Below are positions 1-64,000 of a stretch of DNA of 64,000 bases, one piece after another. Origin of the DNA: Methanosarcina sp. MTP4 (GTDB taxonomy: Archaea > Halobacteriota > Methanosarcinia > Methanosarcinales > Methanosarcinaceae); assembly GCF_000970045.1 (NCBI RefSeq), contig NZ_CP009505.1, positions 310,001 through 374,000 on the forward strand, given 5' to 3'. Position 1 is the stretch's first letter. The number at the start of each line of letters is the position of its first letter. The notes under the pieces were generated by a model. The model saw nothing but the letters and a program-made list of their open reading frames with translations, had not been told where the DNA came from and made no database searches. Made by a program: the position numbers and the translations under genes.

Positions 1-998
1 GGGTACATTGCGGATGCCCTGCAGAGGGGGATAACCCGACGGGGGCCCACGCGGACCCTCTCGTGCTTTACCCAGACGTGGCTGTCTCCTCCGGTCGCCG
101 AGGTTTCCATACGGATGGCTTTCACGCGGGTCTGCCACCCCCCGACGACGGCTCCCGCACTGCTGAGTTCCGGGAGCCCGTCTTGCATCATTGCAACATC
201 CGTACTCGTGCCTCCAACGTCGATTACTGCGCATGTGGCAAGCCCGCTGAGGTGGGATGCCCCGACCAGGCTTGCGGCGGGTCCGGAAAAGATTGTCTCG
301 ATTGGCTTTTCCAGGGCTTCTTCGATTCCCACTACCGAGCCGTCACATTTCAGCATCAGCATATTTGCTTCGATTCCCCGGATTTCGCACTCCTCGATGA
401 TGGACCTTGTGAATTTGTGGGTGATAGGGATTAGCTGGGCGTTTAGAAAAGCGGTAACTGCCCTTTCATAGGCGCCGAGGTCCTGGGACAGTTCGTGGCC
501 GCAGACAACAGGGTGCCCCGTGAGTTCCTTCACTGCCCTCTTGACAGCGAGCTCGTGTTCCGGGTTGCGGGTGCTGAAATAAGACGAAACAGCAAAAGCC
601 GAGACCTTATCTTTTACCTTCAGGGCAAACTCTTCAACGGCTTCCAGTTCCAGGGTTTTCAATTCTTCCCCATCGCTGTTATGTCCTCCCTCCACGGATA
701 TCCAATAGTTGCTGGGAAGGTCTTCGGGAATTACGTAGTCCCCTACCATGATCAGCCCAACGGGAAAGCCGGTTTTTTCCAGGATGGTGTTGGTGGAAAG
801 GGTGGTTGAAACGGATACCAGTTTTATATCCTTGAGATACCCCGGGTCCAGGTTGTCAATTGCGTTCTTCATTCCCGGGAGGGGATCGGGGTAGGTGGTG
901 AGTGCTTTGCTGGAGGCGACTACCATTCCATCAGAATCCCTCACGATGGCCGCATCTGTATAGGTCCCTCCTGCGTCGATTCCCAGACTGAATTGCAT
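1..998 (-). CDS. Hydantoinase/oxoprolinase family protein, C-terminus cut by window edge
   Basis: The reading frame is open from an ATG at 998 to the window edge, about 332 codons. The N-terminus has an actin-fold phosphate loop (GIDAGGTYTD), followed by STTLSTNT, SGPAAS near residue 270 and VIDVGGTSTDVAMM near residue 285. These are the nucleotide-binding signatures of the HyuA/OplA family (ATP-dependent N-methylhydantoinase or 5-oxoprolinase). RamA, encoded further along the window, also uses an actin-type ATPase fold, so a relative near methyltransferase genes is not surprising. The substrate cannot be told from sequence. The family call is firm, the role unknown. Confidence 0.8.
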   Translation of the reverse strand, partial: MQFSLGIDAGGTYTDAAIVRDSDGMVVASSKALTTYPDPLPGMKNAIDNLDPGYLKDIKLVSVSTTLSTNTILEKTGFPVGLIMVGDYVIPEDLPSNYWISVEGGHNSDGEELKTLELEAVEEFALKVKDKVSAFAVSSYFSTRNPEHELAVKRAVKELTGHPVVCGHELSQDLGAYERAVTAFLNAQLIPITHKFTRSIIEECEIRGIEANMLMLKCDGSVVGIEEALEKPIETIFSGPAASLVGASHLSGLATCAVIDVGGTSTDVAMMQDGLPELSSAGAVVGGWQTRVKAIRMETSATGGDSHVWVKHERVRVGPRRVIPLCRASAMY

Positions 999-1318
999 TT
1001 CTTATAAACCTCTTTTATGAGTTGGATTGTTAATTTTATTTATTGCCCTTTCTCCGGATTGCTAATTTCCGGATTGCTTGTTTGCAGATTATTGGTTTGC
1101 AGATTACCGACGTTTTCTCTTCTAACAGGCTGGTTTTCAGGCCGGAAGTCAGCTTACTCTTATGCTTCTTTTTATTTTTCGATTGATTATTAAGCTTTGT
1201 TCCGTTCCGGAAACATGTACGTATTTATGGAGCTCAATATGCTGTTTTTCCCCTTATGGCTCCAGTTTTTTCTTAATTCCTTCCTATAATTATCGTGGTT
1301 TTTCCCCACGATTATATC

Positions 1319-1517
1319 GACTCAGTTCCAAAATCCAGTGATTGATGTAAACTAAAAAATCACTGGATTTTGAAATTTGTTGTGGTCCTTTGAACACGGC
1401 CTCTTGATTGAAGTCTTTAGATTCCGAATATTGAGTTTGATTGAAGAACGAATTCTTCCTGCAAATTCATTGTTCCAATCAAAAAATGCAAAAATCACTA
1501 GATTTTGGACCAGAGTC
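1319..1517. mobile_element. MITE-like element with 25-bp inverted ends and 8-bp target duplication
   Basis: The left end (1319-1343) and right end (1493-1517) are inverted repeats matching at 22 of 25 positions, beginning GACTCAG and ending CAGAGTC. The element is flanked on both sides by the same 8 bp, ATTATATC (1311-1318 and 1518-1525), as expected of a target-site duplication. The 199-bp interior has no coding frame. The left end also forms a perfect 15-bp hairpin with 1358-1372, so the end sequence occurs three times. The parental insertion sequence is not in the window. It fills most of the gene-free stretch 999-1560. Confidence 0.75.
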
Positions 1518-1560
1518 ATTATATCTATTTTATTATTTTAATCAATGAATATAATTATTA

Positions 1561-2532
1561 TTAATTTTTGGATATTAAGTTTTTCCCTATACTCTTTTCG
1601 GGGAATCTGCTTGTTTTTCTGAAGGGGCAGTTCCTTCTCTGGTCAGGTTCCGCTTTTATCAGGGTATAGGTTTCTTCCCCATAAGCGGCTTTTAGTCGCT
1701 CTTCCACCCTGCTTGAGATTCCGGCTGCTTCCCTGATGTTCAGGGAGTCTTTAACGTTGATGGAAACATTAATTGCAATGTTTTTCCCGATTCTCCGGGT
1801 CTTGAGTCCGCGGCAGGATATGACTCCTTCCGTTTCGTTTATTAATTTCCTAATGTTCAGGTTGCTTTCCTCGTCAAGGGACGCTTCTATCAACTCATCG
1901 GCAGTTCCGTAAAGGACCCTGGCCGAAGCTTTTAGCACGAAGAGACTCAGGAAGACTGCTGCAAGGGAATCGGCGGCTGCCCATCCCCTCCCCGGAAGAA
2001 AAGTGCATCCAATGCCGAGGAGTACGCATCCTGAGAAGAATATCTCCTCGCGTAGGGATAGGTACTTTGCAGGCCTGCTGCCGCCGGGATAAAGCTTCAC
2101 GTTTTCCTTTTCATCGTAATGCAGAAGGATACCCTTTGATAAGGGGGAAAGTGCAACTGCAAAAAAGGCAGAGATTCCGGGAGTTACAGGGTCCTGGCCC
2201 TTTATGAGTATAATAAGTTCTCCCGTGCCCTGGAAGAAGACATGAAGCCCTGCTAAGAGCAGCATAACTGCCCAGGCTCCCATACAGAGGGTCGCAACTT
2301 TCCCGTGCCCGTAGTTGTGGGACATATCTTCGGGCTTGAGGGAGATGCGGTGGTCCAGGAGTTTCATAGACTCTGCTGTGAAATCCTAAAAAGAGCGGAC
2401 TGCATCCGCAAGGAGTGCCGTACTGTTCCCGTAAAATCCTGCGACCAGTTTGAAAACAGTCAGCATCAGGTTCAGGAACAGGCTTTTGCCGGGCATGTCC
2501 CTTGCTCTTTTTAATATGTTTTCCGCCTTCAT
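1561..2532 (-). CDS. CDF-family cation efflux protein with in-frame UAG codon
   Basis: Translation from ATG 2532 gives a cation diffusion facilitator protein of 323 codons, interrupted by TAG at codon 49 (2386-2388). Reading resumes in the same frame and continues family similarity without a gap: LLADAVRSF before the TAG, then DFTAES and HNYGHGK, which is the usual order for the second helix and following loop. Later helices and a cytoplasmic C-terminal domain follow. Methanosarcina species decode UAG as pyrrolysine, so this may be one full-length Pyl protein. Otherwise it is a recent nonsense mutant, or translation restarts at Met 2367 (268 aa, lacking the first helices). The usual metal-site His of this helix is Arg46, which weakens the case for an active transporter. 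Confidence 0.65.
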
Positions 2533-2808
2533 TTTGGAATGCACCAGTCCGTTGAATTAAGTCCTCCTCTGAGAAGCGGAGCTTTCTTGAGCGGTTAGGC
2601 AGCAGGGAGTGGTTATTGTAAAAATTTAGGGTTAGGGTGAATTTCTGGCAAGTAAACCATCTGCATAAAGAATGCACGGTTTTTGTCAGGAGAAAATAAT
2701 CGAAACGAATAACAGGTATTTTCAGGTTCAGGGAGTCTGAATTGTAGTTCTTTTTAGGTTCAGAAAGTTGCAAATAAATTGAAAACACAGATCCTGAGAC
2801 CTGTGTTC
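2533..2808. other. Intergenic stretch upstream of the CDF gene
   Basis: No convincing gene is seen. An open frame on the minus strand across 2111-2998 has no family features and overlaps the CDF gene in another frame, so it is treated as chance. The stretch presumably carries the CDF promoter. Confidence 0.4.
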
Positions 2809-3036
2809 TTTTTTGCGGTTGGATTGATAGGGTCTTAATGCCGTTTTTTCTTTGAGGTTTTTTCGGGTTTCGACGTGTCTGCCCAACGTGTCTGATATTT
2901 CCCGGTCTGAAGTTATTTTCCGTTTTTTGCGGTTGGATTGATAGGGTTTTAATGCCGTTTTTTCTTTGAGGTTTTTTTGGGTTTCGACGTGTCTGCACAA
3001 CGTGTCTGATGTTTCCCGGTCTGAAGCTATTTTCCG
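2809..3036. repeat. Two tandem copies of a 114-bp repeat
   Basis: Copy 1 (2809-2922) and copy 2 (2923-3036) differ at about five positions. Each starts with TTTTTTGCGGTTGGATTGAT and ends with TTATTTTCCG or CTATTTTCCG. Because 114 is a multiple of three, the minus-strand frame shows an apparent protein repeat, but neither strand has a recognisable gene. This looks like a recent local duplication between the CDF gene and the acetate transporter. Confidence 0.8.
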
Positions 3037-3073
3037 TTTTTAACCGGGGTATGCTGTTGTATGCTGTTTATTT

Positions 3074-3661
3074 TCAGATTGGAGCAACTGTCTTTCCGTA
3101 GATTTCATTCAGTACCATGGCAAGAGCAGTGTACAGGGCTCCGAGGCCCATAATAAGTCCAACAATTCCGGCAACTGCGAGCAGCCCGGTGCTACCGGTT
3201 GCGTTAACGACCGCCAGCAACATAAACAATGTAAACAATGTAACAAAGACAAACTGGATCGCCCTGACTCCGATCTTCATCGTAGCAATCAGCATGACAA
3301 AGGTGTAGACACCCCAGATAAAGAGGTATGCAGCCATTGCGGTTGCAGAGGGTGTTTCAACCCAGCCCAGTGCAGGCATGACTATAAGTCCTGCAAGGGA
3401 GAACCAGAACAGTCCGAAGGCTGAAAATGCAGTGCCTCCAAAGACATCGCCCTTTTTCCAGGCCATCATCCCTGCAAATACCTGTGCAAAACCTCCTAAG
3501 AATATCGCCATGGAGACGATCATGGATCCTACCGGGTAAACCCCGATGTAGCTCAAACTTAACAGGACAGCAGACAGGCCAAGGCCCGTAAAACCGAGAG
3601 GGGCAGGGTTTGCTGTCTTGTCTATAATTAAAGTTGCAACTCCTTCGTTTTCGGTCATCAA
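3074..3661 (-). CDS. Acetate uptake transporter, AceTr/GPR1-FUN34-YaaH family
   Basis: The 195-residue protein has about six membrane helices and the family signature NPAPLGF near residue 17. AceTr (SatP/YaaH) proteins carry acetate with protons, and acetate is both a growth substrate and a product in Methanosarcina. It lies 49 bp after mtaB on the same strand. A U-rich run (3686-3699 on the minus strand) in the gap may end or attenuate mtaCB transcripts. Placement next to methanol methyltransferase genes suggests shared control with substrate switching, which is inference. Confidence 0.85.
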   Translation of the reverse strand: MMTENEGVATLIIDKTANPAPLGFTGLGLSAVLLSLSYIGVYPVGSMIVSMAIFLGGFAQVFAGMMAWKKGDVFGGTAFSAFGLFWFSLAGLIVMPALGWVETPSATAMAAYLFIWGVYTFVMLIATMKIGVRAIQFVFVTLFTLFMLLAVVNATGSTGLLAVAGIVGLIMGLGALYTALAMVLNEIYGKTVAPI

Positions 3662-3685
3662 TATCCCCCTGAAGCCATTTTTCCA

Positions 3686-3699
3686 AAATAAAAAAAAAG
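3686..3699 (-). terminator. U-rich run after mtaB
   Basis: The minus strand reads a run of about nine U inside a U-rich stretch just after the mtaB stop codon. Archaeal RNA polymerase terminates at such oligo-U tracts without needing a hairpin. It would separate mtaCB from the acetate transporter, fully or partly. Confidence 0.4.
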
Positions 3700-3710
3700 A
3701 AGTTTAGGGC

Positions 3711-5096
3711 TTAGAGCCCGTAGTTTTCCGGAAGGAAAACTGCAACTTCTTCCTTGTATTTTGTCAGGCAGTCGCTCATGAACTTGTCGCTGTCATCAGT
3801 GAGCGCATCAAGGTCTTCCTTGACCTTTGCAAGGGCGTTGATCTCGAACCTTGTGAGTTTGAGCTTGCCGGATGCGACACCTTCGTTGATAATGTTGCAG
3901 CATTCGACGGCTGCGTTCTTGGTACGGAGGTAGTTGTCTTTTCCGTCCTTGGCAATTGCCTCTCCTACTCTGTAGGCATTGTCGTAGGCAAGCACATATC
4001 CCTGTGGGTCTCTGTACTTATCAGAGAGGGTGAACAGGTCCCTGAGGCCCTTTGCCTTTCCGGTCTTAAGGGCTGTGTTCATGAGGGAACAGTCATATGC
4101 AAGGGACTCTCCCCAGCACTGGACACTTGTACCGCCGAATTCACCGTGGTATTCCACGGATTCGTTGGACCAGAGGTCACAGCACTGCATGACCAGGTTA
4201 CCCATAACATCAGAGTGGGCACAGGTTGAGCTCTTACCTTCCTGGGCAATCGGGACACCGGAGATGGACTTGATGATGGTGTTTTCATATCCACAGTCCT
4301 TACCCGGACCGGTTGCACCGGCTTCGTATGCACAGAGAGACCTTCCGGCTGCAATTGTCCTTGCAACGATTGCGATGGTGTGGGCAAGGTTCTTGTCCAG
4401 AAGACCACCGGCGATGAACATTGCAGTGTTTGCCTGGGCACAGTCGGTGTCACCGGCTGCAACTACGCCGTTCTTCTTGGCGATGTCCGCAACGCCGGTC
4501 CAGACAGTTTCCATGTCCATAGAACCAAGTACACCGATACCGAAGAGGATACCTGCAGTGTCGTTCCTCAGGATAGAGTAGTCGAAGACTTCCTTACCAC
4601 CCATACTCTCAACGGAAAGCATGTCTGCACCGTTCTGGGCAATCTGCTCGAAGGATTCCATGAGGGTGTCGTATTTGTCTCCGGTGAGTTTCAGGTAGTC
4701 ACGTTCTTCACGGATGTCACCAGGGGTGTGACGGAGTGCGCACTTGATTCCGTATTCATCGTGGTACTCTTCCATGATGGTCTTCTGTGCGTGGGCAACA
4801 GCGCCTCCCCATTCGGGGTTGTTGGTCATCTGTTCCACGTGTTCGGTTTCAAGCACTACGGAAGGTGCACCGATCTGGACCATCCTTGCCATTGAGTCAG
4901 TGGTGATCCTCTCATATTCCTTGACAAGCTTTTCCTTGGACTTGCCTGCCTGAGGTCTGGGGGCGTAGTTAATTTCAGGGGTTGTGTAACCTGCACCGAT
5001 CTCAAGGCCGAGGCCTGCCTTTACGGGGAATTTTGCGTTCCCGAAAAGCATGTCGTCCGCGCTAGCATAAGCCATTGAAGTGTATTTCTTTACCAT
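3711..5096 (-). CDS. mtaB: Methanol:corrinoid methyltransferase MtaB
   Basis: The 461-residue protein is a full-length MtaB, the zinc enzyme that activates methanol and passes its methyl group to the cobalt of MtaC. The known M. barkeri zinc ligands E164, C220 and C269 match E163 (in SVESMGG), C219 (GDTDCAQ) and C268 (GKDCGY), offset by one. The gene follows mtaC by 15 bp, the standard mtaCB operon order. Methanosarcina usually carries several mtaCB isozymes with different regulators. From the neighbourhood this looks like the second isozyme (mtaB2) of M. acetivorans, but the numbering is from memory. Confidence 0.97.
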   Translation of the reverse strand: MVKKYTSMAYASADDMLFGNAKFPVKAGLGLEIGAGYTTPEINYAPRPQAGKSKEKLVKEYERITTDSMARMVQIGAPSVVLETEHVEQMTNNPEWGGAVAHAQKTIMEEYHDEYGIKCALRHTPGDIREERDYLKLTGDKYDTLMESFEQIAQNGADMLSVESMGGKEVFDYSILRNDTAGILFGIGVLGSMDMETVWTGVADIAKKNGVVAAGDTDCAQANTAMFIAGGLLDKNLAHTIAIVARTIAAGRSLCAYEAGATGPGKDCGYENTIIKSISGVPIAQEGKSSTCAHSDVMGNLVMQCCDLWSNESVEYHGEFGGTSVQCWGESLAYDCSLMNTALKTGKAKGLRDLFTLSDKYRDPQGYVLAYDNAYRVGEAIAKDGKDNYLRTKNAAVECCNIINEGVASGKLKLTRFEINALAKVKEDLDALTDDSDKFMSDCLTKYKEEVAVFLPENYGL

Positions 5097-5111
5097 TCTT
5101 GCTCCCTCCGA

Positions 5112-5888
5112 TTAGTGCTTGTGGAATTCCTCTCTTAATGTTATGATATTGTCTCCGTTCTCGACAATGAAGTTTGCAATCTTCACTGCGTCAGAGGCTT
5201 CTTCACCATAAACACCGAGGTCATACTGATCCACGAAGTCCTGGTTCACAGCACCGCCACCACATGCGAAGGGGAGCTTGATGCCCTTCTCGAGGAGCTT
5301 GTCGTTGATTTCCTTGAAGGCATACATGGTGGTTGTCATAAGAGCAGTACCCGTTACCAACATGGGTTTCTCTTTTTCGACGCATTCGATAACTTCGTCC
5401 ACAGGGACGTCTCTTCCAAGGTCAACTACTTCGTAGCCGTTTGCTCTCAGGAGAGCAGCAACAATGGTCTTGCCGATGTCGTGGACGTCACCTTCTGCGA
5501 CGTGGCAGACAACTTTGCCCTTGGGCTCGGGTACTTCTGAGCTCTGCGACTTGCAGAATTCGATACCATCAAGCATAGCATCTGCGGACATCATGACGTT
5601 CGGAAGGAAAATGATCCCTTCATCGTAGAGCTGGGATACAACACCCATCCCTACCATCAGAGATTCGTTGATAAGGGCGATAGGGTCTTTTCCTGCACCG
5701 ATTGCGGCTTTGAGGCCGTCAACTACGTCGTCTTCTTCACCCTCGTAGATTGCCTTTGCAATCGGGTAGATCAGTTCATCCTTCGGGTAAAGCTCTTCTG
5801 CAGCTTCGTCAGGGGTCATTTCCTTTTCGAGGGCGACGTTATAGCGTACTAATATGCCATCGATGTCTTCCAGTTTCAAATCCAACAT
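5112..5888 (-). CDS. mtaC: Methanol corrinoid protein MtaC
   Basis: The 258-residue protein has an N-terminal helical cap (about 1-120) and a Rossmann-type cobalamin domain. The axial ligand is H136 in GDVHDIGK, the same number as in M. barkeri MtaC. A second hallmark, TGTALMTTTMY, follows. It shuttles the methyl group from MtaB to MtaA. The start is well supported: GGAGGTTAAAATATG places a strong ribosome site just before ATG 5888. The same initiation sequence precedes the ramA-like gene at 18003, which suggests matched translation. Confidence 0.97.
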   Translation of the reverse strand: MLDLKLEDIDGILVRYNVALEKEMTPDEAAEELYPKDELIYPIAKAIYEGEEDDVVDGLKAAIGAGKDPIALINESLMVGMGVVSQLYDEGIIFLPNVMMSADAMLDGIEFCKSQSSEVPEPKGKVVCHVAEGDVHDIGKTIVAALLRANGYEVVDLGRDVPVDEVIECVEKEKPMLVTGTALMTTTMYAFKEINDKLLEKGIKLPFACGGGAVNQDFVDQYDLGVYGEEASDAVKIANFIVENGDNIITLREEFHKH

Positions 5889-7044
5889 ATTTTAACCTCC
5901 AATATGAAAGAAGATAGTCTCAGATTCGCTCAAATCCTTGACCTTTCAAGCTGCTGTCCCGGTAGTCTCCGGGTTTTCCCGAATAAAAATGTGTATGAAT
6001 TCGAAAACCTCCATAATCGAATTCTTCCACATTATGAGAGAGTTTTGGACAACCCTGTAGTGCTTTTTACAGCACCTTAGTGTTGGCATCTGTGGCCCGG
6101 TCCTTTTCGTTTTTTAGGCACCCTGAAACAATGTGTCCCGTTTTTGCACCTTGGCAGTATGACCCGTTTTTCAGGTGCTTTTCGAAGTATCCTCCGGGGG
6201 GTTTCATTTCCCTGGATCTTTTTGTTTCTGGTGCCCTTCGGGCTTTCTCTTCCCAGTGATTTACAGGGATGTATACTCCCTGATTATTCGGGAATGCACT
6301 TGCAGAAAACAGTTGGATTTATTTGCTTATACCTTAACCGATACTAATTTTTCGGCGTCGATAATTTTATAATTCTATGCAGAATTTTTCGTGCATATGA
6401 TTTAATCAAAAAAAAGTTTTTTTTTGCTGGCATTGATCTGGTCAACGCCTTTAAAATTTGCCGGGTAATTGTTTTTCTTATAGTTTCCATGCCCCGGCTG
6501 AGCAGGGTCCGAAATCCATATATCTTTTCCGGGGTTTAGTTTAAATCAAGTGAACTTGTTTTCTTTGGGATATTTAAATGTCCCTAAACAGCCCTTTATA
6601 TGTCTGTTTTTTTGGACGTATTAAAGTTAAGTGAGTTTTTACGGCAAACTTTATTAAACTTCCTATTTTGTTCTCTTTATCTGACAAAAACATTCGGATG
6701 ATTTCAAAGTTTATTTCTGGCTATTAGCTCTGCATTCAGAGTTGCCTAATTATCTGTCTTTTTTCTGCCGTTTTTTAATTTTTTTCGAACATTGCCCTCT
6801 CGGGTTATTATGGCTTTGTCCTGATTTTTTCTTCTGTCTAAAAACCAATTGATAGTTGGTTACATCCTGTTCGATGTCCTGATTTTTAGTCTCCGTTCCC
6901 TGAAGGAGTTTCATTCTGAGGCGGTGGCGATTACCGCATTATGCTATATAACCTTTTCGCAGAGCCCCACGGGGGGAGCCGGATCCGGAAAACTCACGGC
7001 TTTTCACCTCCCTGAATTTCCGGGGGTATTTGAATTTCTTATTT
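5889..7044. promoter_or_regulatory. Long upstream region of mtaCB
   Basis: About 1.15 kb without a credible gene separates mtaC from the preceding GTPase gene, and all neighbours read leftwards. Long untranslated leaders upstream of mtaCB operons are known in M. acetivorans, so much of this may be promoter plus 5' leader. The stretch 6350-6800 is very A/T rich with poly-T runs and is the likely promoter zone. I could not place one TATA box with confidence. Confidence 0.5.
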
Positions 7045-8094
7045 TTAATGGCACTCGCAGTAGTTTACTTCATGCATTGTTTTTTTGAAAGATAGCTGCT
7101 GGTTTTCGAGCTGCTCGTAGACAGCCGCATCCACAGCTTTGACAAGTTCTTCTTTTGACATATACGTAATTGCGGAGAGTACTTTGATTTTCGACCGGGA
7201 GCTTGCGGTTTTTTTAAGGACTTCTATCTCCGGACTTTCATGGGCTGAGGTCACGCTTCCCTTTACCAGGGTTTCCTGGTGGGTAAAGGATAATTTTATG
7301 TGCCCGATAAACTCCGGGTTCAGTTCTTTTGCCCGGTCCCTTATGTCTTCCAGGATCTGCCCGGTAACTGAAACTGCAATTTCCGGGGAAATTTCCGGAG
7401 AACTTATCTCAAATGCTGATGAGTAAGCCGAAACTCCTGACACGTCTATGGAATTCTTTCCTTCGGGTGCCGCTTTTTCCAGGCTTTTTTCTCCCATAAT
7501 GCCAAGCAGGGTATCGAAGGCATCTCCTCCTTCCCGGGCAGAGAAATGGAAGATTCTGGATTTCGGGTTTAGCTTGCGCAAAAAAGTGCAGATCTCCAGA
7601 AGCCTTTCCCTTTTGACGAGGTCTACTTTGTTTATGGCCATTACCTCCGATTCCTTGATCTGGTTCAGAATGAAGTTCTGGAGGTGTTCCGGGTTGGTAC
7701 TGATGCGGCTGGCGTCCACAATGTTTACTATGGGGGCAAAGGAAAGTCCCGGGATATTCATTTTTTCTATATTCCCTTTTATCTGTCTGGGGAAGGCTAT
7801 TCCGGTAGGTTCTATTATAATAGTATCCGGACGATATTCGGACATCAGGCTTTTTATCGTATGTTCCATGCTGATCCTGAGGGTACAGCAGATGCAGCCG
7901 TTTGTGATCTCCCGGGTCTCAACTCCGGGCCCCGAGACCGTGTCTCCGTCAATCCCGATTTCCCCGATCTCATTGACGATGATCGCTGTTTTCTCACCCT
8001 GTTTTCCCAGGTGTTCTATTATCTTCCGGATCGTTGTGGTCTTCCCGCTTCCCAGGAAGCCGCCGATTATCATGCACTTCATGGTTTTTCCCAT
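7045..8094 (-). CDS. CobW/G3E-family P-loop GTPase
   Basis: The 349-residue protein has the P-loop GGFLGSGKTT near residue 11, the family switch NEIGEIGIDGD, the metal-binding GCICCTL (CxCC) and the base-specificity motif NKVD. A CobW C-terminal domain follows. The family comprises metallochaperones that hand over zinc, nickel or cobalt using GTP. MtaB, MtaA and the Mts fusion in this window are all zinc enzymes, so a dedicated zinc or corrinoid-related chaperone is a reasonable inference. A second copy with a His-rich tail lies at 15130-16320. Confidence 0.88.
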   Translation of the reverse strand: MGKTMKCMIIGGFLGSGKTTTIRKIIEHLGKQGEKTAIIVNEIGEIGIDGDTVSGPGVETREITNGCICCTLRISMEHTIKSLMSEYRPDTIIIEPTGIAFPRQIKGNIEKMNIPGLSFAPIVNIVDASRISTNPEHLQNFILNQIKESEVMAINKVDLVKRERLLEICTFLRKLNPKSRIFHFSAREGGDAFDTLLGIMGEKSLEKAAPEGKNSIDVSGVSAYSSAFEISSPEISPEIAVSVTGQILEDIRDRAKELNPEFIGHIKLSFTHQETLVKGSVTSAHESPEIEVLKKTASSRSKIKVLSAITYMSKEELVKAVDAAVYEQLENQQLSFKKTMHEVNYCECH

Positions 8095-8603
8095 CCTCTG
8101 TACAGCTTCGTCTGCACGAAATAAAAAATCAATTTGAAAAATTGACAGTATCTATCCCTTTATCCCTTCTGATCGGGATGGTGCCCCTTTCACTCCTAGA
8201 GGGTCAGGGTGAGGGGCTTTCCGATCCATTGTGTTTCAGGTTCCTCGGAGCTTCCCTACCCGGTAAATGGCAAACCGGTTTAGAGAGCGCATCCTTCCTG
8301 AACCTTCCAGTTTCCGGGTGCCCCATGTGGTGCCTGGAGCTTATAGGCTTCGGGTCCCGGTCTTTTTTTATCTCTTGTTTTCTGGCTGGAATTCCCCGGC
8401 AAAATGGCAAAGCCGGGTTGGCCCAACCTTCCTGAGTTCCTGTGGATATATACTATCCTCTCCCCGGGAAGGCATAAAATGGCAAATATGTACTTCCCGG
8501 GGTAAGGCGTTGCAGGTCTTACTCACTTCTTGGGGGATATTGATAACAATGCCCATAGAGAGAGGAGTTCGGGCACTGTCATCAGCGTGATATATTTTTT
8601 CAT
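8095..8603. other. Intergenic stretch with a short recurring motif
   Basis: No gene is supported. The motif AATGGCAAA occurs three times (near 8266, 8402 and 8478), twice next to CCGG. The stretch lies between the chaperonin stop and the CobW-type start, so it should hold the CobW promoter. Confidence 0.35.
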
Positions 8604-10211
8604 TCAGGCTTTTGGGATTATCTCGTCAATCCTGAGGACGTTTCTTGCCGTTTCTGTTGCCGAGACCAGGGCCAGTTTCTTTACCGTTGCTGAATCGTAG
8701 ACTTTCGGCCCTTTATCCGTTACTTTCCCTGAGATGTCTATCCTTGCCTCCACTCCTCTTGCGTAGGCGTTTCTCATCTCCACCATCGCATCAATGGTTT
8801 TCATGCCCGCGTTTTTCGCAAGGGTTTCCGTGACTCTTTCCAGAGCTTCGGCATATGCCAGGACAGCTAGCTGTTTCTTTCCCTGCTGGGTCGCCGCAAA
8901 GAGCCTGACCATATGCGCAAGCTCAAATTCAATTGCGCCTCCCCCATTTACGATTTCCCTGTTTTTTATGAGGAACGCTGCGTTATTGAGGGCGTCGTCC
9001 ACGGCTTCTTCCACCTTGTCCAGCCCGTACCTTGCCGGGTCCCAGATCAGGATCGTGGAGATCGGCTTTCCCTTCACCGTTATGAAGACAAAGTTCTCCC
9101 TGTTTCGTTTTTCACGCTTAATCCTGTCGGCTTTGCCGAGGTGCCGGGGCAGGATCTCGTCATTCTTGCTCATCAGGGTCGTTCCCACGGCTTCCGAGAG
9201 CTTTTCCAGGTCCTTCATCTTCAGTTTCTTGAAAGCCAGTATATTGCTGTCCCGAAGGAGGGTTTCTATGTAGGGGTCGATATCTCCCTCGCAGAAGAGG
9301 ACGTTTGCCCCCGAGTTAATTATTTTTTCCGCAAGGGCCCTGCACATCTCCTTTTTCCTTTCCTCAAACATGAGGGCTGTTTGAACGGAATCCATTCTCA
9401 GGTTGTGCTGGGGGTTGAGGTATTCGCTTTTTATCTTGAGGTCGTAATTTATTATGAGCACCGAAGGGTTTTCGAAATCTTTTGGCATGTCCACCCTTGC
9501 CGGGTTTTCATCCATGATTATGCCTTCCAGGGCTTCAATCCCCGGTCCTCCTACCTTTTTGAGGATTTTCACGTTTTTGTTGAGGTCGAGGCGGCCTTCC
9601 CTGGTTTCGTTCAGGTGCTCTATCACCCCGAGTACGATCTCCGTGATCGCCTCTGCCTGCTGTATTTCTACCCCTTTTCCGGTAGCAGAACACATAATCG
9701 TGGTCCTGACATCTTCTTCTCCTGCCTGCTTAATGCCGTACTGGAGCATCTCGTAAGCCTTTCTCAGGGCAAGTTCGTAGCCTTCGATTATGGTTGTGGG
9801 GTGGACTCCTGCTCTTCTCAGCTTGATTGCGTTTTTGATCAGGTTACTTGCCAGGATTACTGCGGTTTTCGTGCCGTCCCCGCAGGCTTTGTCCATTGAT
9901 TCTGCAAGCTTCTTGAGGGACGTGACAATCGGGTGGAGGACGTCCATCTCCTTGAGGATCACTTTCCCGTCGTTTGTTACGAACACGTCGTTTACCGGGT
10001 TTATTATTATCTTGTTCATCCCCTTCGGGCCCAGGGATGATGCCAGGACCTCGTCGATTTCCACTGCTGCTCTTTCGACCTGGTTTATAAGCCCGTCTTC
10101 TTTTACCGGCTCGTTGATGAGAATCTTATCTCTTATGGTCCGGGCCAGTTTTGCCATTCCGTCCCGGCTTTCAAGATCAGTTCCGTTAGGTGTTTTTAGT
10201 TCGCTTGCCAT
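8604..10211 (-). CDS. Group II chaperonin (thermosome) subunit, divergent
   Basis: The protein is 535 residues from ATG 10211, which has GGGG upstream; a TTG four codons earlier is possible. It has the group II landmarks: GPKGMNKIII, VTNDGKVILKEMD, ACGDGTKTAVI (nucleotide/Mg loop) and NGGGAIEFELA near residue 405. Several near-invariant positions differ (NDGKVI for NDGATI, GDGTKT for GDGTTT), and the C-terminus ends IIPKA without the usual Gly-Met tail. M. acetivorans is known to have extra, unusual Hsp60 copies, and one sits by Mts genes. It may serve the methyltransferases encoded around it. Confidence 0.9.
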   Translation of the reverse strand: MASELKTPNGTDLESRDGMAKLARTIRDKILINEPVKEDGLINQVERAAVEIDEVLASSLGPKGMNKIIINPVNDVFVTNDGKVILKEMDVLHPIVTSLKKLAESMDKACGDGTKTAVILASNLIKNAIKLRRAGVHPTTIIEGYELALRKAYEMLQYGIKQAGEEDVRTTIMCSATGKGVEIQQAEAITEIVLGVIEHLNETREGRLDLNKNVKILKKVGGPGIEALEGIIMDENPARVDMPKDFENPSVLIINYDLKIKSEYLNPQHNLRMDSVQTALMFEERKKEMCRALAEKIINSGANVLFCEGDIDPYIETLLRDSNILAFKKLKMKDLEKLSEAVGTTLMSKNDEILPRHLGKADRIKREKRNRENFVFITVKGKPISTILIWDPARYGLDKVEEAVDDALNNAAFLIKNREIVNGGGAIEFELAHMVRLFAATQQGKKQLAVLAYAEALERVTETLAKNAGMKTIDAMVEMRNAYARGVEARIDISGKVTDKGPKVYDSATVKKLALVSATETARNVLRIDEIIPKA

Positions 10212-10404
10212 GTTTTTCCCCAAGATAGCGTTGCTTTGAATCCTGATCTGTTGAGAGGTCTGCTATTTTTCCCCGCAGGCTCTTTGCAAGCCTGCAGGGA
10301 AATGTTCCGGTTTCGGTAACACCGAATTTTTGACTATTTTCTCTGGACGTTTTTTACTGAAGGAGTTCGTTTTTTTATTGAAGGAGGTTTTTTGGATTTG
10401 TACA

Positions 10405-10488
10405 GCGTTTAATCGGAATTTTTATGATGGAGGTTTTGTTGAATTTGTTTACCGGCGTTTAATCGGAGTTTTTATGGTGGAGGTTTTT
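10405..10488. repeat. Two copies of a 34-bp repeat, 50-bp period
   Basis: Near-identical copies at 10405-10438 and 10455-10488, each starting GCGTTTAATCGGA and ending GGTGGAGGTTTT or GATGGAGGTTTT. They lie between the chaperonin start (10211) and the hypothetical gene stop (10521). A run of AAGGAG/GGAGG sequences precedes them. No gene is seen in 10224-10520, which should include the chaperonin promoter. Confidence 0.6.
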
Positions 10489-10520
10489 GCCGGTATCTGG
10501 AAATTCTATCTTTTATGACA

Positions 10521-11048
10521 TCAGGGCGTAATTCCTTTTTTGAGAAGCGTCTGTAAACGAGCGATAAGTTGCGTCTGTTTTTTAGTCCCAGGCTTCCTTT
10601 TCTTTCCGGGTTTCGGAACGCCTGTGGATAAGGAATGTTTCTGTACACTCCTGAGATAAGCGTAAGGGTCTGTCATCGTAAGGCTAATTTCGGAAGGTAA
10701 CCCGGTATCCCTGGGAAATGTGTATGCCACAGATGCGGAATCTGTGTTGAGTTCATAGCTTGCCGGGGCTGCTTCGATATCCGAATAACGGAAGAAAGCC
10801 CTCTGAGATGAGTGGCTGGGTTCCTGCAAATGAGTGACAGGAATGCGTACAGGAATCGGGTTGATAGTTTTTTCTTCAGGTTCGGGTCTTCTCTGGTATC
10901 TCATTTCCAGTTTCACCTCTTTCCTAAAGGGATTATGAAGGTTCTCCACCATTTTCTGCAAAGATTTGCACACATTTTTTCCGTTCGATCTGTTTTTGGA
11001 TCTGTTTTTCGATCCATTTTTGGAGTTCACCTGCACTTTTTTGGACAC
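10521..11048 (-). CDS. Hypothetical basic protein
   Basis: An open frame of 175 residues from GTG 11048. The N-terminus is a low-complexity Lys/Ser/Asn stretch (KNRSKNRS repeats), the middle is Pro-rich, and the C-terminus is basic (GKKRKPGTKK). No family is recognised, and no membrane segment or catalytic motif is visible. It sits between the chaperonin and the Mts fusion, all on the minus strand. Composition alone does not prove it is translated. Confidence 0.4.
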   Translation of the reverse strand: MSKKVQVNSKNGSKNRSKNRSNGKNVCKSLQKMVENLHNPFRKEVKLEMRYQRRPEPEEKTINPIPVRIPVTHLQEPSHSSQRAFFRYSDIEAAPASYELNTDSASVAYTFPRDTGLPSEISLTMTDPYAYLRSVQKHSLSTGVPKPGKKRKPGTKKQTQLIARLQTLLKKGITP

Positions 11049-11176
11049 ACATAAGGCTGCAGGAAACGGCGGGAACCTTATTATTTTTAGGGGGTGGGGA
11101 AAGGGAGGGGAAATCCCCCGCCCTTTCTCAAAACAAGTCGAAACTTGCTTTTTTCAGGAAACAACTATTTTTCGGC

Positions 11177-13072
11177 TTATCCGATGATGTTCTTGTAGAT
11201 CTCCGGACCTTTTTCTGCTACAGTGTAGGTCTGGGCAGTGATGGAGTCACACGGTCCCTTTGGCGGCACTTCGCAACCGGTAGAGATCACATACTTGGAC
11301 TGCATGCCGTTTTCCTTGAGAGTGGTAAGGACGCTCTCCTGGAGGGCAATTGTGTCGTTCCTGATCTTCTCGAGTCCTGCAGGGCTGTTGTCCAGGAAGA
11401 GGATCGGGCTGACTTCCCCACCGAACATGACATCCTTGCCGTAGTTCTCAATGAGGTACTTGTGGTCTTTGGACCCCTTGTTTGCCTCATCCGGATAGTA
11501 GGTGTAGCTGTAGTAGTCCGTGCCCCACTCGCTGATGAGTTCCCAGTGCGGAACGTCGGCACAGTTGTGGACGACCATTGGCATGTCGTATTCCTTGTAA
11601 AGCGGGGCGAATACGTCCTTCATGATCTTACCTTCGGTCTTCATGTATTCGTCTGCACCAAGGATGACATTGTTTGTCCAGAGGTTTACCAGACAGAGGT
11701 TGTCGGGCTGGGCTTCCTCGAACATCATCTTTGCCAGTTCCTTACAGTATTCGGTGGTCTGGTCAAGGGCTTTGAGGACAACGTCGGGGTTGGTCTTGAG
11801 GTCAGAAAGCACACGGGTTGCTCCCATGATCTGGGTCAGGGCTACCATCGGGCCTTCGAAGAGGGCGGTGTTGAGTGCGTTCTGTTCGCTGAGCTTCTTG
11901 GTTGCGAGCTTGTTGCCCTGGACCAGGTTGTAACCACGGGTTCCTTCCTTTATTTCGGGGACTTCCATTGTTTCGTAGTCTTCAAGGTGGCCGGTTGCTG
12001 CGGGGGTGTCCTCTTCAGGGAACCTGACTTCCGCGCCAAAGTCCTTTGCGGCTATACAGAGGTCGGTCAGGCCTACGAAGTTGTCAATGTGGAAGTACTT
12101 GGTACCTGCGGCTACACAGTCTGCAAACTTCTCTGCGTTTGTGGTGTAGTCTATGTAGGAGCAGGGTACAAACTTTCTTGAGAGGCCACAGACGAGAGGT
12201 GCGACCGGAAGCCTGTCGACCTTCTTGTCCTGATAGGCTGCAAGGAACCTTTCCTTCTTTGTAATTGTCTCGTTGAACTTGGGGATGACAGTGTCGTGTT
12301 CCTTGATGATCTTTTCGGCAGTGATGCGGCCGATGTCGATTTCTTCCTTTGTCCCTTTCTGTGCGAGGATCTCCTTGTACTTCATCTTACTTTCTGCGAT
12401 TGAGGAGTCGCTCCAGGAATCGGCAGGAAGTTCACTTACAAGGGAAGTCATGTTTTCGACTGCTGCGCTTGCGTCAAGGGCTGTGCCGTCTGCACCAACA
12501 GAGTTCGCAAAGTCCTTGGTGATCGGGGCACCGCCGACCATTACTACCATAGAGTCCCTGATTCCTTCTTCCTGAAGTTGCTCGATAACTGTTTCCATGC
12601 CGCCCATGGTGGTGGTCATCAGGGTGCTCATGGAGATGCCGGCTACATGATTCTCCTTTGCAGCTTCTGCAAACTTGTCGAGGGGTACGTCGTTGCCCAG
12701 GTCAATCATGTTGAAACCTGCTGCAGTCATCATGGTCTTGACAAGGTTCTTACCTATGTCGTGCACGTCTCCTTCGACAGTACCGATGATAACGTTCTTG
12801 GGGGCGGCGCTGGTGTCTGCATTCAGGTAAGGGGTGAGTATGTCCATTCCTGCGTACATTGCATCGGCTGCGAGCAGAAGACTTGGTACGAAGGCTTCTC
12901 CCCTTTCGTACATGTCGCTGATGATCTTCATACCCTTTGAAAGCCCGTCGACAATTGCTTCGTATGCATCGACTTCTTCATCAAGGGCTTTTTGTGCAAG
13001 TTCTTCTGCAATGTCGTCGTCGCCTTCAACTACAGCATCCGCTAAAGCGTTCAGAATGTCTTCTTTTGCCAT
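11177..13072 (-). CDS. Fused corrinoid/methyltransferase protein, Mts type (methylsulfide:CoM)
   Basis: The 631-residue protein joins two domains. Residues 1-220 form a corrinoid protein with axial ligand H104 in GDVHDIGK. Residues 270-631 form a UroD-fold methylcobamide:CoM methyltransferase with zinc motif H502-x-C504 and C600. This architecture defines MtsD/MtsF/MtsH of Methanosarcina, which move methyl groups of dimethylsulfide or methanethiol to or from coenzyme M. A divergent Msr-type regulator gene lies upstream, as for the known mts genes, and gene order best fits MtsF. Because the paralogues are alike, no symbol is assigned. Confidence 0.9.
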   Translation of the reverse strand: MAKEDILNALADAVVEGDDDIAEELAQKALDEEVDAYEAIVDGLSKGMKIISDMYERGEAFVPSLLLAADAMYAGMDILTPYLNADTSAAPKNVIIGTVEGDVHDIGKNLVKTMMTAAGFNMIDLGNDVPLDKFAEAAKENHVAGISMSTLMTTTMGGMETVIEQLQEEGIRDSMVVMVGGAPITKDFANSVGADGTALDASAAVENMTSLVSELPADSWSDSSIAESKMKYKEILAQKGTKEEIDIGRITAEKIIKEHDTVIPKFNETITKKERFLAAYQDKKVDRLPVAPLVCGLSRKFVPCSYIDYTTNAEKFADCVAAGTKYFHIDNFVGLTDLCIAAKDFGAEVRFPEEDTPAATGHLEDYETMEVPEIKEGTRGYNLVQGNKLATKKLSEQNALNTALFEGPMVALTQIMGATRVLSDLKTNPDVVLKALDQTTEYCKELAKMMFEEAQPDNLCLVNLWTNNVILGADEYMKTEGKIMKDVFAPLYKEYDMPMVVHNCADVPHWELISEWGTDYYSYTYYPDEANKGSKDHKYLIENYGKDVMFGGEVSPILFLDNSPAGLEKIRNDTIALQESVLTTLKENGMQSKYVISTGCEVPPKGPCDSITAQTYTVAEKGPEIYKNIIG

Positions 13073-14194
13073 TGAAAATCTCCTTTTTTTGTGAAGGATC
13101 CAAACAGCCAGTTGTCTGCCTGTTTTTCCGGATCTTAATCCTTGATTTTTTACTGCATTTAGATCCTTTAACGGGTTCCACAGTCCGTCAAATCCCTAAA
13201 TCCACTAATATACTCCTTAAATCCACAAAATAATCATCCCCTGATAAAATCCGTTTTTCCTTGTCCTGCTTCGCAGGATCCGGAAGCTTTTCTTAAGCCT
13301 GGAGCCTTGTATCTAAACTCCCATTCAGGTGAATGACTATTCCATATCAAAGGATATTTCCTAAAATATATAGCTTAACCGACCTCCCTTTTTATAAATA
13401 CGCTAATATTTCCCCTCTTTAAAAAAAATGCTTTTCTTTTAATTTTAGTCCTGCCTGTTTTTTGTCATATCTGCCTTTCTTGCACCCTGGGGAATTTTTC
13501 TTTTCCTTCCATGTTCATGTGTGCAGTGCTTTTTGGCAGCCGGGTGATTTCCGATGGGATAGCTAAAAAATAGTTTTCCCAAAAATAAACGATTCTTTCA
13601 AAAAGGTTAGTTTTTCGAAAAACAGGGTACATTGAAAAAATGAGGGCATTGAAAAAATGAGGGTATTGAAAAAATGAGGGTATTGGGAAACTGAAGATAT
13701 TGATTGAAGTTTCTCTTCAGGAGCTTAAGTGCGGGACCTTTTTTATTCTGTACCTGCGTAAACTCTCGGAGCTAATCGAATACGGCCTCAGGAGTGTCAA
13801 ACTCTGCTTGTTAAAAATGGAGATTTAGTATATCATCGATCGTTTTTATAATTTTTGATTTTATTCTTCCCATAGTGATTTAAATATTATATCAATAGTC
13901 TTTGCTATGGTCTTTATGATCAAGATTTAAATATTATACTCACAATATACTCTCTTGTACGTTGTTTGGAAGTTCTCTCCCATTTTATAAAAAATTAATG
14001 TTCAATCCAGATTTGCGCTGGAATTGCAGAAACAGGTCAATAGTTATAATTTAAACAGTGGACTACTATGCGGCACTTTGCAGGTCTTCGCAAAATCTGG
14101 GATTTCAATCTCGTGGGCTATACAGGATTGGGGATTAATTCCTGAAAGTAGCTACCTGAAATAAAATAGTATATGGTTGGAGGCTAATATATAT
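13073..14194. promoter_or_regulatory. Divergent control region between the Mts fusion and Msr regulator genes
   Basis: About 1.1 kb with no gene lies between two divergently read genes. It contains three head-to-tail copies of a 17-bp unit, ATTGAAAAAATGAGGGY, at 13631-13681, and several A/T-rich TATA-like stretches (13840-13990). The length implies long 5' leaders, as documented for methyltransferase genes in Methanosarcina. The Msr protein probably binds here, but I cannot place the site. A ribosome site (GGAGG at 14179-14183) belongs to the regulator. Confidence 0.55.
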
Positions 14195-14968
14195 ATGAGT
14201 TCCCTGATTGATTTGATTTTTTTTTCTGAAAAAAGAAAAAATATCCTGATCATGTTAGCAAGCGGGCCAAAGGATATTGATGAAATAAAAGACACCCTCA
14301 ATGTTAAGGCCTGTGCGGTAATGCCCCAGATTAAAAAATTGAAGGATATGGACATTATCGAGCAGAGAGGAAACATCTACGAACTCTCAGATATCGGAGA
14401 AGTGGTAGTTGAAAAGATGCTCCCTCTGACCTCTCTTCTGGATGTCTTTGATGGGAACAAGGATTACTGGTCAAAACATGACAGAACCCCAATCCCAGGG
14501 CATCTGGTTAAGAAGATGGATCTGTTAGGGAAGTGCACTCTGGAAGAACCCGATCTGGATCATCTCTTCGAGTTTCCAAAGGATCTGCTTGGCAGCGTAT
14601 ACAAATCAAAGACTCTCAAGTCCTTTTATTCTTTCTTCTGCCCTGATTGTCCTTCAATCCAGGCAACCTGTGCAGAGAATGGGGCTGAGGTGCATCTGAT
14701 CCTTGACAAAAAGGTCTATAACAGGTTGGAAAATGATTTCGTGGATCAATATAACATTTTGCTTGAAAACAAGGTTTCCCTTTACATCTATTCGGGGGAC
14801 GTAAAACTCTCATCTTTCATGGTTACGGACGATTTCATGATGCTGAAACTTTTTGGAAAGGACGGGGAGTTCGATCACAGAAAAATCATGAGTTTCACTC
14901 CCAGTGCCATCGAATGGTGTAACGAACTGGCCCAGTATTACATAGAACACTCCGAGAAGATCAATTGA
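14195..14968 (+). CDS. Msr-type transcription regulator next to the Mts fusion gene
   Basis: The start is ATG 14195, preceded by GGAGG 11 nt upstream; the protein is 257 residues. An N-terminal winged helix (about 1-80: SEKRKNILIMLASGPKDIDEI, then MPQIKKLKDMDIIEQ) is followed by a DUF1724/FilR1-type domain. This is the methyltransferase-specific regulator (Msr) family of Methanosarcina. In M. acetivorans each mts gene is activated by the Msr protein encoded beside it, and MsrC serves mtsF. Divergent placement here implies the same role. It is about 260 aa like its paralogue at 26814-27596. Confidence 0.85.
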   Translation: MSSLIDLIFFSEKRKNILIMLASGPKDIDEIKDTLNVKACAVMPQIKKLKDMDIIEQRGNIYELSDIGEVVVEKMLPLTSLLDVFDGNKDYWSKHDRTPIPGHLVKKMDLLGKCTLEEPDLDHLFEFPKDLLGSVYKSKTLKSFYSFFCPDCPSIQATCAENGAEVHLILDKKVYNRLENDFVDQYNILLENKVSLYIYSGDVKLSSFMVTDDFMMLKLFGKDGEFDHRKIMSFTPSAIEWCNELAQYYIEHSEKIN

Positions 14969-15129
14969 AAAAGTAAATGAAAAAAGCAGGATCACCGGGA
15001 ATCTGTGTTAAAAAAGGGGTTTTCCGGTCCTGGTGGCCTGTGTCCGAATCCATAAGTTTACGGACTCTTTTTTCTCAACACCCAGCGAGCGTCCCGGTGT
15101 TTTGTCTACGTTTTTCACGCTCTAATTAA

Positions 15130-16320
15130 TTAATGTTCATGATGTTCATGTTCATGATGTTCTTCATGTTCATGCTCACCATGGTTATGCCCGTGTTCGT
15201 GGGCATGCTCTATTTTGCGGATGCTGATTTCCTTTTTCTCGAAAATTTCCTGTACTGAACTGTTCACGGCATCGAATAGTTTTTCTGTCTTCACGTTTGA
15301 TACCGCGGAGAGGACTTTCAAGGAGGGTTTTGCATCGGGTTTTGAGTTTACTATATCTTCCTGGGGTTCTTCGGAGTAGATGGTTACGCTCTGTTTTACG
15401 GTTTCCGTGCCGTTGTCCAGGAAGAGCTTGATGTGCCCTATGAACTCGGGGTTGAGATTAAGGACTTTTGTTTTGATCCTTTTCATCAGCTCGGTGGTGA
15501 TTTCTCTGGATACTTCCCTGTTAATGTCCTGCTTTTCTACCGCAAATTCCACAGCATAGCTCCCGACGCCCGAAGCTTCGATGGAACTTTCGATTTCTCC
15601 GGGAGCTGCAGAGGCTTTAGTTACTTCTTTTGCAGGAACTTTTTCTGTGGGGGCCTTTTCCTCTTCCGGTGGTTTTTCCATCTCTGCAGGTTTTTCCCCG
15701 GCGAATTCGGGGAGCAGCATTTGCATAAGACCCTCGAACCTCTCGTCCATTGCTTTTCCGGATAACTGGACTACCTTTGCTTTGGGGTTCAACTGCTGGA
15801 CCGAAGCTTCAAGGATTGGAACCCTGATAGGCTCTATAAGGTCCACTTTGTTGATCCCGAGAATCTCCGCATCAATTATCTGCCGCATGGAGAAGTTTTT
15901 TACTTCCTTCATCATATGCTTGAAGCGGCTCCCGTCAATCAGAGTGACAAGGGGGGCAACTGTTACGCTTTCTCCCAGGTTCATAAGTTCGATATCTTCT
16001 TTAATTACATGGGGGAAAGCGATTCCCGTGGGTTCTACCAGAAGTATATCGGGCTTGTATTCTTTTGCAAGAAGGGTCACGGTTGTCTTCATGCTCACTT
16101 TAAGGGTGCAGCAGATGCATCCGTTTGTGATTTCCTTAGAGTCGAATCCGAACCTGTCGATTACATCCCCATCAATTCCGATCTCTCCGATCTCATTTAC
16201 GATAATGGCGACTTTTTTCCCCTTGTCTGCGAGGTATTTGCCCATATTGATAATGGTGGTAGTCTTCCCGCTTCCCAGGAACCCTCCCACCACAATAACC
16301 TGCATTTTTTTCTCCTCCAT
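15130..16320 (-). CDS. CobW/G3E GTPase with His-rich C-terminal tail
   Basis: The 396-residue protein has the P-loop GGFLGSGKTT, switch NEIGEIGIDGDV, CxCC motif GCICCTL and NKVD, all shared with the protein at 7045-8094. It adds a Pro/Glu/Lys-rich linker near residues 200-245 and ends in about 26 residues that are mostly His and Glu (HEHGHNHGEHEHEEHHEH). Such tails store or buffer Zn, Ni or Co in metallochaperones. It lies 64 bp after the ramA-like gene on the same strand, probably one transcript. A role in metallating zinc methyltransferases is inference. Confidence 0.88.
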   Translation of the reverse strand: MEEKKMQVIVVGGFLGSGKTTTIINMGKYLADKGKKVAIIVNEIGEIGIDGDVIDRFGFDSKEITNGCICCTLKVSMKTTVTLLAKEYKPDILLVEPTGIAFPHVIKEDIELMNLGESVTVAPLVTLIDGSRFKHMMKEVKNFSMRQIIDAEILGINKVDLIEPIRVPILEASVQQLNPKAKVVQLSGKAMDERFEGLMQMLLPEFAGEKPAEMEKPPEEEKAPTEKVPAKEVTKASAAPGEIESSIEASGVGSYAVEFAVEKQDINREVSREITTELMKRIKTKVLNLNPEFIGHIKLFLDNGTETVKQSVTIYSEEPQEDIVNSKPDAKPSLKVLSAVSNVKTEKLFDAVNSSVQEIFEKKEISIRKIEHAHEHGHNHGEHEHEEHHEHEHHEH

Positions 16321-16383
16321 TTGCTTCCGTTTTACTGCTCGTTACTTACCTTTCAATTCCAATAAGCTTTTCTTAGCTTTTTC

Positions 16384-18003
16384 TTAATTCCCTGCCACTG
16401 TCAGGTTTTCCCACTTGAACCTGTCTTCGGGGCAGGCATGGAGGCAGCGCTGGCAGTTTGCTCCATCGCAAAGGTCGGTCCTTATCCTTACGACTCCACC
16501 TTCTTCCATCCTCAGGGCACCGTTCGGGCAGACCTTTACGCATTCATGACAGCCTTCACAGCCCTCGATGACCATGGTAAGGTAGGTCCCGACTTTATCG
16601 AGCACGTGCAGGCCTTCTTCTCCCAGTTCCGGGATATCCCTTTCGACCTGGCGGTCAATTTTCAGAATGGAGGAAGGTTCGTCAAGCATGGGGAGTTTTT
16701 TCTTTTTCAGGAACTTCTTATGCATTTTGAACATCATGCCTTCGTTCCAGTAGGCAAGTTCCAGCATGTAGCCTTCCTTGAAAGCTTCCGAAGTTGCAAA
16801 CATCACGTGTGTCCCGACGATCTCCTTTGCAATTTTCTGCAGTTCCCAGAGCCTGTCTTCCGAGATCAGGATCTCCCGGGCCACGGCCAGGGAAGTGTTT
16901 CCGATCTGGGAGACATAACCTGCATTATAGGGGATCATTCCCACCTGGTGGGCCTTTGCGGCGTCCATGTATGTCCCGGCAGCTCCGGACATGTGGGCGA
17001 TTTTCAGGTCTTCCATCTCGATGCCGGCTTCGGCACAGAGGGTTATGTGCCCTGCCCTGATTGCCCCGATAGCTCTTCCGGCTTCGATCAGGTCTTTTTC
17101 TGTGAACTTGATCCCATCCTGGAGGTGGATGACGCTGTCCGGGGTCAGGATCTTTGGGAGTGTTATCATTTTGTTCCGCATCCCTGCTTCTATGAGGGCA
17201 ATGACTCCCGTTCCCGTGATACCCTTTGCCTTTACATCACCTTTTTCCACCACATCCCCTGTCTTCGGGTTGACAAGGTCTCCTTTTATGGGGCTCATCT
17301 CTTTATCCAGAACATAGCAGCGGAGATTTTCCCCTTCGAACTCAACGTCAGAGATTGTGTGGGGGGATGCAATGGACCCGAACTCTATTTCCTGGCCCTC
17401 GAGGGCGGGACCCGCGGCTGCCGATCCCGTGTAGATTACCCCGTTTGCCTTCAGGGCCATTTCGGCGTTTGTCCCGTAGTCGGTTGCGATTGCGATTTCG
17501 TCGCTCTCAAGCATTCCTGATTTCTCAATGAGGGCAAGAGCATCGGCTCCGACCTCGTGCTTGATTGCAGGGGGGACGTAGAGCTTGCAGTTCTTGAATT
17601 CCTCGAAGCCTTTGATTTCGGACAGAGGAATTATACGGGCGTCCCGGTTTTGTTCTTCAATGTGGTATTTCTGTTTCTTGCGCTCTCCTGCATATGCCAG
17701 GTCTTCGATGGGAATTTCCTGGAAGATGGATAGCTGGATCGGGTTTCCACAGATTGAGAATTTTTCCAGCTCTTCAGGCTTTACTTCCAGTTCCTCAAGG
17801 ATGTGCTTGACCGCGGTTGCCGAGAGACCGTGGGCTTTGTCCTGTCCGTAGTGGATTGCAAAATCCAGGTGGTCCATCACGTTTGCGCCCGGCAGTGGGT
17901 TTCGCAGAGTTATTACGGTCTTTAAAATCGTTTCACTTTCCAAGTCAATTTTCTGTGCCCTGAAACCACTGGTTCCAAGGTCGATTGCAACGCCAGTTCT
18001 CAT
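16384..18003 (-). CDS. RamA-type reductive activator of corrinoid proteins
   Basis: The 539-residue protein starts with an actin-type ATPase motif (AIDLGTSGFRAQ) followed by a DUF4445-like ASKHA domain. It ends with two cysteine clusters (CEGCHECVKVCP and CDGANCQRCLHACP) that should hold two [4Fe-4S] centres. This matches RamA, which uses ATP to reduce inactive Co(II) corrinoid proteins such as MtaC back to Co(I). GGAGGTTAAAATATG precedes the start, identical to mtaC. Paralogues exist in Methanosarcina, so the partner could be MtaC, the Mts fusion, or both. Confidence 0.92.
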   Translation of the reverse strand: MRTGVAIDLGTSGFRAQKIDLESETILKTVITLRNPLPGANVMDHLDFAIHYGQDKAHGLSATAVKHILEELEVKPEELEKFSICGNPIQLSIFQEIPIEDLAYAGERKKQKYHIEEQNRDARIIPLSEIKGFEEFKNCKLYVPPAIKHEVGADALALIEKSGMLESDEIAIATDYGTNAEMALKANGVIYTGSAAAGPALEGQEIEFGSIASPHTISDVEFEGENLRCYVLDKEMSPIKGDLVNPKTGDVVEKGDVKAKGITGTGVIALIEAGMRNKMITLPKILTPDSVIHLQDGIKFTEKDLIEAGRAIGAIRAGHITLCAEAGIEMEDLKIAHMSGAAGTYMDAAKAHQVGMIPYNAGYVSQIGNTSLAVAREILISEDRLWELQKIAKEIVGTHVMFATSEAFKEGYMLELAYWNEGMMFKMHKKFLKKKKLPMLDEPSSILKIDRQVERDIPELGEEGLHVLDKVGTYLTMVIEGCEGCHECVKVCPNGALRMEEGGVVRIRTDLCDGANCQRCLHACPEDRFKWENLTVAGN

Positions 18004-18242
18004 ATTTTAACCTCCTCCTGAAAAAATCTGAGACAATATCTGGTGAATGCGCCTCAAGCATTCATGAATTTTTTAATAAATTTGAGTAAGTGTAATTATG
18101 AATGAATTTATGAATTAATTTCCCCTTGTGAGTTATTTTTTGAGTTGTTTGCCTGATTGTCAGCCTTTAACTGCTGTTATTTAGGGTTCCCTAATTTCTG
18201 ATATTTTGTCCTTCCCAACATCCATAAAAAACATAAAAATCC
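18004..18242. other. Upstream region of the ramA-like gene
   Basis: A/T-rich stretch with no gene, between ramA-like and the mtaA 3' end. It likely holds the ramA-like promoter; no specific operator is seen. Confidence 0.35.
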
Positions 18243-18305
18243 GGACAATGGTTCCTGAAGCCTGAATTTTGCCCCGGAACCTGTCCGCAAAAAAAATAAA
18301 AGAAA
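18243..18305 (-). terminator. U-rich run and hairpin after mtaA
   Basis: Reading leftwards from the mtaA stop, the transcript meets a U-rich run (18289-18305), then a two-part stem: GGTTCC with GGAACC (18250-18255 and 18276-18281), continued by GGACA with TGTCC. The oligo-U tract alone is enough for archaeal termination. Confidence 0.5.
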
Positions 18306-18319
18306 ATGGTTTTGCTGTT

Positions 18320-19339
18320 TTATGCGTAGTACTCGTCTCTTGCTGCTACAAGAGCCTTGACGTTCTCGAGGGGGGTCATGGGCGCAATGCCACAGCCCGG
18401 GGCGAGCACATCGATACCGTCTGCAATGGCCTGCTTGCCTTCGGTAATGATCTTGTCAACAGGTCCGGGCAGGAGGGTGAAAGGACTGGAAATGTTTCCG
18501 ACGAGCCTTGCCCTGTCTCCGATGATTTCCTTTGCCTTCTTCACGTCTTCGACCTTTTCTTCAACGCTGAGTCCTTCGAAGCCGCAGTCTGCCATGTAGT
18601 CAATGATCGGGTTCACATTACCACAGACGTGGAGGATGGTCACTGCATCAACTTGAGATGAGAAATTCTGCAGTCTGGGCTGGAGGTACTGCTTGAAGGA
18701 GTCCGGGCTCATGAGGTCAGGGGAGGCGACGGGGTCTGCAACGGAAATGATGTCTGCACCGGCTTCGACCATTGCGTTTGCGTAGATGACGGATGCTTCG
18801 GTTGAGAGGTCCAGAACCTGTTCGAAGAGTTCAGGCTTCTTGATGGACCATTTCATGAAGGATTTTACACTTGCCAGGTCGGAGGCTACGGTAATTGGGC
18901 CTTCCATTCCGCCGATGATGGGTACGTCGGGGCCTACTTTTTCCCTGATAATCTTAATGGCTTCGAGCACTGCCGGAATCCTTCCTCTCTGCAGGAGGTC
19001 TTCGGGAATTGCTGCGCCGTCCAAGCTCTTGGGGTAGGGGTGCCCTGTGACAGAGGGTTGTCTGTTCTTGGTACCCATGTTGATCTCGCAGCCCAGACCT
19101 TCGACAAGGACGGTCAGGCAGTAGGGAACCCTGACAGCTTCGAGTCCGCTGATCTCGTGGTTTGCGAGGGCCAGCTTTGCCATAAGTTCGGCATCTGTGT
19201 GGGACTCCGGCCAGGGTGCTCCGACGACATCCATGAGTTCTACGATTCCGGTCTGGGTTACGGAACAAACAGGTACCTTGTCAACTTCTTCGCCTTTCAG
19301 GGCGGCTAACAGTCTCGTTTTAAGTGTAAATTCGCTCAT
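18320..19339 (-). CDS. mtaA: Methylcobamide:CoM methyltransferase MtaA
   Basis: The 339-residue protein has the UroD (TIM-barrel) fold of the MtaA/MtbA family. The zinc ligands that activate the CoM thiol are H237-x-C239 (LHVCGN) and C316 (PGCGIAP). MtaA takes the methyl group from methyl-MtaC to form methyl-coenzyme M, completing the methanol pathway begun by the mtaCB products in this window. Position beside ramA-like, cobW and mts genes supports MtaA over the methylamine-specific MtbA, though the two are similar and the choice rests partly on context. Confidence 0.88.
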   Translation of the reverse strand: MSEFTLKTRLLAALKGEEVDKVPVCSVTQTGIVELMDVVGAPWPESHTDAELMAKLALANHEISGLEAVRVPYCLTVLVEGLGCEINMGTKNRQPSVTGHPYPKSLDGAAIPEDLLQRGRIPAVLEAIKIIREKVGPDVPIIGGMEGPITVASDLASVKSFMKWSIKKPELFEQVLDLSTEASVIYANAMVEAGADIISVADPVASPDLMSPDSFKQYLQPRLQNFSSQVDAVTILHVCGNVNPIIDYMADCGFEGLSVEEKVEDVKKAKEIIGDRARLVGNISSPFTLLPGPVDKIITEGKQAIADGIDVLAPGCGIAPMTPLENVKALVAARDEYYA

Positions 19340-19806
19340 AATCGGTCATACCTTTTTTATTTATTTCTTATTACATTTATTTTAATTATATTTACAATTT
19401 TATTTTCTACTTTACGATATTATATAGACCTTTTCAATCCAAAATGTTTCATACTCAGGGCTTTTAAACTCCTGGGTCCTCAAACATCATTAAAAACCAT
19501 AGGATATATGTAGGAGAAAAGGAGCCGGACAAAGCCTTATGCCACTCCTTTTCATGTTCGCTTGCACAGGGCCGAGAACCTGAGCGTAAAATTAATTCTC
19601 AACCCTCTATTTTCGCATTGAGTAGAGGTTATTTTTCGTTAGCAAGTTATAAAACATAATTGACGGGAATTTTTTTTTGCCCTGTTTCTGATAAATGCGG
19701 TGAAAATTTTTGACTCGATTACCCGTGCATTTCAAGCTCCCGCCCCCGCTTCTTTTCGAAGTGTCAAGCTTATATGTCTGTGCGGCATTGAATATAGGGG
19801 GGTACA
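19340..19806. promoter_or_regulatory. Divergent promoter region of mtaA and the P-type ATPase
   Basis: No gene. 19350-19430 is highly A/T rich with TATTT/TTATAT stretches suitable for the mtaA promoter. Nearer the ATPase, GCATTGAATATAGGGGGGTACAATG provides a G-rich ribosome site before ATG 19807 and a possible TATA element further up. Confidence 0.4.
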
Positions 19807-22644
19807 ATGGAGTCGGCAGCGGCTGAAGACAGGGAAGCTTTGTGCTCTCCCCGGGGCGACGTACACAGGATTTCCCTCCCTGAATTTCTGGAATGGTCCG
19901 GGACGGATGAAAACGGGCTCATGGGACGGGAGGCTGGCCGCCGCTTGCGAGACTGCGGTCCTAACGTTCTGGAAGATACGGGGAAAGAAGGCATAGTCCG
20001 AAAATACTTCCGGCAGTTCCGGAATTTCTTTTCCATTCTTCTGGCCATAGGAGCCCTTCTCTCTTTCTTAGCCGAGTACATGGACCCCGGGCAGGGAAAT
20101 CTATATATAGGGCTAGCTCTCGGGGGGGTCGTGGTCCTGAACGGGACTTTTACTTTTATCCAGGAGTACCAGGCCGAAAAGACCATGGAAAGCTTCCGGC
20201 AGCTTATCCCGCCTCATGCAAGGGTTTTAAGGGACGGGATGGTCCTTGACGTCCTGGCTTCGGAACTGGTTGTCGGGGACGTGCTCCTTCTTGAGGAAGG
20301 GGACAAGGTCCCGGCAGACGGGCGTTTGATAGAGGTCAATTCCCTGAAAGTAGACAATTCCGCTCTCACCGGGGAAGCCGAACCGCAGTTGCGTTCTCTT
20401 AATTGCACCCATCCGGAAATGCTGGAGTGCAGGAACATGGTTTTTTCCGGGACCCTGGTGCAGAGCGGAAACGGAAAAGCTATCGTATTCGGGACGGGTG
20501 CACATACCCAGATCGGGAACCTGGCTACCCTGACCGAACAGACTTCTGCCGTGGACACTCCTATCCGGAAGGAACTCAACCATTTCATAAAGGTAATTTC
20601 TTCAATAGCGATTTTTCTCGGGGTAACCTTTTTCCTGCTTGCCTTTTTCCTCCAGGACCTCTTCCTTGCGAGCCTTATTTTTGCCATCGGGATCATCGTC
20701 GCCAATGTACCTGAAGGGCTCTTGCCAACAGTCACCCTTGCCCTGAGCCTGGCTTCTCGCCGCATGGCCGACAGAAAAGCCCTGATAAAACAGCTTGAGT
20801 CCGTGGAAACCCTGGGTTCGACCACGGTTATTTGTACGGATAAGACCGGGACCCTGACCCAGAACAAAATGGCTGTCCACTCCCTCATCATCGGGTATGA
20901 AGATGTGGACCCTGAAGAGCCTGAAGGTTTTGCAGAGGAAGCGGCAGGGCAGGAATCAGGTGTGAACACCGGAGAAATGCCTGCCGGAGGAGAGGTAATT
21001 CCCGAAGAGGGTTTGCCGGGTTCTGGCTGGGACCCCGCAAAGATTCCTCCTGTTTTCCTGCGGGTCGCCGGGCTCTGTAACAATGCGAGGTTTTCGGAAA
21101 GGTCTCCGGGATATACGGGGGACCCCACCGAAGGAGCACTCCTGGTCTTTGCAAACGGCTTTACGGACCTGAAGGAACTCAACGTTAATTATCCCCGGCT
21201 GGAGGAATTCCCGTTTGATTCTCTTACCAAGCGGATGGAAGTCCTCTGCCGTACTCCCGAAGGCGGGCTTGAATCCTACCTCAAAGGGGCTCCGGAAATT
21301 GTGGTTGAGATGTGTGATTCCTTAATTGAGGGCGGAGGGGTGCGGGAACTTAGCAGAAGGGAGAAAGAAGAACTGCTGGACCGGCACCTGAGAATGGCGG
21401 AGAGGGGAGAGCGGGTGATAGCTCTTGCTTACAGGGAAGCGGAAAAGCCGGAAGAGTACACTGAAGGTTTCGTTTTCCTGGGTTTCATCGGGATTGTGGA
21501 CCCCCCGCGCCCCGAAGCAAAAGGAGCTATTGCAAAGTGCCATGCTGCAGGGATCAAGGTAGTCATGATTACAGGGGATCATCCCGTAACGGCAGAGTCC
21601 ATTGCCAGGGGTGTGGGGCTTGCGGATTCCGAAGCCCTGGAAATAATCACGGGGGACGAGCTGAAAGCTCTTTCCAGAGAAGAACTTGCGGAGCGGTTGA
21701 AAAAGAAGAGTATAGTCTTTGCCCGGACCTCTCCCGTACAGAAACTGAAAATCGTGCAACTCTTCCAGGCCGAGGGGGAAATCGTCACCATGACTGGAGA
21801 CGGGGTCAACGATGCCCCTGCAATCAAGAATGCGGATATGGGGGTTGCCATGGGCAGTGGCACCGATGTTTCCCGGGAAGCTGCGGACATGGTGCTTCTG
21901 GACGACAACTTTGCCACCATTGTGAATGCGGTGGAAGAGGGCAGGACCGTCTTTGATAATATAAAAAAGTTTATTGCTTACATCCTTACCAGCAATATCC
22001 CCGAAATCCTGCCTTTTATCGCCTTCGTCCTCTTCGCCCTGCCTCTCCCTATGAACGTGCAGCTCATCCTGGCAATTGACCTGGGGACCGATATCCTGCC
22101 TGCCCTTGCCCTGGGTGTGGAAAAGGGAGAGGGAGATATTATGAGGCGGCCGCCCAGGTCCAGGGACGAAAAACTGCTTACCTCCCAGGTGCTCTTCACT
22201 TCCTACGGGATAAAAGGGCCTATAGAGGCAGCTGCCGGTTTTTTCTGCTACTTCGCCGTCCTTTTCGGCGGGGGCTGGAGTTTCGGGGAACAGCTTGCAA
22301 ACAGTAATCCCCTCTACATGCAGTCGATTACGGCTTTTTTTTCGGCGGTGATTATCTGCCAGATTGCAAACGTCTTTACCTCCAGGACCCGGTTACAGTC
22401 GGTCTTCACCAAAGGTCTTTTCAAAAACCGGTATGTCCTGGCAGGTATTGTGAGTGAGCTTCTTATCCTTTCCTTTATTATCTGGAGCCCCCTTGCCCAC
22501 CTGATTTTCAATACCTCTCCAATTGACCTCAAATACCTGCTGCTCGCTCTCCCCTTTTCCTTCTTCCTTCTTGCAGTTGACGAACTTAGGAAGTATGCTC
22601 TCAGAAAGAATGTGGGCTGGGTCTCTCGCTTGTTCAGGTGGTGA
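19807..22644 (+). CDS. P-type ATPase resembling Na,K-ATPase alpha subunit (P2C)
   Basis: The 945-residue protein has an N-terminal actuator segment, phosphorylation site D345 in DKTGTLTQNKM, hinge motif TGDGVNDAPAIK and ten predicted helices. Membrane motifs follow the Na,K/H,K-ATPase pattern rather than ordinary calcium pumps: NVPEGLLPTVTLALS in helix 4, LTSNIPEILPF in helix 5 and AIDLGTDILPALALGVE in helix 6, followed by DIMRRPPR. Prokaryotic P2C pumps have been reported, including in Methanosarcina as I recall. No beta subunit gene is nearby. Likely exports Na+ or exchanges Na+ for K+ or H+. A Glu/Gly-rich insertion lies around residues 365-410. Confidence 0.87.
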   Translation: MESAAAEDREALCSPRGDVHRISLPEFLEWSGTDENGLMGREAGRRLRDCGPNVLEDTGKEGIVRKYFRQFRNFFSILLAIGALLSFLAEYMDPGQGNLYIGLALGGVVVLNGTFTFIQEYQAEKTMESFRQLIPPHARVLRDGMVLDVLASELVVGDVLLLEEGDKVPADGRLIEVNSLKVDNSALTGEAEPQLRSLNCTHPEMLECRNMVFSGTLVQSGNGKAIVFGTGAHTQIGNLATLTEQTSAVDTPIRKELNHFIKVISSIAIFLGVTFFLLAFFLQDLFLASLIFAIGIIVANVPEGLLPTVTLALSLASRRMADRKALIKQLESVETLGSTTVICTDKTGTLTQNKMAVHSLIIGYEDVDPEEPEGFAEEAAGQESGVNTGEMPAGGEVIPEEGLPGSGWDPAKIPPVFLRVAGLCNNARFSERSPGYTGDPTEGALLVFANGFTDLKELNVNYPRLEEFPFDSLTKRMEVLCRTPEGGLESYLKGAPEIVVEMCDSLIEGGGVRELSRREKEELLDRHLRMAERGERVIALAYREAEKPEEYTEGFVFLGFIGIVDPPRPEAKGAIAKCHAAGIKVVMITGDHPVTAESIARGVGLADSEALEIITGDELKALSREELAERLKKKSIVFARTSPVQKLKIVQLFQAEGEIVTMTGDGVNDAPAIKNADMGVAMGSGTDVSREAADMVLLDDNFATIVNAVEEGRTVFDNIKKFIAYILTSNIPEILPFIAFVLFALPLPMNVQLILAIDLGTDILPALALGVEKGEGDIMRRPPRSRDEKLLTSQVLFTSYGIKGPIEAAAGFFCYFAVLFGGGWSFGEQLANSNPLYMQSITAFFSAVIICQIANVFTSRTRLQSVFTKGLFKNRYVLAGIVSELLILSFIIWSPLAHLIFNTSPIDLKYLLLALPFSFFLLAVDELRKYALRKNVGWVSRLFRW

Positions 22645-23038
22645 GTTCCTCTAGTTCTAAATTATTTTCTACTCATTCACTTTTTTTCTTTCATACTGAT
22701 ATATCTTTTTTTAATTGTGTTTATAAGAAAAAAGAGTTTAACAGGGCCATTAACGCCAGTAATCAAATAATTTTTTATACTATGTAATACACAAAAAATA
22801 TTTATATTGATTTCAAATTAGAATTATCACATCTCATATCTCAATTAGAATTCTCATATCTCAATTAGAATTCTCATATCTTCTTTATATAGGTGGTCAA
22901 TTCCCTCCGTATAAATGCTCTCAATTCTCTTGTGTAAAAAAGCTTCTCTGCTTAAAGTATTCAACTTCCATTGTATGAAATCTTCAACTCCCGTTGTACA
23001 AAATATTCGGCCATGCACCCACCTTCAGAGTTTATATT
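22645..23038. other. Intergenic stretch with a 20-bp tandem repeat
   Basis: CATATCTCAATTAGAATTCT occurs twice in tandem (22835-22854, 22855-22874), with a partial copy before it. The rest is A/T rich with weakly repeated TTCAACT/TTGTA phrases. No gene is seen; it should hold the kinase promoter. Confidence 0.55.
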
Positions 23039-26000
23039 ATGAATGTTAGCAAAAAGGTACTGGTTATTATCTACGTGATTTTTGCTTTATTGATTTCAGT
23101 TGTTATTTTCGCCTCCCAGAGTATCCTTGACTCCAGTTTTTCCGACCTGGAGGCACGGGAAGCGATTGATAACATGGAAAATGCAAAAAACGTTATTGAT
23201 TCACAGATACTCAAACTCGACGATGCTAACGTTGCCTTTTCTTCCAGGGCCGAGGTCCGGGCTTTTATGCAGAGTTCCTACCCCGGGAATATTAGTGGAA
23301 CCCTGCCCGACGATATTTTTTCTTTAGGTGGATATGACCTCATCTTTTTTGTTAACGCTTCAGGGGATGTACTTTACTCCTATTTTTCGGATTCCGAGCG
23401 CTTGATTGGTGGTCTTGCGCCTCCCGAACTCCAGAGTAAAATAAATGACGGATCTCTCCTTTGCCCGGCTTCCACCGATAATGTCAGCGGTTTGCTTATG
23501 CTCGAAAACGGGCCTGTGATCATCTCCTGCCGTCCCATCTTCGGGAGTTCGGGAGATGAAGAAATCCTGGGGACTCTCATCATAGGCAGGGACATGGATG
23601 TGGGCTTTGTTGAGTCCGTCCAAAAAATTACCGGTAACCCTCTGATGCTCTACAGGCTTGATAGTGTGCCTGCCAATTTCCATGAAGCTTTTTTTGAAAG
23701 TGATGGGCAGACCTGCATGAACACGATAATAGATGGGAAGGTAGTCGGATACTTCGTGCTAAATGACATCACAGGCGAACCTGGGGTTATGGTTCGGGCG
23801 GACATGGACAGGAGTATCTACGCCGAGGGGCAAAAGTCCCTCCGCTACATTGTGCTTTTTCTCCTATTTGCGGGCCTGCTGGTAGGTGGAGGCTGTAAGC
23901 TTTTGATGGACCGGGAGTTTGTTTCCCGTATCGTTGACATTGACGGTTTTGTTGATAAAGTTGGAAAGGAAAGGGATTACGCCGAGAGGCTTTCGGTGGA
24001 AGGGGACGATGAACTTTCGAGGCTTGCTTGCGGGATAAACGGGATGCTTGAAAGTTTGAGTGCAGCCTCCGAAGACCTTAAGGTTCAGGAACATGAAAAA
24101 AAGGTCATTTTGAACTCTTTAAGTGAATTACTTGTTTTTATGGACCCCGAATGCAGGGTTGTCTGGGCGAACAAAGCTTCCCTGGATTATCTGGGGATGA
24201 AACTTGAGGATATAGTGGGGCAGAAGTTTGAGGAGGTCTGTTTGCTCTGTGAAAGTGGCAGGTCCGGCTCTCCCGTGTGGCTGGCGCTCAATTCCGGGAA
24301 GGAAGAAGTTGGGGAGATAAGCACCCCTGACGGAAAGGTCTGGATGGTCCGTGCCAATCCGATAAAGGATGAAGAAGGCAGGCTTACGGGTGTCCTGCAA
24401 ACAGGGCTTGACATCACCGCCCACAAGCTTTCGGAAGAAAGGTTGCTCAGCGCAAAGCTAGAGGCTGAGGATTCCAGCCGGGCCAAGAGCGAGTTCCTGG
24501 CAAATATGAGCCATGAACTGCGGACCCCTCTTAATTCTATCATAGGCTTCTCGGATATCCTGCTCGAGAGGGTCTTTGGGGAACTCAACGAAAGGCAGTT
24601 GAAGTACATAAACAATATCTCACGCAGCGGAAGAAACCTGCTTGAACTGATCAATGATATTCTTGACCTTTCAAAGGTCGAGGCAGGGAAAATGGAGCTG
24701 CATTACAGTGAATTTTCCCTTGCCGCCGTGTTCGAGGATGTCAGGACCGTGCTCAATCCCTTTGCCCTGTCCAGGTCCCTTGATATGACCTTCACCATAG
24801 AGCCCGGCTTTAGCAACCTTGAAGCTGACCGGAACCGTCTGATCCAGATTCTCTACAACCTCGTGAGCAATGCAATCAAGTTCACTCCCGATGGGGGAAA
24901 AGTTTCCGTCTACGGCAAAAAAACGGGAGATTATGCCCTTATTTCGGTTACGGATACCGGGATCGGCATTTCTGGCGAAGACCAGGAAAAACTCTTCCAG
25001 CCCTTTACCCAGATCGACGCTTCTGCCTCCAGACAGTACTGTGGGACCGGGCTCGGACTTGCTCTCGTAAAGAAAATCGTAGAATTGCACCGGGGGGTAA
25101 TCCGGGTTGAAAGTGAATTCCATAAAGGGAGTGCTTTTACTTTCTCAATCCCGCTCAAAAAGCCAGGGGAAATCAGGAAGGCCGGGAACCCTGAACTCGA
25201 GGAAGTGCTCCTGGAGTTTGAAATGAATAAGAAAGCCGCCCTTTCGGTGAAAAAATCCGTGGAAACTTCCGGGCATGCTGTTAAACCTCCTGAAATAATC
25301 TTTCCCGAAAGCGGAGATGAAGGGGAACTCGTCCTGGTTGTTGACGATGACAATAATTCAAATGAACTCCTTTCCCTTGTCCTGGGAGATGCCGGCTACC
25401 GCGTGGCTCCGGTGTATCTGGGAAGAGACGTTTTGCCGGTTGCAAAGAAACTGAAACCCGATGTTATAACCCTTGACGTCTTCCTCCCCGATACCAATGG
25501 CTGGCTCGTCCTGAAACAGCTGAAAAATGACCCAGAAACGGCTCGGACCCCGGTACTGATCATCTCCATGGCCGATAAAAATGAACTTGGAATTGCTCTT
25601 GGGGCTCTGTATTCCTTTACAAAACCCATTAAAAAGGTTGAACTCCTTACTTCCCTGGAAGAAATCAGGCAGAAGTTTAAATTCGAAACTCTGAAGGTCC
25701 TTATCGTGGATGATGACGAAAATGCCGTGGAACTGCTGAACTCGATGATCGAGCCCGAAGGTTTTGAGGTCTTGAAAGCTTACGGCGGGAGGGAGGGTCT
25801 TGACAGGCTCTTTTCGGACAGGCCCGACATTCTCATTCTCGACCTCATGATGTCGGATGTGAACGGTTTTGACGTAATTTCCCACCTCCGGGCCGACCCG
25901 GGGACCAGGGATATCCCCCTGATTGTCTGCACGGCAGGGGAATTTGACGAAAAGAATATTGAAGAATTGAACAATGAAATGCAGGACCATTTACTCTCTA

Positions 26001-26101
26001 TCATGAAGAAAGGCACTTTCGGAAGAAAAGAGTTAATTAACAGGATAAAACAACTAACTATGCTTAAGAGGCATAAAGATGAAAAAGATTCTGATTGTTG
26101 A
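23039..26101 (+). CDS. Membrane hybrid histidine kinase with two receiver domains
   Basis: Started at ATG 23039, before a membrane anchor (VLVIIYVIFALLISVVIF), giving 1020 residues; an upstream TTG is possible. Order: helix 1, an extracytoplasmic sensor of about 230 residues, helix 2 (YIVLFLLFAGLLVGG), a linker, a PAS domain (about 355-465), HisKA with phospho-His H492 (NMSHELRTPLN), HATPase (NLVSNAIKF, DTGIGI, GTGLGLAL), then two receivers with phospho-Asp D813 and D935. The sensor looks like a CHASE4-type fold. It overlaps the following response regulator gene by 23 bp, so they are co-expressed and probably one phosphorelay. The signal is unknown. Confidence 0.93.
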   Translation: MNVSKKVLVIIYVIFALLISVVIFASQSILDSSFSDLEAREAIDNMENAKNVIDSQILKLDDANVAFSSRAEVRAFMQSSYPGNISGTLPDDIFSLGGYDLIFFVNASGDVLYSYFSDSERLIGGLAPPELQSKINDGSLLCPASTDNVSGLLMLENGPVIISCRPIFGSSGDEEILGTLIIGRDMDVGFVESVQKITGNPLMLYRLDSVPANFHEAFFESDGQTCMNTIIDGKVVGYFVLNDITGEPGVMVRADMDRSIYAEGQKSLRYIVLFLLFAGLLVGGGCKLLMDREFVSRIVDIDGFVDKVGKERDYAERLSVEGDDELSRLACGINGMLESLSAASEDLKVQEHEKKVILNSLSELLVFMDPECRVVWANKASLDYLGMKLEDIVGQKFEEVCLLCESGRSGSPVWLALNSGKEEVGEISTPDGKVWMVRANPIKDEEGRLTGVLQTGLDITAHKLSEERLLSAKLEAEDSSRAKSEFLANMSHELRTPLNSIIGFSDILLERVFGELNERQLKYINNISRSGRNLLELINDILDLSKVEAGKMELHYSEFSLAAVFEDVRTVLNPFALSRSLDMTFTIEPGFSNLEADRNRLIQILYNLVSNAIKFTPDGGKVSVYGKKTGDYALISVTDTGIGISGEDQEKLFQPFTQIDASASRQYCGTGLGLALVKKIVELHRGVIRVESEFHKGSAFTFSIPLKKPGEIRKAGNPELEEVLLEFEMNKKAALSVKKSVETSGHAVKPPEIIFPESGDEGELVLVVDDDNNSNELLSLVLGDAGYRVAPVYLGRDVLPVAKKLKPDVITLDVFLPDTNGWLVLKQLKNDPETARTPVLIISMADKNELGIALGALYSFTKPIKKVELLTSLEEIRQKFKFETLKVLIVDDDENAVELLNSMIEPEGFEVLKAYGGREGLDRLFSDRPDILILDLMMSDVNGFDVISHLRADPGTRDIPLIVCTAGEFDEKNIEELNNEMQDHLLSIMKKGTFGRKELINRIKQLTMLKRHKDEKDSDC

Positions 26102-26444
26102 AGACAACCCCATGAATATGGAATTGATACTTGATCTGCTGGAATTCTACGGGCACAGCGTAACAGGAGCGGAGGACGGGATAAGGGCCCTTGAGTGCCT
26201 CGATGAGAACAAATTCGACATCATTCTCCTGGACATGCAGCTTCCGAAAATGGACGGGCTCGAGGTGCTTGAAAGGATAAAGCAGAACCCTGACACCGCT
26301 GACATCCCGGTGATTGCGGTAACAGCCCATGCAATGAAAGGAAGTGAGGAACACTTCATCGAAAAGGGGTGTGTTGATTACATCTCAAAGCCCATTGATA
26401 TAAACAAGTTCAGGGCCCTGATTGACAAATATCTCAGTGATTGA
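26079..26444 (+). CDS. Single-domain response regulator (CheY-like)
   Basis: A 121-residue stand-alone receiver domain. The acidic pair follows ILIVEDNPMN, the phospho-acceptor is D52 (ILLDMQLPKMDG), and the conserved Thr/Lys switch is in AVTAHAMKG and YISKPID. It lacks any output domain, so it likely passes phosphate on or acts by protein contact. The start codon lies inside the end of the hybrid kinase gene, indicating translational coupling. Confidence 0.93.
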   Translation: MKKILIVEDNPMNMELILDLLEFYGHSVTGAEDGIRALECLDENKFDIILLDMQLPKMDGLEVLERIKQNPDTADIPVIAVTAHAMKGSEEHFIEKGCVDYISKPIDINKFRALIDKYLSD

Positions 26445-26546
26445 GGACAGGATTCCCCGCATCTCTTGTGGGAAATGCCAGGTATTGATGTCCCTGTTCC
26501 GGGGGTTAAACAGGTGATAAAATCCATTCGAATTAAAAACCGGTGA

Positions 26547-26782
26547 ACTCCGATCGATATCAAATCGGAACTCAAAAATCTGTATATTTCGGTTTAAGCA
26601 CATCAGAAACTAAAATGTAGACTTCGTTTAAGCACATAAAAATATCAAAAATCCGTAGACTTTGTTTGCCAGCAAATCATAAACCAAAAACCGGGGGACT
26701 CCGATCGATATCAAATCGGAACTCAATAATCCGTAGACTCCGGTTATAACAAGTCCGGAGGTCCGGTTGATCTCATACCGGA
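26547..26782. repeat. Cluster of four dyad-symmetric elements
   Basis: Two copies of a 29-bp repeat (26547-26575 and 26698-26726) each contain TCCGAT, 9 nt, ATCGGA. Two further dyads follow: CTCCGG, 11 nt, CCGGAG (26738-26760) and TCCGG, 11 nt, CCGGA (26762-26782). They occupy the gap between two converging genes. They could be hairpin terminators, protein sites or decayed insertion ends. No gene is present in 26445-26813. Confidence 0.65.
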
Positions 26783-26813
26783 AATCAAGGGGATTTCGAT
26801 TTTCGACACTTAT

Positions 26814-27596
26814 TTAGATATTTTCAAGGGGCATTGACATATCCTTGTAATGAGTGAAGAGTTCTTCACACCATTCCAGTGCGCTTTCATCAAAGCTCAT
26901 CAGGCGCTGGTGGTCGAATTTCCCCTTTCTGTCAAAGAGTACCAGTGAACAGAAACGGTCTGTTACAACGTTTTTCAGGGTTATTTTCTTGTCGCAAATG
27001 TAAATTTCCGTATTTTTGGAATTCAGAAGCTCCTGGAGGTTTTCTGTGTAGTCTTCTTTCATTCTTTTAAAGACCGGTTCGGTCAGGATGAGGTACATTT
27101 CCGCCCCTTTTCGTGCCAGTTCGGAATACAGGTTAAGATAAAGGGGGTGGAAATAAGAAAGAAATATCATGACACGTCTGGATTCCAGGAGGTTTTTCTT
27201 AAAGTCTTCAGGCACTTCAAAGAGCCTGTTAAGGTCGGGTTCGAGCAGGAAATAGTTTCCCAGTTCCTCGATCCTGTTAAGAAGGTCCTCAGGAATTGCG
27301 CTCAGGTCGTGGTTTACCCAGTAATCGTAATTTTCTTCGAAAACCCTCACGGTATTTAATAGGGGTTCCATCTTTTCGACAACTATCTCCCCCATTTCCG
27401 AGAGCTGGTACCTGTCGTTTTCCTGAATGATCATGTGGCCTTCTCTTAATTTCTTTATCTGGGGCATAATTGACGTAGAGCTGACGTTCAGGTCTTTTTT
27501 TATCTCGTCACTGGTTTTTGGCCCCTCTTCCAGCAGGCGCAGTACGTTAGTTCTTTTTTCAGAAAGAAATGCCAGATCAATAAGTGAAATCTTCAT
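26814..27596 (-). CDS. Msr-type (DUF1724/FilR1-like) transcription regulator
   Basis: The 260-residue protein aligns along its whole length with the regulator at 14195-14968: SEKRTNVLRLLEEGPKTSDEI, MPQIKKLREGHMI, then a C-terminal domain ending in MSFDESALEWCEELFTHY (compare MSFTPSAIEWCNELAQYY). It has a winged helix at residues 1-80. Its target is not evident because no methyltransferase gene is adjacent; it may act on the island at 1-19 kb or elsewhere. It converges on the kinase/response regulator pair. Confidence 0.85.
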   Translation of the reverse strand: MKISLIDLAFLSEKRTNVLRLLEEGPKTSDEIKKDLNVSSTSIMPQIKKLREGHMIIQENDRYQLSEMGEIVVEKMEPLLNTVRVFEENYDYWVNHDLSAIPEDLLNRIEELGNYFLLEPDLNRLFEVPEDFKKNLLESRRVMIFLSYFHPLYLNLYSELARKGAEMYLILTEPVFKRMKEDYTENLQELLNSKNTEIYICDKKITLKNVVTDRFCSLVLFDRKGKFDHQRLMSFDESALEWCEELFTHYKDMSMPLENI

Positions 27597-28023
27597 GCAA
27601 ATCTACCTCCCCGGGAACCTCGTGAATACGCCGGAGGTATTTTCCCTTCATTTATCCCAAAACCTGTTTTTCCTAATTTGAAGTCCCGGTTTCATTTCCT
27701 GAAAGCCCCACCGGTAACTTCTTGAGGAATTATTGCTCTAAGTTTTCCAATTGATTGTTTATATCCTTTTCCAAAAAACATTTATTATTTCACAGTCCCG
27801 GGCAATTTCCTGTTCCTTTTTCCTTTCTTTACTTTACTTTACTTTACTTTACTTTACTTTACTTTACTTCCTTTTTTTTAATTGAGCCGGTTTTGTCAGC
27901 AATTATCTTCGGGTTTATCAACAATTAACTTCGGGGTTTTGCCCTTATCCATAATTTCCAATTTACTTTATATCTTTACTTCATATCTTTACTTTACTCT
28001 TTACTTTACAGTTTTCCTTCCAG
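27597..28023. repeat. Gene-free region with (CTTTA)n microsatellite
   Basis: A perfect pentanucleotide run of about 8.6 units of CTTTA spans 27827-27869, with further TTTAC phrases near 27962-28010. No gene is seen. The left part should hold the promoter of the Msr-type gene. Confidence 0.7.
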
Positions 28024-28881
28024 TTACTTTTTGGGCTTTGTTCCCGTAGCAAGCACATAACCCACATACCTTGAGGTTGACTTTTTCCTTAGTAGGATCT
28101 TTTTTCCTTCCCCGAGCCGCCTGAACCGGTGCCTGATCTTTTTGCTGATCAGCGTGTACTTTATCATTTTCACTGAGACGCTGGAAAAGTACCGGGCAAA
28201 CTCCAGGAGTCCGTCCATTGCCCTGATAAGCTTCTTTGCCTCTTCCAGGCTTGCCGTGGGCCTGCATTTCCTTACCTGGACGTCCTCCAACCCTGCTTCT
28301 TCTAGCTCCTTTTCCCATTCTTCAGGGGTCGGGAGATTAAAGGGAAGTCCGGTTATTTCGCCGAAAATGTCCTCTGCATGAGTTAGCTTTTCTGCAGGTT
28401 TTGGGGGGATTTCCTTTTCCCTGTACATTTCATTGATCCCCAGGGAGCCTCCGGGTTTCAAAACCCGGGCAAATTCTCTGAAAGCCCTGCCCCGGTCAAG
28501 GAACTGGGAGACAAACTCGGTAATTACGGCATCGAAAGTTCCGGCTTCAAAGGGCAGGGCGTAGGCGTCTCCTATCCGGAAATCCGTTATCCCTTCCACA
28601 CCTTTCTTTTTTGCCCTTTCCTTTGCCTTCTCGATGGAAAGCTCTGCTATATCGACTCCCACCACGAAACAGCCGACTTTCTTTGCGAGGTAACAGGCAG
28701 AAAAACCCGTGCCGCACCCGACCATCAGCACCTTTTTGTCCCTGTCAAGCCGGCAGAGTTCCGCCAGTTTTTCCGTGGAAACGAGGCCACCTACGTGGAA
28801 GTAGGGCACCTCAAGGTAGCTCATGAAATCGTAGTAGCCCAGGGTTTCTGTTTCCTGAATTGAAAGTGAATGTCCTGACAT
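28024..28881 (-). CDS. Class I SAM-dependent methyltransferase
   Basis: Started at ATG 28881 (285 residues), where family similarity begins; a longer upstream frame overlaps the pseudogene. The SAM-binding motif is VLMVGCGTGFSACYLA near residue 50, followed by the acidic loop VVGVDIAELSIEKA, GDAYALPFEAGTFDAV and a motif resembling FARVLKPGGSLGINE. The C-terminal 100 residues are basic. It resembles UbiE/menaquinone-type and other small-molecule methyltransferases; the substrate is not predictable. Confidence 0.82.
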   Translation of the reverse strand: MSGHSLSIQETETLGYYDFMSYLEVPYFHVGGLVSTEKLAELCRLDRDKKVLMVGCGTGFSACYLAKKVGCFVVGVDIAELSIEKAKERAKKKGVEGITDFRIGDAYALPFEAGTFDAVITEFVSQFLDRGRAFREFARVLKPGGSLGINEMYREKEIPPKPAEKLTHAEDIFGEITGLPFNLPTPEEWEKELEEAGLEDVQVRKCRPTASLEEAKKLIRAMDGLLEFARYFSSVSVKMIKYTLISKKIRHRFRRLGEGKKILLRKKSTSRYVGYVLATGTKPKK

Positions 28882-28934
28882 GAAAGGCCTCCGGATGCCC
28901 TGGTCCTGGACACCCGATAAATATGGGTCTTTAT

Positions 28935-29282
28935 TTATAAATTTTTCTTTATGTACTCTTCCAATTTTTCCAGCGCTTCCGGCATGTTTTTCCTGCCGAA
29001 CCCCAGCCTGAAATTCTGCTCCCCACAATCATAAACAGTTCCCGGAAGCAGCATGACTCCCTGCTTCTCCACGACATCTACGCAGAATTCCTCCGCGTTT
29101 CTCCCAAACTTTATTTGGGGGAACCCTATAGGCCCTGCTTTCGGCTTTACCCACTGGAAAAGTTCTCCGTGTTCTTCAAAGAAGTCATCCAGAACTTCCA
29201 GGTTTTTCCGGATTATGCCAAGGTTGCGCTCTATCAGGACTTCCTTATGCCTGAGCGCAAGGCAGGAAAGGAATAAAGCATC
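28935..29282 (-). pseudogene. C-terminal remnant of a class I/II PLP aminotransferase
   Basis: About 115 codons remain, bounded upstream by an in-frame TAA (29283-29285) and ending at TAA 28935-28937. The peptide includes LFLSCLALRHKEVLIERN, QWVKPKAGPIGFPQIK, KQGVMLLPGTVYDCGE and FRLGFGRKNMPEALEKLEE, the usual order at the end of fold-type I aminotransferases. The N-terminal two-thirds, including the PLP lysine, is missing. It abuts the last gene of the hydrogenase-like operon, so a deletion or insertion junction probably lies near 29283-29342. Confidence 0.72.
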
Positions 29283-29342
29283 TTATTTGGCATGAAAGTT
29301 GACGTGTACTTTCATTTCTTTGTGCCTGTTATTCAGAGAATT

Positions 29343-29876
29343 TCATGTGCGTTTTTTTGGTTCTTTTTCCGAGGCTTTTTTTGCCAGGGCAAGCAGACCT
29401 CTCAGGATCTCTTTCGGGGAAGGCGGGTTTCCGGGGATTTTCATGTCCACAGGCAGGATCTTATCCACGCCGCCGAGCACGGCATAGGAGCCCCTGTAAA
29501 TCCCCCCGTCACAGGCATCGTCCCCTACTGCGACCACGAATTTGGGGGAAGGCATGGCTTCATAGGTCTTTTTCACGGCTTCGGCCATGTTCAGGGTGAC
29601 TGCCCCGGTTACCAGCAGGACGTCGGCGTGCCGTGGGGATGCCACGAAGGAGATCCCGAACCTTTCTACGTCGTAGTACGGGGTTCCCAGGTTTGAGATT
29701 TCTATTTCCGTGGAATTATCGCTGCCCGAGTCCAGTTCGCGGATTGCCAGGCTGCGTCCGAAGACTTTAGGCATTTCTTTTTTGATTTCGGCCCCCAGGG
29801 TTTCGAGTTCCTCATCCCGGAATTCAAAAGTCTCCGTCACCTTCGGACGGAGGAAAAGGGAAAGCGGGTTTATCAT
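29343..29876 (-). CDS. NuoB/HyfI-like small subunit lacking all Fe-S ligands
   Basis: The 177-residue protein follows the family closely (DSGSDNSTEIEI, TPYYDVERFGI, SPRHADVLLVTGAVT, PVDMKIPGNPPSP). The four cysteines that bind the [4Fe-4S] cluster in HycG/HyfI/NuoB are replaced: D53 and T56 where CxxC is expected, D120 in GDDA for GxCA, and N150 in PGNPP for PGCPP. The rest is well conserved, so this is not random decay. It is the last gene of the operon starting at 36832; a ribosome site (GAGGTCTGAG) precedes ATG 29876. Confidence 0.88.
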   Translation of the reverse strand: MINPLSLFLRPKVTETFEFRDEELETLGAEIKKEMPKVFGRSLAIRELDSGSDNSTEIEISNLGTPYYDVERFGISFVASPRHADVLLVTGAVTLNMAEAVKKTYEAMPSPKFVVAVGDDACDGGIYRGSYAVLGGVDKILPVDMKIPGNPPSPKEILRGLLALAKKASEKEPKKRT

Positions 29877-29961
29877 TCTCAGACCTCACTGCATTTCTTG
29901 ATTTTTTTTCCGTGTTCATCTCTTTGTTCACGGGCATCTTTGAGTTCAAAGGCACTTTTGT

Positions 29962-31689
29962 TCAAAGGTCGGTCCCTGCATATGACATGTTCAGGCTTTT
30001 GTTGATAACAGGAAAGTCAGGGATGATGTTCCCGAGTACCGCATGTTCGATGGCCTGCCAGTTGCAAAAGGAGGCGGTCCTGACCTTGTAGCGGTCGACA
30101 AGCCCGTTTTTCAGGTATATCCAGTGCAGGTTCTGCCCTCTGGGGGCTTCCACCAGGGTCAGGGCATAGCCGGAATTGCCGGGACTGCCTGATCCGGTTT
30201 CTTCACCTGTCTCAGGGGAATTTCCTGCAAACACGGGGCCTTGAGGCATTTCTTCCAGGAGGCGGTTGATGAGCTTCAGAGATTCCCTTATCTCATCGGC
30301 TTTTACCTCATAACGGGAGAGTACATCCCCTCCTTTCCTTACGGAAGAGTCCGGGGCAAAGTGCCTGTAGGCCCCGTAAGGCCTGTTAAGCCTGGTGTCG
30401 GCAGGGCAGCCCGAGGCTTTTGCCAGGGGGCCTGTGAGGTTGAGAGGGACGACGAGCTCTTTTTTTACCACGCCTGTAGTTGCGAACCTGTCGATCAGGG
30501 AGGATGAGGACATTGCTCGTTCGAAAGCCGATTCGAAAGTCCGGGAAAACTTTGCGAAGAAAGGAGCCAGCTCTTTCAAAGCCGAATCCGGGATGTCTTT
30601 TTTCAATCCTCCGGGCACCATTATCCCCCGCAGGAACCTTGAACCTGTGAGTTTCTCGTTTTGCCTGAATACTTCTTCCCTGAGGATTAAGAAGGGGCTT
30701 GCTACCGGGGAAAAACCAACGTCCACGGCCATGCCCGCAAGGTCGGCCAGGAGGGAGTAGACCCTTTCGAGTTCCAGCATTACGGCCCGCAGACATTCCG
30801 CCTTTTCGGGCACCGGAATCCCGCAGGTCCTTTCCACGGCCGTGCAGAACCCCACGGCATTTGCCGCGCTTTCATCCCCGCTTATGGCTTCGGCAAGGGC
30901 AACGCATTCGGAAGGGCTTTTACCCTCAGCAAGTTTTTCGATGCCCCTGTGCTTGTAAAAGAGCCGGATTTCCAGGCTGAAGATGGGCTCGCCTATAACG
31001 CTGAACCTGAAGTGCCCTGGCTCGATGATTCCGGCGTGTACCGGCCCGACCGGGACCTGGTAGACGCCTTCCCCTTTCAGCTGCCTGAACCGGTATTTTT
31101 CTCCGGGCTTCCCTACTTCGTTTGCCCCTACTTCAGCTGCTCCGGCTTCTTTTGCTCCTACTTTAGTTGTTCCGAATTTAGCTGTTCCTGCTTCAGTCTT
31201 CCCTGCTTCGGTTTTCTGAAGGCTTATTGGCCCGTTTTTGAAGGCTTTTTTCAGGGGATGGAATCCTTCGGGATAGCACTCGTGCAGGAAAAGCCTTCTA
31301 GTGTCAAAAGCTCCCGTAAATTCCAGCCCGAAGCCGTCCCTTACTTCCCTCTCAAACCAGGATGCCGAAGGGAAGAGTTCCGCAACCGAAGATACTTTTC
31401 CCTCCCTGCCGGCTTCCCGCACCAGGACGGGGACAGATGGCCTTCCTGCCTGTTTGAAGACATAAAAGAGGGTAAAGCCCCCTTCTTTCTCAAAGGCTTC
31501 CGCACAGAATAGCCCGATGAGGCTGAATTTCCGTTCCGCAAGGTCTAAGGCTGCCCTTTCAAACCCGGCTTCGGAGAGCCGGACATAAGCCTCGTCTGTG
31601 CGGGCGTTGAGCAGTTCGGGCTCTTCTCCCGCCATTTCCGAAATTTCTGAAAGCAAATCCATCGTATCTATATTCTTTTTCATATCCAT
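29962..31689 (-). CDS. HycE/HyfG-like large subunit (NuoC-NuoD fusion) without NiFe ligands
   Basis: Started at ATG 31689, preceded by AAGGGGAC; 575 residues. The N-terminal NuoC-like domain (about 20-150) includes EREVRDGFGLEFTG. A low-complexity Thr/Glu/Ala/Gly/Lys linker of about 45 residues follows. The NuoD-like domain retains PVGPVHAGIIEPGHFRFS and VPEKAECLRAVMLELERV. The NiFe cysteine pairs are lost: S270-G-D-E273 replaces CGIC, and S569 to G572 replaces the C-terminal CxxC (NLNMSYAG region). It therefore cannot bind a standard NiFe centre. Its stop overlaps nothing; 85 bp separate it from the small subunit. Confidence 0.88.
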   Translation of the reverse strand: MDMKKNIDTMDLLSEISEMAGEEPELLNARTDEAYVRLSEAGFERAALDLAERKFSLIGLFCAEAFEKEGGFTLFYVFKQAGRPSVPVLVREAGREGKVSSVAELFPSASWFEREVRDGFGLEFTGAFDTRRLFLHECYPEGFHPLKKAFKNGPISLQKTEAGKTEAGTAKFGTTKVGAKEAGAAEVGANEVGKPGEKYRFRQLKGEGVYQVPVGPVHAGIIEPGHFRFSVIGEPIFSLEIRLFYKHRGIEKLAEGKSPSECVALAEAISGDESAANAVGFCTAVERTCGIPVPEKAECLRAVMLELERVYSLLADLAGMAVDVGFSPVASPFLILREEVFRQNEKLTGSRFLRGIMVPGGLKKDIPDSALKELAPFFAKFSRTFESAFERAMSSSSLIDRFATTGVVKKELVVPLNLTGPLAKASGCPADTRLNRPYGAYRHFAPDSSVRKGGDVLSRYEVKADEIRESLKLINRLLEEMPQGPVFAGNSPETGEETGSGSPGNSGYALTLVEAPRGQNLHWIYLKNGLVDRYKVRTASFCNWQAIEHAVLGNIIPDFPVINKSLNMSYAGTDL

Positions 31690-31702
31690 ACGCACCGTCC
31701 CC

Positions 31703-33211
31703 TTACACATATCCCAGTTCAAGGACTATCGCTTCAAGGAGCTCCCTGAGCGGTTCCGGGAACCAGATGCCCAGAAGGAGGGCAAGGGCGAGCATGAAGA
31801 CTGTGGGAATCCTCATCCCTGCTCTTACAACATAGGGTTCCTGAAAGCTTTTTTTTCGGTATCCGGTTTCTTTTCCGTGCTCCCCTTCTTTGCTTTCTCC
31901 TTCCCCTTCTCCTTCTTCGGTGACCCTTGAGAAGGCTTTTAGCAGGAAGTTTGAAAAGGCTGCGGCTGCCAGGATAAGCAGGAGCAGGACTGCCAGGGTC
32001 AGGTAGGGGGAAACTTCCGCACTTTCCAGCAGGATGAAAAATTTTGCCGGGAAGAGGGGGAAAGGTGGCATGCCAATGATTGCGACACTCCCCAGGATCA
32101 GGGTCCAGGCGGCGCGGGGTTGGAGTTTGAACACGTCTCTCATATTCTCGCGCATGTTGCTCCCGTACTGCCTGTGCAGGATGCCTGCGGCAAAGAGCAG
32201 GGCTTCTTTCACCAGGACGTGGACCAGCATATAGAAGAGGGCCCAGAAAAGGGCAAGAGGGGTGCCTATCCCTATCCCTATGAGCAGGAGTCCCATGTGC
32301 TCGACGCTTGAAAAGGCGATCAGCCTCTTCAGGTTTCTCTGCTGTAGCATGCTGAACGCCGCAAGGGCAATTGAAAACAGTCCTGCCGCGATAAGGATGA
32401 AGGAAGCCTGGGGGGCTGAATCGCTGACCCTGAGCAGGGCGTAGGTCCTGAGGATGCCGTAGATCCCCAGGTTCTGCATGAGCCCCGAGAGGATTGCGCT
32501 TACCGAAGGAGCTCTTGCATAAGCGTCAGGGAGCCAGGTGTGGAAAGGAGCTATTCCTGCCTTTGCCCCGAAGCCTATGAAGACGAAGGCAAAGCTTGCA
32601 AGGAGGAGGGCAGGGGAAAAGCTAGAAGCGTTTTCCATAAGTTCTGTCCAGGAGAGAGTCCCTTCCCCGAGAGCCCTGGCCGAGAGGGTGAAGAGGAAAA
32701 TCAACCCCAGGAAGGCAAAGAGCATGGCCCCTGAAACTATGAAGACGTATTTCAGGCCGGCATCAATGTTCTCCCGCGCCGAAAGGATAGCCACTAGCAC
32801 GGCTGCACAGACCGTGGTAAGTTCGGCAAAGATCCAGAAGAGGGCCAGGTTGTCCGAGAAAAGCGCTGCTGTGGCTGTAACAAGCAGGAGGTTGAAGGCC
32901 AGGTAGAAGAGTTTCAGGTTCTTCGGGTCAAGTTCCCCCTCTTCCATCAGGCTTTCCGTATACCCTTTTGCATAGGGGGCTGCTGCGCAGAAACCAAGGA
33001 CCGTTATCAGTTCCACATAGAGGTTCAGGTGGTCCAGGTAAAGGGACGGCCCGTACCGGACAGGCAGGTCAAGGGTCAGCAGGGCTGTGCAGGTCAGGGC
33101 GAGGTGCAGCAGGGCATTGCCTGAGGCAAGGGCATTCATGAGCCTGTGAGACTTTGGAAGGAGGCCGAGGGCAAGGAAAGTTCCCATTGCCAGCAGGTAG
33201 AAGCGGATCAA
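31703..33211 (-). CDS. HyfF/NuoN-like antiporter-type membrane subunit
   Basis: A 502-residue protein with about 14 helices. It keeps the key polar residues of proton-pumping Mrp/Nuo subunits: Glu in FWIFAELTTV, Lys in GFGAKAGIAPFHTWLPDAYA, His in FSSVEHMGLLLIG and Lys in HVLVKEALLF. Overlaps the next upstream gene by 4 bp (ATGA-type), so translation is coupled. An acidic, Glu/Gly-rich loop (EEGEGEGESKEGEHGKE) lies near residue 440. Confidence 0.88.
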   Translation of the reverse strand: MIRFYLLAMGTFLALGLLPKSHRLMNALASGNALLHLALTCTALLTLDLPVRYGPSLYLDHLNLYVELITVLGFCAAAPYAKGYTESLMEEGELDPKNLKLFYLAFNLLLVTATAALFSDNLALFWIFAELTTVCAAVLVAILSARENIDAGLKYVFIVSGAMLFAFLGLIFLFTLSARALGEGTLSWTELMENASSFSPALLLASFAFVFIGFGAKAGIAPFHTWLPDAYARAPSVSAILSGLMQNLGIYGILRTYALLRVSDSAPQASFILIAAGLFSIALAAFSMLQQRNLKRLIAFSSVEHMGLLLIGIGIGTPLALFWALFYMLVHVLVKEALLFAAGILHRQYGSNMRENMRDVFKLQPRAAWTLILGSVAIIGMPPFPLFPAKFFILLESAEVSPYLTLAVLLLLILAAAAFSNFLLKAFSRVTEEGEGEGESKEGEHGKETGYRKKSFQEPYVVRAGMRIPTVFMLALALLLGIWFPEPLRELLEAIVLELGYV

Positions 33212-33894
33212 AGGGCTTCACCTCCGTTCCAGATCTGCAGTTTCCTTATTTTCGCCCTGTATTCCTCGATGCTTGAGTCCAGCCCCACAGCCAGGATAGA
33301 GGTCAGCAGGACCAGAATTATCAGGTCGATTACAATCAGGACTTCGAGGATGAAGGGGAGTTCCGTGACAAAGATGCCTAACATCAGGACCCCGTTTTCC
33401 ATGCTGAGGTAGCCGAGAGCTTTTGTAATTACCTTTTTCCGGCTGAACATGACAAGCATGCCCATGAGGGTCAGGGAAAGCCCTATGACAGCTCCGAAAA
33501 AGAAGAGCTTTGAGAGGGCCAGGTCCCCGAAAACCCGGGAAAGGAAGGTATAGGAAAGCAGAATCAGGCCTATGCTCAGCAGGAGGGAGGTCGTGGGTTC
33601 CAGGTAGGTGAAGTCCAGGTCTCTCCTGATTTTGATTTTCTCCTCGATCCTGTTAATGAAATGGGGGATCAGGAGCACTTTGCTTGCCAGGGTCAGTCCT
33701 GCCAGCAGCAGGAGTTCGTTTTTTCCCTCTATCAGGTAGAGGAGGAAGGAAACTGCGGCAAGCAGGAAGGATTGGGCAGTATAGGTATTAAGGACCGAAG
33801 CAAGGCTGCGGGTGGAGATGATCAGGGCTGCACTGATCAGGACGAAGACGAAGAGGATCTTGATTACGCCTTCGAGATAAAGCGGGTCAATCAT
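33208..33894 (-). CDS. HyfE/NuoK-like membrane subunit
   Basis: A 228-residue protein with about seven helices resembling HyfE, which combines NuoK-like helices with extra segments. Features include SASVL-like helix 2, TLASKVLLIPHFINRI after helix 3 and YLSMENGVLMLGIFVTELPF, where the buried Glu matches the NuoK-type carboxylate. Overlaps both neighbours by 4 bp. Confidence 0.85.
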   Translation of the reverse strand: MIDPLYLEGVIKILFVFVLISAALIISTRSLASVLNTYTAQSFLLAAVSFLLYLIEGKNELLLLAGLTLASKVLLIPHFINRIEEKIKIRRDLDFTYLEPTTSLLLSIGLILLSYTFLSRVFGDLALSKLFFFGAVIGLSLTLMGMLVMFSRKKVITKALGYLSMENGVLMLGIFVTELPFILEVLIVIDLIILVLLTSILAVGLDSSIEEYRAKIRKLQIWNGGEAL

Positions 33895-34874
33895 GCAAAC
33901 ACCTCGATAAGGATGGTAAGGGCTGAAAAGAAAAACGCCATCATGTAAAAGGCAGGAAGCCTGAAGAGGCGCATTTTCGCAAGGGATGATTCAAAGAGCC
34001 CGATCACCACGGAAAGAGCCCCTGCTTTCAGGAGGAAGAACAGGGCAGATACCGCAATTTTTCCGGCGTCAGCTTCCGTGCTGAGTCCTACTGGAAGGAT
34101 CGTGTTTATCAGGACTCCCATGAGGAGGAGCTGTTTGAGGGCATGGGAAAGCTCGAGGAGTGCCAGGTTTTTTCCGGACTGTTCCAGGACCATGGCCTCG
34201 TTGATCATGGTGAGTTCGAGGTGGGTTGCGGGGTTGTCTACGGGAAGCCTTCCGGTCTCCACGATGAGGATGATGAAGAGGGAAATCGAGACCAGGACAA
34301 GGGTCGGGCTTACCGGGAGGAGCGAGCCTGCGGTCAGGGCGAACATCTCGTGCAGGTTCAGGCTCTTCAGGACAAAGGCAAGTGCGGCAAAGGCCACCAC
34401 CATGGTAGGCTCGATAACAGCTGCCAGGCTCATGGACCGGGAACTTCCCATGCCTCCGAAGGCGCTTCCCGCATCAAGCCCGCAAAGGGCTGTAAAGAAG
34501 CGTTCCAGGGCAAGGAGGTAGAGGAAGACGATAACGTTCCCGAACCCTCCCGCCGGTTCCGGTACAAAGACCAGGGGCACGAAGAGGGAGCAGACCAGCA
34601 GGGCCGCGAGGTTGAGGTATGGGGTAAACCGCATGATCCCGGAAGATACCGGGGAATAAATTACCTCTTTTTGCATGAGTTTTCTCAGGTCATAGTATGC
34701 CTGGAAGAGCCCCGGGCCTTTCCGCCCCTGAGCCTGGGCCTTTACCTTCCGGATCAGGGCCATGTAGAGGGGGGCTGCCAGCAGGGCAAAAGCCGGGTTT
34801 AACAGGGCAAAGAGCAGGAATGAAGTGTTCATGAATGACGTGTCAATTGGTGTGCTGATGAATGATGTATTCAT
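33891..34874 (-). CDS. HyfC/HycD (NuoH)-like membrane subunit
   Basis: A 327-residue protein with about eight helices. It carries the quinone/anchor-subunit hallmarks KAQAQGRKGPGLFQAYYDLRKL and VETGRLPVDNPATHLELTM, in which the acidic residues sit at the junction with the hydrophilic arm. Start choice is uncertain: the first 14 residues contain an internal repeat (MNTSF), and Met at 34832 gives a more usual length. Confidence 0.88.
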   Translation of the reverse strand: MNTSFISTPIDTSFMNTSFLLFALLNPAFALLAAPLYMALIRKVKAQAQGRKGPGLFQAYYDLRKLMQKEVIYSPVSSGIMRFTPYLNLAALLVCSLFVPLVFVPEPAGGFGNVIVFLYLLALERFFTALCGLDAGSAFGGMGSSRSMSLAAVIEPTMVVAFAALAFVLKSLNLHEMFALTAGSLLPVSPTLVLVSISLFIILIVETGRLPVDNPATHLELTMINEAMVLEQSGKNLALLELSHALKQLLLMGVLINTILPVGLSTEADAGKIAVSALFFLLKAGALSVVIGLFESSLAKMRLFRLPAFYMMAFFFSALTILIEVFA

Positions 34875-36832
34875 ACAAGGACCCCCGTGGCGAGAATCAG
34901 GGCAATGACTGCAAGGAAGGCGTAGAGGACGTAGCTGTCAAGCTTGCCGTTTTGCAGTCTGGCGACCCGCTTTGAAATGCTCTCAATAGCCCGGGCAGGG
35001 GGGATGTAGAGGTATTCTTCAAAGAAACGGAGCAGACGAATTTCCACATCTCCGTTTTTGAAAAGGCTTTCCTGCCCGTCTAAATACTTTGGCGTGTGCA
35101 CGATCCGGGTCCTGTATATGCTCTTGAGGATCATGACCAGGGGTTCGGAAAACCCTGCTGAGCTGTACTCCATGGAAGGAGCCAGGGTGGGAGCCCCGCA
35201 GCCCCAGGTCTCGCTGATCCGGGCAGGTCCCTCTCCCTTTCCATTCTTATCCTTTGCGCGGACTGCCAGGAAGAGGGCTGCGTATATGAGCCCCAGCAGT
35301 AGTCCGAGCAGGAGCAGGTCCGGATACTCGACGTCCAGGCCCGCAAGGGAAAGGAGCTGCTTTGAAAAGAGCCCGGCCAGGATACAGAAGGCCGCAGGCA
35401 CGGCTGCCCCGACGAGCATGAGTTTGGGGACTTCTTTAGCCAGCCGGCTCTCTTCGGAGCGCGGGAGGGCAAGGCAGGTGATCCCAAAAAGTTTTACGAA
35501 AAGAGCTGCTGCCAGGGCTCCGGCCAGGGCAAAGCCCGAAAGGGCGATTACCAGAAGCACGGTGAGCAGGGGGTCGTTGAGAGCCGATGCCTGGAAAAAT
35601 GCCTGGTAGAGCAGGAGTTCTCCTGCAAAGCCGTTTGCCGGGGGCAGGGCTGCAATCGAGACCGAGCCTATCAGGAAAAGGGCTGAGGTAACGGGCATGC
35701 TTTTTACCAGCCCGCCGAAAGCTTCGATGTTCCGGGTACCTGTGGCATGGACCACCGAACCTGCGCAGAGGAAGAGCAGGCTTTTGAAAAGGGCGTGGTT
35801 GAAAGCATGGAAACAGGCTCCTGTAAGGCTCATCAGGGCAAGGGCAGGAAGTCCTTCGGCTTTGAATATGACGTAAAGCCCTATCCCGATGAAGATGATC
35901 CCGATATTTTCGATGCTGCTGTAGGCAAGCAGTCTTTTTATGTCACTTTCCTTAAGGGCGTAGATCACCCCGAAAAGAGCCGAGAGGCTGCCTACGGTCA
36001 GGACCAGTACTCCCCACCAGAGTTCCGGGGAGGGAACTGCAAGCAGGAAGCGCAGGAAACCGTAGACTGCAACCTTCAACATTACCCCGGACATGAGGGC
36101 TGAGACCCCCGAAGGGGCTGCAGGGTGGGCATAGGGGAGCCATTTGTGAAAGGGCACAAGCCCTGCCTTGATCCCGAAGCCTGTGAAGAGGCAGAGGAAG
36201 GGTAGGGTCAGGGCTCCGGGCTCCACCGATCCGAGCCCTAATTCGGCAGAGCCGGTCAGCCTGAAAAGGCTTATGAAGCCCAGGAAAAGAAAGGCCGTGC
36301 TCAGGTTCGTCATCACGAAGTAAAAGAAACCTGCTTTTTTGTTCTCCTCCGAGGAATAGTCGTGGAGCACCAGCAGGAGGGAGGAGAGAGACATGATTTC
36401 CCAGAATATGAGGAAAACCACCATGTTGCCTGCAAGCACGACCAGCAGCATGGCAAGGATGAAGAGGTTTGTCAGGGCTGCCTGAAGGTCTTTTCCAGCT
36501 TCGCTTTTTGCGTGTTCCGTGTATTCCAGGGAATAGATCGAGACCCCTGGCACGACTGCCGCGATCAGCAGGACAAACCCTGCCGAGAGCCGGTCTGCTC
36601 CCAGTGTGAAGTCCAGCCCCGGAAGAAAGCTGATAGCTGGAAATAGGACTCCTTTTCCTGTGTAGAGGATTGTCCCTGCAAAACCCAGGAGCAGGACTGA
36701 AGAAATAAAGGACAGGCCAAAGGAGGCCTTTCTTGCGTTTTTACTGCGGTACAAAAGAGGGAGGACGGTTCCGGAAAACAGTGCGGCAAAAGCGCCGTAC
36801 ATCAGGGCTTCGAGCAAGCTATTCACTCCCAA
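34871..36832 (-). CDS. HyfB/NuoL-like membrane subunit
   Basis: A 653-residue protein with about 16 helices, the largest pumping subunit. It keeps FWEIMSLSSLLLV (Glu), GFGIKAGLVPFHKWLPYAHP (Lys), YSSIENIGIIFIGIG and HALFKSLLFLCAG (Lys), plus HyfB-type EYLYIPPARAIE near the C-terminus. It is the first gene of the six-gene operon. The start is uncertain: TTG 36832, GTG 36826 or ATG 36802. Gene order here is B-C-E-F-G-I. A ferredoxin-like HyfH subunit, NiFe maturation proteases and formate dehydrogenase are all absent. Confidence 0.88.
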   Translation of the reverse strand: MGVNSLLEALMYGAFAALFSGTVLPLLYRSKNARKASFGLSFISSVLLLGFAGTILYTGKGVLFPAISFLPGLDFTLGADRLSAGFVLLIAAVVPGVSIYSLEYTEHAKSEAGKDLQAALTNLFILAMLLVVLAGNMVVFLIFWEIMSLSSLLLVLHDYSSEENKKAGFFYFVMTNLSTAFLFLGFISLFRLTGSAELGLGSVEPGALTLPFLCLFTGFGIKAGLVPFHKWLPYAHPAAPSGVSALMSGVMLKVAVYGFLRFLLAVPSPELWWGVLVLTVGSLSALFGVIYALKESDIKRLLAYSSIENIGIIFIGIGLYVIFKAEGLPALALMSLTGACFHAFNHALFKSLLFLCAGSVVHATGTRNIEAFGGLVKSMPVTSALFLIGSVSIAALPPANGFAGELLLYQAFFQASALNDPLLTVLLVIALSGFALAGALAAALFVKLFGITCLALPRSEESRLAKEVPKLMLVGAAVPAAFCILAGLFSKQLLSLAGLDVEYPDLLLLGLLLGLIYAALFLAVRAKDKNGKGEGPARISETWGCGAPTLAPSMEYSSAGFSEPLVMILKSIYRTRIVHTPKYLDGQESLFKNGDVEIRLLRFFEEYLYIPPARAIESISKRVARLQNGKLDSYVLYAFLAVIALILATGVLV

Positions 36833-36838
36833 AGCCGG

Positions 36839-36933
36839 GGCACGGCAATTAAATGGGCATATTCCCGAAGCTTTGGTCCGGTAATTAAAAATGCATATTT
36901 CCGAAACTTGGGTCCGGTAATTAAAAATGCATA
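36839..36933. repeat. 36-bp tandem repeat just upstream of the hydrogenase-like operon
   Basis: GGTCCGGTAATTAAAAATGC followed by ATA occurs at 36875-36897 and 36911-36933, a 36-bp period. A diverged third copy (GGCACGGCAATTAAATGGGC) sits at 36838-36858, next to the first gene's start. The A/T core lies where a leftward promoter is expected. The copies may be regulatory sites or a small expansion. Confidence 0.65.
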
Positions 36934-37059
36934 GCCTAATATTTTTCCAGATTTTGAAGGGTTTGCAGGTTTTTCAGTTCCGCATCCTTCTGACGCTGTT
37001 TTCCTGAAACAGTTCTCTCTATTACATATAATACAAAGGAATCTTTTAATCGTATCCAC

Positions 37060-37634
37060 ATTCCACCGTTAATATCCTTTCCCGGGCAGTTTTTTTCTCC
37101 GGGAGTTTGCGCGCCTGATATCCCCTCGGATTATATAGCTTTTCATTGAGAACTTTTTTCTAAAAATTGGTAACTAATGATCATGATGGAGGTTCCCTGG
37201 AATTTTCCTTCCGGAACAACGCCAAACCCGGTGGAATAAACAGATTATGCCGGCTTCATTTCTGGATCTTGACCTCTATATGGGTCAGAGTCTGTAAAAA
37301 ACATCAGATCACTCCGGAATTATAATTATCTTCCATGAGCTTTCCTTAAAAAAGTTTATTTAGACCCTTTTCCCGGTCTTTCCCCTAGAAAAATTTGAAA
37401 AGATGGGGCATCCCTGTCGTGTTGCGCACTTGCCAGATAGCAGGGCTCACTTTCTTCTCTCCCAATGCCACGCATGGATTCGTGCTTTTACGCTTTGAGC
37501 TCTTTTACATTAATTATTCAGCAGTTATCCCGGCTGCATTAATTATTCAGCAATGACACGGTAATGTTCTCTTACGCAGCAAAACTAAATCGAATATAAT
37601 ATAAAGCCTGCGTACGTACCTTATCCGTATAACT
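37060..37634. promoter_or_regulatory. Gene-free region with paired repeat and promoter of the Panacea-like gene
   Basis: CATTAATTATTCAGCA occurs twice (37508-37523, 37537-37552), 29 bp apart. A TATA-like stretch, AATATAATATAAAG, near 37592-37605 sits about 30-40 bp upstream of ATG 37635 with no ribosome site, so that gene may be read from a nearly leaderless mRNA. The rest holds nothing I recognise. Confidence 0.5.
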
Positions 37635-38057
37635 ATGAACGGGGAGTATATTTTCGATTCAAGAAAGTGGTTTTTGATTGAACTGCTCTCTTGCCTCGGT
37701 AAAATAAGAGGAATAACCAAACTTCAAAAAGTGGTTTTTCTTGGACAGGAAGAACTGGAGCTTCCAAAGCTTTTTCAGTTCGATGAATATCATTACGGAC
37801 CATATTCCTGGGATTTAAGTGACATTCTTGAGGATATGATTATAACCGGGTTTGTGAGTGAAAAGACCGAATATCATGATGACGGTGTAATTTACACTTA
37901 CAGCCTTGCCAATAATGCCCTGGAGGAGGCTGGAAAAATTGGGGTTTATATCCCTGAGGGTAAAAAACACATGCTTATTAAATATTCAAAACTTCCAATG
38001 TTTGCAATCTCAGAGTTTGTTTACCAAAAGTTCGTGCACGAGGGAGTCGCCTCTTAA
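37635..38057 (+). CDS. Panacea/DUF4065-like (YwgA/SocA-type) protein
   Basis: A 140-residue protein. The pattern ITKLQKVVFLGQEE, then FDEYHYGPYSWDLSDILEDMI and later FVYQKFV fits the Panacea/DUF4065 family (SocA, GepA, YwgA). Members are often antitoxins or chaperone-like neutralisers of varied toxins. No obvious toxin gene is next to it, so a stand-alone YwgA-like role is also possible. No signal peptide or membrane segment. Confidence 0.6.
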   Translation: MNGEYIFDSRKWFLIELLSCLGKIRGITKLQKVVFLGQEELELPKLFQFDEYHYGPYSWDLSDILEDMIITGFVSEKTEYHDDGVIYTYSLANNALEEAGKIGVYIPEGKKHMLIKYSKLPMFAISEFVYQKFVHEGVAS

Positions 38058-38209
38058 GACTCTATCCTGAAGTTTCAGTTTTCAGTTTCAGTTTTCAATT
38101 TCTTTGCAGTTTGCAGTTATAGCTCTCAGTTAGCTCTCAGTTTCAGCTTGCAAATTCTCTTTTCATCCTTCTCTTTTCCTCCTGAATTTGCCTTTTTCTG
38201 CTTCACCTT

Positions 38210-38878
38210 TCACTTCAAAACCCGGTAAAGCAGGTGCAGGTAATTTCCTTCCATCCTTTCGTTTTTCACAAGTTCAAGCTCGATTCCGCTTTTTTCAATG
38301 TTCCCAAAGAGGTTTTTCCCTGTTTTCCCGACAAGCACCGGGCTTACAAGCAGGCTGATTTTCTCTACCAGGCCCTGTTCCAGCAAAATACTGTTCAGCG
38401 TACTGCCGCTGTCCGAGACTACAAGCCTGAAACCGTAGCGTTCGTTTGCTATTTCCAGCGCTTCCCGGTAGTCAACATGGGCTTCCCCTGCCCTGATGAA
38501 GTCGTAATTCCTCTCTTTGAGGTAGTCGAGGTATGCAGCAGGGGTCTTTTCCGAAATCAGGACAATCACGTCCTTGCAGTATTCGGAGCGCCTGAAGATG
38601 TGTAGCAGCCCTTCCAGAGTCCCTCGGGAGTCTGCAAGCAGCCAGAAGGCCCGTGGGTCTTCGGACTGGATTCCCGGCTTTACGAAATCGTATCCCTCTT
38701 CGGGGGGGATTTCTTCACAGAAGAGTTCGATTCCGGTTTTTGCGGTGTTCGAGCCGACGAGCATGGCATCGGGACTGTAGCTTCTCAGGGTCCCGTAGTG
38801 GAGTTTGAGGTCGGCTTCGAAGCCGCTTATCGAGCAGTCGAGGCTTATACTGTTGTGGATGATTAGTTTCGGGAGCAT
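38210..38878 (-). CDS. RibD C-terminal/dihydrofolate reductase-like protein
   Basis: A 222-residue protein of the RibD_C fold. Typical elements are IIHNSISLDCSISG at the start, DAMLVGSNTAKTG near residue 38, LVVSDSGSTLNSILLEQGLV near residue 150 and SLLVSPVLVGKTGKNLF. Such proteins reduce a pyrimidine intermediate of riboflavin or deazaflavin synthesis with NADPH, though many relatives have unknown substrates. The canonical archaeal enzyme may be encoded elsewhere, so exact function is open. Confidence 0.75.
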   Translation of the reverse strand: MLPKLIIHNSISLDCSISGFEADLKLHYGTLRSYSPDAMLVGSNTAKTGIELFCEEIPPEEGYDFVKPGIQSEDPRAFWLLADSRGTLEGLLHIFRRSEYCKDVIVLISEKTPAAYLDYLKERNYDFIRAGEAHVDYREALEIANERYGFRLVVSDSGSTLNSILLEQGLVEKISLLVSPVLVGKTGKNLFGNIEKSGIELELVKNERMEGNYLHLLYRVLK

Positions 38879-38968
38879 TGTGTATCTCCTGGAGACTTTG
38901 ACCTGTGGGTATTTTTCGTATTCCGTACTGAATTAACTTTATTGCCCTACGAGGATATAGTTAATCGG

Positions 38969-40000
38969 ATGCATGTTGTTGAAGTTGAAGGAGTGTCAAA
39001 GTCCTTCGGGGGAACAGATGTCATAAGGGACATCTCTTTTTCTGTCGAAAAGGGAGAGATCTTCGGGCTGCTCGGGCCAAATGGGGCTGGGAAGACCACG
39101 CTTATCCGGATGCTCCTGGATATTATCAGGCCCGATTCGGGGGAGATCCGGGTTTTTGGGGCATCCCTGGACCCTGCCGGAAAGGACCGTATCGGCTATC
39201 TCCCGGAAGAGCGGGGGCTGTACCGGAAAACAAAACTTGTCGATATGCTGGTCTACCTGGCGCAGCTTAAGAACGTTTCCGGGAAGCAAGCCCGGGTAAA
39301 TGCCGAGTCCCTGCTGCGGTCCTTGGGGCTCTATGAACACAGGGGGAAAAAAGTTGAAGAGCTTTCCAAAGGGATGCAGCAAAAAATTCAGTTTCTTTCT
39401 TCAATTATTCATTATCCGGACCTTGTAGTCCTGGACGAGCCCTTTTCAGGGCTTGACCCGGTGAGCACAAAGACGGTCAAGGAAAGGATTATCGAGTACA
39501 GGAATGCCGGGAAGACGGTCATCCTCTCCACACACATGATGGAACAGGCCCAGACGCTCTGTGACCGGATCCTGGTGGTCGACAGGGGAAGAAGGGTGCT
39601 TTACGGCAGCGTGGAAGGGATCCGGAAAGAGCGCGGGAAAAATTCCCTGCTGGTGGAATTCGCAGGGTATGGCTCGGGACATGGTTCGGGACATGGTTCG
39701 GAATACGGCGCAGGGCATGAGACAGGACTCGATGTTGTACTCGATGTTGGAAGTGGTGCAGGAGCCGGTACAGGAGGTGACTCTTTGAGCGTGCTTAGGG
39801 GAATCCCGGGGGTCAGGAGAATTGTGGAGCACGAAGAAGAGCATAAAAAGTTCGTGGAGATCTTTCCGGAGGAGGGTGCAGGGACGCAGGCGATACTGGA
39901 GGAGCTTGTCCGGAGGGTCGAAGTCTTGCGTTTCGAGCAGGCACTCCCGTCCCTGAACGAGATCTTTATTGACACGGTGGAGGCCAATGCCAATGAGTAA
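38969..40000 (+). CDS. ABC transporter ATPase, NatA type
   Basis: Started at ATG 38969 (343 residues). Walker A GPNGAGKTT, signature LSKGMQQKIQF (typical of NatA), Walker B LVVLDEPFSGLDP and switch STHMMEQ are present. Residues about 233-271 are an unusual Gly/Ser/His-rich insertion (GSGHGSGHGSEYGAGH, then GSGAGAGTGG) encoded by short DNA repeats. It overlaps the permease gene by 8 bp. Together they should export Na+ or a small compound, as NatAB does. Confidence 0.9.
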   Translation: MHVVEVEGVSKSFGGTDVIRDISFSVEKGEIFGLLGPNGAGKTTLIRMLLDIIRPDSGEIRVFGASLDPAGKDRIGYLPEERGLYRKTKLVDMLVYLAQLKNVSGKQARVNAESLLRSLGLYEHRGKKVEELSKGMQQKIQFLSSIIHYPDLVVLDEPFSGLDPVSTKTVKERIIEYRNAGKTVILSTHMMEQAQTLCDRILVVDRGRRVLYGSVEGIRKERGKNSLLVEFAGYGSGHGSGHGSEYGAGHETGLDVVLDVGSGAGAGTGGDSLSVLRGIPGVRRIVEHEEEHKKFVEIFPEEGAGTQAILEELVRRVEVLRFEQALPSLNEIFIDTVEANANE

Positions 40001-41240
40001 ATTCTCAGGAAAGGCGTTTACGGTTGCCAGGCACGAGTTCCTGAAAACCGTGAAGCGCAAGGAATTTCTTTTCATGACTTTTATTTTTCCGGTCTTCCTG
40101 GCAGGGATTACCCTTGTCCCTGCCCTGCTTGCCGGCATGACCCCTTCCGAGGACCAGAGCGTAGGTTATGTCGACATGACAGGGTCCTTTGACTTTCCCG
40201 GGGAAGTCACAAACGGCGGGTTTGCGGTGGGACCTTTCGGGGAAAAAAGCTCAACAATAGAGTTTGTCAGATACGAGGATAACCCTGAAGCCAGTCGGGC
40301 ACTTAGAGCCGGGGATATCTCTTCCTACATCGTAATCCCTGAGGACTTCCTGGAAGCCGGGGTAATCGAACTTTATGTTTCCGAAAAAGGAGTCCCCGTG
40401 CCCAGGGTCAATCTTGCGGCAGACCTTTCCGATATCGTTGTCACCTCTCTCTTGCAGGATGAGGTTGACGAAACTGTGCTCCGGAGGGTCAAGGACCCTG
40501 TCAACATTAAGCTATTCGATATTGGGGAGGGTGGGGAGACCAGCGAACAGGGCGTTGCGGATATCCTGGGCGACCTGGGCCTACCCTTCCTAACCGCCTT
40601 TCTCCTCTTCTTCAGCATTTTTTCGTCATCAGGATATCTCCTCCGTGGTGTCTCCGAAGAGAAGGAGAACCGGGTTATCGAAGTCCTGCTCTCTTCCGCA
40701 ACCCCCACCGAAATCCTGACCGGTAAGGTCCTGGGTCTGGGTGCAGTCGGCCTCCTGCAGATCGTGGTCTGGATCTCTGCAGTCGCTCTCGGGGCTTCGT
40801 ATGCCCTTCCTCTAAGCCTGGACCCTTTCCTGCTCTTCCTGGCTGTGGTCTATTTTCTCTTTGGCTATCTCCTTTTCGCAAGCCTCATGGCCGCCGTCGG
40901 AGCCATGGCTTCCTCCCTCCAGGAAAGCCAGCAGATAGCCGGGATCTTCACCTTCGCAGCCGCAGCTCCCCTAATCTTCATGCAGCTCCTGCTCACAAAA
41001 CCCGACAGTCCCCTTGCCGTCTCCCTCTCTCTCTTTCCCTTTACCTCTCCTGTCGCCATGCTGGTGCGGATAGGGGCTACGGAAGTGCCTTTTTACCAGG
41101 TCGCAGCAAGCCTTTTCATCCTGATGCTCTCAATCCACGGCGTAATCATATTCTCCAGCCGCCTTTTCAGGGCCTACCTCCTTATGTACGGTAAAAGGCC
41201 GGCTGTTCGGGAAATCCTTAGGAATATGCGGGGAGGGTAA
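39993..41240 (+). CDS. ABC-2 type permease, NatB type
   Basis: Started at ATG 39993, inside the end of the ATPase gene, giving 415 residues; ATG 39987 is also possible. An N-terminal helix is followed by a large extracytoplasmic domain (about 50-195), then five or six C-terminal helices. The motif EEKENRVIEVLLSSATPTEILTGKVLGLG is typical of NatB/ABC-2 permeases. It is the partner of the preceding ATPase. Confidence 0.9.
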   Translation: MSKFSGKAFTVARHEFLKTVKRKEFLFMTFIFPVFLAGITLVPALLAGMTPSEDQSVGYVDMTGSFDFPGEVTNGGFAVGPFGEKSSTIEFVRYEDNPEASRALRAGDISSYIVIPEDFLEAGVIELYVSEKGVPVPRVNLAADLSDIVVTSLLQDEVDETVLRRVKDPVNIKLFDIGEGGETSEQGVADILGDLGLPFLTAFLLFFSIFSSSGYLLRGVSEEKENRVIEVLLSSATPTEILTGKVLGLGAVGLLQIVVWISAVALGASYALPLSLDPFLLFLAVVYFLFGYLLFASLMAAVGAMASSLQESQQIAGIFTFAAAAPLIFMQLLLTKPDSPLAVSLSLFPFTSPVAMLVRIGATEVPFYQVAASLFILMLSIHGVIIFSSRLFRAYLLMYGKRPAVREILRNMRGG

Positions 41241-41789
41241 TTCAGGGAAGAGATAATGCAGTGATGAGATTATCCGGGGAAGAGATAAGCAAGGCTTCGG
41301 TTCAGGTACCCTTGAATATGTTTTTGTCCTTATTATGGGAGCCCCTGCTCCGCAAAATAACAGGACTAATTGAAGAAACATATATTCTATGGTCATAGTT
41401 TTATATTATTCAGCACATATTATTGACTGATCCATAAGGACAGAGATACAAAGAATGGAGAAGCCGTACAACTTGATGAGTATGGGACTTCATTCAATTT
41501 TGGAAGATCCTTATGGATCACCCCTATATCAAGCTTTTTTCCACTTCAGGTTTCTAATTCAAGCATCGTTTTTTTCTTTCCTTGAGAATCTGCTGACTGG
41601 GTGAGGATTCAGATCTGTTGTTTTAATTAAGGAAGATTGGAAAGGGTTTAATGGGTTTTTCTCCGGAGGGTGTCCCCACACGTCTCCTGTGAAAAGTTTT
41701 GAATACAAATGAACATATTTATAATGTATGTGGGTATACTGAATTTATTATATTCCCCATAATTTAAAAAACCCCACGGAGTTAGTGTA
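41241..41789. repeat. Gene-free region with a 13-bp inverted repeat
   Basis: TGATCCATAAGGA (41428-41440) and its exact complement TCCTTATGGATCA (41508-41520) enclose 67 nt. This could be a long hairpin or the ends of a tiny element; no target duplication is visible. The region 41720-41780 is A/T rich and should hold the promoter of the small gene at 41790. No gene is seen. Confidence 0.55.
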
Positions 41790-41972
41790 ATGGAATTTTT
41801 ATGTTACAGAGAATGCAGTCAGTGTCCCGAATACGAAGAAAATCTATGCCCCACCCATTGTAGAGTAATAAACGAGGACATTAAAGTCACAGGAGCTATG
41901 ATTGCTGCAGAAAGAGTAGAAAAATACTGGGATGCAATTATTTGCGAACAAAAATCCGGGCATAAACTCTAA
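41790..41972 (+). CDS. Small cysteine-rich protein
   Basis: A 60-residue protein. Five cysteines lie in the first 24 residues in the pattern CxxxCxxCx7CxxxC (CYRECSQCPEYEENLCPTHC), plus one near the C-terminus (IICEQ). The spacing suggests a small zinc or iron-sulfur site. No family is recognised. A/T-rich promoter-like sequence and an isolated position support it as a real small gene. Methanosarcina genomes carry many such uncharacterised small proteins. Confidence 0.55.
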   Translation: MEFLCYRECSQCPEYEENLCPTHCRVINEDIKVTGAMIAAERVEKYWDAIICEQKSGHKL

Positions 41973-42217
41973 TTCACTACCGGTTCCCAAATAGTACTTA
42001 ATTGAATTAGGCGATAAGTGCCAAAGTCTCTGAAAAAACTATCGCCAAACGGAAAACTTCTTAGCAAAAGGACATGTGGTTACGAGTTTCATGTTGCATG
42101 TCCTGAATACGATTTTTTTTAAAAGGAATGAACATGCTGGATATGTCCGGTACATAGGGAAAAATATCTTTATTTCAGGCTAATTTTCTTATCTTAATTA
42201 TCCATAAATAAATAGTA

Positions 42218-42290
42218 TAGTCCTGAGCGGATTCGAACCGCTGTCCCGGGCTCCAAAGGCCCGAAGGATTGACCACTACCCTACAGGACT
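42218..42290 (-). tRNA. tRNA-Gln (UUG)
   Basis: Folds as a full cloverleaf on the minus strand: acceptor AGTCCTG/CAGGACT, anticodon stem CGGGC/GCCCG with loop CTTTGGA (anticodon TTG) and T-loop GGTTCGAATCC. CCA is not encoded. It sits just before the tandem RNA array, reading in the opposite direction. Confidence 0.95.
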
Positions 42291-42499
42291 GCGCATGAAG
42301 GCTTTTAGCTATACCTTATTTATGGTACTTAATTTTTGTGCCACTAAAGGTATCTTTTGGAAGTCCGTGTTTCAGGTTGAAAATACGTGTCCTGTCCAAT
42401 TCCATACAGGTTTCGAAACTTTTTCAGGGAAAAACTTTTTTGTGCGATTAAAAATTTTCAATCAATTAATTTAAAATAATTTCCAATATAATTGTGTAA

Positions 42500-42655
42500 T
42501 TGGGACTGGGAGAGAATAAGGGAGAAATCAGACACAAAATGAAATGCCTGAGGACTCTGATCCTGCTTCGTATCATTATGCTTGGGGGAGCATATCTTCG
42601 GAGCGGCTGTATTGGGGGATATAGTGAAAAGGTGTGGCGTTCTCGGGCTTCTTCT
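42500..42655 (+). ncRNA. Tandem structured RNA, copy 1
   Basis: Predicted start about 30 nt after TTTAAAATAA (42470). P1 GCCTGAGGAC (42546-42555) pairs with GTTCTCGGGC (42639-42648). Hairpin P3 TATGCT/AGCATA with loop TGGGGG is at 42577-42594, and P4 CTGTAT/ATATAG with loop TGGGGG at 42607-42624. A CU-rich tail follows. P1, P3 and P4 differ from copy 2 by paired changes. Function unknown. Confidence 0.7.
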
Positions 42656-43085
42656 TCCTCTGCTTTTTTACTTCTCTTGCTATGCTTTTTTGTGTGATTG
42701 TGCTTTTTTATTGTGTGCCTTTTTTGCGTGATTGTGCGTTTTTATGTTTTTTTTACTGTGTTTTTATCTTTTTTTTGCTCCGTCTTCTTTTGAAAAGGGC
42801 TTTCTTTGGGGTATGTTTTTTGACATGTCGATAAAATTCAGTTTTCCCGGGGGATTAAGTAGAGGGAAAGTTTAGGTGGCTGTAGGAAACCTGAAAGCCG
42901 AAGAATCTACTGCTTCCCTGATTCCTCCAGTTCCGTAGCCCCTCTATATCCAGGATATCTGGTTGAAAATAACTCTCCTGTCCAATTCTGTGCAGGGCTT
43001 GAAAGTTTTTCAGGGGAGAAGTTTTTTTTGCGATTAAAAATTTTCAATGAATTAATTTAAAATAATTTCTGGTATAATTGTATGA

Positions 43086-43257
43086 TTGGGAAATGGTAAG
43101 TGAACCGGGGAAATTAACAGGGGAAATAAACCGGTTGAAAGAAATGCCCGGAAATCATCGATCCTTATCCGGATCCGTGCTCTAGGGAAGCACATTTTCG
43201 GAGGGACTGTAGTGGGGGCTACAGTAACAAGGATCCGAAATTTCCGGGCTTTTTCTT
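43086..43257 (+). ncRNA. Tandem structured RNA, copy 2
   Basis: TTTAAAATAA at 43056 lies 30 nt before the conserved TTGGGAAATGG. P1 GCCCGGAAAT (43146-43155) with ATTTCCGGGC (43240-43249) is perfect. P2 GATCCTT (43160-43166) pairs with AAGGATC (43229-43235). P3 GTGCT/AGCAC spans 43177-43193 and P4 CTGTAG/CTACAG 43207-43224 with loop TGGGGG. A run of five U follows P1. The clearest fold of the six. Confidence 0.75.
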
Positions 43258-43629
43258 ACGCTGCGAATCTTTTCTTTTTTTCGATGTTTTCTGCTCTGCT
43301 TTTTTGATTTTCTTTTGTTATCCTGCTTTTCCGGCCTGAATTATCTGGAAATGAGGCCATTTTCTGTTTCTCTTTACTTATGCTCTCCAGGGTGCTTGAG
43401 ATATTCGATTTCACGATATGATTTTACGTGCTTCAGAGGAGGGGTTTCTAATATAAGGAGATTCTTTTCCCCTTTCGAATCTGTTTTTATTGTACTGTAT
43501 TTCTGGTTGAAATTAACTCTCCTGTCCAATTCTATGCAGGGCTTGAAAGTTTTTCAGGGGAGAACTTTTTTTTGTGATTAAAAATTTTCAATGAATTAAT
43601 TTAAAATAATTTCTGGTATAATTGTATGA

Positions 43630-43801
43630 TTGGGAAATGGTACGTGAACCGGGGAAATTAACAGGGGAAATAAACCGGTTGAAAGAAATGCCTGGAAATC
43701 GCCGATTCTGGTCCGGATCCGTGCTTAAGGGAAGCACATTTTCGGAGGAATTGCAGTGGGGGCTGCAGTAACAAGGATCAGGAATTTCCGGGCTTCTTCT
43801 G
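43630..43801 (+). ncRNA. Tandem structured RNA, copy 3
   Basis: Begins TTGGGAAATGG. P1 GCCTGGAAAT (43690-43699) with ATTTCCGGGC (43784-43793). P2 GATTCT with AGGATC. P3 GTGCT/AGCAC at 43721-43737. P4 TTGCAG/CTGCAG at 43751-43768, where U-A of copy 2 is replaced by C-G, a compensatory change. Confidence 0.75.
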
Positions 43802-44074
43802 ACACTGCGAATCTTTCCTTTTTTTGATGTTTTTTTCTCTGCTTTTTTGATTTTCTTTTGTTATCCTGCTTTTCAGGTCTGAATTCTCTGGAAATGAGGT
43901 AATTTCTCGTTTGTTTCTGTTCGTTCTGTTTTTATTGCGTGGTGTTTCTGATTAAAAATAAGTTCCATGTCCAATTCTATGCAGGCTTCAAAAGTTTTTC
44001 AGGGGAGAAGTTTTTTGTACAATTGAAAATTTCCAACGAATTAATTTAAAATAATTTCCGGTATAATTGTATGA

Positions 44075-44244
44075 TTGGGAAATGGTAAGTGAAATGGGAA
44101 CACGAATAAGGGAAAAAACTTATTGAAATGAACACCCGGAAATTACTGGTCCTGCTTCGGACCCGTGCTTAAGGGGAGCACATCTTCGGAGCGCCTGTAG
44201 TCGAGGATACAGTAAAAAAGATCAGGGGTTTCCGGGTTTCTTAT
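44075..44244 (+). ncRNA. Tandem structured RNA, copy 4
   Basis: Begins TTGGGAAATGG. P1 ACCCGGAAAT (44134-44143) with GTTTCCGGGT (44228-44237): the closing G-C of other copies is A-U here. P3 GTGCT/AGCAC at 44165-44181, P4 CTGTA/TACAG at 44194-44212. P2 is weaker in this copy. Confidence 0.7.
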
Positions 44245-44582
44245 TGCTCTCATTTTCCTCCGTCTTTTTATTTTTTTCATTTTGTTTGCCTGTTTCCGGT
44301 TGTGTTTTTTCCTGCAGGTTGTTCGGCTCTTATTTTCTGCGTGTTTACGGTCTCTGCTTTTTTACGGTTTAATTTATCAACTTCTTTCATCCTTTGCCTT
44401 CGATCTTGTATCCTGTTTCTTTGAAAAGGAGGGGGTTTTCCGGAAGTTGTCTATCTGATTGAAAATATGCACCCTGTACAATTCTATGCAGGTTTAGAAA
44501 CTTTTTCAGGGATATTATTTTTTATGAGATTAAAAATTTTCAACGAATTAATTTAAAATAATTTAGATGATTATTGTATACT

Positions 44583-44745
44583 GGATATGGGAAGTGAAAA
44601 GAAAAAGACATGATGATTGTGGAAGAAATGCCTGGGGTCGCTTAATCCTGCTCCTTATTCCACTCTTGAGGGAGGGTGGATTTCCGGAGCTGCTGTATGA
44701 GGGGATAAAGCAGAAAGGATGAGGCGTTCTCGGGCATCTTCTTTC
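44583..44745 (+). ncRNA. Tandem structured RNA, copy 5 (diverged)
   Basis: P1 GCCTGGGG (44630-44637) with TTCTCGGGC (44727-44735), partly G-U. P2 ATCCT/AGGAT. P3 is CCACTC/GGGTGG (44660-44679), a different sequence with the stem kept. P4 is CTGCT/AGCAG (44690-44713). The start region has diverged (TATGGGAAG), so activity is less sure. Confidence 0.6.
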
Positions 44746-44959
44746 TATGTACATCTCTTCTTTTTTATTTTTTCTCTGCTTTCCTTTTCTGCTTTTACTT
44801 TTATGCTCCTGGTTTTCTGATTTACTTTTTTGAAAAATATATCCTTTTTTCGACATTAGTTTCTATGCAGAGTTCGAAATATTTGGAGCAAAGATATTTT
44901 TTGTGGCGTTAAAAGTTTTCAACGAATTAATTTAAAATAATTTATGAGATAATTCTCAA

Positions 44960-45117
44960 TTGGGAAATGGGAAGAAAATTGGGGAGAAACTGAGAAACAG
45001 AAAGAAATACTTGGGGGTGGTGGTCCTGTTCCGGATCCGTATGCTTGGGGGAGCATATATTCGAAACGGCTGTATTGGGGAATGCAGTAAAAGGATCTTC
45101 ATCCTCGGGCTTCTTCT
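44960..45117 (+). ncRNA. Tandem structured RNA, copy 6
   Basis: Begins TTGGGAAATGG. P1 CTTGGGGGTG (45010-45019) with CATCCTCGGG (45100-45109), sequence different from copy 2 but fully paired allowing G-U. P2 GGTCCT/AGGATC. P3 TATGCT/AGCATA at 45040-45057, P4 CTGTAT/ATGCAG at 45070-45087, loops TGGGGG and TGGGGA. CU-rich tail. Confidence 0.7.
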
Positions 45118-45191
45118 TGCACTGCTTTTTTACTTAATTTCTCAAGTTTTTATTATGACTCCCCTATTTTTTACTGGGTTCCTCTATTTTT

Positions 45192-45443
45192 TTACTGTGA
45201 TTCTTTTCTTTGCTTTTTCGTTTTCCTACTTTGGGCCATCACCTCGAAAGTGGTCATAAAGGGGCGCTTGATTGGAAGGGCAATATTTTCATTTTCAATA
45301 TAAAGTTCAACGGCTTCTTTCAGGTTTGTAACTGCTTCTTCGATTGTTTCTCCCCGGCTCGTTACGTCCAGTTCCAGGCAGAGCGACTCGTAAGATTCCT
45401 CTTTTTTGTTCACTATTGCAGTTAGTTTGAAAGTTTCTTTCAT
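45192..45443 (-). CDS. HicB-like antitoxin-type protein
   Basis: An 83-residue protein with the short HicB fold: LTAIVNKKEESYESLCLELDVTS, then GETIEEAVTNLKEAVELYIE. It lacks a DNA-binding helix-turn-helix at its C-terminus, which is basic instead. No HicA mRNA-interferase gene is adjacent on either side, so it is an orphan. It converges on the RNA array. Confidence 0.75.
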   Translation of the reverse strand: MKETFKLTAIVNKKEESYESLCLELDVTSRGETIEEAVTNLKEAVELYIENENIALPIKRPFMTTFEVMAQSRKTKKQRKESQ

Positions 45444-45619
45444 GTTTCCAGATAGGGTTGGCGGCTATGTTAAATATTTCGCAGTTTTTTTGCAGAGTTT
45501 TTGCAGTTTTTTTGCAGGCCCGGGCTTTCCGGGCTAATATTTATAAAAGTACTTTTATATTGATTATTGTTTGGAAACACTTACTTAAGGAAGCTATCAG
45601 GAAGCGGAGACAAAATCTC

Positions 45620-46732
45620 ATGGTTGAAAAAATGACCTCCAGGGAGCGGTTTATCAATGCTCTCGAAAGAAAAGAAGTAGACCGTGTCCCTTACGGTTAC
45701 CTCTGGTTCGGCGCCGGGCATGCGGTGCTGGAGCGGATGGGCGTAAGCCTCAAAGATGTGTATTATTCGGCAGAAGGAATTGCCCGGGCACAAATCCTTG
45801 CCCGGGAGATGTACCACCACGACAACGTGATGTCCCCCTGGGGCTGCCTCCTTGTGGAAGCGGAGGCGCTCGGGACGAAGGTGAACATCAAGGAAAACGG
45901 GTACCCTACCGTGGCTGAGTACGTCCTGAAATCCGCAGGAGAATATGAAAAAATCAATCCGGATAATATCAAGCGGTCCGAACGGGTAAAGACCGTAGCC
46001 GGGTCAATCGAAATCCTCAAGAAAGAAATCGGGGACGAGGTTTTTATTACCGGGGCAACACTGGCTCCCCTTATGCTTGCTTCCCAGGTCCTGGGCGGGA
46101 GCAGGCTCTGCATTGACATGATGAAAGATCCCGAAGCTTTCCATGCCCTGCTGGAAAAACTTATGGAATGCTGCATCCTTTTTGCCGACTCCATGCTCGA
46201 AGCCGGAGCTGACGGAATCTTTGTCGAAAATGGGGAGAGCACCGGCGACCTCTTCAGCCCGCAGATGGCAGAAGAGTTCATGCTGCCCTACACAAAGAAA
46301 CTTTACGACCATATCAAGGAAAAAGGCGGGTACGTAATCTCCCACAATTGCGCAGCCCTTGCCTTCCACGACCTGGAAATGAAACTTGAGCCCCATGCCC
46401 TGAACTTTGCCTTCGGGGACGTCAGGCTGCTCGGAAAAAAGTACGGGGTCGAATGCATGAAGCTCCACAACCACAATAACATCGGTTGTGGCCCAAGGCA
46501 CTGTTTCAAGGAGTTAAAAACTTTCTCCGATGCCGGCATCTGCCTTATGGGAAACATCATCCCGGACGCCCCCCTGGTCGGAGGCAGGGCTGAGATCGAG
46601 CATGAGGTGAAGTGCTGCCTTGAGGCTGCCCCCGAAAAAGGTTTCATCCTTTCCACAGGCTGTGAGATTCCCCTGAACACGCCGCTTGAGAAAATGGAAA
46701 TGCTCTGGGATGCGATCAAGTCCAGATTCTGA
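45620..46732 (+). CDS. UroD-fold corrinoid methyltransferase (MtaA/MtbA-like)
   Basis: Started at ATG 45620 (370 residues), where SRERFINALERKEVDRVP, the family's usual N-terminus, begins shortly after. It has a zinc motif with H-x-C in ISHNCAA and a C-terminal Cys in LSTGCEIPL. Compared with MtaA it is longer and diverged. It may transfer methyl groups between a corrinoid protein and CoM or another acceptor. No corrinoid protein gene is adjacent, and the methyl donor is unknown. Confidence 0.78.
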   Translation: MVEKMTSRERFINALERKEVDRVPYGYLWFGAGHAVLERMGVSLKDVYYSAEGIARAQILAREMYHHDNVMSPWGCLLVEAEALGTKVNIKENGYPTVAEYVLKSAGEYEKINPDNIKRSERVKTVAGSIEILKKEIGDEVFITGATLAPLMLASQVLGGSRLCIDMMKDPEAFHALLEKLMECCILFADSMLEAGADGIFVENGESTGDLFSPQMAEEFMLPYTKKLYDHIKEKGGYVISHNCAALAFHDLEMKLEPHALNFAFGDVRLLGKKYGVECMKLHNHNNIGCGPRHCFKELKTFSDAGICLMGNIIPDAPLVGGRAEIEHEVKCCLEAAPEKGFILSTGCEIPLNTPLEKMEMLWDAIKSRF

Positions 46733-46851
46733 TGATGTCCGGATTTTGATAAAGGTCCTGTTTCGATACCCAGGGAATCAGTAAAAAGAAGTAATTAGAG
46801 ATTCGGGAAAACCTTTTGTTTTCCCCCGATTTAATTTTTGTTTTTACCTTT

Positions 46852-46974
46852 AGTTTTATTTTTAGTTTATCTTTAGTTTTTAGTTTATCTTTAGTTTTTA
46901 GTTTATTTTTAGTTTATCTTTAGTTTTTAGTTTATTTTTAGTTTATCTTTAGTTTTTAGTTTATTTTTAGTTAA
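46852..46974. repeat. Low-complexity TTTAGTTT repeat
   Basis: A run built of TTTAGTTTATC and TTTAGTTTTTAGTTTA phrases, repeated about four times, lies between two converging genes. Its T-rich strand would give oligo-U runs that could end the rightward transcript. Confidence 0.7.
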
Positions 46975-46976
46975 TC

Positions 46977-48071
46977 TCATTTCTGAATAATGACGGTCAG
47001 GATATCCTCGTCTTCCAGCATGTGTTCCATCCCGAGCCGCTGCCCGGGGTGTTTTGCGGAGGGGCCCCAGACCTGAGCGTAGCGGAACTTCCTGCGGAAG
47101 TCGCGGTGCAGGCGGTCGCAGATGTCCCCTATGTTCGTGCCGCTCATGACGATCATGGGCTCTTCCATGTCTGCGGGCTGTCCCTGGGGTTTCATGTAGA
47201 CCCGGATGAAGCCCAGACGGTCGTAAATGTCTTCCTTGAGGGTTTCGATGTTAGTGCCTTCGTGGGCGGAGATATAAATCGCACTCGGATACGTTTCCAT
47301 GCATTTCTTGAGCAGTTCCGGGTAGGCCAGATCCACCTTGTTTACGACGATCAGGGAGCTGACGTAGCTACGGTTATTCAGGACTACGTCGATAAGCTGG
47401 TCTACGTTTATGTTTTCCCTGATAAGGACGTGGGCATTGTGGATCTTATATTCGTCCAGGACGGCTTTGATGGTCTCTTCGTCCAGGTCCATTTCTACGG
47501 TAGTATGGATCTGGACACCGCCCCTGTCCTTTTTCTTTATCACGACGTCAGGGGGGATCTGGTCGACTCTGATCCCGGCTTCGTAAAGCTCGTCCATGAG
47601 CACTTCGTAGTGTTTGGGCTGGAAAACGTCAAGCAAAAAGATTACCATGTCGGAGTTCCGGATAACCGCTATGACCTCTTTCCCGCGCCCTCGGCCGGAA
47701 GCTGCTCCTTTCACAAGCCCCGGCACGTCAAGGAACTGGATAGTTGCCCCTTTGTGCTCGAGCACCCCGGGGACAACAGTAAGTGTTGTGAATTCATAGG
47801 CACCTACCTCTGACTTGGCACCGGTGACCTTGTTCAGGAGTGTGGACTTCCCCACCGAAGGGAACCCTACAAGGGTTACGGTCCCGTCTCCGGACTTCTT
47901 GACCGAGTACCCTTCCCCCCCGCCCTTTGCAGACGCCTTTTTCTCAACTTCGTCCCGCAGGCGAGCTATCTTAGCTTTCAGCCGGCCGATGTGGTGGGAG
48001 GTGGCCTTGTTATACTGTGTCTTTCGGATTTCGTCTTCGATTTCCTGTATTTGTTCCTGTATGCTGCTCAT
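46977..48071 (-). CDS. DRG-family GTPase (Obg-like, TGS domain)
   Basis: A 364-residue archaeal DRG. An N-terminal helical segment (1-50) precedes the G domain with P-loop GFPSVGKST (about 69-77), TTLTVVPG switch, DVPGLVKGAA and NKVD, and ends with a TGS domain. The DRG family binds ribosomes or RNA and is nearly universal in archaea and eukaryotes. Stop is at 46977, next to the T-rich repeat. Confidence 0.93.
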   Translation of the reverse strand: MSSIQEQIQEIEDEIRKTQYNKATSHHIGRLKAKIARLRDEVEKKASAKGGGEGYSVKKSGDGTVTLVGFPSVGKSTLLNKVTGAKSEVGAYEFTTLTVVPGVLEHKGATIQFLDVPGLVKGAASGRGRGKEVIAVIRNSDMVIFLLDVFQPKHYEVLMDELYEAGIRVDQIPPDVVIKKKDRGGVQIHTTVEMDLDEETIKAVLDEYKIHNAHVLIRENINVDQLIDVVLNNRSYVSSLIVVNKVDLAYPELLKKCMETYPSAIYISAHEGTNIETLKEDIYDRLGFIRVYMKPQGQPADMEEPMIVMSGTNIGDICDRLHRDFRRKFRYAQVWGPSAKHPGQRLGMEHMLEDEDILTVIIQK

Positions 48072-48116
48072 CTGGAACCTGCCGATTTCAAGAGTGAAAA
48101 AATGATCTTGATAGGT

Positions 48117-48266
48117 GGTAGTGATTTAGCTGATAGTGATTTAGTTGATAGTGATTTAGTTGATAGTGATTTAGGTGATAGTGATTTAGGTGATAGTGAT
48201 TTCGATGATAGTGATTTAGGTGATAGTGATTTAGGTGATAGTGATTTAGATGATAGTGATTTAGGA
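48117..48266. repeat. 15-bp minisatellite, 10 copies
   Basis: Ten consecutive 15-bp units of consensus GATAGTGATTTAGGT, with variation mostly in the last three bases. The run begins 46 bp upstream of the DRG start codon, in its promoter or leader. The plus-strand frame reads as an Asp-Ser-Asp repeat but has no flanking gene features. Copy number probably varies between strains. Confidence 0.9.
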
Positions 48267-48702
48267 GAGATTACGGTAGGAAGCTATTGAATCCTTTTTT
48301 GATCCAAAACAGATTCGCTACTCTGGATTTTTTATCCAGATAGTTGGATGCAATATATAAATCTATGGAATGCTTCTCGTGGGTTCGAATTTTCAGATCC
48401 AATCGTATCCATTTATATAACTCAATAAATATAATAGTATTTATACATTGTCTCTCGATAACTTTCCCTGAAGCTTACATCCGGAAACTTTCATCCGGAA
48501 ACTATCTTCGCCCAAAATTATACTCATTAGGATCTGGTTTTCAGAATTATGTCGGGTTATTGCCTTGCATTTTGAGGCAAAAATTCTAGGTTTTAACTCC
48601 GAAGGCAGGAAGTCCCCTTCCTTGACTCCAAGGGAGGCAGGGAGGGGTGGTAGTTCACACTGGAGGAGTATAACTCTCCGTTCAATCAAAATTGAGATCC
48701 GT
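48267..48702. other. Gene-free stretch with a TnpB-type element end
   Basis: A/T-rich sequence without a gene. It contains the putative IS605-type end at 48592-48658, listed separately. No transposase or tnpB frame remains around it. Confidence 0.5.
48592..48658 (+). mobile_element. IS200/IS605-type right-end remnant (TnpB guide-RNA scaffold-like)
   Basis: The sequence runs from TTTAACTCCGAAGGC through AGTCCCCTTCCTTGAC and GGGAGGGGTGG to TAGTTCAC. This layout, a G-rich hairpin ending in TTCAC, is typical of the right end of TnpB elements, where it also forms the scaffold of the guide RNA. A close copy in opposite orientation lies at 52627-52691. No tnpB or tnpA is attached. Confidence 0.55.
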
Positions 48703-50619
48703 TCACTCGATATTGACTATTTCTCCGGTCCTTTCATACACCCGAATCCCTGCCGGCAGCTTTGCTGCAAACTCGCTGGATTTTAGGGTCTCAAGAAACT
48801 TCCTGACTTCCGGGATATCAAGTAGCTCTCTTCTTATAAGTAAATCATACTCTTCTTCTGCTATTTTTATGAATTTAAGGCCGTTTCGTTCGGCGCAGGT
48901 CCTGGTGCCGACGCCTGCATCGACTTTCCCTGAAATTACAGCTTCGCAGACGGCTACTTCGGTCTTTGCTCCCGAGTTATAGCCCTGGATCGAAGCCGTG
49001 AGTTCTTTCCTGCCGCTTCCCCGTTCGCGGGCAAGTTCGGAAAGTTTTAGGTCCAGGAGCGCCCTTGTGCCCGACCCCCGATTCCTGTTGATCAGGCGCT
49101 TTCCCGGCAAATCCGAAAGTCCGGATATCCTGCTGTCCTCCGGGACGATCAGTCCCTGCTCGCGTTTGTATCCTTTCACGAGTACCGTGGAGGAAAGCCC
49201 CATGCTTTCGATTGTCGGCACATTGTATTCGCCTGCTTCCGAGGGCATGTTCACGCCGGCAATGTCGGCAGTCCCTGAAGCGATCGCGCTGAAACCCCCG
49301 CTTGAACCGGTTACAAGGACCCTAAGGTTCAGGCCTGTCAGGTCTTCCAGGATGTCCAGGCCCGGACAGGAGCCCCCTGCTATCAGGAGGTCCGGCTTTT
49401 CCACCTTCCCGAAAAGTGTCACTTCCACAGGTGTGCCGGCTTCTATGAACTCGGTTTCAGGGCGGATTTCTATAAACCCGTCTGCCCCTGCCAGCGAAGT
49501 GATCGCTCCCGAGCCCCGGTCTGCCGGATAAACCCTGCCCCTCACCAGGCCAACAGGGAGGAGCTGCTGCCTGCCTTCGGAGCGGAAGTTTGTGCCCATA
49601 ACTCCTTTCTCGGTCATTTTCAAGCCTGTTTCAGCCCCCAGCTTTTTCCTTATAAGAGGGGCTACGAATTCATTGAAGATCATGAGTGCGGAAGTCGGGT
49701 TTCCGGGAAGTCCGATAATCGGGGTCCCCTCTATTATCCCAATGACCACGGGTTTTCCGGGTTTGATATTGATGCCATGGGCAAGGGTCTCTCCCATCTC
49801 CTCTATCAGCCTGTACATCACGTCCCCTGCTCCCGAAGATGTGCTGCCCGAGCTAAGGATAAGGGAGGATTCCGAGGCTGCGGTTTCCAGGATTTCTTTC
49901 ATGGCGCTTTCTTCGTCCCTTACGATCCCGTACATATCTGGAACGGCCCCGCATTCCCTAATTCCTGCATGGATGGTGTATGAGTTTGCATCGTAGATCT
50001 GCCCGAAAGCCAGCCCTTCTCCCGGCTGCACGAGTTCGTTCCCGGTAGAGATGATCCCAATCCTGAGGCTGAGGACAGGCACCTTCTTTTTCCCGATTGA
50101 TGCCAGTACCCCTATCTCCCGGGTTCCGAGTTTTCTACCTTTCCTGAGCACCCGTTCTCTTTTCAGGATGTCTGAGCCGGCCTTCATGATATTTTCGCCC
50201 ACGGTTACCGGCCTGTAAACGAGCACCTCTTCATTTTTCCCTGTGGTTTCGGTGTCTTCTACCTTCACCACAGCATCCGCACCTTCAGGGATCGGGGCTC
50301 CTGTTGAGATTTCCACGGTCTCCCCTGCCGCAACCTTATACCTGGCATCCGAACCTGCCGCGATCTCTCCCATGCGCCTGAGCTTGACAGGTTCGGTTTC
50401 ACTGCTGGTGTAGCTGTCCTCCGCCTTTAGCGCATACCCGTCCATTATCGCTCTTGGGAAGGGAGGGACGTTTATCTCCGTTATGATGTCCTCTGCAAGG
50501 ATTTTTCCCAGGGCGGCTTCAAGAGCTACGCTTTCCCGGTCCCTGCGGACAGGAAGTCCGTTTATTATCTTTCGTGCCTCCTCAACGGAGGCCAGTTGCC
50601 GAAATTCCTTGCGCTTCAT
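48703..50619 (-). CDS. MoeA-type molybdopterin protein fused to a PBP-like domain
   Basis: Started at ATG 50619 (638 residues); the frame is open further upstream but without similarity. Residues 1-400 are MoeA, which inserts Mo or W into molybdopterin (GSTSSGAGDVMYRLIEEMG, GLPGNPTSALMIF). Residues about 415-635 are a periplasmic-binding-like domain (GSSGGFSAIASGTADIAGV, NRNRGSGTRALLDLKL), probably a cytoplasmic oxyanion sensor. This fusion is common in archaea. It should serve tungsten or molybdenum formylmethanofuran dehydrogenase. Confidence 0.92.
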   Translation of the reverse strand: MKRKEFRQLASVEEARKIINGLPVRRDRESVALEAALGKILAEDIITEINVPPFPRAIMDGYALKAEDSYTSSETEPVKLRRMGEIAAGSDARYKVAAGETVEISTGAPIPEGADAVVKVEDTETTGKNEEVLVYRPVTVGENIMKAGSDILKRERVLRKGRKLGTREIGVLASIGKKKVPVLSLRIGIISTGNELVQPGEGLAFGQIYDANSYTIHAGIRECGAVPDMYGIVRDEESAMKEILETAASESSLILSSGSTSSGAGDVMYRLIEEMGETLAHGINIKPGKPVVIGIIEGTPIIGLPGNPTSALMIFNEFVAPLIRKKLGAETGLKMTEKGVMGTNFRSEGRQQLLPVGLVRGRVYPADRGSGAITSLAGADGFIEIRPETEFIEAGTPVEVTLFGKVEKPDLLIAGGSCPGLDILEDLTGLNLRVLVTGSSGGFSAIASGTADIAGVNMPSEAGEYNVPTIESMGLSSTVLVKGYKREQGLIVPEDSRISGLSDLPGKRLINRNRGSGTRALLDLKLSELARERGSGRKELTASIQGYNSGAKTEVAVCEAVISGKVDAGVGTRTCAERNGLKFIKIAEEEYDLLIRRELLDIPEVRKFLETLKSSEFAAKLPAGIRVYERTGEIVNIE

Positions 50620-50903
50620 GAGACTCAAACCCGATTTTTTTCGTTTTTCAGATGCATGTTTTACTTTAATATCGTTTTCCCGGAAATTTTTCAACTTTTT
50701 CGATACTTTTTTGATAATATGGTAAATTGGGGGTGAAAAGGTAGGGATTGAAAAGGAAAAAGGAACCGGAAAGGTGGGGATTGAAAAATAATTTCAGTAT
50801 TCAAAATAGGTGCCGGCAGTTAGGTCCCGGTAGTAAAAAAAGAAGGTGTTGCGGGAGAAGGTCCCGCATTTTATTCTTTCTTTTAATTTTCCGGCCTGCG
50901 GGC

Positions 50904-51782
50904 TCAGTCGTAGATGGGGGTGCCCGTATTCTGGGTGATGTATTCGAAGGCCTCGACCATCTTCTTTGTGAGGGGACCTGGTTTGCCGGTTCCGATGTGC
51001 CTGCCGTCTAATTTGGTAAGGGGGGCGGATTCGGCAGCCGTGCCGGTTACAAATATCTCATCTGCGGTGTAGAGGTCGAAAAGTCCCAGGTTCGTTTCGA
51101 TGACTTTGATGCCCATGTCTTCCAGGAGTTCGATTGCTGTTGCCCTGGTGATGCCTTTTAAGTTGTTGATGGTGAAGGGGGTCAGGACTTTGCCGTTCTT
51201 CACGACGAAGATGTTGTCTCCCGAGCCTTCGGAAACGAATCCGTTGTTGTCCAGGAAGACGGCTTCGTCTCCGCCTTTCTCGTTGGCTTCGATCTTTGCA
51301 AGGATGTTGTTCAGGTAGTTCAGGGACTTGATGTTCGGGGAAAGGGCGTCAGGGGCGTTTCTCCGGACTGCCACGCTAACTCCGGTCAGGCCCACTTCAT
51401 AGAGGTCGCCGTACATGGCGCCCCATCCCTGGGCGATCACGATAATGTTGGGCCTGTCGCACTTGCGGGGGTCAAGCCCCAGGTCCCCATTCCCGCGGGA
51501 AACAATCGGGCGGATGTAGGCGTCTCTTAAGTTGTTTTTGCGTAACGTCTTAAGGATTGCTTCGCTCATTTCTTCCCTTGAGATGGGGATGTCCATTGCG
51601 ATTGCCTTTGCGGAGTCATAAAGCCTGTCAACGTGCTCCTTTAACTTGAAAACACGTCCGTTGTAAGCTCTTATACCTTCAAACACACCGTCGCCGTAGA
51701 GGAAACCGTGGTCGTAAACGGAAACTTTTGCTTCGGCCTGGGGGACAAACTCACCGTTTATATAAATCAGTAACTCACTCAT
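50904..51782 (-). CDS. ilvE: Branched-chain amino acid aminotransferase
   Basis: A 292-residue fold-type IV PLP enzyme. Start region [34 protein letters not shown] and PLP-lysine K152 in [10 protein letters not shown] are diagnostic, followed by [15 protein letters not shown]. It makes valine, leucine and isoleucine from their keto acids. A D-amino acid or ADC-lyase type relative is unlikely given the full match. It stands alone. Confidence 0.93.
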
Positions 51783-52247
51783 ACCATCATCTTCTCTGAA
51801 ATTTTGATAAGCTGTATGCTGTACTTCCTTGATGCTTTCAATCTAATATAATCTTTGATGTATAATCCTCAATTCAAAATTCCGGGTCTCGGACCCTGTC
51901 ACTAAACAACCTCTGTACATTTCCGATTGAACATATTGATTTTCACGATCAAGGTCGCCAATCGAAGTTGCAATGAATAATAAGTTGCACAGGTTATTTC
52001 GTTGCGGGCTCTTAATGTTTCATTTCCCTTCAAAGCCTTCAAGGGGGACCCAAAAGCTTTCAGGAATGAGCATATTTACAATATTATGAAAGATCCGGAC
52101 TATAGCGGGTATTTACTGAATGTATATTACAATTCCGCTTCCACATAAATATTTTAAGATTTTTTACAATACCCGGATTCGCTTTCATGCAAAAGGCTTT
52201 TATCTTTAAAGGCCTATTTCGTACTCTCGTAGTATGAAAAGCAAAGT
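51783..52247. other. Intergenic region between ilvE and tRNA-Arg
   Basis: A/T rich, with TATA-like stretches near 52140-52165 and upstream of ilvE. I see no gene or repeat. It holds the promoters of ilvE and tRNA-Arg. Confidence 0.4.
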
Positions 52248-52322
52248 GGGCTCGTGGCTTAGCCAGGATATAGCGTCGGGCTTCTAACCCGAATGTCAGG
52301 GGTTCGAATCCTCTCGGGCCCG
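52248..52322 (+). tRNA. tRNA-Arg (UCU)
   Basis: Full cloverleaf: acceptor GGGCTCG/CGGGCCC, anticodon stem TCGGG/CCCGA with loop CTTCTAA (anticodon TCT), T-arm GGTTCGAATCC. CCA is not encoded. A T-rich run follows directly and should terminate it. Confidence 0.95.
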
Positions 52323-52626
52323 CTTATTTTTTCATTTTGTTTCATTTTTTCAATCGCTTTTTTTCAGTCATTTATTCTCTAATTTCTTTTTCGGATAGTT
52401 TTCTCGCCTCTTTTTTGAGCCCTTTTTACTTTGGAGTTCTTTTTTCGTTATCTGGAAGCTTTTTGGGTGTAGGGAAGGTGAGGTTCGGAACCGCTTGGCG
52501 GGACGGAATGTTTTATAATTTAACGGGGGCGTGTGGAATGGATTTTTATGGTGCGGGTCCGGGGAATGGATTAGAATAGAAAGGGTCGGGACAGAATCGC
52601 CCCTGGCAGGGTGTATACAGAAAATA
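52323..52626. other. T-rich intergenic stretch
   Basis: T-rich terminator-like sequence after the tRNA, then about 200 bp with no gene or pattern I recognise, up to the putative left end of the IscB-like element. Confidence 0.4.
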
Positions 52627-52691
52627 GTGAATTACCCCTCCCCACCTCCTTCAGCTGTCGAGGAAGGGGACTTCCCGCCTTCGGAGTTAAA
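52627..52691 (-). mobile_element. TnpB-type end, opposite orientation to 48592-48658
   Basis: On the minus strand it reads TTTAACTCCGAAGGC, AGTCCCCTTCCTCGAC, AAGGAGGTGGGGAGGGG and TAATTCAC. Most positions match 48592-48658, with differences concentrated in the hairpin loop. It may be the scaffold end of a lost tnpB element or the left end of the IscB-like unit. Confidence 0.55.
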
Positions 52692-52868
52692 AAGGTAGTT
52701 GAATTGCTTCAACAAAATATTGAAGTCAACCACTCGCCAATAAATTGACGGGCATGTAATGTGCCCTGGTTGACCAGATCCCCGATTAGGAGCTTTGGAA
52801 AATCGGGAAACGATAGGAACGAATTTCATAGTTACCCTGAAATGCCGCCTCAGTTTCAGGCTCTAAGG
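52692..52868 (+). ncRNA. Candidate omega-RNA region upstream of iscB-like gene
   Basis: Three consecutive hairpins: GGGCA/TGCCC (52750-52766), CCCGATT/AATCGGG (52781-52807) and CCTGAAA/TTTCAGG (52836-52860). IscB nucleases use a structured omega-RNA made from DNA just upstream of the gene, so position and fold fit. No covariation evidence is available from one copy. It may be inactive, given the truncated protein. Confidence 0.45.
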
Positions 52869-53888
52869 ATGCCGGTTAAACAGTCCTGGGAGGTAGGGAC
52901 AGTGCTTGCATCATACAAACCGTTCCATATCAGATCGAGAGGAAGCCGGAAGACAAGGTACAGGCCAGCAAGGTTCAATAACCGGGGAAATTCAAGGAGA
53001 GAAGGAAGGTTAGCTCCTTCCATAAAAAGCAAACTCGAATCTCATTTCAGGGAAAAACGGTTTGTGGAATCCCTGCTTCTGGTAACGAAGTGGAAGGTCG
53101 AACTTGCTTCCTTTGATATCCACAAAATCAAAAACCCGGAAGTTTCCGGGACAGGGTATCAGGAAGGGGACCTAAAAGGTTTCTACAATGTCAAGGCTTA
53201 CGTTTTGCACAGGGACGGGTACACCTGCCAGCATTGCAGGGGAAAGTCAAAGGATTCCCGGCTACATTGCCATCACATCGTTTTCAGGTCAAAGCAGGGG
53301 TCAGATGCTCCGGAAAACCTGATTACGCTTTGTGAAACCTGTCACATTGCCCTTCATGCTGGGGAATTTGAGCTTTCAGGGAGAAGGTCAAACACGAAAC
53401 ACGCTACAGAAGTTGGCATTGTCAAGTCCCAAATCAAGAAATCCGATTGGAGCTTTGAGGAAGTGTTCGGATACGAAACAAAGTTCCGGCGAGAACAGGT
53501 TTTGGGACTCGAAAAAATGCATTATTTTGATGCGCTTGCTATCTGTTGTGGGGATAAACAGAAAGTAGAACCGGATGATACGGTCTACTTCAAAAAACAT
53601 GTTCCTGCGGGAGATTATCAGCAAAGAAAAGGGAAACGGTCTGAGAAGAAAATACCTACAGGAAAGCTGTTTGGACTCAGGAAATTCGATCTTGTAAAAA
53701 CAGAAAAGGGAATTGGTATTGTCCGAGGCAAACGATCAAGCGGGTATTTTTCGATCTCAGATCTCTTTGGAAACAAAATTTCAGATAGTGTCAATATTAA
53801 GAAAAATTCAAAACGATTGAGGGCAAGGACAAGCACATTAATTCAAAAAATGGAACTTGCAGAGTGTACGCATTCCTCCCCTGTCTAA
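52869..53888 (+). CDS. IscB-like HNH/RuvC nuclease, N-terminally truncated
   Basis: Start taken at ATG 52869 (339 residues), since the earlier open frame overlaps the hairpins. It has an Arg-rich bridge helix (SRKTRYRPARFNNRG), RuvC-II Glu (WKVELASFDIHKIKNPE), an HNH domain (YTCQHC, LHCHHIVFRSKQGSD, ENLITLCETCH) and RuvC-III (KMHYFDALAICCG). The PLMP segment and RuvC-I Asp (usually in IDPGS) expected in full IscB proteins are missing, and I find no remnant in other frames. HNH may still nick DNA, but the RuvC site cannot be complete. It is either a relic or an unusual short form. Confidence 0.75.
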   Translation: MPVKQSWEVGTVLASYKPFHIRSRGSRKTRYRPARFNNRGNSRREGRLAPSIKSKLESHFREKRFVESLLLVTKWKVELASFDIHKIKNPEVSGTGYQEGDLKGFYNVKAYVLHRDGYTCQHCRGKSKDSRLHCHHIVFRSKQGSDAPENLITLCETCHIALHAGEFELSGRRSNTKHATEVGIVKSQIKKSDWSFEEVFGYETKFRREQVLGLEKMHYFDALAICCGDKQKVEPDDTVYFKKHVPAGDYQQRKGKRSEKKIPTGKLFGLRKFDLVKTEKGIGIVRGKRSSGYFSISDLFGNKISDSVNIKKNSKRLRARTSTLIQKMELAECTHSSPV

Positions 53889-53954
53889 AAAGACAGGGGT
53901 ATCCTGCTTAGTTTTTCATGAATGGGATCGAAATTCCCAAAAATTCTCTCGCTT

Positions 53955-54170
53955 TCACTCCCGATTTTTGTGTAGCAGCCAGGCTCCTCCAAGGATGAAT
54001 ATTGCGGGAAAGAAGAGCTCTCTGAGCCACCAGAAAGCTGTGTATTCGCTCAGTTCGTCCAGCACGAGGTAAATACCAATTATCAATATAATAACACCAA
54101 GAAGCTTTCCGCGCTCCACCCTGTCTATTTTTTCTACTCCTGCTGTCTTCCCTGCCTGTTCGGGCCCCAT
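53955..54170 (-). CDS. Small two-helix membrane protein
   Basis: A 71-residue protein with two predicted helices (LLGVIILIIGIYLVL and LRELFFPAIFILGGAWLL). It resembles the membrane module often found next to PspC proteins (LiaF/DUF5668-like). Its start abuts the pspC-type stop at 54171, so both are on one transcript. Function unknown, probably membrane-stress related. Confidence 0.65.
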   Translation of the reverse strand: MGPEQAGKTAGVEKIDRVERGKLLGVIILIIGIYLVLDELSEYTAFWWLRELFFPAIFILGGAWLLHKNRE

Positions 54171-54728
54171 CTATTCTTTTCCCATCTCGACGCCGCTTTC
54201 TGAAGGCATAATGACTGCAAGTATGATGTAGATGACAATACCTATCCCGTTCAGGAAAGCAAGGAGCACGAAGGCAAGCCTTATAAGTGTCGGGTCTATC
54301 CCGAAGTACTCCCCGATGCCCCCGCAGACACCAAAGATCATCTTGTTGCTTTTGCTTTTTGTCAGGGTGCGTTTCATGGTGTAGGAGGCGCGCTCTTCTT
54401 TAGTCTCCTCGGCTCCCTCCACTCTTTCTTCAGCTTCTCCAGCGGTCTCTTTTGCTTCTTCGGCTGCTTCTTCAGCTGCTTCTTTTGCTTCTTCAGCTGC
54501 TTCTACTACAACTATCTCTTCTTCGGGAAGCTTTTCCTCGATAACCTTTTCTTCCTCAGCAGCCTCTTCTTTTGCTTCTTCTGCCTCTTCTTTTGCAGTT
54601 TCCACTTCAGCTTTTACCTCTACTTCTTTTTCAGCCTTTTTTCCGGCTCCTTCTTCCGGCTCAGGGGCGGCTTCGGAGGTATCTGCTTCTACATCCTTTT
54701 TTTCGATTGGATTGGGATTTTCCTGCAT
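54171..54728 (-). CDS. PspC-domain membrane protein with acidic N-terminus
   Basis: A 185-residue protein. Residues 1-115 are extremely Glu/Ala-rich with Lys, likely a charged coil. Residues 120-180 form a PspC domain (LTKSKSNKMIFGVCGGIGEYFGIDPTLIRLAFVLL) with a second helix (IGIVIYIILAVIMPSE). PspC proteins sense or signal membrane stress. The acidic repeat encodes short GAAGAAG-like DNA repeats and may vary in length. Confidence 0.82.
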   Translation of the reverse strand: MQENPNPIEKKDVEADTSEAAPEPEEGAGKKAEKEVEVKAEVETAKEEAEEAKEEAAEEEKVIEEKLPEEEIVVVEAAEEAKEAAEEAAEEAKETAGEAEERVEGAEETKEERASYTMKRTLTKSKSNKMIFGVCGGIGEYFGIDPTLIRLAFVLLAFLNGIGIVIYIILAVIMPSESGVEMGKE

Positions 54729-54777
54729 ACAGGTAATTCAATTTATGCGAATTTATATCATTCGTATACCTTTTTTT

Positions 54778-56193
54778 TCAATGGCACCCACATTCTTTTT
54801 TTTGCCGGAAGGTCCCGTAAAGCATCAGGGGGAGGAGGAGGGCTGCAAATCCAAGCTTTACGGTTTCCGGGAGCATTTCGCCTGCGCTTCCCAGGGTCGC
54901 CGTCGCGCTGATCCCCAGTTTCAGGTAGAGGAAGTCCAGCAGGACCCCTGCCCCCAGGGCACAAAGGGAGATCACTCCCAGGTAAAGGGCTGCAGAACGC
55001 TTCCCGAGGAAACGGGCGACCATTGTCACGGTTGCGGCATTGGTTGCCGGGCCTGCCAGAAGGAAGACGAAGGCTGCTCCCGGGCTCATTCCTTTGGCTA
55101 CCAGGGTCGCGGCGAGGGGGGTCGAGGCGGTTGCGCAGATGTAGAGGGGGATTCCCACCACAAGCATGACCAGCATCGAGCTGAGCCCTCCTCCCAGGTA
55201 GTCCCTGATCAGGCTTTCCGGGACAAGGTAGGAAATGATGCCTGCAAACAGGATTCCTATAAGCATCCATTTCGAGATGTCCCCAAGGAGTTCGATGTAA
55301 GCATACTTCATGCCTTCGAAGAGCCGGGTCTGCAAGGGTTTTTTGCCTTTCCCGATTTCCTGGCTTTTCCTGTCCTCTTTACTTTCGTTTCCGCCGCACC
55401 CGCAGCTGCATCCGCATGAGGCCGTTTCGTCTTGTGGAAGATTTGCAGAATGATTTTTAGTTGGAATTGTTTGAGTGGAAAGGGTAAGATGGCTGATTTT
55501 TTCAGTGGAGGGTTTGTTGAGGGTCATGGGGTTTACAGCCTCTGTTTTTCCGGGTACGGGGTTTTCGAGTGAACTGCAACCGCAAGTAGGGCTGCAGATA
55601 GAGCCGCATTCAGAGTCGCAAGAAGAATAGCCGTCCCTGCCCGAAACTGAAGTCCGGGCCGAAGTTGCAAGGAGTGTGGAGACGGCAAATAAGCCTGTTT
55701 GTTTCCCAGAACCGTCTTTCTTTTTTTTCTCCCCTTTTTTCTCCTCCTCTCCTATCAGCAGGTTGTCTGCAAGCCCTGCCAGGATGGCCGTCACAAGGGT
55801 TGCAATGGGGCGAAATATTGTCATCAGGGGGTCCAGCAGAGCGTAGGTGATGGCTATGGAGTCTACGCCGGTCTGGGGGGTTGAGATCAGGAAAGAGAGG
55901 GTGGCTCCTCTGTTCGCTCCCCTTTTCCGGATTGACATGGCAGCAGGGATTACGCCGCAGGAGCAGAGAGGGAGAGGCAGGCCTGCCAGGGAGGCGTTGA
56001 TTACCGAACGGACTTTCCCGGCGGAGCTTCCCAGGTATTCCACTATTTTTTGGTCCGGGACCAGGATGTTCAGGAGCCCCGCAATTCCGAACCCGAAGAT
56101 AAGGTAAGGGGCGGCTTCCACGAAGATTTCCCAGGAGGCCAGCAGGATGCCCGAAAACAGGGCGAGGATAGGGGGGAGGGTTTCAAGGCTCAT
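54778..56193 (-). CDS. DUF318/ArsP-like metal permease (SO_0444 family)
   Basis: Started at ATG 56193, overlapping the ArsR-type gene by 4 bp; 471 residues. Two membrane halves each carry the family hallmarks (GLPLPLCSCGVIPAAMSIRK with ISTPQTGVDS; GIPLYICATASTPLAATLVAKG with LAGPATNAATV). The loop between them is Cys-rich: residues about 187-207 (CDSECGSICSPTCGCSS) and 257-267 (CGCSCGCGG), with a CGCH end. Family members export Cu, Zn or arsenicals, and the Cys clusters suggest soft metal binding. Confidence 0.85.
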   Translation of the reverse strand: MSLETLPPILALFSGILLASWEIFVEAAPYLIFGFGIAGLLNILVPDQKIVEYLGSSAGKVRSVINASLAGLPLPLCSCGVIPAAMSIRKRGANRGATLSFLISTPQTGVDSIAITYALLDPLMTIFRPIATLVTAILAGLADNLLIGEEEKKGEKKKKDGSGKQTGLFAVSTLLATSARTSVSGRDGYSSCDSECGSICSPTCGCSSLENPVPGKTEAVNPMTLNKPSTEKISHLTLSTQTIPTKNHSANLPQDETASCGCSCGCGGNESKEDRKSQEIGKGKKPLQTRLFEGMKYAYIELLGDISKWMLIGILFAGIISYLVPESLIRDYLGGGLSSMLVMLVVGIPLYICATASTPLAATLVAKGMSPGAAFVFLLAGPATNAATVTMVARFLGKRSAALYLGVISLCALGAGVLLDFLYLKLGISATATLGSAGEMLPETVKLGFAALLLPLMLYGTFRQKKECGCH

Positions 56194-56537
56194 GCTTTTT
56201 CCTCCACGTGTTCCAGGCACATCTCAATCAGCATGCGCACGTGTTCGTCTGCGATATAGTAAACCGTGAATTTTCCCTCCCGCCTGACCCGCACCAGGTC
56301 AAGCTGCCTGAGGGTCCGGAGACTGTGCGAGACTGCAGACTGGGTGACGTCCAAGGCCTGTTCGAGTTCACAAACGCACAGCTCTTTTTGCCTGAGTAGA
56401 AAGAGAATTTTTAATCGGGTGTCCGAATGAAGCGCTTTGAATACCTCTGCTACCCGGGAAATTTTTTCGGCTTCAGGGACTGCTTGCAGCATCTCCCCTA
56501 TCTCCCGGGTATTCATTCTTTCACACTTTTCTTTCAT
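56190..56537 (-). CDS. ArsR/SmtB-family metal-responsive repressor
   Basis: A 115-residue winged-helix protein. Core: VFKALHSDTRLKILFLL, then ELCVCELEQALDVTQSAVSHSLRTLRQLDLVRVRREGKFTVYY. Possible metal ligands are the CVC pair in helix 3 and Asp/His residues of the last helix (DEHVRMLIEMCLEHVE), the alpha-5 site of zinc sensors. It overlaps the metal permease gene it presumably controls, and a dyad lies just upstream of its start. Confidence 0.9.
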   Translation of the reverse strand: MKEKCERMNTREIGEMLQAVPEAEKISRVAEVFKALHSDTRLKILFLLRQKELCVCELEQALDVTQSAVSHSLRTLRQLDLVRVRREGKFTVYYIADEHVRMLIEMCLEHVEEKA

Positions 56538-56543
56538 GAATAT

Positions 56544-56559
56544 ATGAACAACTATTCAT
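56544..56559. promoter_or_regulatory. Candidate ArsR/SmtB operator
   Basis: ATGAAC, 4 nt, ATTCAT within TATATGAACAACTATTCATG resembles the imperfect dyad bound by SmtB/CzrA-type repressors. It ends 7 bp upstream of the regulator's start codon, where a repressor would block transcription of itself and the permease. Confidence 0.55.
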
Positions 56560-56698
56560 GTATTAATCTTTTTCGAAAAACTTCGGCATTCAGGGGTTCA
56601 AGTGAAGGACTCACAATTCGATTAGTGGATGCCTTTCAAAGCGAGAAGAGGGGTCTTTCAAAGCAGGAAAACGAATTGGGAATAATTAGGGATTACTT

Positions 56699-57472
56699 TC
56701 AAAGCAAGAAAATGAAAAGGGAAAATACCCCGAGCCCCAGTAGAGCTATCCAATCGAGTTTCTGCATCCTGAGTTCGTGGAGGGAGGTCCGGCACTGTCC
56801 CTGGTAGCACCTGCTTTCCATGGCTTCGGTCACTTCTTCTGCCGAGAGGATCGACCTCCTTATCAGGGGCACTGCAATTGCCGTGATCCCCCTGCGCAGG
56901 TCGTGCTTGAGGTCAAGGCCCCGGGCGAGTTGGGCTGCCCTGATCGTTGCCGCATTTTCCAGGAAACTGGGGAGGAAGCGGATGGAGAGTGACATCATGG
57001 TGGCCAGGTCGAAGGAAGTCACCCCAAGGCGGCGGAGGGGCAGGGGGCGGAGTAGGTGCTCGATCCCGTTAGTAATCTGGCTCGGAAGGGTACTTGCCGT
57101 AAGGAGGGCCGCATAGAGCAGGAGCAGCCCGAAACGTAAGGAAAGCAGGGCCCCCAGCCTCAGTCCTTCAAAGGTAGGCGAGAGCACCGGCAGAGGGACA
57201 ATAGGCGTCCCTTTCGTTGCAAAGAGCTGGAAGCAAAAGATGACGAAAATAAAGACGAGCAGGGGACGGACCGACCTGAGCAAAAAGGAAAGGTGTACTC
57301 CCGAAATCCACGTGAGCAAAAGGAAAAATGCAATAAGCAGCCCCATCCCGGCAAAACTCTCCTCCCTGAAGACGAGGATGCTCAGGCACATCACTGCTGC
57401 AAGCTTGGTCCTGGGGTCCAGCCTGTGCAGGAGGGAATCCCCATAGATGTAGTTGAATGCAGTCTCAGGCAT
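56699..57472 (-). CDS. ecfT: ECF transporter transmembrane protein EcfT
   Basis: A 257-residue CbiQ/EcfT protein with about five helices. It has LLHRLDPRTKLAAVMCLSI near the start and the two Ala-Arg-Gly-like coupling motifs AQLARGLDLK and TEAMESRCYQG that contact the ATPases. Overlaps the second ecfA gene by 8 bp. With bioY nearby, a dedicated biotin uptake system is likely. Confidence 0.9.
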   Translation of the reverse strand: MPETAFNYIYGDSLLHRLDPRTKLAAVMCLSILVFREESFAGMGLLIAFFLLLTWISGVHLSFLLRSVRPLLVFIFVIFCFQLFATKGTPIVPLPVLSPTFEGLRLGALLSLRFGLLLLYAALLTASTLPSQITNGIEHLLRPLPLRRLGVTSFDLATMMSLSIRFLPSFLENAATIRAAQLARGLDLKHDLRRGITAIAVPLIRRSILSAEEVTEAMESRCYQGQCRTSLHELRMQKLDWIALLGLGVFSLFIFLL

Positions 57473-58370
57473 TGTCCTGCGCCTCCTTCTCCTCTATTCT
57501 CTTCTCCTCTGCTCCCTTCTCCTCTGCTCCCTTCTCTGATATTCCCCGATCTCTCTCCGGCTTTTCCAGCCTGAACTTTTGAAGCTCTTTCAAGGCCTCC
57601 TCTGCCGTAAAGATGCTCTCCCTGAGGTTGGCTCCCTTCTTATTCAGCTCTTTCATCAGCCTGGCAAGCGGAGGCACCGGGGAATACCCTGCCCTTAGGT
57701 ATTCTTCCGGGCTGCCTGTAAACACGATCCTGCCCTCTTCCATCGAAATGACCTTCTGGGCGAAGGGCAGGATTTCTTCCAGGGTGTGGGACACAACGAC
57801 GATTCCTACTCCTTTTCGATGGATATTTTGAAGCCTTCCGAGCAGTTTGGCCCTGCCTTCGGGATCCAGGCCCGCAGTGGGTTCGTCCAGCACCAGGTAG
57901 GCCGGGCGAAGCGCCAGGATTCCCGCAAGCGCAACCCGGCGTTTCTCTCCCCCGCTCAGGCTGAATGGGGGGCGGTCCAGGATTCCGGTATCGAGGTGTA
58001 CGAGGGACAGGGTCTCATACACCCTTTTTTCAAGTTCTTCTCCCAGGATCCCGAAGTTAGAAGGTCCGAAGGCAATTTCCCTGTATACGGTTTCCTCGAA
58101 GAGCTGGTTCTGGGAATGCTGGAAAAGCATGCCTACCTTTCTGCGCACTTCCCGGGTCCGGGTGTCCAGGCCGTCCACGGTCACCCTGCCTTCCTGGGGG
58201 AGGAAAATCCCATTTAAATGTTTGATGAGTGTAGATTTCCCGGCTCCGGCGGCTCCGGAGATGACGGCAAATTCCCCTTTTTCAATCTCCAGGGAGACAT
58301 TTTCCAGGGCAGGCTTTCCTTTCCGGTTTCCGGAATAGGAATAGCTCAGATTTTCCACCTTGATTCCCAT
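57465..58370 (-). CDS. ECF transporter ATPase, second subunit
   Basis: Started at ATG 58370 with GGAGG upstream (301 residues). Walker A GAAGAGKST, signature LSGGEKRRVALAG and Walker B LVLDEPTAGLDP are intact. The C-terminal tail is a Lys/Glu repeat (GAEEKGAEEKRIEEKE) encoded by short CTCCTCTGCTCCCTT repeats, and is unlikely to matter for catalysis. Overlaps the first ecfA by 25 bp. Confidence 0.9.
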   Translation of the reverse strand: MGIKVENLSYSYSGNRKGKPALENVSLEIEKGEFAVISGAAGAGKSTLIKHLNGIFLPQEGRVTVDGLDTRTREVRRKVGMLFQHSQNQLFEETVYREIAFGPSNFGILGEELEKRVYETLSLVHLDTGILDRPPFSLSGGEKRRVALAGILALRPAYLVLDEPTAGLDPEGRAKLLGRLQNIHRKGVGIVVVSHTLEEILPFAQKVISMEEGRIVFTGSPEEYLRAGYSPVPPLARLMKELNKKGANLRESIFTAEEALKELQKFRLEKPERDRGISEKGAEEKGAEEKRIEEKEAQDNA

Positions 58371-59170
58371 ATATCCTCCGCAAGGTTTTCGATTGAAGCC
58401 AGCCGGGCCCATTCCAGGGCAAGTCCGCCTGCTTCCAGGCTGTTCAGCAGTTCCACGATTGGGGGCAGTTCCAGGCCGAATTCTCCGAGTTCAGGGGCTT
58501 TGAAAACGGTTTTCGGATTTCCTTCCCGCACTATTTGCCCCCGGTCCATCACGAGAATTCTGTCGGCGTACAGGACTTCTTCGAGCCTGTGGGTAACATA
58601 CACGATGGTCCGGGCTTTTCCCCGCAGTTTCCGGAGGATTTCCCGGACCTGTTCCCTGGACCTTGAGTCCAGCATGGAGCTTATTTCGTCAAAAACAATG
58701 CATTCGGATTTCATCGCAAGGGCCGACGCGATAGCCGCACACTGGCTCTGCCCTCCGCTCAGGGTTTTTGGGGAATGGTTTTTGTAATTCTCAAGCCCAA
58801 CCACTTCAAGAGCCCTGTCCACCCTTTCTCGGATTTCTTCAGGGGAAAGGGCAAGGTTCTCAGGCCCGAAAGCCACGTCTTCTTCCAGGGTTGTGCCCAC
58901 GAACTGGGTATACGGGTTCTGGAAGACCATACTCACGGTCTGCCGGATCTCGAGGAGCTTTGAAGGGTCTGCCGTGTCCATTCCTTTTACGTATACTTTC
59001 CCTTCCGTCGGCTTCAAAAGCCCGTTCAGGTGCCGAACAAGGGTGGACTTTCCCGAGCCGTTCCTGCCAACTATTCCCAGGAATTCCCCTCTTTCTATTT
59101 CGAGGTTAATTTTCTTCAGGCCCCGTGTCCCATCAGGGAAGTTGTAGCTCAGATCCTCTATCCTGATCAT
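58346..59170 (-). CDS. ECF transporter ATPase, first subunit
   Basis: A 274-residue ATPase with Walker A GRNGSGKST, a Q-loop region MVFQNPYTQFVGTT (the ECF-specific Q-helix type), signature LSGGQSQCAAIA and Walker B IVFDEISSMLDSRS. The signature and Walker B differ slightly from the partner, as in heterodimeric EcfA/EcfA' pairs. It energises EcfT and BioY. Confidence 0.9.
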   Translation of the reverse strand: MIRIEDLSYNFPDGTRGLKKINLEIERGEFLGIVGRNGSGKSTLVRHLNGLLKPTEGKVYVKGMDTADPSKLLEIRQTVSMVFQNPYTQFVGTTLEEDVAFGPENLALSPEEIRERVDRALEVVGLENYKNHSPKTLSGGQSQCAAIASALAMKSECIVFDEISSMLDSRSREQVREILRKLRGKARTIVYVTHRLEEVLYADRILVMDRGQIVREGNPKTVFKAPELGEFGLELPPIVELLNSLEAGGLALEWARLASIENLAEDIWESRWKI

Positions 59171-59348
59171 TGTTTTTGGCTCTTTGTTGTTTCCGGCTTC
59201 TTGCTTTTTTTGACTTTTTGCTATTTCCGGCTCTTTGTTGTTTCCGGCTTCTGGCTTTTTTTGACTTCTTGCTGTTTCTGGCTTCTTGCGATTTTCGGGT
59301 CTTTGCTGGTTTTATCTTTTTGCCGCTTTTCCCGTCCTGCTTACTTTT
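59171..59348. repeat. Degenerate repeat between bioY and ecfA
   Basis: Phrases of TTGTTGTTTCCGGCTTCTGG and TTTTTTGACTT recur at 59184-59240 and 59240-59290. No gene. The minus strand, read from bioY to ecfA, is A-rich here. Confidence 0.5.
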
Positions 59349-59903
59349 TCATATACTGTGCCTGGATGCTATATGGGCCGCAACTGCCAGTTTCAGGAGG
59401 TCTCCGGGGATGAATGGAAGTACCCCCAGGGTTATTGCCTGCAGGAGGTCCAGTTTACCGACAAGTGCCAGCTGGGCCACCCCCATGGCATAGACGATTA
59501 CGAGCCCTATGCCGATATACAGGGCATTTGAGAGATAGTCGGTTTTTCCACTCTTCTCACTCAGGTACCCGATTACAAATGCCGCAAGTATGAAGCCTAT
59601 TATATATCCTCCGGTTGGCCCCAGGATTACTCCTGGTCCCGAAGCCCCGCCTGTAAAGACGGGCATCCCCGCAATCCCCAGCAGGGCGTATACCAGCATG
59701 CAGAGGGTGCCCCATTTGCTCTTAAGCATGCTCCCTGCCAGGAAGACAAAGAGGGTCTGCAAGGTAACTGGCACCGGGGATATGAAAAGTGGGATCCTTA
59801 TGTATGCCCCGGCTGCTGTCATTGCGGCGAAAAGAGACGCAAACACCATTTTTCTAAGTTCCGAGGATTGGGCAACGCTTCCTTCTTTGTTTTTCCTTTC
59901 CAT
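59349..59903 (-). CDS. bioY: Biotin transporter substrate-binding subunit BioY
   Basis: A 184-residue protein with six helices and BioY signatures: RIPLFISPVPVTLQTLFVFLAG, YALLGIAGMPVFTGG and GPTGGYIIGFI. BioY is the S-component that binds biotin and works with EcfT and EcfA. It leads the operon bioY-ecfA-ecfA-ecfT, all on the minus strand, and a BirA-type dyad lies upstream. Confidence 0.93.
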   Translation of the reverse strand: MERKNKEGSVAQSSELRKMVFASLFAAMTAAGAYIRIPLFISPVPVTLQTLFVFLAGSMLKSKWGTLCMLVYALLGIAGMPVFTGGASGPGVILGPTGGYIIGFILAAFVIGYLSEKSGKTDYLSNALYIGIGLVIVYAMGVAQLALVGKLDLLQAITLGVLPFIPGDLLKLAVAAHIASRHSI

Positions 59904-59938
59904 TCTTTCATCTCTACTTTTATTGAAACTGTCTTGTA

Positions 59939-59970
59939 TTGTTAACCTCTTTTTATGGGGCGGTTAACGT
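59939..59970. promoter_or_regulatory. BirA-type biotin operator upstream of bioY
   Basis: TTGTTAACC (59939-59947), 14 nt, GGTTAACGT (59962-59970). The arms GTTAACC/GGTTAAC are perfect inverted repeats. Spacing and sequence fit the BirA consensus (TTGTWAACC-N14/15-GGTTWACAA) described for bacterial and some archaeal biotin regulons. It lies 36 bp before the bioY start codon. Confidence 0.7.
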
Positions 59971-60157
59971 TAAATCCCGGACTTGCTTATTATAGTTTTC
60001 TCTTCACCTGGTAATTATCTCTCTCATGTGATGTCCATTTTCCCTTTTCCGGGCGATAATTAAATATATATGTTATGACTGCTATAATGCACATCTCGTC
60101 TGGAATGCAGTCTCAGCAGAGAACTTTCATGTTCATGTGTTTCAGGAGTATCGAAGT

Positions 60158-60235
60158 GGGCGCGTGGCCTAGCCAGGATAGGGCGGCAGCCTCCTAAGCT
60201 GTAAATCGGGGGTTCAAATCCCTTCGCGCCCGCCA
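60158..60235 (+). tRNA. tRNA-Arg (CCU), CCA encoded
   Basis: Full cloverleaf: acceptor GGGCGCG/CGCGCCC with discriminator G then CCA encoded, anticodon stem GCAGC/GCTGT with loop CTCCTAA (anticodon CCT), T-arm GGTTCAAATCC. The gene is similar in sequence to the tRNA-Arg at 52248. Confidence 0.95.
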
Positions 60236-60500
60236 TTTCACTTTCTTTCATCTGTTTTCTTTTCGGTTTTGTTTTACCATTCAGACTCTCGACCCTGAGC
60301 CCTGATTGTAATCAATTTCCGAATATTGTAAGCGGCAGATGAATCGTAAGCTGCTCCGGATATTAATTGAACAAGATCTGTTTGACTATTCCGAGTATTA
60401 ATTGACCAAATCAAATTGCTCTGAATTTAATGGGTAATTCCGGATATTTTAGGAATGAATTAAAGGCAATGCCAAAAAAGCAAATAGAGGAAAATTAACC
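60236..60500. other. Intergenic region before the GNAT gene
   Basis: A/T rich, with weakly repeated TATTAATTGA phrases near 60360-60405. No gene. It should contain the promoter of the acetyltransferase gene. Confidence 0.4.
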
Positions 60501-60956
60501 GTGATCAGGAAAGCCCGGGTAAACGATGTCGTTGAGATGAAGCATATCATCTACACTTATGCGAGGCAGGAACTTATGCTCGCTCGCTCCCTGAGCGAAC
60601 TTTACGAAAATATAAGGGATTTTTATGTCTATGAGGTAGACGGCCAGGTCGCAGGCTGCTGTGCACTTCATGTATTCTGGGAAGACGTGGCTGAGATTCG
60701 TGCTCTTGCCATAAACTCGAATTATACCAGGCAGGGGATTGGCACTGAACTTGTAAGGGCCTGCCTTAAGGAAGCAGAGGTACTTGGCATGAAGGAGGTC
60801 TTTACCCTAACCTATGTCCCTGAATTTTTCGAAAGCCTGGGCTTTGAGATTGTGGACAAAAACAGGCTCCCAAGGAAGGTCTGGGTCGGGTGCCTCAACT
60901 GCCCGAAATTCCCTGACTGTGATGAAATTTCCCTTATCAGACCGATACTATCTTAA
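60501..60956 (+). CDS. GNAT N-acetyltransferase, ArgA-like
   Basis: A 151-residue GNAT protein from GTG 60501. The acetyl-CoA loop is NYTRQGIGTELV near residue 75; the fold ends with FTLTYVPEFFESLGFEIV and a Cys pair CLNCPKFPDCDE. This short form with the C-terminal Cys motif resembles the archaeal stand-alone N-acetylglutamate synthase (arginine synthesis), which would be the best guess. Other acetyl acceptors are possible. Confidence 0.8.
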   Translation: MIRKARVNDVVEMKHIIYTYARQELMLARSLSELYENIRDFYVYEVDGQVAGCCALHVFWEDVAEIRALAINSNYTRQGIGTELVRACLKEAEVLGMKEVFTLTYVPEFFESLGFEIVDKNRLPRKVWVGCLNCPKFPDCDEISLIRPILS

Positions 60957-60991
60957 TTTTTTCCAGGAATTTCTCCTGGATTTTTTCCGGG

Positions 60992-61045
60992 TTTATTTTA
61001 TTTTATTTTATTTTATTTTATTTTATTTTATTTTATTTTATTTTA
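60992..61045. repeat. (TTTTA)n microsatellite
   Basis: About 11 perfect units of TTTTA directly after the acetyltransferase gene. The oligo-U runs would act as its terminator. Length is probably variable. Confidence 0.9.
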
Positions 61046-61070
61046 AGATGCTATGAAAAAAACCAAAAGC

Positions 61071-61107
61071 TATTTATTTATGCAGTTTATTTTTTAGGTT
61101 GCCCTAA
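61071..61107 (+). promoter_or_regulatory. Promoter with DtxR-type palindrome
   Basis: A TATA-like TATTTATTTA (61071-61080) is followed at the expected start-site distance by TTAGGTTGCCCTAA (61094-61107), which has TTAGG/CCTAA arms like DtxR/IdeR boxes. The regulator gene follows 58 bp on, so metal-dependent self-repression is likely. Confidence 0.6.
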
Positions 61108-61164
61108 TTATCCTTACTGGACATCCACACCGGACTTCCGGGCGGGTAGTGGCGGGATGGTGTT

Positions 61165-61830
61165 ATGCACACTGAACGATTGGAAGAATACCTCGAGACA
61201 ATTTTATACCTCATAATGAAAAACCAGGGCCCGGCCAAGACCAAACAAATAGCCGACGAGCTCAACGTTGCTCCTCCAAGTGTGACGGAAATGATCAAGA
61301 AACTTTCCTCCATGGGGTTTGTGGAGCATATCCCTTACAAGGGTGTGGAACTGACCTATAAAGGGACTGAAAAGGCTATAAAAATCAAGCGGAAACACCA
61401 GGTGCTTGAGACTTTCCTTGCAGATGTCCTTGATTTAGACCGGAAGGTGGCTCACAGGGAAGCCTGTGAACTCGAACACGCGGTTTCGGATCACGTGCTT
61501 GAAAGGCTGTACGAATTCCTTGGCAGTCCCGAGTACTGCCCTGACGGGCATCCCATTAACATTGATAAATGCACCCTTGGGGAGCAGGAACGTTTCATTC
61601 CTCTTGACGAAATGAAAGAAGGGAGCTCCGGGACTGTTGCCCGGGTGACTCTTCCCAGGGAAGCAAAGGAACGTCTGAACTCCCTCGGGATCCTGACCGG
61701 AAAAGAAATTGAAGTCCGGCGCAAGCAGAAGCAGGGATGCATTTCGGTAATAGCCGTTGGGTCGGAAATTGCCCTGGGCAGGGATGTAGCCAAAAAAATT
61801 TTCATAACTCCTTGCGGCGGCAGCTCTTGA
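61165..61830 (+). CDS. DtxR/MntR-family metal-dependent regulator
   Basis: A 221-residue protein. Winged helix at residues 1-70 (LEEYLETILYLI, IADELNVAPPSVTEMIKKLSSMGFVEH), then a dimer/metal-binding domain (DHVLERLYEFLGSPEYCPDGHPI, with His, Glu and Cys ligands) and a C-terminal SH3/FeoA-like domain (SSGTVARVTLPREAKERLNSLGI). It is placed upstream of feoB, so iron is the likely co-repressor. A DtxR-type palindrome lies in its own promoter. Confidence 0.9.
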   Translation: MHTERLEEYLETILYLIMKNQGPAKTKQIADELNVAPPSVTEMIKKLSSMGFVEHIPYKGVELTYKGTEKAIKIKRKHQVLETFLADVLDLDRKVAHREACELEHAVSDHVLERLYEFLGSPEYCPDGHPINIDKCTLGEQERFIPLDEMKEGSSGTVARVTLPREAKERLNSLGILTGKEIEVRRKQKQGCISVIAVGSEIALGRDVAKKIFITPCGGSS

Positions 61831-62017
61831 ACTGATCTATGCAAAAACCTGGCGTGTAATACGGACTATTAAGAAATACGGAGTATGCCGGACAGATCCG
61901 AGACATCTCAAAAATACTGGACCTTTAGAGACACAATGGAGATATACTGAAGACCTACTTGAGACATGCTGGAAACGTACTGGAAACGTACTGAATACGC
62001 AAATAAACACCGGAGAC
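61831..62017. other. Leader between the DtxR-type gene and feoB
   Basis: Contains repeated phrases such as GGAAACGTACT (twice near 61970-61995) and GAGACA. No gene. The G-rich CGGAGAC just before GTG 62018 could act as ribosome site but is close to the codon. Confidence 0.4.
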
Positions 62018-63997
62018 GTGATCAAAATTTCATCCTCATCTTGCAGTATCCGTGACAAAGAAAATAAAAATTCTTCCTATGACATGACTCTGGCTTTCGT
62101 AGGCAACCCCAGTGTGGGAAAAAGTGTTTTTTTTACCCGGCTTACGGGAGTTGGTGTCGAGGTTTCGAATTATCCCGGCACAACGGTAGAGCTTGTCAGG
62201 GGTATGGTGAAAGGGAAAGGAAGGACGATAGAAGTGGTGGACCTGCCCGGGATTTATTCCCTGGGAACTTCAAATGAGGATGAAAAAGTAGCAAAAGAGT
62301 ATTTGATCCAGGACGAGCCGGATGTGATTATCAACATCCTTGATTCAAGCCGGCTTGCGCGGAACCTTTACCTAACCTTGCAGCTGCTCGAACTCGACAT
62401 ACCCATGGTCATAGCCCTGAACCAGGTCGACCTTGCCGAAGAATTGGGATTCAGGGTTGATGCCTCCAAACTCTCGGAAATGCTCGGCCTGCCCGTGGTT
62501 CCCACGGTGGCAACCCGGGGAGAGGGGCTTGATGAGGTGGTGCTGGTGGCCATGGAGGAAGCAGGCAAGGTCCAGGACCATCACAGGGCCGAATACAGCC
62601 CATGGATCAGGCAGGCTCTAACAGGGCTTGACAAGGCTTTTCCGGACTCTCCGCCGAGGGTGAAGATGGCGGCGCTTTTGAATGATGCGGAGTTTGTCGA
62701 ACTCTGCTGTATGCCTCCGGAGGCCAATGCTCTGCTGTCCACCGGCAGGAGGCTCAGGCAGAACCTTGAACTTGAACACAGGATCTCGGTCCCGGATACG
62801 GTTGCAAGGGATATTTACGGGGAGTCCGGGCATATTGTGGACAGCGTGGTCTCCAGGTTTGAGCCTAAAAAAAGTCTGAGGGACCGGGTTGACGGGATCC
62901 TTACCTCTCCAAACTTCGGGATTGCCGTGCTTATCTCGGCTTTGCTCCTTACTTTCCTCCTGGTCTTCAGGATCGGAGGTTTCCTGGAAGCCTGGATCGT
63001 AGACGATTTATTCGAACCTTACATTATCGAGCCCGTGGAAGCCATGACCCTGGGGATGTCTCCTCTTATCAGGAACCTCATCATCTACTCCCTGCGGGGT
63101 GTAGAGGCCGGGATTGCAATTGCCATCCCCTACATAGCGGTCTTTTACATTATCCTCTCCGTTTTCGAGGACTCCGGCTACCTTACCAGGGCAGCTTTCC
63201 TCCTGGACAACGTGACCCACAAACTGGGGCTGCATGGAAGGGCAGTTATCCCCCTTGTCCTTGGTTTTGGGTGCAACGTCCCCGCGATCATGGCGGTGCA
63301 CTCTCTTGGGACCCGGAGGGAAAAGAGGATAGCTTCCCTTCTGATCTCCCTTGTGCCCTGTTCCGCGCGGACGGTGATTATCCTGGGGCTTGTTGGGACT
63401 TTTGTGGGCTTCTGGCCTGCGGTTTCAATTTACCTTATGGAGGTGGTTATCATTGCCGCCATGGGTTTGATCCTTGCAAGAACGCTCCCTGGAGAACGAA
63501 GCGGCTTTATCATGGAGATGGCTCCCCTCAGGAAACCCAAGCTTAAATCCACCCTCCAGAAGACCTGGCTTAAAAGCCGGGAGTTTGTCTACATTGCCTT
63601 CCCCTTGCTGCTTGTAGGCAGTGCCTTCCTGGGTATCCTAGATGCCCTGGGCCTGCTCACGATCTTCCAGGACTTTGTGGAACCCATTTCCGTAGGCCTT
63701 CTGGGCCTCCCGGCGTTTGCGGCAACAGCGCTGGTTTTCGGAATTCTCAGAAAAGAAATGGCTCTCCAGATCCTTGCCGTGCTTGCAGGCACCGCCAACT
63801 TTGCACTGGTGATGACCCCCCTCCAGATGTACCAGTTTGCGGTGATAACGACCATCTATGTGCCCTGCGTGGCCACGATAGCCGTTTTGAAGCATGAACT
63901 GGGAACAAAGGACACTGCGCTGATTGTGACTTTCACCACTTTCCTTGCCCTCGGGATCGGGGTCCTGATCCGGATGTTCGGACCTGCCTTCCTCTGA
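62018..63997 (+). CDS. feoB: Ferrous iron transporter FeoB
   Basis: A 659-residue protein from GTG 62018; ATG 62084 is an alternative. The N-terminal G domain has GNPSVGKS, NYPGTTVE, DLPGIYSLG and NQVDLA. About 150 residues of helical linker follow, then the membrane domain with two Gate regions (FGCNVPAIMAVHSLGTRREKR and LVPCSARTVIILG, with Cys residues) and a C-terminal half (FGILRKEMALQILAVLAG). It imports Fe2+. FeoA is present only as the C-terminal domain of the neighbouring DtxR-type protein. Confidence 0.95.
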   Translation: MIKISSSSCSIRDKENKNSSYDMTLAFVGNPSVGKSVFFTRLTGVGVEVSNYPGTTVELVRGMVKGKGRTIEVVDLPGIYSLGTSNEDEKVAKEYLIQDEPDVIINILDSSRLARNLYLTLQLLELDIPMVIALNQVDLAEELGFRVDASKLSEMLGLPVVPTVATRGEGLDEVVLVAMEEAGKVQDHHRAEYSPWIRQALTGLDKAFPDSPPRVKMAALLNDAEFVELCCMPPEANALLSTGRRLRQNLELEHRISVPDTVARDIYGESGHIVDSVVSRFEPKKSLRDRVDGILTSPNFGIAVLISALLLTFLLVFRIGGFLEAWIVDDLFEPYIIEPVEAMTLGMSPLIRNLIIYSLRGVEAGIAIAIPYIAVFYIILSVFEDSGYLTRAAFLLDNVTHKLGLHGRAVIPLVLGFGCNVPAIMAVHSLGTRREKRIASLLISLVPCSARTVIILGLVGTFVGFWPAVSIYLMEVVIIAAMGLILARTLPGERSGFIMEMAPLRKPKLKSTLQKTWLKSREFVYIAFPLLLVGSAFLGILDALGLLTIFQDFVEPISVGLLGLPAFAATALVFGILRKEMALQILAVLAGTANFALVMTPLQMYQFAVITTIYVPCVATIAVLKHELGTKDTALIVTFTTFLALGIGVLIRMFGPAFL

Positions 63998-64000
63998 TCC

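What the first reader, a model, noticed from the sequence alone, without database searches (positions are those of the whole stretch)
42374..45117. Six tandem copies of an undescribed structured RNA with its own promoter
The sequence directly shows six same-strand units. In each, the same stems form although the sequence differs: P1 is GCCCGGAAAT/ATTTCCGGGC in copy 2, GCCTGAGGAC/GTTCTCGGGC in copy 1 and ACCCGG/CCGGGT in copy 4. P3 switches between GTGCT/AGCAC, TATGCT/AGCATA and CCACTC/GGGTGG. P4 switches between TGTAG/CTACA and TGCAG/CTGCA. Such paired changes are the signature of selected RNA structure. P3 and P4 loops are mostly G-rich (TGGGGG). Each copy has TTTAAAATAA about 30 nt before a conserved TTGGGAAATGG start and a CU/U-rich tail. 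A tandem family suggests dosage or diversified targets, such as small regulatory RNAs with G-rich loops pairing to C/U-rich mRNA. I recall no named family with this form.
Basis: partly seen in the sequence, partly recalled or inferred. Interest (0 to 1): 0.92.

Follow-up and report, generated by a model that had tools for sequence, protein, structure and literature searches.

The report
Multi-copy structured RNA family in Methanosarcina
The six repeats are six genes of a previously unlisted small-RNA family found in every Methanosarcina genome searched (up to 22 copies each); each RNA displays two identical G-rich loops, is driven by its own near-private promoter, and dispersed copies sit unusually often beside sensor-kinase genes, which suggests a signalling role that archaeal RNAs are not known to have.

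Summary
Six same-strand units (42372-45125) lie beside tRNA-Gln. Each carries a 19-nt promoter box that occurs nowhere else in the genome and a ~120-nt RNA: long P1/P2 stem, three-way junction, hairpins P3 and P4, each capped by a UGGGGG hexaloop. Rfam 15 has no match. A covariance model finds the family in 35/35 genomes of two Methanosarcina-type genera (1-22 copies) and 0/203 others of the class. Covariation is strong, also against a phylogeny-aware null. The tRNA-Gln array is conserved between species and its members keep separate identities. Dispersed copies are about 11-fold enriched near HisKA_2 sensor-kinase genes (13/30 loci within 3 kb, 1.1 expected). They are non-coding, non-mobile, stand-alone sRNA genes. 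Most likely they act in trans by presenting two identical G-rich loops to one ligand: a dimeric RNA-binding protein (sponge-like) or, less likely, C/U-rich mRNA. This resembles bacterial ANTAR twin-hexaloop RNAs but is not one: loop position 1 is U, and no ANTAR protein was found. Transcription and ligand are untested. No description was found in the open papers searched; the 2009 M. mazei transcriptome could not be read.

The parts
42464..42482 (+). promoter box, copy 1 (AATTAATTTAAAATAATTT)
42540..42658 (+). structured RNA body, copy 1; hexaloops UGGGGG at 42583-42588 and 42613-42618
43050..43068 (+). promoter box, copy 2
43140..43259 (+). structured RNA body, copy 2
43594..43612 (+). promoter box, copy 3
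43684..43803 (+). structured RNA body, copy 3 (about 91% identical to copy 2)
44039..44057 (+). promoter box, copy 4
44128..44247 (+). structured RNA body, copy 4 (P4 loop degenerate)
44546..44564 (+). promoter box, copy 5
44624..44745 (+). structured RNA body, copy 5 (divergent P3)
44925..44943 (+). promoter box, copy 6
45003..45120 (+). structured RNA body, copy 6
42218..42290 (-). tRNA-Gln (anticodon TTG), the conserved neighbour of the array (synteny marker, not part of the RNA)

Best explanation
Each unit is a stand-alone small-RNA gene of a multi-copy, Methanosarcina-specific family. Shown by sequence: a dedicated promoter box; a conserved fold (P1/P2 stem, three-way junction, hairpins P3 and P4); two hexaloops of the same sequence UGGGGG that are more conserved than the stems; a pyrimidine-rich tail with T-runs where transcription can end; orthologous copies kept at fixed places; enrichment beside HisKA_2 sensor kinases. 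Inferred: the RNAs act in trans. The drifting stems are a scaffold that holds two identical loops, and these bind one ligand twice, most likely a dimeric RNA-binding protein that is titrated, much as CsrB-type or ANTAR-sponge sRNAs titrate their proteins in bacteria. One regulator reading the shared box would switch the set on together. Subtypes with different leaders and stems would tune affinity or timing, and the kinase linkage points to a signal-transduction output.
For: Family, fold and covariation. Private promoter; in eight other genomes 45 of 51 boxes with at most one mismatch precede a copy (counted by eye). Loops 81-99% conserved with G4 in 70/72 and 69/72, paired columns 78% on average. 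HisKA_2 linkage: 13/30 loci within 3 kb, 1.1 expected, p<=5e-5, significant in each of three genomes. Orthologous subtypes. Mixed orientation to neighbours, so not a leader of one gene. Non-coding.
Against: No RNA-seq, northern or binding data. No candidate RNA-binding protein: ANTAR not found (no positive control), and the receiver-domain proteins read carry no recognised RNA-binding part. The window's own array is not beside a HisKA_2 gene. No other twin-UGGGGG leader was recognised as a cis target. The kinase null ignores intergenic placement and joint duplication of sRNA and kinase.
Confidence: 0.42

Rival explanations
1. Trans-acting base-pairing sRNAs: the G-rich hexaloops, or the variable 5' leader, pair with C/U-rich mRNA sites, as loops of M. 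mazei sRNA154 do with their targets.
For: The loops are conserved and exposed; loops of the known archaeal sRNA154 pair with mRNAs (PMC5867862). The leaders differ between subtypes and are kept between orthologues.
Against: CCCCC and TCCCC are not enriched at 97 gene starts (low power). The same loop in up to 22 RNAs is an odd way to diversify targets.
Confidence: 0.3
2. Housekeeping or scaffold RNA that works in an RNP (6S-like, or a ribosome- or polymerase-binding RNA), with copy number serving dosage.
For: Present in all 35 genomes, highly structured, many copies.
Against: Copy number varies from 1 to 22, subtypes are kept apart, and the kinase linkage is unexplained.
Confidence: 0.12
3. 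Cis-acting leader elements (riboswitch- or attenuator-like) of downstream genes.
For: The next gene downstream is on the same strand in roughly two thirds of the loci.
Against: About one third have an opposing downstream gene. Tandem units each have their own promoter. Downstream genes are unrelated to one another.
Confidence: 0.07
4. Short mRNA or dual-function RNA for a small protein.
For: Some known M. mazei sRNAs are translated (PMC11456600); copy 3 has a 49-codon frame.
Against: Frames differ in length (2-49 codons) and sequence between copies; indels and compensatory changes break frames while the fold stays.
Confidence: 0.04
5. Mobile or repetitive element rather than a gene family.
For: Many copies; recent duplicates (copies 2 and 3 about 91% identical).
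Against: Synteny of many loci is conserved across species; no transposase linked to the unit; each copy has its own promoter; covariation lies inside the unit.
Confidence: 0.02

Closest known systems
ANTAR-target twin-hexaloop RNAs and their sponge sRNAs (EutV system; PMC3369931)
   Same: Two neighbouring hairpins with hexaloops; G at loop position 4 conserved; link to histidine kinases (EutW, from memory a HisKA_2 kinase); small RNAs can act as sponges
   Different: Loop position 1 is U (A in ANTAR targets, and A-to-U lowers EutV activity); hairpins branch from a three-way junction under a long stem; no ANTAR protein found in these archaea
CsrB/RsmZ-type sponge sRNAs
   Same: Identical G-rich loops repeated in one RNA; tied to two-component signalling
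   Different: CsrA reads GGA in loops; here the A next to the G run is a stem base. CsrA is, to my knowledge, bacterial; it was not searched for
Cyanobacterial Yfr2 sRNA family (PMC6778093)
   Same: Lineage-wide, several copies per genome (up to nine), conserved unpaired motif on a divergent scaffold
   Different: Different fold and motif; Yfr2 genes are at unconserved loci, here many loci are conserved and one is a tandem array
M. mazei sRNA154 (PMC3177094, PMC5867862, PMC11456600)
   Same: About 130-nt intergenic RNA of Methanosarcina with two functional loops
   Different: NrpR-controlled, single gene, carries a conserved 20-codon leaderless ORF; none of this is true of the present family
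M. mazei sRNA162/sRNA171 (PMC3510493)
   Same: Methanosarcina-only homologous sRNAs with compensatory changes
   Different: 191 nt, three separate stem-loops with a 39-nt linker, beside ArsR-type genes

Membership tests
ANTAR-target RNA | two adjacent hairpins with hexanucleotide loops | tested here: met
   P3 and P4 hexaloops in most of 72 copies
ANTAR-target RNA | A at loop position 1 | tested here: not met
   Position 1 is U/C in 69 of 69 (P3, of those with a letter) and 66 of 72 (P4); A matters for EutV
ANTAR-target RNA | G at loop position 4 | tested here: met
   G in 70/72 (P3) and 69/72 (P4)
ANTAR-target RNA | ANTAR-domain protein in the same genome | tested here: not met
   PF03861: no match over cut-off in 112 genomes; no control genome rang, so sensitivity was not shown
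M. mazei sRNA154 | NrpR operator GGTA-N6-TACC in the promoter | tested here: not met
   none within 190 nt upstream of any of the 72 copies
M. mazei sRNA154 | conserved 20-codon leaderless ORF near the 5' end | tested here: not met
   frames not conserved
M. mazei sRNA162/171 | three separate stem-loops with a 39-nt single-stranded linker, 191 nt | tested here: not met
   nested three-way junction instead
CsrB/RsmZ | GGA in hairpin loops and a CsrA homologue | not tested
   loop letters seen (GGA not within the loop); CsrA not searched
any Rfam 15 family | match over the gathering score | tested here: not met
   with permissive limits only chance-level hits
trans-acting sRNA gene | own promoter, own transcript | tested here: inconclusive
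   promoter box shown; transcription not testable with these tools

The most novel reading that the evidence does not exclude
The family is the RNA half of an unrecognised archaeal two-component output: HisKA_2 sensor kinases control an unknown dimeric RNA-binding protein that reads twin UGGGGG hexaloops, and the many sRNA genes are its co-regulated sponges. This would be a parallel, independently built counterpart of the bacterial HisKA_2/ANTAR/twin-hexaloop circuit.
Probability: 0.13. Interest if true: 0.93.

Novelty: new variant of a known kind. Interest (0 to 1): 0.76.

Why it matters
Methanosarcina has dozens of HisKA_2 sensor kinases (17-44 in the three genomes counted) whose outputs are, to my knowledge, mostly unknown, and only a few archaeal sRNAs have a known function. 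A genus-wide sRNA family with up to 22 members, a near-private promoter, twin identical loops and physical linkage to those kinases gives a direct handle on both problems in strains with working genetics (M. acetivorans, M. mazei). It also adds a large structured-RNA family to Archaea, where few lineage-specific ones are described.

Tried and rejected
RNAalifold on the unrefined 41-sequence alignment gave a poor consensus, because hairpins of different length were misaligned; fixed by building a model from the long-type copies. A first R-scape-like test reported no significant pairs, because the one-set correction over ~6,500 pairs is severe and paralogue clades give the null heavy tails; with 125 sequences and the two-set test 4 pairs pass alone and the aggregate is about 20 s.d. 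above simulation. ANTAR protein: none. Response regulators with an RNA-binding output: none recognised. C-rich sites at gene starts: none. Twin-UGGGGG leaders outside the family: none recognised (by eye). Mobile-element and coding readings rejected. Literature searches found no description; the two most relevant papers, Jager 2009 and Prasse 2017, are not held. The whole genome was not available as a file, so target prediction was limited to stretches.

Full report
WHAT IS THERE. The window lies in a 4.21-Mb single-contig genome. Between a divergent tRNA-Gln(TTG) at 42218-42290 and a uroporphyrinogen-decarboxylase/MtaA-like ORF at 45458-46732 (the M. acetivorans-type orthologue matches Pfam URO-D) lie six same-strand units with spacing 586, 544, 445, 507 and 379 nt. 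Each has (i) an upstream region with an invariant 19-nt box AATTAATTTAAAATAATTT; (ii) about 20 nt further on, a start-like TTGGGAAATGG block; (iii) a 38-60-nt variable leader; (iv) a 118-122-nt structured body; (v) a CUUCUUCUU tail running into T-rich sequence. The box occurs six times in the genome with up to one mismatch, all six at the copies, none on the other strand, and the reversed control pattern is absent.

STRUCTURE. The body folds into P1 (10 bp) continued by P2 (5 bp), then a three-way junction with P3 (lower and upper segment) and P4. Window copies fold 2.7-5.8 s.d. better than dinucleotide shuffles. On 72 copies read from stretches of 13 genomes, P3 and P4 are both capped by a hexaloop, UGGGGG in 40 and 41 of 72. 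The loop letters are mostly over 90% conserved, against a mean of 78% for paired columns. So the stems drift by compensatory change while two identical loops are held.

COVARIATION. On 125 distinct sequences 91.7% of cells are paired, 35 of 37 pairs show changes on both sides, and 439 cells carry such changes against 147 +/- 17 in shuffles and at most 135 in slid controls. Because that alignment is fitted to the structure, I also simulated columns independently along the tree (an R-scape-like null, own script). The mean APC-corrected G score of the proposed pairs is 26.8, against 0.05 +/- 1.17 simulated (maximum 4.1 in 300). On a MAFFT alignment made from sequence alone it is 21.7 against 0.04 +/- 1.15. 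Four pairs are individually significant in the two-set test and no non-proposed pair is significant. With only 72 sequences and the one-set correction, no single pair was significant: the support is aggregate.

DISTRIBUTION. A covariance model from 14 copies finds the family in 35 of 35 genomes of two genera, g1 (the window's) and g13 (which includes a 5,751,492-bp genome, the size I recall for M. acetivorans C2A), with 1-22 copies per genome. None was found in the other 203 genomes of the class. All 23 records found by pattern in a named collection are Methanosarcina, Methanosarcinaceae or one unnamed euryarchaeal MAG that is the same contig as a g1 genome by length. Rfam 15 has no match.

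GENE FAMILY HISTORY. The tRNA-Gln array is conserved: tRNA-Gln(TTG) stands next to the copies in nine further array loci. In a tree of 72 copies, array positions group by position across species: A1 of four species 99/98, A4-type 98/91, and in g1 A1 99/91 and A5 100/100. Dispersed copies join particular array subtypes. Many dispersed loci keep the same neighbours in several species, for example between two MASE3 kinases, beside a rhodanese/MBL protein, or beside LysE/ABC genes. This argues against a mobile element and against pure dosage.

PROMOTER. In eight g13 genomes I counted 51 boxes with at most one mismatch (counted by eye). 45 precede a model-detected copy, two precede a visibly decayed copy, three precede a second transcript family (aligned), and one is unassigned. 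The upstream element TTTTTTGNTT..AAACAATTTTTGAT is shared as well. A promoter module this specific suggests a dedicated regulator; that is inference.

KINASE LINKAGE. Neighbours of dispersed copies are rich in PAS/MEDS/MASE3-HisKA_2 sensor kinases. In three complete genomes 13 of 30 copy loci lie within 3 kb of a HisKA_2 domain, against 1.1 expected under random rotation (p<=5e-5). Per genome: 3/8 (p 0.002), 7/13 (p 2e-5), 3/9 (p 0.002). Caveats: orthologous loci recur between genomes, joint duplication is possible, and the null ignores that sRNAs sit in intergenic DNA. The tRNA-Gln array is itself not next to a HisKA_2 gene.

MECHANISM. Stand-alone genes acting in trans are favoured by the private promoters, the tandem units and the mixed orientation to neighbours. 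ORFs are not conserved. Two identical, near-invariant loops on a drifting scaffold suggest one ligand bound twice. The bacterial precedent is the ANTAR twin-hexaloop RNA (A1 and G4; PMC3369931) and its sponges, whose kinases are, from memory, often HisKA_2. Membership fails: loop position 1 is U, and no ANTAR protein was found (without a positive control). The receiver proteins I read are mostly receiver-only or carry unrelated parts. So I put the protein-sponge reading at about 0.42 and base pairing at about 0.30. CCCCC was absent from 97 gene starts, which weakly disfavours pairing at start sites. Confidence that this is a real structured sRNA gene family is far higher, about 0.95.

NOVELTY. 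I found no description of this family in the open papers searched or in Rfam. Individual copies may be among the 242 sRNA candidates of M. mazei (Jager 2009), which I could not read. The family as such, its fold, its promoter and its kinase linkage appear new; the kind, a multi-copy trans-acting sRNA family, is known.

Noticed in passing
window 52725-53888 (+): HEARO (OMEGA-type) RNA (Rfam RF02033, 112 bits) overlapping the start of a 375-aa ORF with RRXRR and HNH Pfam matches: an IscB/IsrB-like element whose N-terminal part looks shortened, just after a tRNA-Arg.
   Followed up: partly
L135:1900-2240 (-), L136:1723-2063 (-), L137:1583-1923 (-): A second transcript family shares the same promoter box in two g13 genomes (G077, G085); downstream sequence about 75% identical over ~340 columns, a different RNA or a long 5' leader.
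   Followed up: partly
L134:1905 (-), L135:2744 (-), L103:3954-4130 (+): Decayed family copies behind intact promoter boxes, i.e. birth and death of copies.
   Followed up: no
window 45192-45443 (-): Small ORF (83 aa, MKETFKLTAIVNKKEESYESLCLELDVTS...) that looks HicB-like, convergent with the last copy; similar short ORFs follow the array in L012, L098 and L109. Not searched against Pfam.
   Followed up: no
L101:3740-3805 and other g13 copies (-): Many g13 copies carry an imperfect palindrome TTGTTT-N2-AAACAA just upstream of the promoter box, a possible operator; it is weak or absent in the window's own copies.
   Followed up: no

Follow-up and report, generated by a model that had tools for sequence, protein, structure and literature searches.

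Layout of the array

The window, by which we mean the whole 64,000-nucleotide stretch of the Methanosarcina sp. MTP4 genome that was analysed, contains an array of six RNA units and six upstream blocks at 42369-45118, adjoining a divergent tRNA-Gln(TTG) gene (Table 1). We define the block as positions -95 to -1, counted from an extended TATA element, AATTAATTTAAAATAATTT, which closes each block and precedes all six units (6/6). The RNA bodies, 117-121 nt per unit, are each followed 8-20 nt behind the body by a run of five to seven T residues (at 42664, 43275, 43819, 44265, 44761 and 45126), with 87-299 nt of spacer between an RNA body and the next block. The exact 20-mer CCTGTCCAATTCTATGCAGG occurs in unit 3 only and CTTGAAAGTTTTTCAGGGG in units 2 and 3 only, the other units carrying variants. 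As the first-pass annotation had stated, a block copy lies ahead of unit 1; there are six block matches, with none past unit 6, and these six array copies are the only block matches better than E 3e-4 in the 4.2-Mb single-contig genome.

Table 1. Features of the array and its neighbour, in window coordinates
Feature	Coordinates	Strand	Basis
tRNA-Gln(TTG), divergent neighbour of array	42218..42290	-	
Unit 1 upstream block	42369..42463	+	alignments; block model R2 match 42394-42484, E 6.2e-21
Unit 1 extended TATA element	42464..42482	+	whole-genome pattern search
Unit 1 RNA body, predicted three-way junction	42539..42656	+	RNA model R1, E 6.4e-26
Unit 2 upstream block	42955..43049	+	alignments and R2 search
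Unit 2 extended TATA element	43050..43068	+	whole-genome pattern search
Unit 2 RNA body	43139..43257	+	R1 model
Unit 3 upstream block, sole exact 20-mer copy	43499..43593	+	alignments and R2 search
Unit 3 extended TATA element	43594..43612	+	whole-genome pattern search
Unit 3 RNA body	43683..43801	+	R1 model
Unit 4 upstream block	43944..44038	+	alignments and R2 search
Unit 4 extended TATA element	44039..44057	+	whole-genome pattern search
Unit 4 RNA body	44127..44245	+	R1 model
Unit 5 upstream block	44451..44545	+	alignments and R2 search
Unit 5 extended TATA element	44546..44564	+	whole-genome pattern search
Unit 5 RNA body	44623..44743	+	R1 model
Unit 6 upstream block, most diverged, without CCTG half	44830..44924	+	alignments and R2 search
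Unit 6 extended TATA element	44925..44943	+	whole-genome pattern search
Unit 6 RNA body	45002..45118	+	R1 model

The same tRNA-Gln(TTG) was found near RNA copies at 8 of 30 related loci scanned (in genomes G006, G007, G008, G095, G080, G074, G093 and G079), which suggests that the tRNA-Gln-linked site is an old locus common to Methanosarcina and the genus of the window genome (hereafter the host genus). In G006, a truncated unit-1 block without an intact TATA element (contig C51; L036 6465-6548) adjoins the tRNA-Gln, about 1.9 kb from the array. Downstream of the array in the window, an 83-aa reading frame on the minus strand (45192-45443) is HicB-like by eye and has no Pfam match at 0.001, and a HEARO RNA (RF02033, 112 bits) is found at 52725-52950.

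The downstream RNA family

The predicted fold of the RNA body is a three-way junction with a long closing stem. In an alignment of 30 copies, 17 of 26 pairs show two-sided changes. The share of paired cells is 93.9%; shuffles give 87.2%, with 0/500 reaching the observed value, and slid versions give 35-57%, although the fold was obtained from the very alignment used to test it, which favours it over the slid versions. Rfam at gathering score gave no match over the array, and at 12 other loci it matched only tRNA and one HEARO. The RNA model R1 finds the family in 34 of 111 genomes of the taxonomic family, comprising 4/4 of the host genus and 30/30 of Methanosarcina, and with stricter filters it found no RNA in the other 12 genera. 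Copy number reaches 20 matches at E ≤ 0.01 in one genome. At one site in G095 (C32 39104-39377; L040 5105-5378), two RNA bodies lie in tandem, the second without a promoter match of its own, and one transcript may carry both copies.

Conservation and spacing of the block

To describe the block we used an ungapped alignment on the TATA element, with 65 units (20 from the host genus and 45 from Methanosarcina) retained from 68 sampled among 151 RNA matches (E ≤ 1e-6, 19 genomes); three were dropped for a weak anchor. Within the host genus (20 copies, 4 genomes), pairwise identity is 0.60-0.91 per 10-bp bin from -95 to -1, compared with 0.25-0.31 in the spacer from -205 to -136, where composition alone predicts 0.26-0.29; identity climbs weakly from -125 before the conserved stretch is reached. 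In the 45 Methanosarcina copies, identity stays at background as far as about -75, is a little higher between -75 and -56, and reaches 0.56-0.91 from -55 to +14. Both profiles bear out the earlier claim that the block is conserved apart from its drifted spacer, conservation in the block being higher than in the spacer.

The 28 block copies used for modelling, drawn from two genera, align over 93 bp without gaps. The predicted promoter spans about 85 bp and comprises, from 5' to 3', TTTGAAANTTTT, a T-run, AAACAATTTTT and the extended TATA TAATTAATTTAAAATA, with nearly invariant length between modules; in the window copies, G or C replaces the first T of TAATTAATTTAAAATA. TTTGAAANTTTT starts 52 bp before the TATA element, the T-run tATTTTTTG at about -30 and AAACAATTTTT at about -16. 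The weighted consensus of the 65 units reads AAATT.TAT from -67, TTGAAAttTTttA from -51, tATTTTTTG from -30, AAACAATTTTT from -16 and TAATTAATTTAAAATA from -1. Among the 49 units having one unique best position for TTTGAAANTTTT (16 of 65 were tied and left out), it lies exactly at -52 in 45, and in a control region any single position was reached by at most 3 of 30. Placement of AACAATTTTT is looser, with 33 of 46 at one position. Across the units compared, 69 to 100 nt separate the TATA element from the RNA body, while the spacing from block to TATA stays fixed, and the block is thus tied to the TATA element rather than to the RNA. Conserved, position-locked sequence lies upstream of the TATA element, as would be expected of an archaeal promoter with an upstream regulatory site.

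Genome-wide distribution of the block

The block model R2 was trained on the 28 copies, which come from G000 (the window's own genome), G006, G007, G008, G095, G080, G082 and G093. The 19 genomes searched contain 167 strong block matches (E ≤ 1e-4), and 137 of them lie ahead of an RNA on the same strand; the training copies had been picked for having an RNA and a TATA motif, and 8 of the 19 genomes are training genomes. This association, together with the lock at -52, agrees with the annotation's proposal that the block belongs to the following RNA. A block is followed by an RNA within 300 nt, with gaps mostly of 50-80 nt, in 60/72 cases in the first six genomes, where RNA matches up to E 1 were counted, and in 77/95 in the next 13, where the limit was 0.1. 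For the training genomes the figure is 62/69, both within 300 nt and within 100 nt; for the non-training genomes it is 75/98 within 300 nt and 68/98 within 100 nt. Conversely, an upstream block match is missing for 8 of 66 RNA matches (E ≤ 1e-4) in the first six genomes, several of these eight showing a TATA-like element by eye, and for 14 of 87 in the next 13. An insertion in G080 (see below) and the second body of the tandem pair in G095 account for some of these cases.

The promoters can also be recovered with a 16-bp core pattern, which exceeds the length of a usual TATA box. Allowing at most one mismatch, the six matches in the window's own genome are the six array promoters, and the reversed control gives none. 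The same search yields 11 matches in G074 (reversed control 3), 9 of which precede an RNA match, and 12 in G080 (reversed control 1), 10 of which do so; two of the core matches in G074 and one of those in G080 have no RNA match and no block match at their position.

Over the whole taxonomic family, R2 matches occur in 37 of 111 genomes, three of these outside the two genera. One-off matches in G024, G026 and G052 (E 3e-4 to 6e-3) were treated as chance, as was a weak match at 1389608 in G000 (E 3.9e-4) that has no such TATA element. G016, which belongs to neither genus, gave no block match at E ≤ 1e-4 among the looser-filter searches.

Two further observations concern individual genomes. G090 and G089 have 36 and 33 block matches against 8 and 4 RNA matches at E ≤ 0.01; the RNA copies there may have diverged heavily, or the excess may be a chance effect of A/T-rich genomes. 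At 412311-414693 on contig C1 of G080 (L042, L108), the block (412311) and the RNA (414572) are apparently two parts of a single unit, separated by an insertion that has the ends GAGCCTATCCCAAAA and TTTTGGGATAGGCTC and contains a reading frame that is transposase-like by eye.

Block copies without the RNA

The annotation had proposed looking for the block elsewhere without the RNA. Such copies were found in Methanosarcina, whereas the strong matches of the host genus all precede RNA copies, save the truncated one in G006; a regulon reading thus rests on Methanosarcina. Thirty of the 167 strong matches are lone, and all were read individually: four precede a response-regulator gene, nine small-protein genes and three other reading frames, four are broken or at contig ends, and ten have no clear gene.

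The response-regulator gene follows a lone block in G083, G081, G093 and G080, and the G081 copy is a receiver domain (Pfam PF00072). A 46-aa protein with two CxxC pairs is encoded behind lone blocks in G077, G078, G102 and G079, and its G102 copy has no Pfam match. Charged proteins of 40-49 aa are found in G103, G077, G078, G076 and G085, behind leaders of about 345-480 nt; these (L154, L155, L157, L163, L096) carry MT[HQ]H...GGKKK[GS]LLDTC. By Pfam, a lone block in G103 precedes a nitrite/sulfite reductase-family gene, and one in G077 lies 283 nt ahead of an alpha/beta hydrolase. A lone block in G080 precedes a 22-aa reading frame and then a weak RNA-like stretch. The four broken copies are truncated, interrupted by an insertion or close to the end of a contig. 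Seen by eye, some of the ten without a clear gene resemble decayed RNA copies, and behind some a reading frame lies at a distance of 300-430 nt. Protein genes of four kinds thus lie behind 14 of the 30 lone matches, in Methanosarcina, so the promoter is also present as a self-contained module where the RNA is absent.

In two genomes an RNA copy lies close to the response-regulator gene, each of the two having a block of its own: in G081 the blocks are at 2437199-2437284 (-) and 2437436-2437518 (+), and on contig C29 of G093 they are at 66487 and 67738, both on the plus strand. A HEARO lies alongside the G081 locus (L158 2905-3109). Relatives of the receiver protein (E ≤ 1e-30) occur in 34 of 111 genomes, namely four of the host genus, 29 of 30 Methanosarcina and G005, roughly the same clade as the RNA, and in some Methanosarcina extra close paralogues carry the block promoter. 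We do not claim the response regulator as the protein that binds the block: its distribution follows the species tree, the sole copy tested has just a receiver domain by Pfam, and only some paralogues carry the promoter.

A candidate composite promoter

Archaeal promoters are recognised by TBP and TFB at the TATA/BRE core, with activators binding farther upstream. We consider it probable, on the evidence of conservation and spacing, that each RNA unit has its own composite archaeal promoter, bound by a putative factor, and that the block supplies the distal and middle portions of this promoter; the block looks like a DNA control sequence rather than RNA. Of the alternatives offered by the annotation, an upstream activator site belonging to the following RNA fits best, activation itself being the inferred part. 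A putative sequence-specific DNA-binding factor would bind the upstream modules and aid assembly of the initiation complex. Since these sites lie upstream of the TBP/TFB site, the factor would most likely be an activator, acting as a single protein or as cooperating proteins on the TTGAAA, T-run and ACAATTTTT modules, although activation, repression and plain promoter strength are indistinguishable from sequence. Each array unit would be its own transcription unit, transcribed from a predicted site some 33-38 bp downstream of where the TATA element begins to a predicted end at the T-run just past the RNA, and the RNA copies and a few protein genes would form one regulon.

A wider reading can be put forward tentatively. 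The rigid composite of about 85 bp could define a promoter class of its own in Methanosarcina and the host genus, its sister, read by a putative factor or a special initiation complex. It would drive the multi-copy RNA, the response-regulator gene and several genes for small proteins as a single regulon, on which the response regulator might itself exert feedback. A promoter specific for a TBP paralogue was considered and set aside, as extra TBP genes do not seem to be required: the window's own genome has six promoters yet two TBP-domain matches, which probably represent two repeats of one TBP. G006, G008, G081, G083 and G093 likewise have two matches each.

The promoter organisation suggests that the array units are expressed individually and that the scattered RNA copies are under common control. 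Judged from sequence, the shared promoter may mark genes that are switched on together by the putative factor. To our knowledge, few archaeal regulons are built around small RNAs. With the motif as a sharply defined bait, and with a known set of genes to follow, the factor could be sought in a genus that has genetic tools; so strong and long a core element also prompts the question whether a non-standard initiation complex is used.

Alternative readings of the block

The annotation had also pointed out that CTCCTG and a downstream arm could pair to give a hairpin followed by a U-run. The 8-bp pairing of CTCTCCTG with CAGGGGAG is complete in units 2 and 3 only, and in Methanosarcina the arm positions form on average 2.6 of 8 pairs. 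Within the host genus (18 distinct copies), 71.5% of arm cells pair against 64.3% in shuffles (0/500), and the covariation score exceeds all 500 shuffles and all slid versions, a signal that the close relatedness of these copies tends to inflate. On two of the five measures, 29 and 77 of 500 shuffles do at least as well, the version slid by +3 has 11 cells with two-sided changes versus 10 for the true arms, and the inner CCTG/CAGG pairing shows no two-sided change. What stands of the hairpin is thus this weak covariation in the host genus; as a general feature of the block, a conserved hairpin or terminator is not supported, with 0 pairs found by RNAalifold in the 28 aligned blocks from two genera and Methanosarcina copies lacking the arms.

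The arms may have another role, and it is conceivable, if doubtful, that in the host genus they are an added operator, an inverted DNA repeat with arms about 30 bp apart, placed atop the shared promoter and compatible with the composite promoter reading. Their covariation and the extension of the conserved region to -95, compared with about -75 in Methanosarcina, would fit such an operator, but the incomplete pairing, the shuffle and slide results above, the close relatedness of the copies and the absence of the arms from unit 6 and some orthologues speak against it.

The main rival to a specifically bound promoter is that the block is architectural DNA, in the form of intrinsically bent A/T tracts or a site for chromatin proteins (histones or MC1, for example), and strengthens the promoter with no dedicated regulator involved. 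In its favour, all four modules common to the copies are A/T tracts, and their rigid spacing would suit bending or wrapping. However, the G of TTGAAA and the C of ACAATTTTT are conserved (55-80% each in the consensus), the 16-bp core at one mismatch or fewer is nearly confined to these promoters, and bending alone would accept other tracts. We regard the architectural reading as unlikely.

That the block encodes a second small RNA, as the annotation had suggested, or a long leader of the main RNA is very improbable. Paralogues do conserve the block, and the host-genus pairing signal would be in keeping with an RNA, but the block lies upstream of a strongly conserved TATA element at a fixed spacing while the distance to the RNA body varies, there is no consensus fold, and all six window blocks fold like shuffles (6/6; z -1.39 to 1.56). 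Least likely of all is the annotation's terminator of the preceding unit, a hairpin plus U-run: despite the full pairing in units 2 and 3, the weak covariation and the T-run behind the arms, neither a conserved helix before the T-run nor a location at the 3' end of units was found, the block instead preceding unit 1 and dispersed single copies and being absent after unit 6, with each RNA owning a T-run and spacer separating it from the next block.

Comparison with known systems

We recognised no paper on this element or RNA family in a literature search whose coverage did not extend to Jager et al. 2009 and Prasse et al. 2017, and the element or family may be partly in print already. The available parts of PMC5867862, PMC11549558 and PMC5112694 make no mention of the block or promoter element. 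As cited in the available part of PMC5867862, M. mazei sRNA154 and the sRNAs of Jager et al. 2009 are conserved Methanosarcina intergenic sRNAs, and some members of the RNA family may be in the Jager et al. 2009 list.

The closest described RNAs are sRNA162 and sRNA171 of M. mazei. According to the accessible portion of PMC3510493, these are intergenic, 191 nt long and were duplicated together with their promoters; sRNA162 has three stem-loops and a 39-nt single-stranded linker, and is single-copy in M. acetivorans and M. barkeri. The array RNA resembles the pair, as far as that portion describes them, in its similar length, its intergenic location in Methanosarcina and its promoter-linked duplication. 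By the same partial description it is set apart from sRNA162, since it is predicted to form a three-way junction and is multi-copy (10 matches at E ≤ 1e-4 in G074).

As a promoter, the element is most readily compared with archaeal TATA/BRE promoters that have upstream activator sites, with which it shares a TATA-like core and conserved upstream sites. It differs from TATA/BRE promoters in that about 85 bp are conserved, with near-fixed spacing over two genera, and mainly in front of one RNA family.
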